Part shown: positions 1 to 35,632 of the stretch, one piece after another | Position numbering within the stretch: position 1 is the first letter of the stretch | Layout: every line of letters starts with the position of its first letter | Assembly (NCBI GenBank): GCA_011052815.1 | Contig: DRIG01000064.1 | Coordinates: 1-35,632, forward strand | Origin: a candidate division WOR-3 bacterium | Lineage (GTDB): Bacteria > Hydrothermota > Tepidihabitantia > SM23-42 | DNA length: 35,632 nt | Direction: 5' to 3' | The notes under the pieces: generated by a model | Told to the model about the DNA's origin: nothing | Databases searched by the model: none | The model's input: the letters and a program-made list of their open reading frames with translations, nothing else | Made by a program: the position numbers and the translations under genes

Positions 1-213
1 AAAAATATCTTTAAACTCATCAGAACTGTTCTTGAAATTCGACCATTTTAATGCGCTTATTCCTGCCACATGTTTTAGAAACAATACTTCCTTCAGCAGT
101 AAATTGTAATCTGGAACAGATATCTTAACCCATGACCGAATATAATATGCACTATTATCCCAGGTACCGGCTTCGTCTGAATAAATAATAAAATCTATAT
201 TCTTATTCTGCAT
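1..213 (-). CDS. DUF3800-like protein, N-terminal part (cut by window edge)
   Basis: The first 71 codons are in the window; the gene runs off the left edge. The N-terminus has the pattern FIIYSDEAGTW, like the 'DE(S/A)G' opening of DUF3800 proteins, a family with an RNase H-like fold that is common in defence islands and mobile elements. I chose ATG at 213. A TTG at 219 in the same frame has a GGAGGA 11 nt ahead of it and could be used instead. It lies about 150 nt downstream of the hairpin-promoter module at 328-403 and its start overlaps an 11-codon leader ORF by 11 nt. Family assignment rests on a short motif only. Confidence 0.55.
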   Translation of the reverse strand, partial: MQNKNIDFIIYSDEAGTWDNSAYYIRSWVKISVPDYNLLLKEVLFLKHVAGISALKWSNFKNSSDEFKDIF

Positions 214-238
214 CTTCAATTATACTAATCTCCTCCAT
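203..238 (-). CDS. possible 11-codon leader ORF overlapping the DUF3800-like start
   Basis: ATG GAG GAG ... GCA GAA TAA encodes MEEISIIEDAE. Its stop overlaps the ATG of the next gene (ATGCAGAATAA, 11 nt). The frame stays open upstream to about 290 without another ATG, GTG or TTG. It belongs to the set of short leader ORFs that end inside the start of an island gene. It has no good ribosome site of its own, so it may be only a coincidence or the end of a decayed gene. Confidence 0.25.
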   Translation of the reverse strand: MEEISIIEDAE

Positions 239-327
239 AGTTAAAAATAATATTCCTCTCGCTTCATTCCTGTTCTCCTCTACCCTATTTCCTTACTCAG
301 CGAAAGATCTAAAACAACCAGGCATAT

Positions 328-353
328 CTTTTGACAGTAAAACCTGTCAAAAG
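328..353 (-). ncRNA. leader hairpin of module A
   Basis: Perfect 10-bp stem (328-337 with 344-353, CTTTTGACAG on either strand) with a 6-nt loop, just downstream of the promoter at 376-403. It occupies the same place as the hairpins of modules B to F but its stem sequence is unrelated to theirs. The following sequence TTGTTTT is a weak T tract. Confidence 0.5.
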
Positions 354-375
354 AAACATCCCTTCTTCTCCCATT

Positions 376-403
376 ATTATACAAACCATTTCTAACCTGT
401 CAA
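376..403 (-). promoter_or_regulatory. sigma70-type promoter of module A
   Basis: On the minus strand TTGACA (403-398), 16-nt spacer, TATAAT (381-376). Both boxes are consensus. It reads toward the hairpin at 328-353 and the DUF3800-like gene. A degenerate form of the inverted repeat found ahead of modules B to E is at about 442-461, overlapping the end of the nucleotidyltransferase gene. Confidence 0.75.
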
Positions 404-446
404 GAGGATCTGGGAACACTCCCAACTCTGCTTTTCACAATGGAAA

Positions 447-1004
447 TCAGTCCTCGATCTCTTTTTCGATTTTTTTAAAAACTCGATTGTATTTCTGTTT
501 CAGTACCCTGTCAAATTTTTGCAACCACAGAGTAATATAATTTCTATCAAACCCGGGATTTTTTAAAAGCATAATTTTGATATCTTCAATATCCCTTGGT
601 CGCCCCGAAATGATTTTATGAATAACAACATCTTCTAATGAGGCAAAATTGACATCGACTCGACCAAATTTCACTTTCTTTATGCGTTTTAATGCTTCTC
701 TTTCATAATTTGAATAAGAAAATATAAAATCTACCCTGAGTCCAGTTTTAGGATCCAGTGTCGGTAATACCATTGTCTGCTTTACAAATTCCTCTATACT
801 ATCAGGTAGTATCGTCAGTCTGAGATGTGAGACTATATCGATAATGAGATTCAGCCCTGAAAGATCAAGTCCTAAGGTAATATCAATGTCCTTTGTAAAT
901 CGTGGTTCACCGTAAAGAAGCACTGCCTGACCGCCGATTACCATATAATCTATTTTTTTTGTATTTAATGATTTTGCAATATTCGCGAGAAGTTTATTAA
1001 ACAC
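447..1004 (-). CDS. nucleotidyltransferase-fold protein (toxin-antitoxin or AbiEii/DUF6036-like)
   Basis: 185 aa. The polymerase-beta nucleotidyltransferase core is visible: IGGQAV (GG at residues 24-25), then KDIDITLGL with metal-binding Asp39 and Asp41, and a third acidic position likely in LRVDFIF. In related families the enzyme transfers nucleotides to tRNA or to a partner protein and often works with a small partner gene. Here the GTG start overlaps the end of a 65-codon ORF by 8 nt, so the two are probably translated together. The last codons (EKEIED) and the following TTTCC resemble the conserved edge of the promoter modules. Substrate unknown. Confidence 0.75.
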   Translation of the reverse strand: MFNKLLANIAKSLNTKKIDYMVIGGQAVLLYGEPRFTKDIDITLGLDLSGLNLIIDIVSHLRLTILPDSIEEFVKQTMVLPTLDPKTGLRVDFIFSYSNYEREALKRIKKVKFGRVDVNFASLEDVVIHKIISGRPRDIEDIKIMLLKNPGFDRNYITLWLQKFDRVLKQKYNRVFKKIEKEIED

Positions 1005-1194
1005 GATTAATTACTCGTGCAATTCTAATGTCTTTTTCAATCCCGTCCAGGGAGTTTTTTAAAGGAAATATCCCTAAGTGTACTGCTTCTTGATACATAC
1101 CCCACCATATACGGTAGTTCTTAAAATAGTTTGCTCTTTCTTTTCTCATCACCCTGCGTTCAAAATCATTGAGTAGCTTGGTCCTTTTGATCAT
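997..1194 (-). CDS. small basic partner protein of the nucleotidyltransferase
   Basis: 65 aa, highly charged and rich in Arg and Lys, with aromatic residues in the middle (YFKNYRIWWGMY). No domain recognised. It precedes the nucleotidyltransferase gene, overlaps it by 8 nt and shares a promoter at 1207-1234, so it is the natural candidate for its antitoxin or adaptor. The ATG is only 12 nt from the -10 box, leaving a leader of about 5 nt and no room for a normal ribosome site. Confidence 0.6.
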   Translation of the reverse strand: MIKRTKLLNDFERRVMRKERANYFKNYRIWWGMYQEAVHLGIFPLKNSLDGIEKDIRIARVINRV

Positions 1195-1206
1195 AATCTT
1201 TATTAA

Positions 1207-1234
1207 ATTATATCCAGGTTCATTTATAAGTCAA
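1207..1234 (-). promoter_or_regulatory. promoter of the nucleotidyltransferase pair
   Basis: Minus strand: TTGACT (1234-1229), 16 nt, TATAAT (1212-1207). Transcription should begin near 1200, 5-6 nt ahead of the ATG at 1194, making this a nearly leaderless mRNA. Confidence 0.7.
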
Positions 1235-1298
1235 GGTGATGCAAATTAATTTCAAAATTCCAGGGCTGAAGCCGCATCAGTCTTCTAATCTCACTCTG

Positions 1299-1331
1299 TC
1301 ATTCTGAGGAGCAACGCGACGAAGAATCTCC
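1299..1331. repeat. dispersed repeat 'TCATTCTGAG...GAAGAATCTC', copy 1
   Basis: A 33-bp sequence of the type widely scattered in bacterial intergenic DNA (start GTCATTCTGAGG, end GAAGAATCTC). A diverged copy is at 1558-1609 and a shorter one in the opposite direction at 24529-24558. Non-coding. Confidence 0.6.
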
Positions 1332-1360
1332 CTCTCCGCCCTTTGCCCATTCCCCTCTTC

Positions 1361-1409
1361 TCCTCCCCCTTGAGGGGGGAGGATTAAGGTGGGGGTGATC
1401 TTTCATCCA
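1361..1409. repeat. GC-rich palindromic repeat R, copy 1
   Basis: Starts TCCTCCCCCTTGAGGGGGGAGG (a hairpin), followed by ATTAAGGTGGGGGTGATC and TTTCATCCA. Four other copies: 1446-1494 in the same direction; 24397-24445, 26295-26346 and 26375-26424 in the opposite direction. All lie between genes. Confidence 0.8.
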
Positions 1410-1445
1410 ACACCGCTCCCAACGCTCCAAACGCTTCTCCGTTTC

Positions 1446-1494
1446 TCCTCCCCCTTGATGGGGGAGGATTAAGGTGGGGGTGATCTTTCATCCA
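1446..1494. repeat. GC-rich palindromic repeat R, copy 2
   Basis: Same 49-bp repeat as at 1361-1409, with one base changed in the hairpin loop (TTGATGGGGG). Flanked by short runs of an ACGCTCCAA-like unit. Confidence 0.8.
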
Positions 1495-1506
1495 GCGCAG
1501 CTCCTA

Positions 1507-1549
1507 ACGCTCCAAACGATCTAAACGCTCTAAACGCTCCAAACGCTTC
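1507..1549. repeat. 9-bp tandem repeat
   Basis: Four and a half units of about ACGCTCCAA (variants ACGATCTAA, ACGCTCTAA) in a row, in the repeat-rich gap between 1200 and 2110. A similar unit appears once near 1425-1440. Confidence 0.7.
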
Positions 1550-1557
1550 CCCTTCTT

Positions 1558-1609
1558 GTCATTCTGAGCACATTCACTCTGTTCAGTGTAAACTCCGCGA
1601 AGAATCTCT
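1558..1609. repeat. dispersed repeat 'TCATTCTGAG...GAAGAATCTC', copy 2
   Basis: Second, longer copy of the repeat at 1299-1331, with about 20 extra bases between its two conserved ends. Confidence 0.5.
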
Positions 1610-1637
1610 CTTTCTTACATTTCCAGACCTCGCGCCT

Positions 1638-1801
1638 GGATTTCTTTCTCAGGGGTACGCTATAAATGCACATATTGCACATTAATTGCACAATAATTGC
1701 ACATGTTTCAATTCCTCATAGGTCTGCTATAAATCATCGGCAGTTTTCCGAGACTGCCTCGAATTTTGACCGTTTCAATTCTTCTCGGGTACGCGATGGT
1801 C
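1638..1801 (+). CRISPR. relic CRISPR array: three decayed 30-bp repeats, two 37-bp spacers
   Basis: Repeat units start at 1638, 1705 and 1772, exactly 67 bp apart each time (30 + 37). The middle copy (1705-1734) is the best: GTTTCAATTCCTCATAGG then TCTGCTATAAAT. The first has lost its left half but keeps GGGTACGCTATAAAT. The third has GTTTCAATTCTTCTCGGG then TACGCGATGGTC. GTTTCAATTCCTCATAGG matches the opening of many thermophile and candidate-phylum CRISPR repeats. No cas genes are in the window. Spacers are 1668-1704 and 1735-1771. Repeat decay and absence of cas suggest a dead array. Confidence 0.7.
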
Positions 1802-1838
1802 ACTCTGTCATTCTGGTAATTACCAGAATGACAGAGTG
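1801..1838. repeat. perfect 38-bp palindrome (TCATTCTGG family), copy 1
   Basis: CACTCTGTCATTCTGGTAA is followed at once by its reverse complement, so there is no loop base. It abuts the last CRISPR relic repeat. A second copy with changes is at 15691-15728. It may be a mobile palindromic unit; it can also act as a terminator-like foldback, but has no T tract. Confidence 0.8.
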
Positions 1839-2110
1839 TTTACGAAGTGTGGGAAAATGGTGGGAATTTTATCCTCTAAATCGTCCAGTTTCGAGGGTGG
1901 ACAAAATTGGATAATTTCGTAAGAAAATCAGCAATTCTCATTTTCATTTGGGATAATACCCAAAATTGTCCACTTTGTCAAGTATGATTGAGAAATTGAT
2001 CCGATTCTATTGATTCAAAGGTAAATATATAAAGAACCCCAGCACGATATTTTGGAAAATCTCTACGCAGACGGTAGTTTCTTCACGGGTGCCCCTGGAT
2101 TGTTCCCTAT

Positions 2111-2323
2111 TCATTGAATAGTTGAAGGTTTTATAGTGTAAGTATATCCATACCTCCAACCTTCGCCACCTGGGCCACCCGTATAATCAGGTAATGAAAG
2201 CATTTGCTGTTCCCATCTTCGTGCTTCATCTTCACTGTTGAAACTCCATTGCTTCCAATCACTCGGATCGCCATGCTCTTGCCGACGACGAACAGGATCA
2301 TCGGTTAATCCTACGTACTTCAT
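2111..2323 (-). CDS. small GIY-YIG-like protein
   Basis: 70 aa. The N-terminal KYVGLTDDPVRRRQEHGDP resembles the start of GIY-YIG nuclease domains (YxG, then R-rich helix), but the protein is too short for a complete domain and ends soon after a Trp/Glu-rich helix. Similar short proteins occur as stand-alone genes in bacteria and archaea; whether they cut DNA is not known. The start has a strong GAGGAGG site 6 nt away. The gene is driven by module B (promoter 2435-2462), which fits island cargo. Confidence 0.65.
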   Translation of the reverse strand: MKYVGLTDDPVRRRQEHGDPSDWKQWSFNSEDEARRWEQQMLSLPDYTGGPGGEGWRYGYTYTIKPSTIQ

Positions 2324-2376
2324 TTTTTCCTCCTCTTTTTTCTTTCCTATTACACAGCTAACTTACCTAATACAAA

Positions 2377-2418
2377 AAGGTATAGCTTCAGCAGACGTGC
2401 TGCTGAAGTTCATACCTT
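2377..2418 (-). ncRNA. leader hairpin/attenuator of module B
   Basis: Read leftwards: outer stem AAGGTATG with CTATACCTT, inner 9-bp stem CTTCAGCAG/CTGCTGAAG, 5-nt loop, then TTTTTG. It looks like an intrinsic terminator about 20 nt after the predicted start of transcription, ahead of the GIY-YIG-like gene. Nearly identical to the hairpin of module D. Confidence 0.7.
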
Positions 2419-2434
2419 CTCTTTTCTTCTCTCT

Positions 2435-2462
2435 ATTATACCAACTATTTCCCGCCTGTCAA
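2435..2462 (-). promoter_or_regulatory. sigma70-type promoter of module B
   Basis: Minus strand: TTGACA (2462-2457), 16 nt, TATAAT (2440-2435) with TGG just ahead of the -10 box (extended -10). Upstream is the inverted repeat at 2466-2485 (GAAATCAG TTT CGAAATTTC on the plus strand). Confidence 0.8.
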
Positions 2463-2511
2463 GAGGAAATCAGTTTCGAAATTTCGGGGCCAAGCACATA
2501 CCTTTTGTTTA

Positions 2512-2539
2512 TTGACACAATATTAGGTAAGACTATAAT
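2512..2539 (+). promoter_or_regulatory. promoter of the membrane-anchored protein at 2558
   Basis: TTGACA (2512-2517), 16 nt, TATAAT (2534-2539). It diverges from module B. A GAAAGGAG ribosome site follows directly. Confidence 0.75.
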
Positions 2540-2557
2540 TAATTGAAAGGAGAAACT

Positions 2558-3055
2558 ATGAACAGTGTATTAGGAATAAATGTAGTACTACTTATAGTGA
2601 ATATCATTATGGTATATGCTGCTATTCGAGCAATATATATTGCCAAACATAGTCTTGAAGAAACGCAGAAGACAAGAAGAGATAATTTCTTGCCGCTCGT
2701 GATTCCACGTGGTATTGGTTGGACATCGACAAGAGTATCTACTAGTGGCGATTTCAAAATTGAGAATATTGGTCGGGGACCGGCCTGGAATATTACAATT
2801 GAATATCCAGATGGTGAGAAAAAAGAAATAGCCAAATTTTTACATCACGAAAAGTTTTCAGATGTAAATGTAACTTTACCATGGCCTGATTTTAGCAAAG
2901 TAGACAATAAGTTCATGGTAACAATGTCCTACAACGATACTTTTAATCGTTGTCTAAAAGTACGTTTTAAAGTTACTAAAGAAATGATACAACATGAAAA
3001 ACAAATTTTGACATATAATCAACAAGATGGTTTTGAGTTTACTTTACCTGATTAG
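2558..3055 (+). CDS. membrane-anchored protein of unknown function
   Basis: 165 aa, starting at the ATG preceded by GAAAGGAG; an in-frame TTG at 2543 would sit inside that ribosome site. The first 30 residues are one membrane helix (VLLIVNIIMVYAAIRAIYIA), followed by a charged stretch (KHSLEETQKTRRDN) and a beta-rich domain of about 120 residues that probably faces the cytoplasm. I do not recognise the domain. It is one of the few rightward genes of the island and converges on the HNH gene at 3154. Confidence 0.7.
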   Translation: MNSVLGINVVLLIVNIIMVYAAIRAIYIAKHSLEETQKTRRDNFLPLVIPRGIGWTSTRVSTSGDFKIENIGRGPAWNITIEYPDGEKKEIAKFLHHEKFSDVNVTLPWPDFSKVDNKFMVTMSYNDTFNRCLKVRFKVTKEMIQHEKQILTYNQQDGFEFTLPD

Positions 3056-3153
3056 TATTTTGTGGTGAATTGTATGAATCATTCATTACTAAGATACTAC
3101 AGATAAGAAAGAGGTAAAATATTAAAAATGCTGTTTCATGTTGTGGAGAGTAT

Positions 3154-3858
3154 TTAACTCTGTTTTAATTCACACCGTCCGCAATTACAATCTGGCATGT
3201 GGTGAAAAACAAAGAAGAGATGTCTACTCCAAAAAAGAATGGCCCATGTATAGAAATCTTTCCTTGGGGACAAAAAATACCTGTACCAAAATACCTCTTT
3301 ATAATTTCCACGTTCTTCTTGAAGCAGAGTTACATAAAATAAGTCCATTAATTTTGTACCAGAAAATACAGGGGGAGTATCTTTCTGTACATATGAGACA
3401 AAGTGCTCAGTTTGTTCTGGTAAAATGTTTGAAAACTCAATGACATAAAATCCTCTGATAATTTTCCAGACAACTCTAAAAATTCTCTTGGCATCGTAAA
3501 TTTTAGCGACTATTCCTGGCAATATAATTCCGCTTTGCGTCCTAACCTCTTTGATAAATTCGCTAAAGACCTTAAGTCTTAATGATTGAGTTTTAGGTCT
3601 ACCAACCATCCGCTTTATATCTTCCCATATCCCATCTAATATAGGGTTGCCGCAAGCCGAAGCGCCGATACTCAATCGAAAATATTCCTCATCTTTTTGA
3701 TAATATTCATTACATTTTTTATGTGCCGGTAATGTTATAAGTTGAATATTACCTTTCCTGATTAATGCAGAGGGGAAAAATTGTTTTGGAGGAATATGAT
3801 CTAAGGTTCTATTTTTTTTATCAATTTTTTTGCCACAAAGGTAGCAAGTTTCTTCCAA
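3154..3858 (-). CDS. HNH-type endonuclease-like protein
   Basis: 234 aa. The N-terminus has a zinc knuckle CYLCGKKI followed by DHIPPKQFFP and PAHKKCNEYY, the usual layout of HNH nucleases (CxxC, D-H, then H...CN). The rest (about 170 residues) is specific to this subgroup, and the C-terminus ends in a second Cys-rich patch (PDCNCGRCE) that may hold another zinc. It follows the SIR2-like gene in the same direction with a 74-bp gap and no promoter between, so the two probably form one unit: an NAD-linked effector plus a nuclease. The pairing is inference. Confidence 0.75.
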   Translation of the reverse strand: MEETCYLCGKKIDKKNRTLDHIPPKQFFPSALIRKGNIQLITLPAHKKCNEYYQKDEEYFRLSIGASACGNPILDGIWEDIKRMVGRPKTQSLRLKVFSEFIKEVRTQSGIILPGIVAKIYDAKRIFRVVWKIIRGFYVIEFSNILPEQTEHFVSYVQKDTPPVFSGTKLMDLFYVTLLQEERGNYKEVFWYRYFLSPRKDFYTWAILFWSRHLFFVFHHMPDCNCGRCELKQS

Positions 3859-3932
3859 ACTATCTTCCTCTATAATACATCTTAATTAGTTTCTAATTTC
3901 CAGGTCTGATCCCAAATGCCTTCCAACTTCAA

Positions 3933-4937
3933 TTAATCGTTTTGGATATGACATTCTACATACTCCTTTATCTCTCCTTCTATACACGAGAATCTATCAT
4001 TTTTAATCTTGAATAAACCCTTAAATTTATCACCTAAGGCGTCGGGATATTTATCAACAATGGTTAATGTTTCAAGTGGTCTTCGTCTCATAGCAACGGA
4101 CTTCATAAAAAGCCATTTAGCCTTAAAATCAGTAACAGGGAGGGAATATCCGATAATAATTATTTTATTAGCCTCTTTTATTGAATTTGATGCTTCAGCC
4201 CAGAGAGAATCCAATAATTCATTCGAGTATCTCTTCGCTAATGTTGGTGGAATAATGATAGGTTCCATTTGCTTCTGACACCCTGGACACAGCGTTTTTG
4301 GATCTTCTGGGTTAATTACTTGGTCTGCAGCGACCTTTCCACTTAAGACATAGCAGTAATTCTTATTACATTTTTTACATGCCATCCAATTAAGAGAACC
4401 GTGCAATTTGATTAAACCAGGGCCATTTGAATATCCGCAGCTTCGCCGCCATTGATTATCTATATAAAATGCTGAGAAATTGCCTTTATAGTCTGGAACA
4501 TCTCTTTCTGATAAAACATTATCTACCAGAAGATCCCAGTTAAATGTAATCAGTGTATCAGTAGGTTTTAAGTTTTCTATCAGCTTTTTATGGTAAGGAC
4601 ATCTTTTACCATACAATATTTTATTAAGTGTCAGAAAAATCATCTCCAATAACTCTTTTCGGGCCATCTTCAACTCATTTTTGGATGTTTCTAAATCGAG
4701 CATAGTTAAAACTTCTTCAATATCCAATTCCTTTTCTTTTATATCTTCTTTTTTGAAGCAGTAATATTTCTCTAAGAAGTTAAATAAATTATGGAATCTT
4801 TGTCCTTCGATAGCATTTTTATCTATCAATTGCATAGCCTTTTTGAAAAAATCTCTGGCCGTTGGAGAACGAAGAGACACTTCAGACTTATCATATCCTG
4901 CTGATGCTCCAGCACCAAGAATATATACTTTATTCAT
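3933..4937 (-). CDS. SIR2-like NADase-type defence protein
   Basis: 334 aa. SIR2-family marks are clear: GAGAS at residues 8-12 (NAD-binding), TFNWD at 131-135 with the catalytic-type Asn, KLHGSLNW at 177-184 with the His, and IIIIGYSLPVTD near 259-270. A zinc ribbon is inserted (CxxC at 187/190 and 217/220). Related SIR2 domains in anti-phage systems degrade NAD to stop infected cells. The ATG at 4937 has GGGAGG 5 nt upstream; an ATG at 4970 in the same frame lies within the leader ORF. The start overlaps the leader ORF stop by 8 nt (ATGAATAA). Cargo of module C. Confidence 0.85.
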   Translation of the reverse strand: MNKVYILGAGASAGYDKSEVSLRSPTARDFFKKAMQLIDKNAIEGQRFHNLFNFLEKYYCFKKEDIKEKELDIEEVLTMLDLETSKNELKMARKELLEMIFLTLNKILYGKRCPYHKKLIENLKPTDTLITFNWDLLVDNVLSERDVPDYKGNFSAFYIDNQWRRSCGYSNGPGLIKLHGSLNWMACKKCNKNYCYVLSGKVAADQVINPEDPKTLCPGCQKQMEPIIIPPTLAKRYSNELLDSLWAEASNSIKEANKIIIIGYSLPVTDFKAKWLFMKSVAMRRRPLETLTIVDKYPDALGDKFKGLFKIKNDRFSCIEGEIKEYVECHIQND

Positions 4938-5055
4938 CTTTCCTCCCTTGCTGTAGTATGACATCTGCACCTACATGATAATGGTTCATCTTTACAATTG
5001 GCTCCCATTCAAGATTAAACAGGGTTCCTTGCAATTCGAATCTGTCAATCAGCAT
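4930..5055 (-). CDS. 41-codon leader ORF, family MLIxRF (copy 1)
   Basis: Encodes MLIDRFELQGTLFNLEWEP continuing to GRKDE. A second copy at 19778-19915 keeps the frame through silent changes, conservative replacements and a 6-nt in-frame insertion, which argues that it is translated. It has no cysteines, no signal and no domain I know. AAAAGGAG lies 12 nt ahead of the ATG. The stop lies inside the start of the SIR2-like gene. It could be a regulatory leader peptide or a small antitoxin-like partner. Confidence 0.65.
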   Translation of the reverse strand: MLIDRFELQGTLFNLEWEPIVKMNHYHVGADVILQQGRKDE

Positions 5056-5110
5056 TCCCAATTTTTTCTCCTTTTATTCCTTTCCATCAATCTTATTTTC
5101 CTAATACAAC

Positions 5111-5153
5111 AAGGTATGTTCTTTAGTAGAAAATCCTACTAAAGACATACCTT
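5111..5153 (-). ncRNA. leader hairpin of module C
   Basis: Outer stem AAGGTATGT/ACATACCTT, inner 9-bp stem CTTTAGTAG/CTACTAAAG, loop GATTTT. Same outer stem as in modules B, D and E but a different inner stem than B and D. Followed by GTTGTATTAGG, so a weaker terminator than D. Confidence 0.7.
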
Positions 5154-5169
5154 CTCTTTTCTTCTTTCT

Positions 5170-5197
5170 ATTATACCAACTATTCCCAATCTGTCAA
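5170..5197 (-). promoter_or_regulatory. sigma70-type promoter of module C
   Basis: Minus strand: TTGACA (5197-5192), 16 nt, TATAAT (5175-5170), extended -10 TGG. The -35 box overlaps the TGA stop (5194-5196) of the upstream 506-aa gene. The inverted repeat GAAATTAG TTT CGAAATTTC (5201-5220) codes for the last residues of that gene. Confidence 0.8.
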
Positions 5198-6714
5198 GGG
5201 GAAATTAGTTTCGAAATTTCGGGTCTAACCGAAACGGCTTCCTCTTGCAAGTTTTGAGCAAGATCTCTAAATTTATCTCCTATTTGAGGTACTCCTTTTC
5301 TTATATAATTTTTATTGTTTTTATTTACCAAATAAATATCAAATTCATCATCAGGTTTATCCTTTATTTTTCTACTTACCACATCAATTATTGATTGGTT
5401 TGACCAATAATGTAAAGCGATAAGACGTTCAAAATTTTTAATATCTATTATTTGACATCGCTTAACAAATTGGTGGAAGCATTGACTACCCCTGTAGTTA
5501 CTTTGCGTGTCTAAAATAACCTCTTGTCTATAGAATGGAGTATTTGCAAAAAAGAATCGCCGATATGTTACAACTAAACAATAACTGTTTTTAATTTTCG
5601 AACTAATCTTGGGGACATAGCCTTTCTTTACAGCTTCATTGAATTCAAAACACTGGACAACCGCATTACCAAGTTTTTTACCTTCATCAACTTTCAATCT
5701 ATTTTCATCTATATAGGGAATCGCCTCCTCAATCCCCTTACATTCAATTAACAACATCTCATCTCTACTTATAACCACAAAATCAGGGCACTTACCTCGA
5801 TGCTTTAACTCTTTCTCGGAAAACCATTTTATATTGTGTTTATTATTTATTATCCCCAAAAGTTCTGCGATATACGCTTGAAACCTCTTACCAAATCTTT
5901 CGGTGAATTTATAACCATATTTTTCCTTTAGGATGTGATACGGACCAAAACATAATCTATTGGTAAAAAAATGAGGCCACGGAGCAATATAAGAATCTGC
6001 ATCAAGTTGTATAAGAGGATATTTTTCGAGCACTGGCGGGCTGAATCTTTCAAAAAGATCACCTCGTAAATCATGTTTGGAAACACGTTTACGGAATTCA
6101 CAAAAGTCCGATTTTATATATTTAAGAAGGAAATTAATTTTCGGGGGACGCAATATCTCAAAATTTGATTTTTTGAACTTTTCTGGGAAAAAGAGTCTCG
6201 CTCTCAATGTTATGGCATAGATTAGCATACAACCCCGACAAAACTCATAAATTGATAATTTAACTAATTCCTGAAACATCCTATCATATTCAGTGTCCTT
6301 GAATAAATAAATTGTTCTACCTATTGCGTCAGGATCCACAATTTCTTGATATGGAGCTTGAGACCATTGAAACAACCATTTGATGATTACTGTTAATGAA
6401 ATATTTCTCTTTTTAGCATAGTTAAATTGAGGAAACTTCATTGCATAATAAATTTTTGCTAATGAAAAAAGATCCTTTAAATAGAATTCTTTACGCTTCT
6501 CATGTGGATTTTCGTCAGCTAATATACTCAATTTAATCATATGATACATATCATGAAGAGTAGTTTTCCGCTGTTCCTGAAGATTTTTGTCAACCACCCA
6601 CATTCTTTTAGCAATAGTACTTATTAACGACCTCGGCTTAAAACGCCTAATTCGTTTTTTAAGCTGATTAATCTGATCAAAATAAATATATCTTTCGGAC
6701 GAACCGTCTGTCAT
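5194..6714 (-). CDS. PD-(D/E)XK nuclease-like protein downstream of hsdR
   Basis: 506 aa. Most of the protein is helical and not recognised. Residues around 310-335 read CPDFVVISRDEMLLIECKG, the D...(E)xK pattern of restriction-nuclease folds, with a helix and a Gln in VVQCFEF further on. It is the last gene of the type I restriction operon, 16 nt after hsdR. Its final codons (PEISKLISP) and TGA are made of the module C inverted repeat and -35 box, so the module probably joined or replaced its original end. Function beyond a likely nuclease is unknown. Confidence 0.65.
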   Translation of the reverse strand: MTDGSSERYIYFDQINQLKKRIRRFKPRSLISTIAKRMWVVDKNLQEQRKTTLHDMYHMIKLSILADENPHEKRKEFYLKDLFSLAKIYYAMKFPQFNYAKKRNISLTVIIKWLFQWSQAPYQEIVDPDAIGRTIYLFKDTEYDRMFQELVKLSIYEFCRGCMLIYAITLRARLFFPEKFKKSNFEILRPPKINFLLKYIKSDFCEFRKRVSKHDLRGDLFERFSPPVLEKYPLIQLDADSYIAPWPHFFTNRLCFGPYHILKEKYGYKFTERFGKRFQAYIAELLGIINNKHNIKWFSEKELKHRGKCPDFVVISRDEMLLIECKGIEEAIPYIDENRLKVDEGKKLGNAVVQCFEFNEAVKKGYVPKISSKIKNSYCLVVTYRRFFFANTPFYRQEVILDTQSNYRGSQCFHQFVKRCQIIDIKNFERLIALHYWSNQSIIDVVSRKIKDKPDDEFDIYLVNKNNKNYIRKGVPQIGDKFRDLAQNLQEEAVSVRPEISKLISP

Positions 6715-6730
6715 ATTCTGATTGAATCTT

Positions 6731-9700
6731 CTATCTTAATTTCTTTTGGTTATTCTCCTCAGAACGGATTTGTTCGTACACTTCCTTTAAAAGATGCTGT
6801 CCCACAATACGTTGGAATTCCTTATCATTCAAAAACTTCGCTGTGATCTCTTCGTTCTGTTCCATCCGATCGATAAAAAGTCCCTCCAGCGCTTTAAGGA
6901 AAACATAGCTGAAGTTCTCCATTGTATTAGCCAAAGCAGCCTGCCGTAGATCAGAATCGGCTGCTGCATCTTCGCGAATCGAATCGAAGAAGAGCTGATC
7001 TCCGGGCTTGAACTCCGTACCGAAACGCTCATTGAGGATGTCAATCAGTTTGGAGAGTTCTATCTTCTCTCCCCGCACCATACCTGTGCCCACCGATGTT
7101 GGTCCGTCAACCTTGTATTCCACACGTGGTTCCAAAACTATCGATCCTTCGCTGATCTTCTGGAGGCGATAATATTTGAGCGCCACTTCATCATCGAAGT
7201 TATACACTGGTCCGCGGTCACCTCTTGGAAGTTTTGTTAGTAGGAAGCGAATATAGGAGTACAGTTTCTCGAGGTCTGTATCTTGAAATGGAATCACTTG
7301 CGAAAGAAAAGCATATAGATTCCTGTAAGCAACCAGCACCTTCCGGAATTCTTCACGCCTTCCTTCATCAAGTTTGTTGTACCGGTTCACTGCTGGATCG
7401 ATACAAACATTCATTCGCGCATGGTCGGAAGCTGTCTGGTTTCTCTTGGGTTTGTAAAATACCTTACAGAACTCTTCAATCTCAGTCTTGTAGTAGACCT
7501 GATATGCATCAAGTTTTGCCTGGAGATCGTAAAGCTGTTTTGGTTCCGCCCGCTCACCGATCAAGGTTCGTTCGTAATACGGCTGAAATGCCGACAAAAT
7601 CTCTTCCGGCTCGTTGACGAAGTCCAATACGAACGTGTCTTCCTTACCAGGATGGATACGATTGAGGCGCGAAAGCGTCTGGACCGCCTGGATGCCTGAA
7701 AGACGTTTATCTACGTACATCGTGTGGAGAAGTGGCTGATCAAAACCGGTTTGATACTTCTCAGCCACAAGCAATACTTGATATTCATCCGTAGCAAACC
7801 GTTCAGGAAGCTCCTTCTCCCGGATACCGTTATTCATGCTGACTTCAGTATACTCCACATCTGGGATATCCGGGTCGATTACCGTACCGGAAAATGCCAC
7901 CAGTGTCTTTATGCCCTTGTAGCCTTTCTCAGCAATGTACTTATCGAAGGCCTGTTTATAGCGCACGGCGTGTAGGCGGCTGGATGTGACTACCATAGCC
8001 TTGGCCCTACCACCGATTTTGTGCATAGTGAAATGTCGGAAATGCTCAACCATAACCTCGGTCTTCTGCGCGATATTATGCGGATGCAGGCTCATGAAAC
8101 GAGCAAGAGCCCGGGCCGCCTTTCGCTTATCCACCTTCGGATCGTCTTCAATGGCCTTCACCAACCGATAATACGTTTTGTAAGTCGTGTAGTTTTGAAG
8201 AACATCAAGTATGAATCCCTCTTCAATAGCTTGCCGCATACTGTAGATATGGAAAGGTTGTGGCTTGCCGTCCGGTCCGGGGCGGCCGAATACTTCCAAG
8301 GTTTTGTACTTAGGTGTGGCGGTAAATGCAAAAAAACTAATATTAGGCTGCCGACCACGTTTTAGTATCGTTCTGATAACTTCTTCTTCGTGGTCGAGAG
8401 TACCTTTTTCCTCGGCAATCCTTCGTGCTTCTTCCCTAATGGCAGCACCTCCGAGCACGCCCTTCAATTCGACAGCCGTTTCTCCACCTTGTGAACTGTG
8501 GGCTTCATCGATAATCACGGCGTACTTTCGTTTCGGTAAATCCCCGATTTTTTCAGTCACGAAAGGGAATTTCTGGAGGGTGGTGACGATTATGGGAACT
8601 CCTGTAGCAAGAGCATGCGCAAGCTGAGCAGAGTCTTTGTCGATCTTCTGGACTACTCCTTGTTTATGCTCAAACTGGTATATGGTATTCTGAAGCTGCT
8701 GGTCGAGCACAACCCGGTCGGTCACCACGATAATCGAATCAAAAACCTTTTCGTCATGCTCGTCGTACAGACTCGCCAAGCGGTGGGCGAGCCACGCAAT
8801 GGAATTGCTTTTCCCACTGCCCGCTGAATGCTGCACCAGATAATTATTGCCCGTACCCTCTTCGCGGGCCGCCCTAACCATCTTACGCACACAGTCGAGC
8901 TGATGGTAGCGAGGAAATATCATCACCTCACGCTTCACCCTCTTCCCACCAAGTCTCTTTTCTTCGATCTGGAGATGGATGAACCGCGCCAGAATATCGA
9001 GGAAACTATGACGTTCGAGCACTTCTTCCCAAAGGTAGGATGTTTTGTACCCACTAGGGTTATCCGGATTGCCCGCCCCGAAGTCGCGTCCCTTGTTAAA
9101 GGGAAGAAAATGTGTATTCCTACCCAAAAGGCGTGTGGTCATATAAACTTCATCCGTATCAACCACAAAGTGGACCAACGTTCGTTTTTTGAAGTGAAAT
9201 ATCAGGTCGTTCGGATCGCGGTTGTTCTTGTACTGAATAACACCATCCCGCCAAGTTTGGCCGGTCATGGGATTCTTAAGTTCTGCAGTTGCGACCGGGA
9301 TGCCGTTGAGGCTCAAAACCACATCCAGCGTATTGCCGTACCGGTTTGAGTAACGGAGCTGGCGCGTGATAGTGAAACGGTTGGCGTCGTATAATTTCTG
9401 CGTATCCGGGTTGAGGCCGCTTGCCGGGGCAAAGTAGGCCACGCGAAACAGTTTTCCGAAGCACTTAAATCCGTGACGCAAAACGGACAGACACCCCTCA
9501 TGCTCAGAGTTGAGTGCCCGGCATAGATCGTCAAGCAATGTCTCCTCGGCCTTGTCCTTTTGAAGTTTCTCGAGGTACACCCATTCTTTGGGCTGGGTCT
9601 CTCGGATGAAGGCAAGAACATCTTGCGGAAACAGCCCCCGCTCCAGATCGAACGCCTCGCGGTTACCTCTTTCGTAGCCGCCCACAGTTACGAGGTGATG

Positions 9701-9745
9701 TTCGATGGCAGATTCAAAAGCCTGTTCTGTGTACTTACCCGGCAT
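6731..9745 (-). CDS. hsdR: type I restriction enzyme R subunit
   Basis: 1004 aa from ATG at 9745 (GTG at 9763 is possible, but the ATG has GGAGAGG 9 nt ahead). Nuclease domain: D141 in NTLDVV and ATAELKNP with E155/K157. Then helicase: Walker A HSAGSGKS (306-313), DEAH (413-416), TATP (475-478) and a second RecA domain with QTLSRLNRI. It moves along DNA with HsdM/HsdS and cuts unmethylated DNA at a distance. Its ATG overlaps the TAA of the DUF4411 gene (TAATG). Full length for the family. Confidence 0.95.
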   Translation of the reverse strand: MPGKYTEQAFESAIEHHLVTVGGYERGNREAFDLERGLFPQDVLAFIRETQPKEWVYLEKLQKDKAEETLLDDLCRALNSEHEGCLSVLRHGFKCFGKLFRVAYFAPASGLNPDTQKLYDANRFTITRQLRYSNRYGNTLDVVLSLNGIPVATAELKNPMTGQTWRDGVIQYKNNRDPNDLIFHFKKRTLVHFVVDTDEVYMTTRLLGRNTHFLPFNKGRDFGAGNPDNPSGYKTSYLWEEVLERHSFLDILARFIHLQIEEKRLGGKRVKREVMIFPRYHQLDCVRKMVRAAREEGTGNNYLVQHSAGSGKSNSIAWLAHRLASLYDEHDEKVFDSIIVVTDRVVLDQQLQNTIYQFEHKQGVVQKIDKDSAQLAHALATGVPIIVTTLQKFPFVTEKIGDLPKRKYAVIIDEAHSSQGGETAVELKGVLGGAAIREEARRIAEEKGTLDHEEEVIRTILKRGRQPNISFFAFTATPKYKTLEVFGRPGPDGKPQPFHIYSMRQAIEEGFILDVLQNYTTYKTYYRLVKAIEDDPKVDKRKAARALARFMSLHPHNIAQKTEVMVEHFRHFTMHKIGGRAKAMVVTSSRLHAVRYKQAFDKYIAEKGYKGIKTLVAFSGTVIDPDIPDVEYTEVSMNNGIREKELPERFATDEYQVLLVAEKYQTGFDQPLLHTMYVDKRLSGIQAVQTLSRLNRIHPGKEDTFVLDFVNEPEEILSAFQPYYERTLIGERAEPKQLYDLQAKLDAYQVYYKTEIEEFCKVFYKPKRNQTASDHARMNVCIDPAVNRYNKLDEGRREEFRKVLVAYRNLYAFLSQVIPFQDTDLEKLYSYIRFLLTKLPRGDRGPVYNFDDEVALKYYRLQKISEGSIVLEPRVEYKVDGPTSVGTGMVRGEKIELSKLIDILNERFGTEFKPGDQLFFDSIREDAAADSDLRQAALANTMENFSYVFLKALEGLFIDRMEQNEEITAKFLNDKEFQRIVGQHLLKEVYEQIRSEENNQKKLR

Positions 9746-10269
9746 TAACCTGAACCTCTCCACTCGAAACAGATCGCCAAATCCTTAAGCATAGAAAAGG
9801 TATCCTTGTAAGTTACATTGAAATGCGCGCAAACGTCTGGCAGCAGGATCCGGCTTCTTGATTGGGGCCGAGGTTGCTCATTCGTGATGACCGTCGCGTC
9901 GTGAACCATCGCATAGGCCACAAGCCAGCCATCCGCTTCAGTCGCGAACTTGGCCTTGGCTTGATCGGAATACTGCGCATTCCGCTGCACCCAGAGCATA
10001 ATCATTTCATAATTTGATATTACGGCTTTGTCGTCCGTACCCTTGAAAAATTCGGACGGCAAGTCGCTTCTCACCCATTGAACAAGGTCCTCCGTAGGGC
10101 GTCCGCTCAACAGCTCTGTTCTGACCCTGTCGATACTGCAAACATTACCTTCACCATGATGATGAATCAGACTGTCCCAAAATCCGGGGCATATCGCAAA
10201 AGCGTAATAGCTGTTCTTTGCTGCAATAAATACGTCTGAATCCAACACGTAGGGGCAATTCATGCTCAT
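9745..10269 (-). CDS. DUF4411 PIN-domain toxin
   Basis: 174 aa. Starts YVLDSDVFIAAKNSYY with the first PIN Asp residues; later ATEADGWLVAYAMVHDATVITNE gives the remaining acidic residues. DUF4411 proteins are usually paired with an XRE/ImmA-IrrE protein, exactly as here: the ATG overlaps the upstream TGA by 4 nt. PIN toxins cleave RNA. Sitting inside the type I operon, it may serve as a back-up that kills or arrests cells when restriction is disturbed; that role is inference. Confidence 0.85.
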   Translation of the reverse strand: MSMNCPYVLDSDVFIAAKNSYYAFAICPGFWDSLIHHHGEGNVCSIDRVRTELLSGRPTEDLVQWVRSDLPSEFFKGTDDKAVISNYEMIMLWVQRNAQYSDQAKAKFATEADGWLVAYAMVHDATVITNEQPRPQSRSRILLPDVCAHFNVTYKDTFSMLKDLAICFEWRGSG

Positions 10270-11414
10270 GGCAGACTTACTCCTAAACGAGAGGCATATT
10301 CTTGAAAAGTGCCGCCTCGCAACCCAACCAGATCATAGGCTTCCTTGAAGCTCAATCGTCCCTCTTTTGCAGCACGGATAACGTGCAAGGCGAATCTTTC
10401 GCCGACGCGCAAGTTCTGATTGTTGTAAAAATCGCCCCCTCCTCCAGCAGGACGGCGCCAGTACTCCTGTTCTGTGTATTCTTGGTAGAACTCAAAAAAG
10501 GTTTTTCGCCCTACCAAGCGCAGGTCCATCGCTCGGCGACCGGCTACAATAGGGCTGACTTTGAAACGCCGGGCAATGGCCTCGAACGGCATGGCTTCGT
10601 GCCGGATTTCCCGCCAGTACTCTTTCAGCTCCCAAGCGGGGATCAGGAACTCGGCTGCCGCCCGATCACACCACGACTCAATCCTTTGCGACGGCCGGAA
10701 TATCAGACCCGTATTGGTCAACGCGCTTTGTCCCAACCAGATATGCGCCAGTTCGTGTGCCAAGGTGAACATCTGTGCAGATTTCGCGTCAGCTCCATTA
10801 ACAAAAATAAGAGGAGCGTACTCGTCGCTGAGGGCAAAACCGCGAAATTCCTCAACGTTCAACTTGCGGTGGGTGTTATTTCCCACAATACCATTGATAA
10901 CCGCCATAATGCCCAGTTCTTCTACGGCTCGTCGCAGTTTTCCAACTGCTTCCGTCCATGTGGGGACTTGGGCAGCCCACTCTTTCTCAAATCCTATAAC
11001 TCGCCGCATCTCCTGTCCTACTGCTTCTGGATCATCGCGCAGTCGAGCGCTCCCCACCAACTCCACTGGGTCCGCTCCGCACTCGATCAATTCCTCCCGA
11101 AGCCATGCTTGCCGCCGTTGCATCGCGTAGATCGTATCGAGAAGGTCCGGACTTGGGTACCTGAATCCCTCGTCCCGGATTGTGCGTAAGTCAGGAATCG
11201 GAATTCGTTCCTCTGGAGGTTCAGGAAGAAACAGGTAACCTAAAGGTACGCGGACAAAATTGGCGTAGGCCTCGAGCTGCTTGAGTGTTGGTTTGACATC
11301 ACCGCTCTCCCACTGATCAATCTTAGGAAACCTTCTGCGCAGGCTGGCCATGCTCCGGCCTGCCCGCTCCCGTGCCCATCGTAAGAGTTCCGGTTTGACC
11401 TCAATGCGCCTCAC
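10266..11414 (-). CDS. XRE regulator fused to ImmA/IrrE-type metallopeptidase (antitoxin of DUF4411)
   Basis: 382 aa. Residues 5-65 form a helix-turn-helix (SLRRRFPKIDQWESGDVKPT). The peptidase motif HELAH is at 220-224 with a downstream acidic helix (ESWCDRAAAEFLIP), the classic ImmA/IrrE zinc site. Together with the next gene it forms a known antitoxin-toxin pair. Overlaps hsdS and the toxin gene by 4 nt (ATGA), so all are one transcript. Confidence 0.88.
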   Translation of the reverse strand: MRRIEVKPELLRWARERAGRSMASLRRRFPKIDQWESGDVKPTLKQLEAYANFVRVPLGYLFLPEPPEERIPIPDLRTIRDEGFRYPSPDLLDTIYAMQRRQAWLREELIECGADPVELVGSARLRDDPEAVGQEMRRVIGFEKEWAAQVPTWTEAVGKLRRAVEELGIMAVINGIVGNNTHRKLNVEEFRGFALSDEYAPLIFVNGADAKSAQMFTLAHELAHIWLGQSALTNTGLIFRPSQRIESWCDRAAAEFLIPAWELKEYWREIRHEAMPFEAIARRFKVSPIVAGRRAMDLRLVGRKTFFEFYQEYTEQEYWRRPAGGGGDFYNNQNLRVGERFALHVIRAAKEGRLSFKEAYDLVGLRGGTFQEYASRLGVSLP

Positions 11415-12727
11415 GCCACCTCCTCTCGTACATCTATTTTACCCGTAACACAGGCGGAAATCAAGGCCGTTCGGTACTCACGGAGCAGTTCGATGGATTT
11501 CCTGATCTTCTCAATCAGTGCGTCAATCCGCGCTGTTTCCCGGTCCAGGAATGCGGCAATAGCGCGTTGTTCGTCAACAGGAGGCGCTACCAGATAAACT
11601 GCGCCCAATTTGTCTCGACTCAGCTCTTGAAAAGTCGAACCTTGTCCCCAAGATTCCAACTCTTGCCTTGCTGTTAGCAGCTGATAGTAAAAGAACCGCG
11701 TTTCATCCTTGGTGTGGAATACCAAACAACGGCATCCTTGATTCGTACATAGGGGTACGGCGGCAATTGCAAGGTGACCTATTGGGGCCCGTGTGGATAA
11801 CACCAAGCTACCGGCTGGTGCAAGTGTTGTTCCACAACTATTGTAGCCATCTTCGGTAATCATCCTCCGAGTAGAAAACAATGTATCACCTTGTAAACTG
11901 CCTAAATCATCCGGAGTTGCCCATGGAATATCTCCATCCCAGTATGATGGCTCACCACTTTTGGGCGTTGAGCCGTTTAGAATTCTGAATACGCGTTTGA
12001 GGGTTTTTACCTCCCAATGCTCCGGAATCTCCCCCAGCCACTCGATGCCGGAGTCTTTCATTTTGACGTTGGGGTTGAGTCCTTTGGTGACGGCGTGGCT
12101 GATGCCAGCGGCGCGCTTCTCTTGCAATAGCTCAATCTGACGCTCTTTCTTTTCTATCAATACATCAATTCGCACCGTTTCCCGGTCGAGAAACGCGGCA
12201 ATGGCACGTTGTTCGTCTACCGGTGGGAATAGGACGGGGATATGGTTCATTTTGTCCTGCGTCAACTTGTCCCTCGTTGTACCATCAATAAAGGCAGCGT
12301 AATCTGTCATATTCAACACGTGGACGAGATAACGTGGTTCAGTGCTCCGCAGAGCTCGAAGAACATGAATATGGTTGTTGACCCAAACCTTGCCGGTTAC
12401 GAAAAAGGCTACATCTTTGAATCTCTCAAAAAAGGGGGCTCCATCTTCTCCCAACAAGACGAGCTTTTCGTCGAATAGCCAGTCGTTCAAATAGTCAACG
12501 ATGCCATTTGCTCCCCAGTAAGGGTATTCTCCCTGCATTCGGCCTCGTTGCTCCGCATTGAGTGGAATACGACGACCGTCAAGACATCGGGTTACATACT
12601 TGAGTCGTTTTATCTCCCAATGTTCCGGAATCTCGCCCAGCCACTCGATGCCAGAGTCCTTGTATCGCGGATAGGGGCGATAGCGCCGGGCCGTGGTCTG
12701 AGTGCCATGCGCAACGGCGGGCCTCAT
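11411..12727 (-). CDS. hsdS: type I restriction enzyme specificity subunit
   Basis: 438 aa from the ATG at 12727, which overlaps the previous gene's stop by 4 nt; an upstream GTG-type extension would only read through that gene in another frame. Two target-recognition domains, each preceded by KDSGIEWLGEIPEHWE (near residues 25 and 220) and closed by a coiled-coil spacer with PPVDEQRAIAAFLDRET. The two spacer halves are near-duplicates. It sets the DNA sequence methylated and cut. Only a search could reveal the site. Confidence 0.93.
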   Translation of the reverse strand: MRPAVAHGTQTTARRYRPYPRYKDSGIEWLGEIPEHWEIKRLKYVTRCLDGRRIPLNAEQRGRMQGEYPYWGANGIVDYLNDWLFDEKLVLLGEDGAPFFERFKDVAFFVTGKVWVNNHIHVLRALRSTEPRYLVHVLNMTDYAAFIDGTTRDKLTQDKMNHIPVLFPPVDEQRAIAAFLDRETVRIDVLIEKKERQIELLQEKRAAGISHAVTKGLNPNVKMKDSGIEWLGEIPEHWEVKTLKRVFRILNGSTPKSGEPSYWDGDIPWATPDDLGSLQGDTLFSTRRMITEDGYNSCGTTLAPAGSLVLSTRAPIGHLAIAAVPLCTNQGCRCLVFHTKDETRFFYYQLLTARQELESWGQGSTFQELSRDKLGAVYLVAPPVDEQRAIAAFLDRETARIDALIEKIRKSIELLREYRTALISACVTGKIDVREEVA

Positions 12728-13323
12728 TTCGTCACCCCTGTCTGCCGCGCTGCTTCGCTCTGCGGCCTGCCTGTCGGGCACACGGGCGCAGGCAGGTCCG
12801 CGAGCATGTCGGCAATTCCCACAGGCTCGCCCAGCGGCTCTCCTGCTATGAACCACCGCACCGTTCCTTGGCCTTTGTTGTTGACATCCAGGATCAGAAA
12901 GACGCCGACCTTATAACGGTATTCGCCGCGCGGATCAGTGAAGCCTTGCAGCTTATTAATGTCCCTTTCGTTGTCGGCGGAGCAATTCCTGGCGTTCGAC
13001 TTCTTTACTTCGATGACCAACAGATTGTTGTCCTGAACTCCTCGCTTGTGGATGATAATATCCGGGTAAACGGTAACCGCATCCAGGTCATCGGAACGGC
13101 AGTCCGTTGGGCCAACGGGGAGACGCTTCGTCTCGTTGCCTTGTCGGTTGTACTCACAATCCACATTATAATCCGGGAAGGCTTCGTGGAGATGTTCTGC
13201 GAGACAATGCGTGATCGATCGCTCGTTGACGTTGAGGCCGAGCAGATCGCCGTCCTTACTCAGGAAACCCACGAGGGCGGAACGGAAGCGATCACGAACC
13301 TCAGGTGGAACGCCGCCGTTCAT
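12724..13323 (-). CDS. PD-(D/E)XK nuclease-like accessory gene of the type I locus
   Basis: 199 aa. Core DIIIHKRG...NLLVIEVKKS has the D and ExK of a restriction-nuclease fold; an N-terminal Glu (around residue 35-45) may complete it. Overlaps hsdM and hsdS by 4 nt. The last 30 codons are an inserted GC-rich palindrome (CCTGCCTG at 12766-12773 with CAGGCAGG at 12789-12796), giving a Pro/Arg/Gln-rich tail unlike the body. Similar small genes occur within other type I loci; their job is not known to me. Confidence 0.7.
   Translation of the reverse strand: MNGGVPPEVRDRFRSALVGFLSKDGDLLGLNVNERSITHCLAEHLHEAFPDYNVDCEYNRQGNETKRLPVGPTDCRSDDLDAVTVYPDIIIHKRGVQDNNLLVIEVKKSNARNCSADNERDINKLQGFTDPRGEYRYKVGVFLILDVNNKGQGTVRWFIAGEPLGEPVGIADMLADLPAPVCPTGRPQSEAARQTGVTK
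12766..12796. repeat. palindrome inserted in the 3' end of the nuclease-like gene
   Basis: CCTGCCTG and CAGGCAGG separated by 15 bp. The sequence is of a kind often dispersed in genomes and here encodes the tail of the gene without breaking the frame. Confidence 0.55.
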
Positions 13324-15332
13324 TCCGTCACCTCCGCGAGCATGTCCGCGATTTCCTGCTCAATCTTCTTCAAGTCGGCTTCGATTTCCTCCAGTGGTCG
13401 CGGAGGCGTATACTTGTAGAAGTAGCGGTTGAAGTTAATCTCGTAGCCTATTCTTGTCTTGCTGTGATCGATCCAGGCGTCGGGAACATGTGGCAAGACT
13501 TCCCGTTCAAAATAAGCCTGCACATCTTCCTTCAGCGGCACGTTCTCGTAATCGCGCAATTCTGGATCAGGATCGGGATTGCCCTTGGAATCAGTGCAGA
13601 TGTCCGCCGTTTCATCCCGCTCCGCCAGCGCCATAAGTATGGCCTTGAAAAGGGACGCTGGGACTTTGATGCTCGCTTTCCTGAACGCCTCTTTCAACAT
13701 CTTCACAAAACGATCGCGGTTCTTGACCACACCCATCCCACTCAAGTCGTTAAGTGCCGATAGGATCGCTTCCTGAAGTCTCTTCCCTTCAGCTATCTCG
13801 GATTCGGCCTTCTTTTTATCCTTGCGCTTCTTACTCGTTGCCAGGTTCAGGAATTGTCTGGTTTCACGTACGCGCGCAAGTCGTTCGTCTGTAACAGTGA
13901 AATTCAACTTCAAAGGTCGCTCTACCGTGATACGCCGGTAGCCGAAGTCCTCGTTATCGAATATCTTGACATACTCTTTTTCCCTAAACTCGCCGTAGAG
14001 GCGGGTGATTTCTTCTCGTTGGTCTTCGCATATCTCGTGGCGCTTCTGGCCCAAACTCTTGCGCATTTTCTTGAAGAAAGTCCTGGCATCCACAAGTTGA
14101 ACTTTGCCTCTGCGCTTCCTTTCCTTCCGGTTCGTAACAATCCAGAGGTAGGTATAGATGCCGGTATTATAGAAAAGCTGGTCGGGCAGGGCGACAATGC
14201 CTTCCAGCCAGTCGTTTTCGATAATCCAGCGACGGATTTCACTCTCGCCAGAGCCTGCACCGCCGGTAAACAAAGGAGACCCGTTGAAAACTATGGCAAG
14301 GCGCGTGCCACCTTCTTTGGGATCCTTCATCTTACTGATCATATGTTGCAGAAAAAGCAAGGACCCATCGTTGATGCGCGGCAGTCCCGCGCCGAAGCGG
14401 CCTCCGAAGCCCTGTTCCTCATGTTCCCGCTTGATAAAATCAGCCTCAGGTTTCCACTCCACACCGAAAGGTGGATTAGCCAACATATAATCAAACTTTT
14501 TATCATGGAAACGGTCTTCCGTGAAACTATCCCCAAAAGCGATGTGATCAATATTATAACCCTTGATCAGCATGTCCGAGCCGCAAATAGCATAGGCCTG
14601 CGGGTTGAAATCCTGTCCAAAGACCTCGAGACGTGCGTCAGGGTTAAGCTCGCGTACATAGCTTTCAGCAACAGAAAGCATCCCTCCGGTGCCGCAGGCA
14701 GGGTCATAAAGAGTTTTAATGATGCGTTTCGTGGTGAGAATATCGGTGTCAGGGAGAAACAGAAGGTCAACCATTAGCCGGATAACTTCGCGCGGCGTGA
14801 AATGGTCGCCCGCTTCTTCGTTACTAGCTTCGTTGAAACGCCTGACAAGTTCCTCAAAGATATAGCCCATCTCTCGGTTGGACACTCTGTCCGGGTGGAG
14901 ATCTATTTCGCAGAACTTTGATACGAGAAGATACAACCGATTGGCTTTGTCGAGTTTGGCAATGTGTTCCTCAAAGCCGAAGTGCTCGATGATCTCGCGG
15001 GCACGACTGGAGAAACCTTTGATGTAGTTCGTAAGATTGGCTGCGATGTTGTTGGGATCACCTTTCAGCTTTTCGAATGTAAAGCGACTCGTGTTGTAAA
15101 ATGGTACACCGGATACCCGACAAAGGATGGGTTCCACGTTTTTAAGCTTGGAGTCTTGCAGCTTCCTGAGCTTGTTCAATACTTTTTCCTTGGTCGGTTC
15201 CAACACGCAGTCAAGCCGCCGAAGGGCTGTCATCGGAAGCATGACATCCTTGTATTGATTCGGCCGATATGGCCCGCGCAGGAGATCTGCAACAGACCAG
15301 ATGAAACTAACCTTTTCACCGAAGTTATTCAC
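13320..15332 (-). CDS. hsdM: type I restriction enzyme methylation subunit
   Basis: 670 aa. Starts MNNFGEKVSFIWSVADLLRG at a GTG with AAGGGAG upstream. Methyltransferase motifs: DPACGTGG (210-217) for SAM, NPPF (286-289) for N6-adenine transfer, and HFTPREVIRLM before them. A charged C-terminal third binds HsdS. The start overlaps a 43-codon leader ORF by 8 nt (GTGAATAA). First main gene of a ten-kb operon with higher GC than the genes around it, which suggests it came in as a block. Confidence 0.95.
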   Translation of the reverse strand: MNNFGEKVSFIWSVADLLRGPYRPNQYKDVMLPMTALRRLDCVLEPTKEKVLNKLRKLQDSKLKNVEPILCRVSGVPFYNTSRFTFEKLKGDPNNIAANLTNYIKGFSSRAREIIEHFGFEEHIAKLDKANRLYLLVSKFCEIDLHPDRVSNREMGYIFEELVRRFNEASNEEAGDHFTPREVIRLMVDLLFLPDTDILTTKRIIKTLYDPACGTGGMLSVAESYVRELNPDARLEVFGQDFNPQAYAICGSDMLIKGYNIDHIAFGDSFTEDRFHDKKFDYMLANPPFGVEWKPEADFIKREHEEQGFGGRFGAGLPRINDGSLLFLQHMISKMKDPKEGGTRLAIVFNGSPLFTGGAGSGESEIRRWIIENDWLEGIVALPDQLFYNTGIYTYLWIVTNRKERKRRGKVQLVDARTFFKKMRKSLGQKRHEICEDQREEITRLYGEFREKEYVKIFDNEDFGYRRITVERPLKLNFTVTDERLARVRETRQFLNLATSKKRKDKKKAESEIAEGKRLQEAILSALNDLSGMGVVKNRDRFVKMLKEAFRKASIKVPASLFKAILMALAERDETADICTDSKGNPDPDPELRDYENVPLKEDVQAYFEREVLPHVPDAWIDHSKTRIGYEINFNRYFYKYTPPRPLEEIEADLKKIEQEIADMLAEVTE

Positions 15333-15456
15333 GGTCTCCCTTCTTTTCTAGCTTCCCGCACAGTCCTTTGAAATACACTGAATTTAAAAAATCCAACATT
15401 TCATCAGCTACATCCCACAATCTTTTTTCAACTTCAGCTATATGATTTTTTGTCAT
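15325..15456 (-). CDS. 43-codon leader ORF ahead of hsdM
   Basis: Starts MTKNHIAEVEKRLWDVADEM and ends in a Lys/Glu-rich tail. It has an excellent AAAGGAGG 7 nt before the ATG and its TAA overlaps the GTG of hsdM by 8 nt, so ribosomes ending here can start hsdM. The phrase VEKRLWDVADEM is like the beginning of other HsdM proteins, so it may be a leftover of an older hsdM or a true leader peptide. Confidence 0.65.
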   Translation of the reverse strand: MTKNHIAEVEKRLWDVADEMLDFLNSVYFKGLCGKLEKKGDRE

Positions 15457-15502
15457 TAACCATCCTCCTTTTCCCTATCGTACTCCAAGCACCACCTTAA
15501 TA

Positions 15503-15530
15503 AATTTACACTTTTTTAACATTATGTCAA
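15503..15530 (-). promoter_or_regulatory. second promoter of the hsd operon
   Basis: Minus strand: TTGACA (15530-15525), 16 nt, TAAATT (15508-15503). It lies downstream of the module D hairpin, so it could express hsdM when the hairpin stops transcripts from the first promoter. It matches the promoter of the DUF4139 gene (26229-26256) at 23 of 28 positions. Confidence 0.6.
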
Positions 15531-15561
15531 CTGTTTTCAATTTTCATATCTTACAAAAAAA

Positions 15562-15603
15562 AAGGTATGGCTTCAGCAGACGTGCTGCTGAAGTTCATAC
15601 CTT
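15562..15603 (-). ncRNA. leader hairpin/terminator of module D
   Basis: Read leftwards: AAGGTATG, inner stem CTTCAGCAG/CTGCTGAAG, CATACCTT followed by ten T in all. This is the form of a strong intrinsic terminator about 60 nt after the start of transcription, before the hsd operon. Either a premature stop that is relieved under some condition, or the source of a tiny RNA. Confidence 0.75.
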
Positions 15604-15619
15604 CTCTTTTCTTCTCTTT

Positions 15620-15647
15620 ATTATACCAACTATTCCCCACCTGTCAA
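15620..15647 (-). promoter_or_regulatory. sigma70-type promoter of module D
   Basis: Minus strand: TTGACA (15647-15642), 16 nt, TATAAT (15625-15620), extended -10 TGG. Inverted repeat 15651-15670 just upstream. Nearly identical to module B over about 110 bp. Confidence 0.8.
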
Positions 15648-15690
15648 GGGGAAATTAGTTTCGAAATTTCAGGGGTAAGGCCACTAATGT

Positions 15691-15728
15691 CACTCCGTCA
15701 TTCTGGTAATTACCAGAATGACGGATTG
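15691..15728. repeat. 38-bp palindrome (TCATTCTGG family), copy 2
   Basis: CACTCCGTCATTCTGGTAA followed directly by TTACCAGAATGACGGATTG. One arm base differs from perfect pairing. Same element as 1801-1838. Confidence 0.75.
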
Positions 15729-15774
15729 TGGTCGTGTTGTAAAGATCCGACTTCGTGGTTTTTTTAAAATAACG

Positions 15775-15802
15775 TTGACAACTTATAAATTTTAATTATA
15801 GT
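15775..15802 (+). promoter_or_regulatory. promoter of the lipoprotein-like gene
   Basis: TTGACA (15775-15780), 16 nt, TATAGT (15797-15802). The ATG is only 8 nt after the -10 box. Confidence 0.7.
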
Positions 15803-15810
15803 AAATTATT

Positions 15811-16395
15811 ATGCAGCTTTTGAGAGAATTAAATTGTTATATAAAAAATTCCCACAGTAATGTTGTCCTAAACATAAAATCTGCTGCTGTTTTATGCATA
15901 ATAATTAGTTTGTCATTCATATCATGCGCGACGCCAATAGCGTTGAAACCGAAAACGCCGTATGCTGCTCAATATTTAAAAAAAGCTAAAAGACACCCAA
16001 CTGAATATATGATTCCCCGCTCCAAAGACTATCTTGTCTGGGGAAGGGCTCAGAGTTTTGTTGCCAAATACGGTGACATGAAATTACAGATAATTTCAGA
16101 TTTTGTTATTGATACCTACAACCCAACTATGGGTAATCTTGGATTCAGAATAATTAAAACACCGGTGGGAGATAGTTTACAAATAACCGTGCAGTGCGTG
16201 GCAGGGGGAACCGAACTGATGCCGGTTGCGGTTGACTATTCTCATTTATGCGCATACTACCTGAGAAGTGGAATCGAACCACCTTTTGATGAATATGAAA
16301 AAATAGAGTGCAGACCTTCTCCGTTTCCTGCATTAGCTATTTTATCCGGTATCGGAATTATTGTTTATCTACTTATCGCCGCCTCAATTTATTGA
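15811..16395 (+). CDS. putative lipoprotein with C-terminal membrane helix
   Basis: 194 aa. Hydrophobic segment AAVLCIIISLSFISC ends in a Cys with a tolerable lipobox (FISC), so lipid attachment in the envelope is likely. A second hydrophobic stretch (ALAILSGIGIIVYLLIAA) is at the C-terminus. The middle is not recognised. The ATG lies about where transcription should begin, so the mRNA is probably leaderless; no ribosome site is visible. It stands alone, pointing away from the hsd operon. Confidence 0.65.
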   Translation: MQLLRELNCYIKNSHSNVVLNIKSAAVLCIIISLSFISCATPIALKPKTPYAAQYLKKAKRHPTEYMIPRSKDYLVWGRAQSFVAKYGDMKLQIISDFVIDTYNPTMGNLGFRIIKTPVGDSLQITVQCVAGGTELMPVAVDYSHLCAYYLRSGIEPPFDEYEKIECRPSPFPALAILSGIGIIVYLLIAASIY

Positions 16396-16419
16396 TTTGA
16401 CATTAAAGCACGCTATCTA

Positions 16420-17136
16420 CTATGGTATACTTTTATCACTCCCAAACTCAAAAAAAGCGTTAATCGCTCTTTCAATAGTGTTTATTTTATACGTTAAATC
16501 CCAGTTGCAATATGTAATAAGAAGATAATATCTTCTAAAAACAGCTACAAGTTCATCAATGCATTTATGGCCCTCTTTGAACTTCGGTATATTTTTTCTA
16601 AAACATCTCTGATTATAGGCATGGTGTCCAATGTATTTATGTCTGAATTTTACTAACGGTTTGGAGACTTCATTAATGCGTTGAAGATCTTTCGTTACAA
16701 TCTCAGAATCAATATACTCACCGCTACCAGCCCACTCTGTAAATTCTTCATTAAGACGGCGCTTTTCACATGCCCTTGTAAAATCACTTTCATTTTTTAA
16801 ATTTAAACGCGTATAAGCACGCCTCGAAATTAATTCAGGATTCTGTTTTATCTTATTCAGTAGTCGTAATAAAGAAATTACATCATTCCTGTTGTCAATA
16901 AGACGATAAATACCCGCAACTATTGATGCGCTGTAGGTTACACCAAGATACCAATAAAAAGTACTTCTTTGAGGATATCTTTTTGAATTTGTGAAAATCT
17001 TGCCTAATGTTTTATAAATGGCTTTTAATCTCAGTAAATATTCAATTTCTGGTCTTATATGGTTTTCTAGCCATCTCTTCCATTTTCTTTTTATATGTGA
17101 CTTTCGTTTATTTTTATGTCTATTTCTATTCCTCAC
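16420..17136 (-). CDS. HEPN-type protein, AbiU2-like
   Basis: 238 aa, helical, with a very basic N-terminus. The patterns FYWYLGVTYSASIVAGIYRL and KPLVKFRHKYIGHHAY resemble AbiU2 HEPN proteins; the R-x-K-x-I-G-H-H cluster could be the RNA-cutting site. HEPN proteins are common RNases in phage defence and toxin systems. GTG start at 17136, overlapped by the end of a 26-codon ORF. Confidence 0.6.
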   Translation of the reverse strand: MRNRNRHKNKRKSHIKRKWKRWLENHIRPEIEYLLRLKAIYKTLGKIFTNSKRYPQRSTFYWYLGVTYSASIVAGIYRLIDNRNDVISLLRLLNKIKQNPELISRRAYTRLNLKNESDFTRACEKRRLNEEFTEWAGSGEYIDSEIVTKDLQRINEVSKPLVKFRHKYIGHHAYNQRCFRKNIPKFKEGHKCIDELVAVFRRYYLLITYCNWDLTYKINTIERAINAFFEFGSDKSIP

Positions 17137-17206
17137 TTTTTTGAATCTGGTTTTCGGCTGGTGTGGGTGATGATTTTTTCACAGGTGACGCGGGAATTAT
17201 CTTCAT
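17126..17206 (-). CDS. possible 26-codon leader ORF ahead of the HEPN gene
   Basis: MKIIPASPVKKSSPTPAENQ continuing to SEE, Pro/Ser/Lys-rich, with AAGGAAAG upstream. Its TAG lies 11 nt inside the HEPN gene. An alternative start is 17221. The frame continues open upstream (coiled-coil-like RKQKELEK), so this may instead be the end of a decayed gene whose other part is at 17226-17324. Confidence 0.35.
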   Translation of the reverse strand: MKIIPASPVKKSSPTPAENQIQKSEE

Positions 17207-17225
17207 ATCTTTCCTTTCCATCTTT

Positions 17226-17324
17226 TCAAGCTCTTTTTGCTTCCGGAGTTAAACCCTCTTCTAGCCATTTTCCCCAGTAAAACTCAGCGCTGTAGTTGTG
17301 GTCTATGGATTCCAACTGTGTTAA
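17226..17324 (-). pseudogene. gene remnant
   Basis: Open stretch encoding LESIDHNYSAEFYWGKWLEE then GLTPEAKRA and a stop. It reads like natural protein but has no start codon and a stop just upstream. A shift of frame near its end would join it to the Lys/Glu-rich stretch at 17126-17221, suggesting one frameshifted gene. Confidence 0.4.
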
Positions 17325-17337
17325 TCAGAATTTACTC

Positions 17338-18024
17338 TCAAATTTGCCTAACATTTTTTATTAAATCCAATATTCTTCTAACTTCTTCTAATTTCCTTTT
17401 ATATGTGTTTGGTATTTGGTAATGAAAGAGTAAGAAGTCGTCAGAACTCAGAACCTTCCATGACATTAGATATGATAACACATCTACAATGATAATACCA
17501 GGCGTTAAATTGGTAGAATCTACTAAGAAAGGTTTTTCGAATAAAAAATAATCCCTTTGTTTAAAAATTTCATTAATTTCTAAGAACAATTCATTCTCCT
17601 TTACATCATTACGTTTGTCCATATAAAGTGCAATTAATCTTTTGTCTCCTTTTCTAGAACTTGGTTTAGGTAAGTTTCTTCCAATAGACTTTAGTAATAA
17701 AATATAATTATCTTTGATTTTCCCTTTAAAATTATAAGCAAAATAAAACGTATAGCGTGCATTCTTTTTAGCTTTTGAACTCTTAGCTATTTTATAGATA
17801 AAAGTTATACGCTTCTCTACAGGTACAGAAGAATCTCCTTTTTTAGAAAATATATATCTACCTTTAAATTCAATTTTAGAAGTCCATTTCAGTTCAGAAA
17901 AAGCCTTTTGAAAACTTTCTTTAAATTTTATATAATTTTTTGTATCAATTAAAATTGCTCCTACACCTAAAAAGTTTCGTTCTTTCTGAGGTATAGTAAC
18001 TTCATCTATAAATAGAAACTTCAT
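17338..18024 (-). CDS. DUF3800 family protein
   Basis: 228 aa. N-terminal FLFIDEVTIPQ with the first acidic residue, then WTSKIEFKGRYIFSKK, ALYMDKRNDV and FLVDSTNLTPGIIIVDVLSYLM, which fit the DUF3800 order of acidic residues in an RNase H-like fold. Members are found in defence islands and integrated elements; activity is not proven. ATG at 18024; upstream is a decayed gene, not a clear promoter. Confidence 0.75.
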   Translation of the reverse strand: MKFLFIDEVTIPQKERNFLGVGAILIDTKNYIKFKESFQKAFSELKWTSKIEFKGRYIFSKKGDSSVPVEKRITFIYKIAKSSKAKKNARYTFYFAYNFKGKIKDNYILLLKSIGRNLPKPSSRKGDKRLIALYMDKRNDVKENELFLEINEIFKQRDYFLFEKPFLVDSTNLTPGIIIVDVLSYLMSWKVLSSDDFLLFHYQIPNTYKRKLEEVRRILDLIKNVRQI

Positions 18025-18026
18025 AC

Positions 18027-18294
18027 TTAAACCTCTTTAAATTTATTCCTTCGCTCATTTTCATCTCTCCAAACCTTCATATATTGTTTTCACCCCCGGA
18101 TTAAGTTTTAACCGGTAGAAATTGTCATTGAATTTTTTATCATTCTCAAACTCGTTGAAACCCCTTTTAGTCCTTTGTAAAACCTTCTTCCTATGTTATT
18201 CGATTCGGTCCCAGCCAATGTCAACAGCACCGGACATAATCTCTGGAATTTTCTTTATGGGTAAACCAACCTCAATTAATCGCCTGCAAACCAT
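18027..18294 (-). pseudogene. decayed gene with in-frame stop and frameshift (DUF1156-like start)
   Basis: From ATG at 18294: MVCRRLIEVGLPIKKIPEIM, which is like the opening of DUF1156 methyltransferases (RLIEV-x-LPIK). A TAA at 18196-18198 interrupts it; the same frame goes on for 45 codons (NEFENDKKFNDNFYRLKLN...) to a TGA at 18061, and a second frame (VWRDENERRNKFKEV) ends at 18027. Looks like a rearranged remnant. Confidence 0.45.
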
Positions 18295-18302
18295 AATAAT
18301 TC

Positions 18303-19631
18303 TTACCTCTTCTTAAATTTTGATGTGTATTTATTGAAAAAGTGTTTTGCTAGAGCTTTTGTATTCATTTTTTCATACATGTCTATTTTTTTATCTATTC
18401 TTTTATCTCTTGGAACATCAATTATCATATGAAGTACATTTTTGAATCTGGATGCTGGACCTTCGCTGTCAAGTCGTCCTATAATAATAAGATCGTTATC
18501 AAGTGCATCCATCAACGAAGAAATATTTTGTGAATTCCAAGATTTTATCATTTGTTTGTTATAGTACTCTGCTCCCCAAGAGCATCCATATTGATTGCCA
18601 ATATATGAAAGAAATACAGCTCGAGTACATTGGTCTATTGCCGAGGAAGGAATAACGTCGCCCAACTCATAAAGTTCTTTAGCGTATCTAGGTTCATTGT
18701 GGAAATTATCTATGCCTTGACACGCTTCATATAATTTTTCAGCTGCACTTGTGAAGATTGCTACACGAATAGATTCGGGTACAAATTTAAATCCATCAAC
18801 TTTTTTGATAAATATTAAAGCTTGTTTATTCGCCATAGAATCTGCTTCGGTCCTTAATTTGGCTATTACCCTTCCAATCCTTGATTTTGTACTTGAATCT
18901 GCAAGTTCCCATAAAACAGGAGCCAATGTTAATATGTTATTGATATAGATGTGGTTAGATTTTTCTTTAATAAAGTCGTCGAAAAGTCTATTGAGTGTAA
19001 TATTTACTATCTTAGATGATTGTTCACGATAAGTTGCCTCAAATTCAGATATACTAGAAGATACATCTTCTGTTTGGAGTTTCTTTAACAAGTTTTTTAA
19101 ATTTATACCTGGGGAGGGAACTTGATGAGCTAAAACATACTTAATACAATTTTTGATTATATTTAGCGCTTCGATTGGATCGAGTAGAGCGTCAAATTGA
19201 TGTGCTAAAGAATAGTGGTTTCGTATTTCTCTCGCCTTATGCAAAAAAAACCATGCTTCTTCTGAAATAATGCCGAGTTCGAAACAATGATCAATTAAAT
19301 TTTTATCATCAAGAATATTTATTAAGTCTCTTTCATCGTGAATTTCCTTCTTAATTATTGCTTCCAAGTGTTCTTTGCCATATGCCATTACTTTGGTACG
19401 CAAATCTGCCATAGCTCTATTCCAAAAGTAAAGACAAGCTGAGTCATAGGCTTCAATCTGCCATACATCCAAGGCTTTTTCTATCCAAGGACCATGACAT
19501 TCTTTACGAATTGCCCTTTTAATAGTGGCGGGTTCTATTTTTGAATGAGAAAGCTTTTTCAACGCAAGTAAACGATCTTTTTGGGCTGGATCATCAATTG
19601 GTGTTGCAGGCAAAATTTCTCCTTTGTTCAC
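18303..19631 (-). CDS. helical protein with HEPN-like motif
   Basis: 442 aa, almost all helix. Near residues 130-145: EAWFFLHKAREIRNHYSLAH, with RNH...H spacing like HEPN RNase sites. The last 250 residues form a repeat-like helical region. GTG start with GGAGG 9 nt ahead; a 65-codon gene overlaps the first 38 nt. Third gene of module E, so likely the effector there. Family not identified with certainty. Confidence 0.6.
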   Translation of the reverse strand: MNKGEILPATPIDDPAQKDRLLALKKLSHSKIEPATIKRAIRKECHGPWIEKALDVWQIEAYDSACLYFWNRAMADLRTKVMAYGKEHLEAIIKKEIHDERDLINILDDKNLIDHCFELGIISEEAWFFLHKAREIRNHYSLAHQFDALLDPIEALNIIKNCIKYVLAHQVPSPGINLKNLLKKLQTEDVSSSISEFEATYREQSSKIVNITLNRLFDDFIKEKSNHIYINNILTLAPVLWELADSSTKSRIGRVIAKLRTEADSMANKQALIFIKKVDGFKFVPESIRVAIFTSAAEKLYEACQGIDNFHNEPRYAKELYELGDVIPSSAIDQCTRAVFLSYIGNQYGCSWGAEYYNKQMIKSWNSQNISSLMDALDNDLIIIGRLDSEGPASRFKNVLHMIIDVPRDKRIDKKIDMYEKMNTKALAKHFFNKYTSKFKKR

Positions 19632-19791
19632 AGCTCAAAACCTCCTTCAATCTAAAATATATTTGATGCAAATCTATAGGTTTATACATGTTCTCGATCA
19701 TCTCTTCTACTTCTTCTTGCTTCTCGAAAAAGGAAGCGATTTTAGTTTTGCTCTTAAATTTTTCTTCAAAAGCGATACTATCTCTTTTCAT
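19594..19791 (-). CDS. small acidic protein of module E
   Basis: 65 aa from ATG at 19791, which has GGGAGG just ahead. Charged helix (EEKFKSK...FFEKQEEVEEMIENMY), no domain recognised. It begins exactly where the SIR2-like gene begins in module C. It overlaps the 442-aa gene by 38 nt, so the two are probably made together; partner or inhibitor of that protein is a reasonable guess. Confidence 0.55.
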   Translation of the reverse strand: MKRDSIAFEEKFKSKTKIASFFEKQEEVEEMIENMYKPIDLHQIYFRLKEVLSCEQRRNFACNTN

Positions 19792-19915
19792 CTTTCCTCC
19801 CTTGCTGTAGTACAACATCTTGAACTGCACCTACATGATAATGATTTATATCTACAATTGGTTCCCATTCAAGATTAAACAGGGTTCCTTGCAATTCGAA
19901 TCTGTTAATCAGCAT
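19778..19915 (-). CDS. 45-codon leader ORF, family MLIxRF (copy 2)
   Basis: MLINRFELQGTLFNLEWEP to GRKDEKR. Compared with 4930-5055 it has a silent GAG/GAA, D/N and K/D changes, and two extra codons (VQ) without loss of frame. The upstream frame differs between copies, so the shared ATG is the likely start. Overlaps the next ATG by 14 nt. See the first copy for possible roles. Confidence 0.65.
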   Translation of the reverse strand: MLINRFELQGTLFNLEWEPIVDINHYHVGAVQDVVLQQGRKDEKR

Positions 19916-19970
19916 TCCAATTTTTTTTCTCCTTTTATTCCTTTCCATCAATCTTATTTTCCTATACAAC

Positions 19971-20013
19971 AAGGTATGTTCTTCAGTAGAAAATTCTACT
20001 AAAGACATACCTT
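19971..20013 (-). ncRNA. leader hairpin of module E
   Basis: Outer stem as in module C; inner stem CTTTAGTAG with CTACTGAAG, in which an A-to-G change relative to module C turns a U-A pair into U-G, so pairing is kept. Confidence 0.7.
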
Positions 20014-20030
20014 CTCTTTTTCTTCTCACA

Positions 20031-20058
20031 ATTATACACATTATTTTCAATTTGTCAA
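20031..20058 (-). promoter_or_regulatory. sigma70-type promoter of module E
   Basis: Minus strand: TTGACA (20058-20053), 16 nt, TATAAT (20036-20031). Inverted repeat GAAATTAG TCT CTAATTTC at 20062-20080, perfect over 8 bp per arm, 3 nt upstream of the -35 box. Confidence 0.8.
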
Positions 20059-20159
20059 GGGGAAATTAGTCTCTAATTTCTAGGTCTAACCCTTCTTTTA
20101 TCTATTTAATTAAGGATTTGTTTCGAAGAATCCGCTCAAAAAACGGTTATTTAATAATT

Positions 20160-20199
20160 TGTGACATTTTATGTCAAATTAGTGACATAAAATGTCACA
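20160..20199. promoter_or_regulatory. double operator: 17-bp perfect inverted repeat
   Basis: TGTGACATTTTATGTCA, 6-bp gap, TGACATAAAATGTCACA. Each arm is itself a TGACAT-ATGTCA palindrome, and the two centres are 21 bp apart, two helix turns. A third half-like site TGACAAAAATGTCA is at 20263-20276. No promoter is seen between; these sites could bind a dimeric regulator such as the XRE protein at 20884. Alternatively a foldback terminator for the rightward direction, but no T tract follows. Confidence 0.6.
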
Positions 20200-20316
20200 A
20201 GCGCAAACCATTGTGCTGCTTCATTTTGCTCAATTTTAGCAATGAAATTGTGGATAACCTACTGACAAAAATGTCAATAAAATTTTACAAAATCCCGAAA
20301 TTTCAAGACTTTACAC

Positions 20317-20333
20317 CTGGCACGGATTTTGCT
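20317..20333 (+). promoter_or_regulatory. sigma54-type promoter
   Basis: CTGGCACGGATTTTGCT agrees at every position with the sigma54 consensus YTGGCACGRNNNTTGCW, GG and GC being 11 bp apart in the needed way. It would start RNA near 20344, going right, over a 35-codon ORF and antisense to the 150-aa gene and the XRE gene. Confidence 0.6.
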
Positions 20334-20340
20334 TATTAAT

Positions 20341-20448
20341 ATGGGTATGAAACGGCGCAAATTTTATACTTATATTATTAAACTAATCTTTTACGTTTAT
20401 AATGTTCGGTATCTCTTAAGATGCTTAATCCGAAGACTGATGGTTTAG
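20341..20448 (+). CDS. possible 35-codon cationic peptide
   Basis: ATG at 20341 or 20347; MKRRKFYTYIIKLIFYVYNV with more Arg after it. Basic and hydrophobic like small membrane toxins. It would be leaderless from the sigma54 promoter just upstream. Only the position and composition support it. Confidence 0.3.
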   Translation: MGMKRRKFYTYIIKLIFYVYNVRYLLRCLIRRLMV

Positions 20449-20877
20449 GAAAATATTGGCAAGAGATTTACTAAAACTACAGATAATTGCCGCCTGTACG
20501 CATGGTTTTGCTAAATCTTCCAGGAAATTGTTTATTGCGGATAAGAGATTATTTATATAGATGAACTTTATTTCATTCGGATTTTTCTGTAAGCTCCGCA
20601 ATCTATCGCTTTCATAACTAAAAATTTCGTATTTTAACAACAATTGATGACCAACTAATCCGGCCGTCTCTGAAACCTCAAAATTACTGATGCGTATTTC
20701 ATTTTTAATAACCGAGAAAGATGGGAGAACTTCGTACCAGGCATTTTGTAACAAATTTAAAAATCGATTTTCTTTAATACCCAATAAATGTAAATTACTC
20801 ACAATGAATTCAAGATCAAGCTGGATTCTATCAATAAATTTTAAAATCAAAGTTTTATCAAGAGACATTGATTTCAT
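20425..20877 (-). CDS. helical protein of unknown function, partner of XRE gene
   Basis: 150 aa. Helical, with a hydrophobic C-terminal segment (CVQAAIICSFSKSLANIF). Not recognised. Starts 6 nt after the XRE gene with AAGGTAGC upstream, so they form a pair. May be a toxin or a regulator's partner. Confidence 0.55.
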   Translation of the reverse strand: MKSMSLDKTLILKFIDRIQLDLEFIVSNLHLLGIKENRFLNLLQNAWYEVLPSFSVIKNEIRISNFEVSETAGLVGHQLLLKYEIFSYESDRLRSLQKNPNEIKFIYINNLLSAINNFLEDLAKPCVQAAIICSFSKSLANIFLNHQSSD

Positions 20878-20883
20878 GCTACC

Positions 20884-21147
20884 TTATTTAAGAAGCTCCC
20901 AGGGTTCTAAACCAAAAGCCTTGGCAATCCGCTCTATATTAATTAAACTGACGTTACGCTCGCTGCGTTCAATACTACCAATATAAGTTCGATGTAAACC
21001 CGCATTCTTCGCTAACGTCTCTTGAGACCACCCTTTTTTTCTCCGTAATTCCTTCACCTTTACACCGAACTTTTTAAGTATGGTTATATCGCGCACATAC
21101 GATTTTATCATTTCTTTCAGTTTTTTCAATGAGACTATAAGTAGCAT
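20884..21147 (-). CDS. XRE-family regulator (C-protein-like)
   Basis: 87 aa. Helix-turn-helix in VKELRRKKGWSQETLAKNAG with HRTYIGSIERSERNVSL after it, very close in layout to controller proteins of restriction systems. The true start may be ATG at 21111 (MIKSYVRD), as the first 12 residues lack a ribosome site. Next to module F (divergent), which it may control. Confidence 0.8.
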   Translation of the reverse strand: MLLIVSLKKLKEMIKSYVRDITILKKFGVKVKELRRKKGWSQETLAKNAGLHRTYIGSIERSERNVSLINIERIAKAFGLEPWELLK

Positions 21148-21163
21148 TTTGATATCTTTCTTC

Positions 21164-21194
21164 TTGACTTTTAATTTATTCTGGATACTATAAT
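21164..21194 (+). promoter_or_regulatory. promoter of module F
   Basis: TTGACT (21164-21169), 19 nt, TATAAT (21189-21194). The only one here with a spacer other than 16. The -10 box region is followed by AAAAGAGAAGGTATG as in modules B to E. Confidence 0.6.
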
Positions 21195-21207
21195 CATGAA
21201 AAGAGAA

Positions 21208-21262
21208 GGTATGTTTGTTCTATAGTTCTATTTTCGAGCTATAGAGCAGATGTATCTTTTTT
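21208..21262 (+). ncRNA. leader hairpin/terminator of module F
   Basis: Inner stem of 12 bp (21217-21228 with 21236-21247, containing CTATAG; two G-U pairs), outer GGTAT/GTATC pairs, then six T. Same architecture as modules B to E with an unrelated inner sequence, on the opposite strand. Confidence 0.65.
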
Positions 21263-21291
21263 GTTTATTAAAAAACAACAAAAGGAGGTAT

Positions 21292-21858
21292 ATGGATTCA
21301 ACATCAAGCAGTGACATAATTTTAATCATAATAGGCTTTGTTGGCTTATCGATTATGATAATCGTTAAATATCTAATAGATAAAAAGAGAGCAATGATCG
21401 AATCAAAAGAAGTGGGAAACGTAATAACAAAGGCATTAACAGAACTCCAAAAAACACCGCAGGATGTTTTAGAGATAATGTACCGTAATGTTGCAGAATT
21501 AAAAGGATACTATACAACGAATAAACAACAGGCAAAAAATGCATACAACTCTGCATTATTTGTATGTTTTCTTGGATTTACGATTTTTATAATAGGAGTA
21601 GCAATTAACTACCTTTCGCCGGCTAAAAAAACGATTATTCCCTACGCAACACTTGCTGGAGCAATCGTTGAAGTTATTTCAGGACTATTCTTCTGGTTAT
21701 ACAGTCAGACTGTTAAGCAAATAAATACTTTCCATGATAAATTAATAGAAACTCAACGCTACCTTGCAGCAATTCAAATAGCAAAAAGTATCTCAGATGA
21801 AAATCGCGATAAGGTTTACGCTAATATTGTAGATAAACTAATGAAAGCGAAAAAGTAA
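21292..21858 (+). CDS. CyanoTRADDas_TM-like membrane protein
   Basis: 188 aa from the ATG with AAAGGAGG ahead; an in-frame ATG at 21250 is inside the hairpin zone. Helix 1 (IILIIIGFVGLSIMIIVKYLI) near residue 10, and two more helices near 90-135 (FVCFLGFTIFIIGVAINYL; TLAGAIVEVISGLFFWLY), then a soluble helix (FHDKLIETQRYLAAIQIAK). This matches the two-helix domain associated with TRADD-N-like proteins in predicted cell-death or conflict systems. Its family is my recognition, not a search. Cargo of module F. Confidence 0.6.
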   Translation: MDSTSSSDIILIIIGFVGLSIMIIVKYLIDKKRAMIESKEVGNVITKALTELQKTPQDVLEIMYRNVAELKGYYTTNKQQAKNAYNSALFVCFLGFTIFIIGVAINYLSPAKKTIIPYATLAGAIVEVISGLFFWLYSQTVKQINTFHDKLIETQRYLAAIQIAKSISDENRDKVYANIVDKLMKAKK

Positions 21859-21952
21859 TGGCTTGTGGAAAAAAGAGTTGCCGGAGGCAATTTAAATGAA
21901 GATGAAGCTTATCTATGCACCCGTTATCCACTGTACGGAATATAAATTTCTA

Positions 21953-22516
21953 TTACACCCATAATCCAGCATAAGATTTAATCAAATCCCACCATTCTGA
22001 TGGCGTAAGAATCTTAATTGGCAGAGATTTAAGGTAGTCACGATATTTTAAAATTGTTCTCCAATCCCTGGTACAGAAACAATCGCATCTATATACAACA
22101 GCATCACATATAAGAATACGGTCTTCGATGTCGGGCAGTATATTTAAAATGCCAGATGATAAAAGCTTAATTCTAGCATGTTCAGCTTCGAGGAAGGACG
22201 GTAAATCATCATTTTGATCCAGTATGTTAAGCCAACAATGCCAAACATCCATAAACCAATTTTCAAGATAATACTTTTTTGTAGCATCTTGAGTTTCTAT
22301 TATCTCTTTATAAGTGAAAGGAGATATTGCTAATTGCCATGACGCTCTCTTTCCAGTAAGAAAGATATTATAGAATGCCTCAATATCATTTATAATCCTT
22401 TTACTCAATGTTGTAGGTGAAGACATACCATCAAATATATGTTCACCATATTCCAGAATAAAATTTAAAGAAGATGTATCTAAAAAAACTCGTCCAGGAA
22501 TTTCTTCAAATTTCAT
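21953..22516 (-). CDS. PIN-domain-like protein
   Basis: 187 aa. Begins RVFLDTSSLNFILEYGE and later DIEDRILICDAVVYRCDCFCTRDW, the places of the PIN acidic residues. PIN proteins are RNases, often toxins. GGAGGAGAA precedes the ATG. No partner antitoxin adjoins; the upstream gap holds the foldback at 22541-22618. Confidence 0.65.
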   Translation of the reverse strand: MKFEEIPGRVFLDTSSLNFILEYGEHIFDGMSSPTTLSKRIINDIEAFYNIFLTGKRASWQLAISPFTYKEIIETQDATKKYYLENWFMDVWHCWLNILDQNDDLPSFLEAEHARIKLLSSGILNILPDIEDRILICDAVVYRCDCFCTRDWRTILKYRDYLKSLPIKILTPSEWWDLIKSYAGLWV

Positions 22517-22540
22517 TCAATTCTCCTCCATATGACATAT

Positions 22541-22618
22541 ATCGAACAAGGCTTTCTGACGCCGAAGGTGTCCCGCAGGGTCACGGCGAATGCCGTGAAC
22601 AGAAAGCCTAAGTTAAGT
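22541..22618. other. attC-like foldback element
   Basis: Outer stem AGGCTTTCTG (22549-22558) with CAGAAAGCCT (22600-22609), an inner CGCCG/CGGCG stem with a further GTG-CCC hairpin, and an alternative CACGGC-GAAT-GCCGTG. To the right is GTTAAGT (22612-22618), matching the integron core GTTRRRY; on the left ATCGAAC (22541-22547) fits RYYYAAC with one mismatch. No integrase gene is seen. Could equally be a structured terminator or palindromic repeat. Confidence 0.45.
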
Positions 22619-22633
22619 GCAGCGCAGCATACT

Positions 22634-23401
22634 TCAAATACTATGTGCTTTATCTGTAAATAGATTCAAAGGTGTTGATTTTAACCTCTTTCTTGCAACA
22701 TCATAATATGCTTTATCAATTTCAAATCCTATAAAACGTCTTTGCATTTCTAGTGCTGCTACTCCTGTAGAACCTACTCCCATAAAAGGATCAAAAACTA
22801 TGTCATTTTCATCGGTTGAAATTCTGATAATATGTTTTAATAGTTTAACAGGCTTTTGAGTAGGATGTTTGGGATTTTTAACCCTTTCAGCCCCCATACA
22901 TATAGGGGTTTCAATAAAATTATGCATTTCTTTTTGAGATATAAAATTCCACTTATGCTTCTTATTCCAAAGTGCAACAATTAATTCGCAACTATTCAAA
23001 AAACCTGCCTTAAATATTTTAGGTGCAGGATTTGTTTTATGCCAGACCATAAATTGAAAAGTATCGAATTCTGAGTCGAAAGCATCATGCCATTTGCCAA
23101 TTAGATTATAACTTGTAAATGCAAAAATATTTCCGTGGGGTTTAATAATTCTTTTAAAATCATCTACCCACTCAGAAGGATTAAATTCTACTTTATCCCA
23201 TAAAGCTAAATCATTATTGATATCTTTTCGCCATTTTAATTTGATATTGCCTGTAGAGTAGGGACTTAAATTATAGGGAGGATCTGTTAGAATAAGATCA
23301 ATACTACTATCTGGTATTGCTTTTATTAGTTTTCTACTGTCTCCTAATATTGTTTTATAAAATTTAATATCATCTATATCAATTTTTTTTATTTTATTCA
23401 T
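22634..23401 (-). CDS. DNA methyltransferase of a type II restriction-modification pair
   Basis: 255 aa. LTDPPY (motif IV) at 38-43 and VFDPFMGVGSTGVAALEM near residues 207-224 (SAM motif), in the order of beta-class amino-methyltransferases (N6-adenine or N4-cytosine). ATG overlaps the TGA of the restriction gene by 4 nt. Full length. Confidence 0.9.
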   Translation of the reverse strand: MNKIKKIDIDDIKFYKTILGDSRKLIKAIPDSSIDLILTDPPYNLSPYSTGNIKLKWRKDINNDLALWDKVEFNPSEWVDDFKRIIKPHGNIFAFTSYNLIGKWHDAFDSEFDTFQFMVWHKTNPAPKIFKAGFLNSCELIVALWNKKHKWNFISQKEMHNFIETPICMGAERVKNPKHPTQKPVKLLKHIIRISTDENDIVFDPFMGVGSTGVAALEMQRRFIGFEIDKAYYDVARKRLKSTPLNLFTDKAHSI

Positions 23402-24234
23402 CCTAAATATTTCCTTTTGATTGAATTTAATGCTTTTCTAATAAAATGTGCATTTTTTTCATATTCAGTTAAAACTATTTTATATCCTTTTTTAGATTTA
23501 CAAATAAAATTCCAAAAATCTTTTCCAATAAGAAGTTCTTCTTCGGCGAAAAATTGTTTTACTCTTTGCTGATTCCAGGGTTTTCCTTCACCATATCGAT
23601 TATAGGCAGTGGCAAAATACAATTTTATTTTTTTACCTTCTTGTAAAGTATTTGATAGAATAGCAAATTGCTCCAATAAAGCTTCCTTCTCAGAACGTGC
23701 CTTTTTATTATCTAAATCACCACCAATTTTCAATTCAATTAAATAATGTGTATCCGTATCGCTATCTATTAAGTAATAATCACTTTCATGTCTTTTAGTT
23801 AAAAGAGTTCCTTTTTCTGGTCTCTTTCTTAAACTTTGATAATCATTAATAGAAGGCTTTTTTTCATGTCGTTTGTATTTTTCTAAAAGACCAGCAATAA
23901 AATTTGTTTGATTGTTACTTAAGGGACCAGAAACTTTTCTGAACACTTTAAAATTTAATTCAGCAATTTGAATGGCCATCTTTTCCAGCATATTTCCAAG
24001 CGAACTATCTAAAGACCTTACAAGAGCAGTATAATATCTGATCTCATCACCTAAAGCTTTGATAAATACATTATGGATTTTCATGTTAATTGTTCCATCT
24101 GGATTGTCATATTCTCCTTCGTGCCGGGCCTGAAATCCCTCTGCATATGCTTGAACATGTGCTTTAACTATTTCCCTAATAGCTTCTTCAATTGATATAG
24201 ATTTCATACTATTATATCTTTCCTGATTATTCAA
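23398..24234 (-). CDS. type II restriction endonuclease, TdeIII/MjaII-like
   Basis: 278 aa from TTG at 24234 (GGGGAG 5 nt ahead; ATG at 24207 is the alternative). DYYLIDSDTDTHYLIELKIGG holds D...ExK, followed by DLDNKKARSEKEALLEQ, a pattern I associate with the TdeIII/MjaII family. Its pairing with the adjacent methylase is firm; the family and any GGNCC specificity are tentative. Start overlaps a 23-codon leader ORF by 8 nt (TTGAATAA). Confidence 0.75.
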   Translation of the reverse strand: MNNQERYNSMKSISIEEAIREIVKAHVQAYAEGFQARHEGEYDNPDGTINMKIHNVFIKALGDEIRYYTALVRSLDSSLGNMLEKMAIQIAELNFKVFRKVSGPLSNNQTNFIAGLLEKYKRHEKKPSINDYQSLRKRPEKGTLLTKRHESDYYLIDSDTDTHYLIELKIGGDLDNKKARSEKEALLEQFAILSNTLQEGKKIKLYFATAYNRYGEGKPWNQQRVKQFFAEEELLIGKDFWNFICKSKKGYKIVLTEYEKNAHFIRKALNSIKRKYLG

Positions 24235-24298
24235 TTTTTCTCCCCTTTAAATATCCCTTTATTGTAATTTTATTAATTTGATCTTTAGATGCTGCCAT
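24227..24298 (-). CDS. 23-codon leader ORF ahead of the restriction gene
   Basis: MAASKDQINKITIKGYLKGR KIE, with GAGGAAAAA upstream. TAA overlaps the TTG start by 8 nt, in the same way as the leaders of SIR2 and hsdM. It might hold back or couple synthesis of the nuclease. Confidence 0.5.
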   Translation of the reverse strand: MAASKDQINKITIKGYLKGRKIE

Positions 24299-24322
24299 AA
24301 ATATTTTTCCTCTTTTCTTTTT

Positions 24323-24350
24323 ATTATGCTAAAAAATGTAAAAAAGTCAA
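24323..24350 (-). promoter_or_regulatory. promoter of the type II system
   Basis: Minus strand: TTGACT (24350-24345), 16 nt, CATAAT (24328-24323). Confidence 0.6.
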
Positions 24351-24396
24351 GATTTTCCTGCAAAGGGCGGAGGGGGAAGGGCATAGGGAGTGGTGC

Positions 24397-24445
24397 TGGA
24401 TGAAAGATCACCCCCACCTTAATCCTCCCCCCTCAAGGGGGAGGA
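24397..24445. repeat. GC-rich palindromic repeat R, copy 3
   Basis: Opposite direction to copies 1 and 2. It marks the edge between the island and the chromosome genes, in a 330-bp purine-rich gap that has no gene I can see; the gap also has the GAGATTCTTCGCTTCGCTCAG part of the 1299 repeat at 24529-24558. Confidence 0.75.
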
Positions 24446-24570
24446 GGAAAGGGGTAAGGGCAAAGGGCGGAGGGCATAGGGAAAGGGAGAAATGGAGAAA
24501 GGGGGAAACGGAGAAACGGGGAAAGAGAGGGAGATTCTTCGCTTCGCTCAGAATGACAAGGAGAGAGGGA

Positions 24571-26115
24571 TTACATTAAGCCTTCGACTTCTCCCCTGAG
24601 CGGTGCTTCGACAACGAAAGAAACTTTTATCGTATATTCTTTATCCGGACTGATTGAGGTTTCCCAGTGATAAATACCCAGTTCTTTTTCTTTGTCTTTG
24701 GTCGGTCTGGGCTCGAATTTAATCTCTTCCACTTTAATCTCAGGATTTTGAGGAACCGGCACAAAGTCGATAATCTTGCATTTAATTTCTTTCTTATGGA
24801 AGTTCTTAATCTTGTTCTCATAGAGAAATTCGTATTTTGTATTCTTCTTGACCAGACCGCCTTTTGACACCTTAGATTTCTTGAGTTCCCGCTTCACCTC
24901 AACCCGTTCATCAATGCCGAAAGAAAGGGTCTCTTCCTGGCTCGGTGCAATGAGCGGCAGACAGATATTGCCGGTGAAGTCATCACCCACATAGGTACCA
25001 CCGCTGCCCGCGAGAAAGAGATAGTCAGTATTGTTCTTGAACTTTCCAGTAAGATAAGCGAGTTCACTCTGGCGCGGTATGATGAGATATTGAAACTCGG
25101 CGTCGAATGACGCATCAATAATCTTGAGTTTACGCTCGGGTTCACCGCTCTTGAGCGTATGTCTGCCTGGTAATCGATAGATAATAGATACCCCTGATTC
25201 GACCGCCACTGTCTCTGGTGCGCCGACGAGTTCTTCATCATAGACCTCTGGCTCTGCGGCAGCCTCCCTCAATGCCTCTGTCTTGGCAACCCTTTGCGGA
25301 GCCGGCTGATAAAAGTCGATATACCAGGGATACGGCTCAGGCGCGGCGCCGCCGTAAGCGGGTTTTGCAGTGGAAAGGTTCAATTCAACATCATTCCAGT
25401 CTTCACCGGTCCGCTGACTGATCTTGCTGAAGTATGATAACTCAATCGTGGACTGCGAAGGTTTTGCCCGCAATTCATAATAGGTCTCCCAGCTTGCACC
25501 ATAAAGAATATATCTGAGTTCAATGGTATATTTTTTCTCTTTATCCGGATGCACATCAAAGATTATTGATTTCCGATTCTGGATATAGGAACGGACGTCG
25601 TTCAGCTCCGCTCTCAGGGCGTCGAGCTTCTTTTTCAGTTCTTTCCGCGCTTGTTCAATCTCAAAAATCCTCTTTTTCGTCTGAATCAGCTCTTCTGAGA
25701 TAAACCGCAGACCTTCACGCCAGGAATCTGGTGATATCTTTGCAGACATTATCTCTTTGGAAAGGATGTCGCGCTGGTTCACTGAAATTGAGTTCAAAAA
25801 CTTCTCTTTTTCCTGCTGGACAACGGTCTCGTCTGACAGGGCACGGTCTTCAACCTCCAGTTTTTTAATGCGGGTCTCCAGTTCTTTAACCCGGGGATGC
25901 GGAACCCTGATATAACCCGGTTTGACCATAACTTCACCGATCTTCAAATCTTTTGCTTTTATTCTAACTGACTGCTCTTCAAGCGCACCCGGTAAATCCA
26001 GAAACGCCACCTCAACCGACTCCTTGAGTTTGAGCTCGGCAATTCTGGTCACCATCACGCGGTCAGAATAGATGGTCACTGAATCGATCTTTGATTTTGC
26101 CTCAACCCTTTTCAT
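24571..26115 (-). CDS. DUF4139 (MuiA-like) protein
   Basis: 514 aa. N-terminal DUF4140 part (SKIDSVTIYSDRVMVTRIAE), a coiled coil at about 75-185, then the DUF4139 beta-rich domain from YILYGASWETYYELRA on. No signal peptide is visible. In other bacteria, relatives are named mucoidy inhibitor A; function not settled. AGGAGG precedes the ATG. Monocistronic with its own promoter. Confidence 0.8.
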   Translation of the reverse strand: MKRVEAKSKIDSVTIYSDRVMVTRIAELKLKESVEVAFLDLPGALEEQSVRIKAKDLKIGEVMVKPGYIRVPHPRVKELETRIKKLEVEDRALSDETVVQQEKEKFLNSISVNQRDILSKEIMSAKISPDSWREGLRFISEELIQTKKRIFEIEQARKELKKKLDALRAELNDVRSYIQNRKSIIFDVHPDKEKKYTIELRYILYGASWETYYELRAKPSQSTIELSYFSKISQRTGEDWNDVELNLSTAKPAYGGAAPEPYPWYIDFYQPAPQRVAKTEALREAAAEPEVYDEELVGAPETVAVESGVSIIYRLPGRHTLKSGEPERKLKIIDASFDAEFQYLIIPRQSELAYLTGKFKNNTDYLFLAGSGGTYVGDDFTGNICLPLIAPSQEETLSFGIDERVEVKRELKKSKVSKGGLVKKNTKYEFLYENKIKNFHKKEIKCKIIDFVPVPQNPEIKVEEIKFEPRPTKDKEKELGIYHWETSISPDKEYTIKVSFVVEAPLRGEVEGLM

Positions 26116-26228
26116 AAAACCTCCTGTATTACTTCATCAACCTCGAGCAATCCCGGTCTCCCGGGTCAACAGAAATAGAAATAACGCCCCAGGGCGGATT
26201 GGTTTTTTTAAAATTAATAACTGTTATA

Positions 26229-26256
26229 ACTTTACACTTTTTGTAGATAATGTCAA
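26229..26256 (-). promoter_or_regulatory. promoter of the DUF4139 gene
   Basis: Minus strand: TTGACA (26256-26251), 16 nt, TAAAGT (26234-26229); close kin of the second hsd promoter. Confidence 0.5.
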
Positions 26257-26294
26257 GGGAATGGGCATAGGGCGAAGAGCAAAGGGAGCGGGGT

Positions 26295-26346
26295 TGGATG
26301 AAAGATCACCCCCACCTTAATCCTCCCCCCTCAAGGGGGAGGAGGA
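26295..26346. repeat. GC-rich palindromic repeat R, copy 4
   Basis: Same repeat as 24397-24445. Lies in the 400-bp gap 26116-26518, which otherwise has purine-rich runs and two promoters. Confidence 0.75.
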
Positions 26347-26374
26347 GCGGAGAATGGGTGAATGGGAGCGGTGT

Positions 26375-26424
26375 TGGATGAAAGATCACCCCCACCTTAA
26401 TCCTCCCCCATCAAGGGGGAGGAG
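26375..26424. repeat. GC-rich palindromic repeat R, copy 5
   Basis: Second copy in tandem, 80 bp after copy 4, including the GGGAGCGG(T/G)GTTGGATGAAAGATC lead-in. Confidence 0.75.
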
Positions 26425-26484
26425 AAGAGGGGAAAGGGCGGGGAGCGGGGGAAACGGAGACGGGGAGAATGGGAGAAACGGCTA

Positions 26485-26512
26485 TTGACTTTTTTGTTGA
26501 TTAAGATATAAT
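26485..26512 (+). promoter_or_regulatory. promoter of the barrel-like protein
   Basis: TTGACT (26485-26490), 16 nt, TATAAT (26507-26512). The ATG is 6 nt further on, so the mRNA is leaderless. Confidence 0.8.
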
Positions 26513-26518
26513 GCCAGT

Positions 26519-27388
26519 ATGAAGAATATCAAGTTTTGTTTAATTGCGCTTTTTATACTGACACTGAGTCCGCTGCAGGCGAATCAGACACGGATGTCGA
26601 CACTGATGACCGGTATTTTCATCGACGACATAACCAATATCAATATCTTTCCGCATCAGCTGATAAAGTACAGAAATTCTCTGTATGCCGATGTTACTGA
26701 AACACTCCAGAATTACGGCATCATGCTCAGTCCGGAAACAAAGTACGGAGCCTTTGGCTGCTGGCAGAATATCGAAGAGAACCAGGGATTCAATATCGGA
26801 TATGCGGTGAATATCGCACGATTCGACATCGGCATAGCCGGCTCACCGATCAAGGATCACACGAACTTCGGCGTGGGCCTGGGACGCACCTATTTCAACC
26901 GACGTTTCGACCTCTCTTTTGTCCTGTACAATGAACCGAATACAACCCGCTACACATTCAATCTGCGTCTCTCCCGAAGAAAGGGTGACTTCATCATCAT
27001 CCCCGCTTACTCGCTCAATTATGTCAGCAATGACGAGGACCTCGATACCCACAAATTCGGCCTGATGTTCAAACGGCTCATCCTCAATGAAGGATTCGTC
27101 TATCTTGCCGGTGAATATGAACTGATAAACAACAGTGAAATAAACGACCTGCTCCACATATATTCGGGTCTGGAACTGCCCATAGGCAAACATATTGTCC
27201 TGCTCTGCGGTATAAAAGAGACCATGACCTATAAATTTGAATCACCTGAGTGGCGGATCGAACCCGGCATCAGCCTGCGCATCAGGGAATTCAGTTTTGA
27301 TTTTCAAATCAACAGCGAAAGATTCTTTGATGACGACGTGAATCTCTTGAAGTCTGTGGGATTTGATTTAGACTTCAGCAAGTTTTAA
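26519..27388 (+). CDS. exported beta-barrel-like protein
   Basis: 289 aa. Signal peptide FCLIALFILTLSPLQA with cleavage after QA; the rest alternates polar and hydrophobic residues with many aromatic ends and finishes in Phe (DLDFSKF), as outer-membrane barrels do. No ribosome site: GCCAGT separates the -10 box from ATG. Not a family I can name. Confidence 0.65.
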   Translation: MKNIKFCLIALFILTLSPLQANQTRMSTLMTGIFIDDITNINIFPHQLIKYRNSLYADVTETLQNYGIMLSPETKYGAFGCWQNIEENQGFNIGYAVNIARFDIGIAGSPIKDHTNFGVGLGRTYFNRRFDLSFVLYNEPNTTRYTFNLRLSRRKGDFIIIPAYSLNYVSNDEDLDTHKFGLMFKRLILNEGFVYLAGEYELINNSEINDLLHIYSGLELPIGKHIVLLCGIKETMTYKFESPEWRIEPGISLRIREFSFDFQINSERFFDDDVNLLKSVGFDLDFSKF

Positions 27389-27401
27389 GGGGGTCTAAGG
27401 C

Positions 27402-27444
27402 TTCCTGACAGAATTCTTTGCCTTGCAAAAAATTCTGTCAGGAA
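27402..27444. repeat. 43-bp near-perfect palindrome
   Basis: TTCCTGACAGAATT with AATTCTGTCAGGAA, and TTTGC/GCAAA inside. It lies between the barrel gene and the tRNA, with GGGGGTTTTACCCCCC (27448-27463) after it. Probably works as a terminator although no T tract follows; could also be a mobile palindrome. Confidence 0.65.
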
Positions 27445-27465
27445 AAAGGGGGTTTTACCCCCCTT

Positions 27466-27538
27466 GGGGGTGTAGCTCAGTTGGGAGAGCAGTGCGTTTG
27501 CAACGCACAGGTCAGCGGTTCGAATCCGCTCACCTCCA
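27466..27538 (+). tRNA. tRNA-Ala(TGC)
   Basis: 73 nt cloverleaf: acceptor GGGGGTG with CACCTCC, D-arm GCTC...GAGC, anticodon stem GTGCG/CGCAC with loop TTTGCAA (anticodon TGC, 27499-27501), T-arm with GGTTCGAATCC. CCA is not encoded. No integrase adjoins it. Confidence 0.97.
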
Positions 27539-27559
27539 TTATTTTTTTGCAGGGTGATG

Positions 27560-28438
27560 TTATTTTCTAATCTGTTTGAGTACCCTTAAAAAATTACCGC
27601 TGAAAATCCTGTTGATATCTGTTTCTTTATAACCTTTTTCCTGAAGTTCTTTTTTTAAATTCTTGAGTCCTGCCGGCTCTTTAATCACGGCGTCGTTGAT
27701 CCCGTCGAAATCACTGCCGATCGCCGCAATCTCAATCCCGAACTTCTCCACAAGATAGTTGATGTGGTCGGCAATCCCATAATCACCCAGATGGTGTTTT
27801 GAAAAGTTGACGCCGATGACTCCTGCCTTTTGCTTGATCGCCGCTATTGCACGGTCGTCGATATTACGCAGAAATGAGGGATTGAGCGCACGCACACAGG
27901 AGTGTGAAGCGATAATCAGGTTCTCCGTGTTTTCGCAGATGTCGAGGACCGTCTTTGTCGAGGCGTGGGACACATCGATTATCACATCGTATTGTCCCAG
28001 TCTCTTCAAGAATTCACGCCCCTTTCTGGTCAACCCTTTTTTATCCGCCTCCAGCGCCGAGTGCGCAAGTTTATTCGAGTTGTTCCAGGTTATTGTAAAG
28101 ACCCGCACACCCAGATTATAGAGCGACTCAATCTGCTCAAAGGTATTGTCAAAGATGTGACCGCCCTCGACCCCGAGGATGAGATTCACCTTTTTACGGT
28201 CGAGTTCTTCAGATGACGTGACTTTATGGAGCACAGGATGTTCATTGAGATAGGCAAGGGTCGAGCCGAGCAATCTGATCGCCTCGACAAAAGGAAAACG
28301 CTCGCCGGGCATAATAAAATGGGCGAACACCGCACCGAGATAATCCTGTCGGTGCAGGTCTTCAGGAACGATGTGATTAAATCTTCTCTTTAAAATGTTG
28401 TGGGGTGTATCACAATGGAGGTCAAAGACCAATGACAT
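27560..28438 (-). CDS. membrane dipeptidase (peptidase M19)
   Basis: 292 aa. FDLHCDTPHN has the first zinc ligands (HxD), GVEGGH the Glu, IDVSHAS and ASHSCVRAL the later His residues, GSDFDG the Asp. Cleaves dipeptides, in bacteria also including D-amino acid ones. No signal peptide, so cytoplasmic. GAAAGGTGA 4 nt before ATG contains the stop of the phosphoesterase gene, so the two are coupled. Confidence 0.92.
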   Translation of the reverse strand: MSLVFDLHCDTPHNILKRRFNHIVPEDLHRQDYLGAVFAHFIMPGERFPFVEAIRLLGSTLAYLNEHPVLHKVTSSEELDRKKVNLILGVEGGHIFDNTFEQIESLYNLGVRVFTITWNNSNKLAHSALEADKKGLTRKGREFLKRLGQYDVIIDVSHASTKTVLDICENTENLIIASHSCVRALNPSFLRNIDDRAIAAIKQKAGVIGVNFSKHHLGDYGIADHINYLVEKFGIEIAAIGSDFDGINDAVIKEPAGLKNLKKELQEKGYKETDINRIFSGNFLRVLKQIRK

Positions 28439-28442
28439 AATA

Positions 28443-29543
28443 TCACCTTTCTTTATTTTTTTTATCGATTAACAGAGAATCGAATACCACGCCGGCAGTA
28501 TCAACCGCATAAAATTCCAGGCGGTCATCCTTTATATCAATAACACAGAAATGGTATTTATTGGTTGAGGCTGCAGTCCAGGAACTGTTCGAAACTCCAT
28601 AAAGCGGTGCTCCGCCGCCGCCGGTGACGACATAGACCACGCCGTTTATCGGCCTGGTGCGTTCATAACTATGGTCATGACCATTAAAGACCAGATCAAC
28701 ATTATACTTTTCAAAAATCACACACCACTTCTCCCTCACCTTTAACCGGCTGCCGTGACTGCCTGATGAATACGGCGGCCTATGAAAGACCGCAAAGGTC
28801 CAGTCAATCAGTGTATCCTGAGCAGTCTCTTCAAGATTCTTCACGAGCCACTCGTATTGTTCGCCGTAAATATCAGTCTCGGTATTGAGAACAAAAATCC
28901 GCGCATTACCATAATCAACCCGATAATAGTCTTCTTTGCCGGGCAATGCAAAGGCACTGTCGTAAAACCAGAAGGGATACTCATGATTACCGATCGCCGG
29001 GATAAATTGTTTGCAACTTATAACCGTATCTTCAATATTAAAAAATGTACACCAGTCTGTGGTATCACCGCCTTCATTAACCAGGTCACCGGTATGCACG
29101 AGAAAATCAAAATCATAATTACTGATCTGATTGATTACGGCATGGTGTGCCTGAGAATCACTGCGTGTATCACCGAATGCAATAAAAGTGAATGTATCCG
29201 CATTCTTCGGAAAGGTGCGGAATGTATACAGGTCACTGTCCGGTAATACCCGATAAAAATATCGTGTGCCCGGTTCAAGACCGCTCAATTCAATATGGTG
29301 GAAATGAACAAGCCGATCACTGACAAGAGTATCTTTGAGTGTGGAATCAACGCCGTAGGCAAGCACACTCGACTCAGGAAGTGCACTGATCCAGTTTATG
29401 TATATCGAGGTCTCCGGAACATCAGCGGGTGTCAGATACGGCCGGGAATCAAAGAGCCCGTAAGCACCCACTCCCTGCACGACAAGCAGGAACATAAATA
29501 AAAATTTTGAATTTCTGTTATTTAAAAAATTTCCATTCTGCAT
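28443..29543 (-). CDS. exported metallophosphoesterase (purple acid phosphatase-like)
   Basis: 366 aa. Signal peptide FLFMFLLVVQGVGAYG; fibronectin-like N-domain (ETSIYINWIS...GLEPGTRYFYRV); then AFGDTRSD, HTGDLVNEGGD, GNHEYPF and NGHDHSYERT, the five blocks of the metal site. Probably periplasmic phosphate-ester hydrolase. RBS GAGG before the ATG. Confidence 0.88.
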   Translation of the reverse strand: MQNGNFLNNRNSKFLFMFLLVVQGVGAYGLFDSRPYLTPADVPETSIYINWISALPESSVLAYGVDSTLKDTLVSDRLVHFHHIELSGLEPGTRYFYRVLPDSDLYTFRTFPKNADTFTFIAFGDTRSDSQAHHAVINQISNYDFDFLVHTGDLVNEGGDTTDWCTFFNIEDTVISCKQFIPAIGNHEYPFWFYDSAFALPGKEDYYRVDYGNARIFVLNTETDIYGEQYEWLVKNLEETAQDTLIDWTFAVFHRPPYSSGSHGSRLKVREKWCVIFEKYNVDLVFNGHDHSYERTRPINGVVYVVTGGGGAPLYGVSNSSWTAASTNKYHFCVIDIKDDRLEFYAVDTAGVVFDSLLIDKKNKER

Positions 29544-29557
29544 TTTTCAACCTCTGT

Positions 29558-29698
29558 TCAACCCACGATTATCTTATAAAGGATAAAGAGCAGCACGACC
29601 ATCACGATAATGCCGATACCCACAAAGCGGAACGGCTTGTAATGTTTTTTTCTCGGGATGAGTCTGCCCTCTTTGAAATTATATCTCTTCTTTATCAT
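29558..29698 (-). CDS. 46-codon single-pass membrane protein
   Basis: MIKKRYNFKEGRLIPRKKHY then a helix of about 22 residues (FVGIGIIVMVVLLFILYKII) and stop. Positive-inside start. GGAGG 13 nt ahead. It sits between the PBP4 gene and the phosphoesterase gene in the same direction and keeps an intact frame. No name. Confidence 0.65.
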   Translation of the reverse strand: MIKKRYNFKEGRLIPRKKHYKPFRFVGIGIIVMVVLLFILYKIIVG

Positions 29699-29725
29699 AA
29701 ATTTTGATCATCCTCCGTCATCTTC

Positions 29726-31141
29726 CTATTCTTTGCTCTGCAGCTCCGTGCCGTCTCCGGTCAGGTTTTCATAGAGCGCCCGAATAATCTCTTCCTGCAG
29801 CCTTTCAATCTCTTTTCTCGGACGCACAAAATTATTAAAGAGCATTGAAAAGCAATAATCCGTATCATTGATATGCAGATATCCGGAAAGGCAGGAGACC
29901 GCATGCAGAGTACCGGTCTTGGCGCGCAGATATCCGTCGAAATCCTGGAATCTCCGTTCCAGGGTTCCTTCACCTGATGAAGGCAGGAGTTCGAAAAAAG
30001 CCGATGCATACCTTGACAGATACAGATAACGCAGCACAAGGCTGATTTGATAAGGTGAAATCAGGTTGTGGCGTGACAGACCAGAGCCGTCCCAGAGTGA
30101 AACCCGACCGGTATCGGCACCGCACACCGCCAGAAACCGCTTCAGCATTCTTATGCCGGCGACAAAGCTTCCCTCGCCGTAATACCGGGCTCCCAGGGTC
30201 TTCAACAGGGTCTCGGCATAGAGATTCACGCTCTCGACATTGAGTTCGTGAAGGATATGGAGCAGCGGTTCGGAAACAATCGAATCCAGGATTACAAGTG
30301 GACCTGATTGCACAGCCGGTTCAAAAGCCCTGCGGAGCCGACCTTTGAATTCAATGCCCTCTTTGAGCAGCCGCTCCTTAAAACAGGTGCCGAAAAAGAG
30401 CGCCGGATCCTTGACCGACACCTCGATATTTCTGGTATGTCCTGCACCGATGCCGCCGCTCACATAGATGATGTTCGCCTCGGGCCGACGCAGGATGATG
30501 ATGCTGTCTTCACCCTCTTTGGTGCGCATATCATTGATCAACTTCACATATTCGGTCTCGGGTTCAATCACAACGTCGGCGTAATCACCGACCCGGGTCG
30601 CCTCGATCCTGACATTGACACAATTCTTGTTTATGGACAACGCCGATACCTCTGGAGCGTATCGTGCATCAAGATAATGCCATGCCCAGCCCACGGGCAG
30701 CCGCTCAAATCTGAAATTGTTGCCGTTCAAACTCAACTCGGTGAAATATGTATCATCCAGGATGATATCGCCCTCAATCTCTTTTATCTTTCGGTTCTTA
30801 AGCGCCAGAATGAACTGCTCCAGGTCTTCCAGTTCGAGCATCGGGTCACCGCCGCCGATAATCACGAGGTCGCCTTTGAGCCGATCCTTTTCTATCTTTC
30901 CCTGAAAACCGAGTCTGGTCTTGAAACGGTGTTCTGGTCCGAGGAAAAAGAGACCGGCTCCACTGGTGACGATCTTCATATTCGAAGCTGGAATGAGCAA
31001 CTTCTGACTGAAGCGGGCGTAAACCACACTGTCATTACTCAGATTCAACACATAGATACCGTAATTCGCCGACCCCAGGTCAGCCTGGTTCAAAATACTG
31101 TCGAGGGAAACCAGTGAAAAGAGATAGATCATCAATATCAT
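29726..31141 (-). CDS. dacB: D-Ala-D-Ala carboxypeptidase/endopeptidase (PBP4, S13)
   Basis: 471 aa. Signal-like N-terminus; SxxK at 53-56 (SNMK), SVN at 304-306, KTGT at 407-410: the three penicillin-binding motifs with the long insert between the first two that marks PBP4. Trims peptidoglycan cross-links. ATG overlaps the YceD stop by 4 nt. Confidence 0.9.
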   Translation of the reverse strand: MILMIYLFSLVSLDSILNQADLGSANYGIYVLNLSNDSVVYARFSQKLLIPASNMKIVTSGAGLFFLGPEHRFKTRLGFQGKIEKDRLKGDLVIIGGGDPMLELEDLEQFILALKNRKIKEIEGDIILDDTYFTELSLNGNNFRFERLPVGWAWHYLDARYAPEVSALSINKNCVNVRIEATRVGDYADVVIEPETEYVKLINDMRTKEGEDSIIILRRPEANIIYVSGGIGAGHTRNIEVSVKDPALFFGTCFKERLLKEGIEFKGRLRRAFEPAVQSGPLVILDSIVSEPLLHILHELNVESVNLYAETLLKTLGARYYGEGSFVAGIRMLKRFLAVCGADTGRVSLWDGSGLSRHNLISPYQISLVLRYLYLSRYASAFFELLPSSGEGTLERRFQDFDGYLRAKTGTLHAVSCLSGYLHINDTDYCFSMLFNNFVRPRKEIERLQEEIIRALYENLTGDGTELQSKE

Positions 31142-31707
31142 CTTGTCCCACCCTGTCTTTGTTTGACCTTTTTACGCACCGCCTTTTTGTCAGTGACCGG
31201 TGTAAAGAGCCCGACGCTTTCAACCTTACACTTACAAGCCGATTTGTTCCTGTTTTTGCCGCAGACCGGACACAGACCCGCACAGTCTTTTTTGCACAGC
31301 GGAGCAATCGGGATGGAAAGGATAATCGCCTCCCGTATCCCGATACCCAGGTCAATATGATTACCCGTATAATAGACCTTATCGATGTCGGTCTTTTTCA
31401 AATTCACCTTCTCGACATTGAGATACGGATCAGTGCCCTGCACATAACTGAGCAGGAGATCGGCTTTAAAGTCCCGGGTGAATCCTCCGAGACACCGCAC
31501 ACAGATAAAAGCAGCGGAAAATTGCACATTGAACCGCACCACCAGGCCGCTCGCTGAATTGTTTATCCTGACATCAGCGCTGATCCGATGGAACTTCTTG
31601 ACCGGGTAAGCCTCCAGGTTCAGCTCTTTCGCCTTGATATCGATGAATTCAAAGAATGTCGCATCTTCGATGGTCTTTACCGGGACCAGAAATCTCGAGG
31701 CAGCTAT
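31138..31707 (-). CDS. YceD (DUF177) protein, unusual ATA start
   Basis: 189 aa if read from ATA at 31707. C-terminal half has CVRCLGGF and CKKDCAGLCPVCGKNRN, typical of YceD, thought to affect 23S rRNA processing or stability. The first 55 codons (VPVKTIEDATFFEFIDIKAK, NLEAYPVKKF) are family-like but contain no ATG, GTG or TTG; GGAG lies 8 nt ahead of the ATA, which overlaps the upstream TAG. A GTG at 31542 would remove that conserved region. No rpmF follows. Confidence 0.75.
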   Translation of the reverse strand: MAASRFLVPVKTIEDATFFEFIDIKAKELNLEAYPVKKFHRISADVRINNSASGLVVRFNVQFSAAFICVRCLGGFTRDFKADLLLSYVQGTDPYLNVEKVNLKKTDIDKVYYTGNHIDLGIGIREAIILSIPIAPLCKKDCAGLCPVCGKNRNKSACKCKVESVGLFTPVTDKKAVRKKVKQRQGGTR

Positions 31708-32960
31708 GTCTTCAACTCCTTTTTCCGTGCAGCCGGGAACAGGATATTATTGAGAATCAATCTGTATCCCGGTGAATTCTTATACTGCCTTAAATCAGTC
31801 GGCGGGTCATTGACAAAATGTTGATAGTCTTCAGGGTCATGGCCTGCAAGATAGGTGAAGGTTCCTTTACCGTAATTTCCATGAATGTACTTCACCTCCT
31901 CGGTACCGCTCACCTCTCCGAGAATCAAAACCGACGGTTTGATCGTGCTCCTTCTGAAACCTGTACACTGTCCCAGAAACTCCTTTATCAAAGAGGTGTG
32001 GTTCTGGACAAGCATACAGGGCACCGGGTCGAATTTCGCCGAAAAATCGAACAGGGAAAAGTATGTGTTGGGTCCGCGTATCGACGCCTCCCGGGTCACA
32101 TCAATCGTGGAATGTTCATAGACCAGGGGGTCGAGAATCACCTGGAAGTTCTCAAACGCCAGACATCGGGAAAAATCCAGTTTGCTGTTCGCCCGGGGGT
32201 CGAACGGGTCGCCGTCGTAGATATTATGACAGATATCAGTATTCTGAGCGGCGAGGGCGATCTCATACGTATCACAGGCAGAGCACATCGAGAATACAAA
32301 ACCGCCTTTTTCAATAAACTTTTTTATCGCCAGAGCCACTGCCAGTTTCATCCGTGAGACCTTGGCAAACCCCAGCTTCTTTGCGAGCTCCTCGTTTATC
32401 CGCACCTCTGCCCTGTACCAGTCGGTGTTTCTCTGGCTCGCAAAGAACTTGCCGTACTGGCCGGTGAAGTCTTCGTGGTGGAGATGGAGCCAGTCATAAT
32501 TCATCAACTTTCCGGCAAGAACGTCTTCGTCCCATACCTGGTCATAGGGAATGTCCGCATACTCGAGAGCGAGGGTGACCGCATCGTCCCAGGGCTCGAA
32601 AGTCTCTGGAATGTAGACCGCAATCTTCGGCGCCTTTTCCAGAAATATCGTTTCCATATTATTCTCTTCAATCGTCTCGTAGATCTGGAGTATCCTGTCG
32701 GGCGTCACATTCTCCCAGAGCACACCATTCAGGGCACAATCCTTTTCAATACTCATTGTGCGGTCCATTAAAAAAGAACCGCCCCGATAATTCAGAAGCC
32801 ACTCGATATTCATTCCCTGTTCCAGGGCGTGATATGCGACGCCGTACGCCTTCAAGTGGTCGGTCTGGGTCAAATCCATAGGGATGAGTATCTTGTCACC
32901 GAACAACGGGATTGAAAGGAAAAGAAGAAACAGACTTTTTTTACAGCAAGAAAACGTCAT
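31704..32960 (-). CDS. exported protein of the 'asparagine synthetase B'-labelled family
   Basis: 418 aa. Signal peptide (SLFLLFLSIPLFG). ILIPMDLTQTDHLKAYGVAY and IEWLLNYRGGSFL are familiar from secreted proteins of Bacteroidetes and candidate phyla, often labelled asparagine synthetase B although they lack those motifs. FVFSMCSACDTYEIAL may form a nucleophile elbow of a class I amidotransferase-like fold. Role unknown. Ends inside the YceD start. Confidence 0.55.
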   Translation of the reverse strand: MTFSCCKKSLFLLFLSIPLFGDKILIPMDLTQTDHLKAYGVAYHALEQGMNIEWLLNYRGGSFLMDRTMSIEKDCALNGVLWENVTPDRILQIYETIEENNMETIFLEKAPKIAVYIPETFEPWDDAVTLALEYADIPYDQVWDEDVLAGKLMNYDWLHLHHEDFTGQYGKFFASQRNTDWYRAEVRINEELAKKLGFAKVSRMKLAVALAIKKFIEKGGFVFSMCSACDTYEIALAAQNTDICHNIYDGDPFDPRANSKLDFSRCLAFENFQVILDPLVYEHSTIDVTREASIRGPNTYFSLFDFSAKFDPVPCMLVQNHTSLIKEFLGQCTGFRRSTIKPSVLILGEVSGTEEVKYIHGNYGKGTFTYLAGHDPEDYQHFVNDPPTDLRQYKNSPGYRLILNNILFPAARKKELKT

Positions 32961-33418
32961 TCTTCATTTTCCTTGATTACATTCAAAATCTCTTTGGGAC
33001 TGCCGGCGTTCTTGAGCTGCTCACGCACATGTTCTTTGCGCAAGAGCCTTGAAAGTTTCGCCAGCGTCATAATATACTCTGACTTCTTGTTCTCCGGGGA
33101 GGCGATGAGAAATATGATGTGTGACGGCTTGCCGTCGATCGACGAAAAGTCAACCCCCTCGGGTGAACGCGCGAATGCAAGGAGCAGGTCGTCCACTGCA
33201 TCGGTGCGCGCATGGGGGATTGCAATCCCGTCGCCGATCCCCGTGGACTCAAGATTCTCTCTCTTTGCCAGAGCCTTCTGAAACTCCTCTCCGTCTTTAA
33301 CGAATTTCTTCTCAACCATATAATCCACCAGTTCCTTTATCGCCGCAATCTTCTCTTTCGCCTTGATATCCATAATAATCGCCTGGGGATTGAGGAGTTT
33401 AGATATTCTTAAAACCAT
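32957..33418 (-). CDS. PTS EIIA-2 (fructose/PtsN-type) protein
   Basis: 153 aa. GIGDGIAIPHAR with phosphorylated His69, and DDLLLAFARSPEGVDF, the EIIA-2 fold. No EIIB or EIIC beside it, so a regulatory (PtsN-like) role is likely. GGAGGTG before ATG. Overlaps the next gene by 4 nt. Confidence 0.88.
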   Translation of the reverse strand: MVLRISKLLNPQAIIMDIKAKEKIAAIKELVDYMVEKKFVKDGEEFQKALAKRENLESTGIGDGIAIPHARTDAVDDLLLAFARSPEGVDFSSIDGKPSHIIFLIASPENKKSEYIMTLAKLSRLLRKEHVREQLKNAGSPKEILNVIKENEE

Positions 33419-33453
33419 TACACCTCCTTATAGATGTTCTTCATAACCCGACA

Positions 33454-33849
33454 TTATAACCCGATCACCGGTACCGGGCAAGAGACGAATATCTTCTTGG
33501 TCTCATCCTTTTTCTTGATAAAGACCAGGTCGATTCCATAACCCTGAATATATTTTTTCAGGACATTCGACACATAGCCTTCTTCAATGTGAAGCGACGT
33601 CCAGACGCCGTTCTGCACAGCCTCATCCTCGGTCAGGTAAAGAAGCTGCCAGCCTGTTTCTTCGATTCTCCTGTGGAGGAGTTCGACCTTTTGATGGGTG
33701 AGGCGCGCCAGACGCGAAATCTTGCCCGTCTCAACGACAAAAAGAACAAAGAGTCTGCTCTTGAACTTTTTACACAATTGAACCGCAGGTTCGATTATCG
33801 ATTGGTCTGTCTCCTCAGTGAACAGAAGAATAACCTTCTTGAACTTCAT
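33454..33849 (-). CDS. universal stress protein-like
   Basis: 131 aa. Usp-like start (KKVILLFTEETDQSIIEPAVQLCKKF) and end (GIDLVFIKKKDETKKIFVSCPVPVIGL), but the G-2x-G-9x-G(S/T) nucleotide loop is not evident, so probably non-ATP-binding. Weak ribosome site. Confidence 0.6.
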   Translation of the reverse strand: MKFKKVILLFTEETDQSIIEPAVQLCKKFKSRLFVLFVVETGKISRLARLTHQKVELLHRRIEETGWQLLYLTEDEAVQNGVWTSLHIEEGYVSNVLKKYIQGYGIDLVFIKKKDETKKIFVSCPVPVIGL

Positions 33850-33907
33850 ATAATATGCTGGAGTATCATATCCTTCTCAATTCTACTCTTTTCTATAACC
33901 CGGCACT

Positions 33908-35269
33908 TTATAATATATACCTCGACATATCGATATCACCGGCGATCTCTTTTAATTTACTGTTCACATAATCTCCGTTTATCTTTATCTGCTTTTCACT
34001 GATATTGGGAGCGGCATAGAGAATCTCTTCGAGCAATTTCGTCATCACGGTATGCAATCTGCGCGCGCCGATGTTTTCAGTGGACTCATTGACCCTGGAA
34101 GCAATCTCAGCGATCATCTCTATTGCATCATCAGTGAAATCAAGGGTCACACCTTCGGTCGCCATCAGAACACTGTACTGTTTGATCAAAGAATTCTCCG
34201 GTTCGACAAGGATCCGTTTGAAATCATCCTTTGTGAGTGAAGAAAGCTCCACCCTGATCGGAAAACGCCCCTGCAGTTCAGGAATCAAGTCCGACGGTTT
34301 TTTATTGTGAAAAGCACCCGCCGCAATGAATAGAATGTGATTGGTCTTTATCATACCGTATTTGGTCATCACGCTCGAGCCCTCGACAATCGGCAGCAGA
34401 TCACGCTGCACCCCTTCACGCGAGACATCAGGTCCGTGGGTGGCGCCGCTGCCCGCAATCTTGTCAATCTCGTCAATGAAGACGATCCCGGAATTTTCAG
34501 TCCGCTCCCGGGCTTCATTTACCACCTCATCCATATCTATCAACTTATCCGCCTCTTCATTCTCCAGATAACGCAGTGCCTCTTTCACGCGCATCTTCCG
34601 TTTTTTTCTCTTTTTCGAGAGTTTGCCGCCGAACGCCTCTTCAATGGCGATGCTGATGTCGCCGATGCCCGCCTGATTGAAGAGCTCGACAAACGGCATC
34701 TTCTGGCTTACGACCTCGAGCTCAATGGTCCGGTCGTCGAACTTGCCCTCGCGTAATAATTTCCTCATCTTTTCCCGGGTGCTGAGGGCGGATTCAGTGA
34801 ACTCCGCACTCTCTGGAGATGTGAGGGGTGGTGCTTTGGAAATCGGAGATGCAGGTAAAAGGATATCGAGGATTCTCTCTTCGGCGAACTGTTTGGCTTT
34901 TTCCGCCACGAGTTTCATCTTTTCCTGGCGCACCATATTGACTGAAATCTCAACCAGGCCCCTGACCATGGACTCGACGTCCCTGCCCACATATCCGACC
35001 TCAGTGAAGCGCGACGCCTCGACCTTGATAAAGGGAGCCCGTGCAATGCTCGCCAGACGGCGTGCGATCTCAGTCTTTCCAACACCGGTCGGTCCGATAA
35101 GGATGATATTATTCGGATAGATCTCTTCCCTTATTTTACCGCTCACCCGCTGCCTGCGCCATCGGTTGCGGAGTGCAATCGCAACCGCCTTTTTCGCCTC
35201 CGTCTGACCAATCACATATTTATCAAGTTTGGCGACGATTTCTTCAGGTGTAGGATAAACGTGGGACAT
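33908..35269 (-). CDS. hslU: HslUV protease ATPase subunit
   Basis: 453 aa from ATG at 35269 (AAGGA 8 nt ahead). Walker A GPTGVGKT (59-66), FIDEIDKI Walker B, I-domain in the middle, end DMSRYIL that docks into HslV. Unfolds proteins for HslV. No hslV is next to it in the window, though it usually lies just upstream. ATG at 35299 would be leaderless from the promoter at 35307 and add ten residues. Confidence 0.95.
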
Positions 35270-35306
35270 CACGCCGTTCCTTAACGCTGTGTCCAACATT
35301 GAGTAA

Positions 35307-35334
35307 ATTATATAAAATTATTTAAAGATGTCAA
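35307..35334 (-). promoter_or_regulatory. promoter of hslU
   Basis: Minus strand: TTGACA (35334-35329), 16 nt, TATAAT (35312-35307). The remaining sequence to 35632 contains no gene I can support. Confidence 0.75.
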
Positions 35335-35632
35335 GGGGAAGGGGGAAAGGGCAGCTCTGACGAATCAAATTGTTGATTTTTGGTTTTTTAAGGTTATTGG
35401 TGGGTTAAATTGTAAGATTTTACAGGGGATAAACAAAAGGGTAGACGACTCCCTCATATTTTGTATACTTATTTTAAGAGTTATTTGGGGGATAAACCCA
35501 GAGCTGAAGGCTTTATCAAGAAGTATCAAAGCGAATCTGGAATCGTTGGGTTCTAGCGGTTTCGATTTCGTGAGGCTCAAAAAGACTGGTTCTTAAATCT
35601 TCTAAGAGCCAATGGGCAATATTTCGAATACT

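Follow-up and report, generated by a model that had tools for sequence, protein, structure and literature searches.

A contig of 35,632 nucleotides from a candidate division WOR-3 bacterium (GenBank DRIG01000064.1; the whole of this stretch is called the window below) carries at two places on its minus strand a very similar leader, and the genes behind the two copies are unrelated. How did one leader come to stand in front of different systems? An initial annotation made from the sequence had proposed that cargo was exchanged by recombination at the shared leader. The pair turns out to be one part only of a wider family: its promoter and hairpin recur at four other places in the window and elsewhere in the genome, a recurrence that the annotation had missed and that changes how the pair is best read.

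Results

One leader before two different gene sets

Self-BLAST of the whole window aligned the two leaders, copies A and B (Table 1), over 306 columns at 88% identity (E = 5e-106). When they were aligned globally together with 700 bp of flanking DNA, every block of 20 columns matched at 14-20 positions from about 5222/20083 down to ...GGGAGGAAAGATGAA, and the flanks on both sides lay at background (3-11 of 20). The homology begins at about 5230/20091, just before the -35 box, and stops at ATGAA, 2-3 nt past the ATG of the cargo gene. The central claim of the initial annotation, a single leader joined to two systems with similarity ending at the cargo start codon, is thus borne out. Its description of the copies as nearly identical overstates their likeness: they have diverged by about 12%, indels of 1 nt occur at several points of the UTR, and the leader ORF has one of 6 nt that keeps the frame. 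The cargoes do differ completely: a SIR2-like gene follows A and genes of 65 and 442 aa follow B, and neither BLASTP nor Pfam found between them the remote homology that would point to a simple duplication. Relatives of the 442-aa protein are free-standing plasmid genes in unrelated bacteria, one of which adjoins the antiphage gene ppl; a search of solved structures returned nothing credible for it.

Between A and B the leader ORF has seven substituted codons, with changes distributed 3/0/5 over the codon positions, and its sole indel is the one of 6 nt; this pattern weakly favours a sequence that is really translated. The ORF was found in none of 60 related genomes. Copy C, described below, aligns with A through the UTR to about the start of C's own gene, which suggests that the leader ORF of A and B sits in place of a first gene. 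In the best reading of the pair, both copies go back to a single one that already carried a small first cistron of 41-45 codons.

Table 1. Positions in the window of the promoter-hairpin copies and the genes behind them
Feature	Position	Strand	Remark
Copy A, full shared leader (upstream repeat, promoter, hairpin, UTR, leader ORF, ribosome site)	4933-5230	-	88% identical to B
A -35 box TTGACA	5192-5197	-	spacer 16
A -10 box TATAAT	5170-5175	-	
A 5' hairpin GGTATG...CATACC	5113-5151	-	tail CCTTGTTG, a weak U-tract; terminator score -13
A leader ORF, 41 codons + stop	4930-5055	-	overlaps SIR2 start codon
A cargo, SIR2-like protein, 334 aa	3933-4937	-	
A second gene, 234 aa	3154-3858	-	after SIR2-like gene; weak HNH match
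Copy B, full shared leader	19787-20091	-	self-BLAST and global alignment
B -35 box TTGACA	20053-20058	-	sequence
B -10 box TATAAT	20031-20036	-	sequence
B 5' hairpin	19973-20011	-	weak U-tract; fold z -7.8
B leader ORF, 45 codons + stop	19778-19915	-	overlaps start of 65-aa gene
B cargo 1, 65-aa ORF	19594-19791	-	no known family
B cargo 2, 442-aa protein	18303-19631	-	no named family
Copy C, promoter and hairpin	2372-2489	-	hairpin 2379-2416, then TTTTTG; recurrent part 2372-2440; self-BLAST homology 2321-2488
C cargo, 70-aa ORF	2111-2323	-	possible GIY-YIG remnant (weak, E 0.16)
Copy D, promoter and hairpin	15557-15674	-	hairpin 15564-15601, then T9; recurrent part 15557-15625; self-BLAST homology 15559-15674
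D second promoter-like site TTGACA-16-TAAATT	15503-15530	-	downstream of hairpin
D 43-codon ORF	15325-15456	-	overlaps hsdM GTG start; sequence unrelated to A/B leader ORF
D cargo, hsdM	13320-15332	-	first gene of type I RM operon extending to 6731
Copy F, -10 box and hairpin	21189-21263	+	hairpin 21208-21256, TTTTTT tail
F cargo, 188-aa protein	21292-21858	+	TRADD-N-associated two-transmembrane domain
Copy G, -10 box and hairpin	314-381	-	hairpin 321-362, decayed tail; -35 at 398-403
G cargo, 73-aa ORF	1-219	-	cut by contig end

A promoter and hairpin that recur in the window

Copies C and D were found by the same self-BLAST, and F and G were added by folding and a covariance model, which brings the window to six copies. 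All of them lie in its left 21.3 kb, the part that holds defence genes; the right third, with cell-wall, PTS, phosphatase and AAA genes, has none. A repeat upstream of A was considered as the operator of a regulon and set aside, being present in the window only at A, C and D. The 43-codon ORF of D resembles by eye the N-terminus of HsdM and has no Pfam match.

What the copies have in common is a core of about 115 bp, in which a consensus TTGACA-16-TATAAT promoter is followed by a purine-rich stretch and by a transcript that starts with a hairpin and continues into a U-rich tail. In A, C, D and G the sigma-70-type hexamers match at 12 of 12 positions and stand 16 nt apart, and the same layout is seen in relatives; F has TTGACT and a longer spacer. 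The hairpin begins about 0-9 nt from the expected transcription start (median spacing from -10 box to stem, 10 nt), and its basal stem consists of GAGAAGGUAUG paired with CAUACCUUUUU. The leader RNAs of A-D each fold into a single hairpin with z-scores of -3.2 to -7.8 (for A, -25.2 kcal/mol and z -5.7).

The signal preserved in this hairpin behaves as RNA. Natural hairpins have a mean folding energy of -20.4 kcal/mol; exchanging arms between dissimilar copies weakens this to -10.2, and just 1.3% of the exchanges are as stable as the natural median. The basal helix pairs to 95.6%, and to only 28-67% once it is slid. Its sequence is conserved, whereas the upper stem is made of many different pairs (paired in 25-36 of the 39 copies collected from this genome and its relatives) and varies with compensation; exchanged arms do not fold, and so the upper stem covaries. 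G.U pairs occur at the -3 and -5 positions, which are conserved, and the distance between the arms varies widely, which argues for an RNA signal and rules out a DNA operator palindrome. The basal G.U pairs also permit a purine-rich 5' arm to stand alongside a U-rich 3' arm. A peptide begun at the AUG inside GGUAUG was likewise rejected: its frames are unconserved and stop within a few codons in several copies (F and G011 C47 among them). When the window was compared with Rfam 15, only a tRNA exceeded its gathering score, and no family matched the module.

Terminator-like signals of uneven strength

After the stem, T occurs at a frequency of 0.85-1.00 over the first 5 nt and 0.59-0.82 over the next 5, and falls to about 0.35 further on. 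Terminator scores are above zero in 25 of the 39 copies, compared with none of 760 control windows, and below zero in the other 14, which include A, B, G and several others with weak U-tracts or weak stems. Termination therefore cannot hold equally for all copies. Within the window C, D and F carry 5-9 T after the stem, and the tract has decayed in A, B and G; to judge from the residual tract (CCUUGUUG), A and B are probably read through freely, and an attenuator would be weak there. A simple terminator scan flagged none of these hairpins, whose stems reach into the U-tract and probably escaped it for that reason. Neither an alternative antiterminator fold nor a regulator came to light, and since the hairpin begins near +1 there is no upstream strand available to form one.

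A family amplified lineage by lineage

About ten copies lie in the window's own genome, before unrelated genes that serve mostly in defence against viruses, and the concentration of six of the ten in this one contig of 35.6 kb is far from random (binomial p ~2e-9). A first pattern, consisting of the promoter and the GAAGGTATG 5' arm with the 3' arm unspecified, gave 80 matches in 84,980 genomes. Seven of the 11 matches from Stahlbacteria/WOR-3 records hold the full hairpin and T-tract; most of those outside WOR-3 proved to be an ordinary ribosome site and ATG. A covariance model trained on 14 copies (genomes G003, G006 and G009 supplied no training sequence) found the ten or so copies of the window's own genome and 3-14 in four of six named genomes tried. 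Among 199 relatives every match of this model fell within the window's own family, with none in 177 genomes outside it. Rebuilt from 39 copies, the model gave 47 matches at E <= 0.01 in 8 of 23 genomes of the WOR-3/"Stahlbacteria" family; the 124 genomes searched from the rest of the phylum gave no match at E <= 0.001. Searches of plasmid, phage and viral contig sequences also returned no convincing match.

In 37 of the 39 copies a gene on the same strand comes next, often 10-60 nt on, with no room for another promoter; the two with no convincing same-strand gene behind them are both in the relative G014 (C98 and C37). The annotation's suggestion that related genomes be searched for other cargo behind such a leader proved fruitful. 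In the window's own genome the cargoes comprise, besides those of A, B, C, D and F (SIR2 with the weak HNH gene, the 65- and 442-aa genes, the GIY-YIG-like remnant, the type I RM operon and the two-TM protein), a type I-D operon led by cas10d (a type I-D cas operon lies on contig C92), a GIY-YIG/RAMA gene with an Eco57I-type methylase, a sigma-54/GAF regulator, and a 666-aa unknown upstream of genes that we named rnpA-yidD-yidC-like from the appearance of their sequences. Relatives add TIR-TPR, a CAP12-type TIR protein, HATPase with a cytosine methylase, a DitA-like protein and ORF6N, but also RHS, a C25 protease, secreted propellers and a PAS-HD protein. In descriptive terms, defence dominates the tally for this genome, and the family serves accessory genes more generally. 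On contig C92, at about 18.5 kb (L199), two modules stand in tandem before the GIY-YIG/RAMA gene; the second (AAGTATAAT...ATTATACCTTTT) was noticed by eye, having diverged beyond what the model detects.

Where copies precede unrelated genes, the stretch aligned by BLAST mostly starts about 20-50 nt before the -10 box and ends between a few and about 20 nt from the hairpin end. C-D, A-D, E-H and numerous pairs of G014 and G017 copies, both within one genome and across the two, share this extent, which indicates that the unit which spreads is normally the promoter and hairpin, to which the A/B pair is an exception. Sharing is longer in A-B (+173 nt), A-C (+47), G014 C126b-C196a (+114), C312-G017 C315 (+67) and C18-C312 (+59), and whole neighbourhoods are homologous in orthologues and in one local duplicate pair (G017 C262a/b). 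Each lineage has amplified versions of its own, A-D and E/H here and a near-identical group in G014, whose leaders (L206, L207, L208, L209 and L211) stand before TIR-TPR, PIN/GNAT, DitA-like, secreted propeller and other genes. The G014 group is an independent repeat of the finding. In two genera the module has been kept before orthologous sigma-54/GAF regulators (59% identity) even though the leader DNA no longer aligns, which argues for function.

Discussion

The T-tract, the terminator scores and the position of the hairpin near +1 favour a promoter-proximal terminator that is read through into the gene. We therefore think it rather likely that the module is an attenuator, copied lineage by lineage to sites before unrelated accessory genes. 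According to this view, a strong consensus promoter would drive an RNA that folds, over roughly its first 40-55 nt, into a hairpin with a U-rich tract, in effect an intrinsic terminator; much of the transcription would end there, and the gene would be made by read-through. Such read-through may be fixed, giving insulated low expression, or some factor able to recognise the basal stem, whose sequence is conserved, may raise it. Separate rounds of copying to new accessory genes would have multiplied the unit in several genomes. In A and B, where the leader ORF ends on the ribosome site of the next gene, that gene's translation may be coupled to it. A far more speculative idea, to which we give little credence, would make the conserved hairpin the sensor of a common switch: if a host or phage factor altered termination at the GAGAAGGUAUG/CAUACCUU stem, read-through of many defence and contact genes would rise together, so that infection, for example through phage interference with termination, would release defence.

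The hairpin might instead have nothing to do with termination. In 5' stem-loop mRNA stabilisers such as that of ompA, a hairpin stands at the extreme 5' end of the mRNA, and the module could be an element of this type that protects the message from decay or binds a protein, its U-rich tail being incidental. The hairpin indeed lies at or a few nucleotides past the expected +1, and A, B and G keep the stem with no good U-tract; a pure stabiliser, however, would not need the U-rich tail of about 10 nt that is conserved across diverged copies, and stabilisers of the ompA type have neither such a conserved tail nor a conserved basal sequence. We regard this account as unlikely. Each module could also be a stand-alone small RNA gene, made of a promoter, an RNA of about 60 nt and a terminator, that lies before other genes by chance. 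Copies C, D, E, F, H, I and J resemble complete units of this kind, and D has a promoter-like site of its own downstream of the hairpin. Many genes begin too soon after the hairpin to leave room for a promoter, however; loops and upper stems lack the sequence conservation expected of a trans-acting RNA, and two genera keep the module before orthologous genes, all of which makes this account very doubtful. Leaders of type III toxin-antitoxin systems (the ToxIN type) likewise place a promoter, a short structured RNA and a terminator before a protein gene. They differ from the module in that their antitoxin is a series of tandem repeats, where the module has a single hairpin and is followed by genes of many unrelated families.

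Exchange of cargo by homologous recombination at the shared leader, with the start-codon boundary as the joint, is what the A/B pair by itself would suggest, given that the likeness of the copies extends to the start codon and no further and that relatives of the B cargo are plasmid-borne. The wider family does not sustain this proposal, which we now consider quite improbable: at 12% divergence no recent exchange is visible, and most other pairs before unrelated genes share only the stretch from about -50 to the hairpin end. Because the leader ORF of A and B is absent from the 60 related genomes, an allelic replacement could not be observed in them. Plasmid-borne relatives of the B cargo, together with a leader that has no plasmid match, fit imported genes that were set behind a local leader, or before which a leader was copied, and these histories account for the data equally well or better. 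Copying of a promoter-attenuator explains the whole set better than cargo exchange does, possible as the latter is. The least credible source of the family, in our estimate, is a set of remnants of mobile elements (IS or prophage ends) later used as attenuators. Lineage-specific amplification before unrelated genes is the outcome expected of that process (PMC2965389), but no transposase was found among the window genes scanned, the unit has its own promoter and a single orientation to the genes, terminal inverted repeats are not evident by eye, and no phage, plasmid or viral contig holds a matching element.

The closest published idea is that of Naville and Gautheret (2010), who described attenuator "regulons" and "mobile attenuators" before non-homologous genes, some of them spread by copying (PMC2965389). 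The module resembles these in placing similar premature terminators upstream of unrelated genes. Unlike them, it has its own consensus promoter and a sequence-conserved basal stem below a freely varying, covarying top, occurs in one WOR-3 family only in the genomes searched, stands here mostly before defence genes, and shows no IS association. Promoter-level control is also known for a defence island with type I restriction genes among its members: there a protein repressor, RptR, acts on TAGCTA DNA repeats that overlap the -10 box (PMC12255303). Here the island is of a similar kind, but the promoters of A-D have no TAGCTA-type repeats, and the conserved signal behaves as RNA.

With no such family in Rfam 15, the module looks like a shared switch of gene control that had not been listed before. 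Little is understood of how a new host brings recently acquired defence genes under control, and one bacterial family appears to put a standard promoter and hairpin before unrelated imported genes. If the attenuator reading is true, about 47 co-controlled loci are now listed, accessory genes of a little-studied phylum (WOR-3) can be found by their leader alone, and control of defence islands at the RNA level becomes testable.

Other features of the window

Several observations lie beside this argument. A gene of 506 aa (5194-6714, minus strand) follows the type I RM genes directly and overlaps the beginning of leader A; it matches the GapS1 antiphage family with a partial score that falls short of the curated cut-off. 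Divergent from leader F are an HTH repressor of 87 aa and a 150-aa gene (20425-21147, minus strand), possibly a toxin-antitoxin-like pair. A near-perfect, REP-like palindrome of 38 bp (CACTCTGTCATTCTGGTAATTACCAGAATGACAGAGTG) occurs at 1801-1838 and at 15691-15728, the second copy shortly upstream of leader D. Decayed CRISPR-like repeats (GTTTCAATTCCTCATAGGTCTGCTATAAAT) lie 67 nt apart at 1640-1800 on the plus strand, where Rfam CRISPR-DR2 scores below gathering. Finally, G/C-rich repeat units of about 80-85 nt that bear TCCTCCCCCTTGAGGGGG are found, both in tandem and dispersed, at three intergenic places (1345-1518, 24386-24511 and 26281-26448).

Follow-up and report, generated by a model that had tools for sequence, protein, structure and literature searches.

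A promoter–hairpin cassette before accessory genes of candidate division WOR-3 bacteria, a putative shuffled promoter-proximal terminator

Six promoter–hairpin modules in the window

The window analyzed here, a 35,632-nucleotide stretch (contig DRIG01000064.1) of a candidate division WOR-3 draft genome of 2.4 Mb in 111 contigs, carried six modules, A to F. In each of them, a sigma-70-type promoter was followed by an RNA hairpin 13–19 nt past the −10 box, and the hairpins showed a constant outer stem (GGUAUG/CAUACC), a changing inner stem and often a U tract behind. All six hairpins lay directly downstream of a near-consensus promoter, a point absent from the original prediction, which likewise named no members outside the window. 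TTGACA-N15-19-TATAAT was present ahead of modules A–E, and the window held 7 such sites compared with 0.04 expected. The exact GAGAAGGTATG motif occurred at 2411–2421, 5146–5156, 15596–15606 and 20006–20016 on the minus strand and at 21203–21213 on the plus strand; with one mismatch allowed, the window had 6 matches, against a mean of 0.56 in dinucleotide shuffles. The nine copies tested by folding gave z-scores of −5.0 to −8.6, and 0 of 200 shuffles were as stable.

The AAGGTATG...CATACCTT arrangement of module D was confirmed at 15562–15603 on the plus strand. Read on the minus strand, module D has the order of a transcript leader: a pattern-matched promoter, TTGACA-16-TATAAT (15620–15647), a short start rich in purines, GAGAAGAAAAGAGAAGG, then a hairpin obtained by folding with the outer stem GGUAUG/CAUACC and the inner stem CUUCAGCAG/CUGCUGAAG (15564–15601), and a tract of nine T (15555–15563; tail score 6.23). 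The scan also detected a possible second promoter, TTGACA-16-TAAATT, behind this hairpin (15503–15530, minus strand). The gene behind module D encodes HsdM of a type I restriction-modification operon (13320–15332, minus strand; Pfam N6_Mtase and HsdM_N, PADLOC MTase_I). One copy of a 41-nt inverted-repeat element (TCATTCTGGTAATTACCAGAATGA core), which is MITE- or REP-like, sits directly upstream of module D; the copies at 1799–1839 and 15689–15729 were 93% alike.

Modules A, B, C and E were likewise on the minus strand, with pattern-matched promoters and folded hairpins. Module A (promoter 376–403, hairpin 321–362) had an outer stem of GGGAUG/AUGCC and a poor T tract (TGGTTG). Module B (promoter 2435–2462, hairpin 2379–2416) had a strong T tract, and behind it lay a gene for a 70-aa protein (2111–2323, minus strand) that looked GIY-YIG-like by eye and had no Pfam match. 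Weak T tracts (TTGTTG in both) followed the hairpins of module C (promoter 5170–5197, hairpin 5113–5151) and module E (promoter 20031–20058, hairpin 19973–20011). Behind C was a SIR2-domain protein (3933–4970, minus strand; Pfam, PADLOC SIR2), and behind E a 442-aa protein without family (18303–19631, minus strand; no Pfam or PADLOC match). Module F, on the plus strand, had a TTGACT-19-TATAAT promoter seen in the sequence (21164–21194), a folded hairpin (21208–21256) with a strong T tract, and behind it a protein with a CyanoTRADD-associated membrane domain (21292–21858, plus strand; Pfam PF20712). Besides the GIY-YIG-like one, two of the window genes behind modules were without an assigned family. 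About 80 nt of upstream DNA were also common to modules B, C and D, and modules C and E had a longer common block, which extended into a small ORF. Three places (1350–1518, 24362–24503 and 26277–26481) held a G+C-rich repeat about 85 nt long, arranged in tandem and in either orientation.

The stem comparison of the original prediction was borne out in its details. The outer stem was kept in modules B–E, the one change in B turning G-C into G-U in the minus-strand RNA with the pair kept. The inner stems CUUCAGCAG (B and D) and CUUUAGUAG (C and E) differed by two C-G to U-A double changes, module E showed a single U-A to U-G change, and the inner stems of A and F were different again. The T tracts noted behind D, F and B were indeed strong.

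Members, RNA structure and terminator anatomy

A DNA search of the host's own genome gave seven places. The genomes of relatives were ranked by kinship to that of the window, and two search models were built, R1 from four sequences and R2 from 18. At E ≤ 1, R2 had matches in 17 of the 23 family genomes, part of them chance. At E ≤ 0.01 it matched 10 of 390 genomes, nine from WOR-3 and one from elsewhere; outside the phylum, the rate at this threshold was 1 of 243. Named records that agreed in both pattern and layout belonged to candidate division WOR-3, which carries the taxonomy name Caldifarciminota. A pattern scan of genome contigs for spread outside the phylum returned 17 loci, of which three were WOR-3 (two modules and one coding look-alike) and the rest, judged by eye, unrelated terminators or repeats. 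A pattern scan of viral contigs returned 28 loci, and by eye none had the module layout.

The final collection held 59 members or candidates from ten genomes of the host's family and two other WOR-3 genomes, after weak R2 matches (E up to 1) without promoter and motif were dropped by eye and G103:C22 was dropped as coding-like. A hairpin was found in 57 of the 59, and the promoter test covered the 58 with enough upstream DNA. A promoter matching at 9 or more of 12 bases lay just upstream in 49 of the 58, compared with 385 of 3000 random places. The promoter-bearing members also number 49, namely 48 tested entries and one, at a contig end, that was included for its likeness; entry g5, which passed the promoter test without a hairpin, is outside this set. 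They were distributed as G014 12, G000 10, G017 9, G011 8, G001 4 and G006 2, with one each in G002, G003, G096 and G103. Ten of the 59 entries were without a clear promoter or hairpin.

Two main sequence types were observed. Type 1, that of the window, had inner stems such as CUUCAGCAG, and type 2 (G011, G014, G017, G096 and G103) had CCUUGGGUGC-GAAA-GCACCUUAGG or its relatives. The promoter spacers and upstream DNA differed between the types, whereas GAGAAGGUAUG and CAUACCUU were common to both. Several entries departed from these layouts. A sub-family without a clear promoter (L165, L178, L186, L187 and L189) had AAAGGTRTAGTTG...GGGGCTATGCCTT, and a repeat with TTCTGGAGACAGAACGG preceded it in most copies. 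L123 (G017:C106:16762) had a type 2 promoter and GAGAAGGTATG followed by a ribosome-binding site with no hairpin, and is a natural hairpin-less cassette. At L131 (G000:C92), the module at 18518–18587 was followed in tandem by a second promoter, which had a shorter hairpin of its own (GTATAATTTCAGC...GCTGATTATACC).

Pairing was assessed in alignment A3, which comprised 18 mostly type 2 sequences aligned with MAFFT, structure not being used for fitting. In A3, 92.9% of cells paired, compared with 83.8% for shuffles and no more than 57.8% for slid controls, and both-sided changes were seen in 9 of 20 pairs. Covariation was 0.347 against 0.199 in shuffles, and 0 of 500 shuffles reached the observed value, which is to be read with the structure having been predicted from A3 itself and with relatedness inflating shuffle tests. 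The outer helix varied mostly on one side (for example, G-C to G-U), and the inner helix showed double changes in eight of nine pairs. The sense RNA was stabler than the antisense in 58 of 59 members and, for the bare hairpin, in 55 of 57; the exceptions were modules B and D, the latter being the focal one, whose antisense folded slightly better. These results support selection on the pairing at the RNA level. The original prediction had allowed selection on either RNA or DNA structure, and only its RNA part stood: hairpin length varied from 35 to 62 nt among members, which is unsuited to a DNA operator whose half-sites lie at a constant distance, and strand bias together with variable spacing ruled it out. 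A leader peptide with the AUG of GGUAUG as its start codon was also rejected, the open frame running 3 to 76 codons with no common length and several members reading GGUAUA.

Terminator-like anatomy near the promoter, as originally suggested, was found well beyond the window. The mean U-tract tail score was 5.10 at the hairpins and 2.15 at places 20–150 nt further on. A tail score of at least 4.5 was reached by 48 of 57 hairpins against 29 of 5000 background places, and 51 of 57 were positive by a terminator formula; because outer stem and U tract were built into the search models, both features are partly ascertained. A stable hairpin with a U tract, as in an intrinsic terminator, was present in most members and not fully in A, C and E, whose weak tails argue against one uniform function.

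We also compared control DNA. In the DNA around members (377,853 bases), 28 of 147 promoter-like sites had a terminator-like hairpin behind, compared with 28 of 800 random places, and 25 of those 28 hairpins carried GGTA[TC]. In 574 kb of unselected DNA, hairpins lay behind 6 of 146 promoters (G011, 393 kb) and 2 of 49 (G000, 181 kb), with no excess over random (66 and 92 of 1500). One of these 8 hits (L259) itself starts GGTATG, and R2 gave nothing under E 4 in the same 574 kb. Chance-level hairpins in the unselected DNA rule out a general promoter trait: these genomes do not habitually carry hairpins close behind promoters, and the existing ones mostly have the signature outer stem.

Genes behind the cassettes and cassette edges

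Many accessory genes behind the cassette are phage-defence genes. Elsewhere than in the window, the modules preceded Cas10d of type I-D, OLD, KAP/QatA-like, patatin effector, UvrD-PDDEXK, AbiU2 HEPN, TIR-TPR and PDC-M11A genes and a HATPase with a restriction-enzyme-like match. Non-defence genes were also present, namely a sigma-54 activator, an RHS protein and proteins that looked secreted by eye. At E ≤ 0.001, PADLOC matched 13 of 20 genes behind or near modules, these 20 having been chosen partly for their defence-like look and without a control set; we therefore call the list defence-rich and claim no enrichment.

Cassette edges were compared through the identity profiles of 18 pairs. Same-gene pairs (g14_C18b/g10_C157, g1_C18/g11_C47 and g14_C18a/g17_C315) were alike over the whole or most of the span, and in the more distant same-gene pair g0_C86/g1_C18 the leader was not alike. 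In most other pairs, likeness began near −80 or −40 and ended near +40 or +160, with about 50% identity outside. Some pairs had the upstream side in common (g11_C46a/g14_C196b) and others the downstream side (g17_C315/g14_C312). The edges varied from pair to pair; an insertion element or MITE would be marked by a fixed unit and target-site duplications. The breakpoints between unrelated genes coincided with the cassette edges. That likeness was mostly confined to promoter and hairpin, while the genes behind were unrelated, indicates cassette shuffling.

One locus was conserved. The cassette stood 20–32 nt before the start of a gene with GAF and sigma-54-activator domains (Pfam) in G000, G001, G011 and G017. 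In three genomes of a sister family, the same gene (protein 52–53% identical) also had a promoter, hairpin and T run, and the stem read ATAAGGCCCC...GGYGCCTTAT. This sister-family motif was not multi-copy: within the order it occurred in 3 of 27 genomes, at one place each and only at that gene.

A short ORF (MEAEIAVLFFIIMVNYKRNN and variants) lay 3′ of the hairpin in four type 2 members, which differed in the gene behind. At L113, L118, L119, L127 and in modules C and E of the window, short conserved ORFs stood between the hairpin and the gene, and the type 2 one overlaps the next ORF. Translational coupling is possible for these ORFs.

Proposed function and comparison with known systems

We consider it somewhat probable, judging from the sequence features, that the cassette acts as an intrinsic terminator close to its promoter, throttling accessory genes, and has been shuffled between unrelated ones. 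A strong sigma-70-type promoter would start the transcript, which would almost immediately contain the hairpin and U tract. Most transcripts would probably end after some 50–70 nt, and a fraction would read through into the gene, so that an acquired, costly gene would be given a ready-made yet throttled start of expression. The same cassette has come to stand before unrelated genes through recombination among its copies, as the abrupt loss of likeness on both sides shows. The cassette may in this way let accessory genes be swapped like parts. The weakest step concerns the outer stem, which might be read by RNA polymerase or by a separate factor; a constant outer stem combined with a freely changing inner stem suggests that the outer part is read by something.

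The original prediction had offered attenuation or a short RNA. Across members, the hairpin began about 10–27 nt after the −10 box, which leaves no room for an upstream antiterminator, and classical competing-fold attenuation does not fit this layout. Regulation, if any, would then come from intrinsic read-through or from a trans factor. In an extended form of the latter, the constant outer stem would be the site of a trans-acting antiterminator or of a phage-altered RNA polymerase, and all cassettes would form one regulon whose genes are stopped near +60 and released together. We regard this form as rather unlikely. NusG paralogs of the RfaH or LoaP type showed no co-occurrence signal with modules among the 23 family genomes: 18 of these encoded two NusG-domain proteins whether or not they carried modules, which makes a specialised NusG paralog look usual for the family, and the module-rich G017 (76% complete) showed none. 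The short-RNA alternative, in which promoter, hairpin and terminator form an independent gene whose product works at another place and a promoter of its own serves the gene behind, appears improbable. In 7 of 49 promoter-bearing members, D included, the 120 nt behind the hairpin contained a promoter-like site, but 139 of 2000 random stretches had one as well, so the excess is small. The lack of a second promoter in 42 of 49 makes a separate short RNA less likely and favors a hairpin within the gene's own mRNA leader. Moreover, the inner sequences differ freely, which leaves little for base pairing with a target.

Within such a leader, the hairpin might instead protect the transcript from 5′-end decay with little termination. 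Its position near the 5′ end and the weak T tracts of C, E and A would suit a stabilizer of this kind, yet stabilization needs no U tract and 48 of 57 members have a strong one; we hold this explanation to be doubtful. That the element is chiefly a recombination site, a recombinase acting on the DNA inverted repeat with the transcript incidental, would agree with likeness that starts and stops at the cassette. Ordinary homologous recombination between copies gives the same breakpoints, though, while G-U changes keep pairs in the sense strand and the spacing of the arms varies, which makes a dedicated site quite improbable. Least probable is an insulator that halts transcription from upstream genes. 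The nearest upstream ORF was codirectional in 29 of 49 members (one a contig-end artefact), but it was divergent in 12 and unresolved in 8, so insulation is not a common need, and a hairpin behind its own promoter would stop that transcription as well.

The throttling terminator that we favor has its closest counterpart in phages. Arbiol 2010 and Comeau 2014 reportedly dealt with PeSL cassettes of T4-type phages, said to join a promoter to a terminator-like stem-loop and to undergo modular shuffling. Passages of PMC4503421 and PMC3950731 describe these PeSL (promoter-early stem-loop) cassettes in T4-type phages. The likeness lies in a composite promoter and terminator-like stem-loop, in many copies before accessory genes and with modular shuffling around; the WOR-3 cassette likewise has a sigma-70-type promoter beside a terminator-like stem-loop and exchange of flanking genes. 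It differs in lying on bacterial chromosomes and in its constant outer stem GGUAUG/CAUACC. Module D had no match among 50,697 phage records, and in the first 40 kb of phage RB49 a hairpin and T run stood behind 3 of 34 promoters. Because of the bacterial lineage and the missing phage match of module D, we did not file the cassette as PeSL. Module D also had no match in the plasmids searched, nor did a search of viral contigs with a neighboring protein give any. For the archaeal virus HGTV-1, a passage of PMC3950731 describes a TATA-box and inverted-repeat motif before most left-side ORFs. This is similarly a repeated promoter with an inverted repeat before many ORFs, but in an archaeal virus with another promoter type, and our comparison of it with the WOR-3 cassette was by description. 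Attenuators based on intrinsic terminators include the leader-peptide, riboswitch and LicT/BglG types. They share the terminator between promoter and gene, but the WOR-3 hairpin is without an upstream leader able to form an antiterminator.

Rfam detected only a tRNA at gathering score in the window and 0 matches at 17 loci, and a permissive search of 15500–15750 gave only scores far under gathering. A literature search, from whose scope most subscription papers fell, found no report of a WOR-3 promoter–hairpin element. If the proposed function is true, the cassette would be a structured RNA leader new to Rfam and a bacterial chromosomal counterpart of the phage PeSL cassettes. It would then explain in concrete terms where defence genes obtain a promoter after their acquisition, what restrains them and how they can be exchanged. 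As a testable candidate site for a shared regulator of a defence island, it points to the constant outer stem, and if all cassettes did form one regulon, the cassette would be a plug-in that enrolls any gene that lands behind it.
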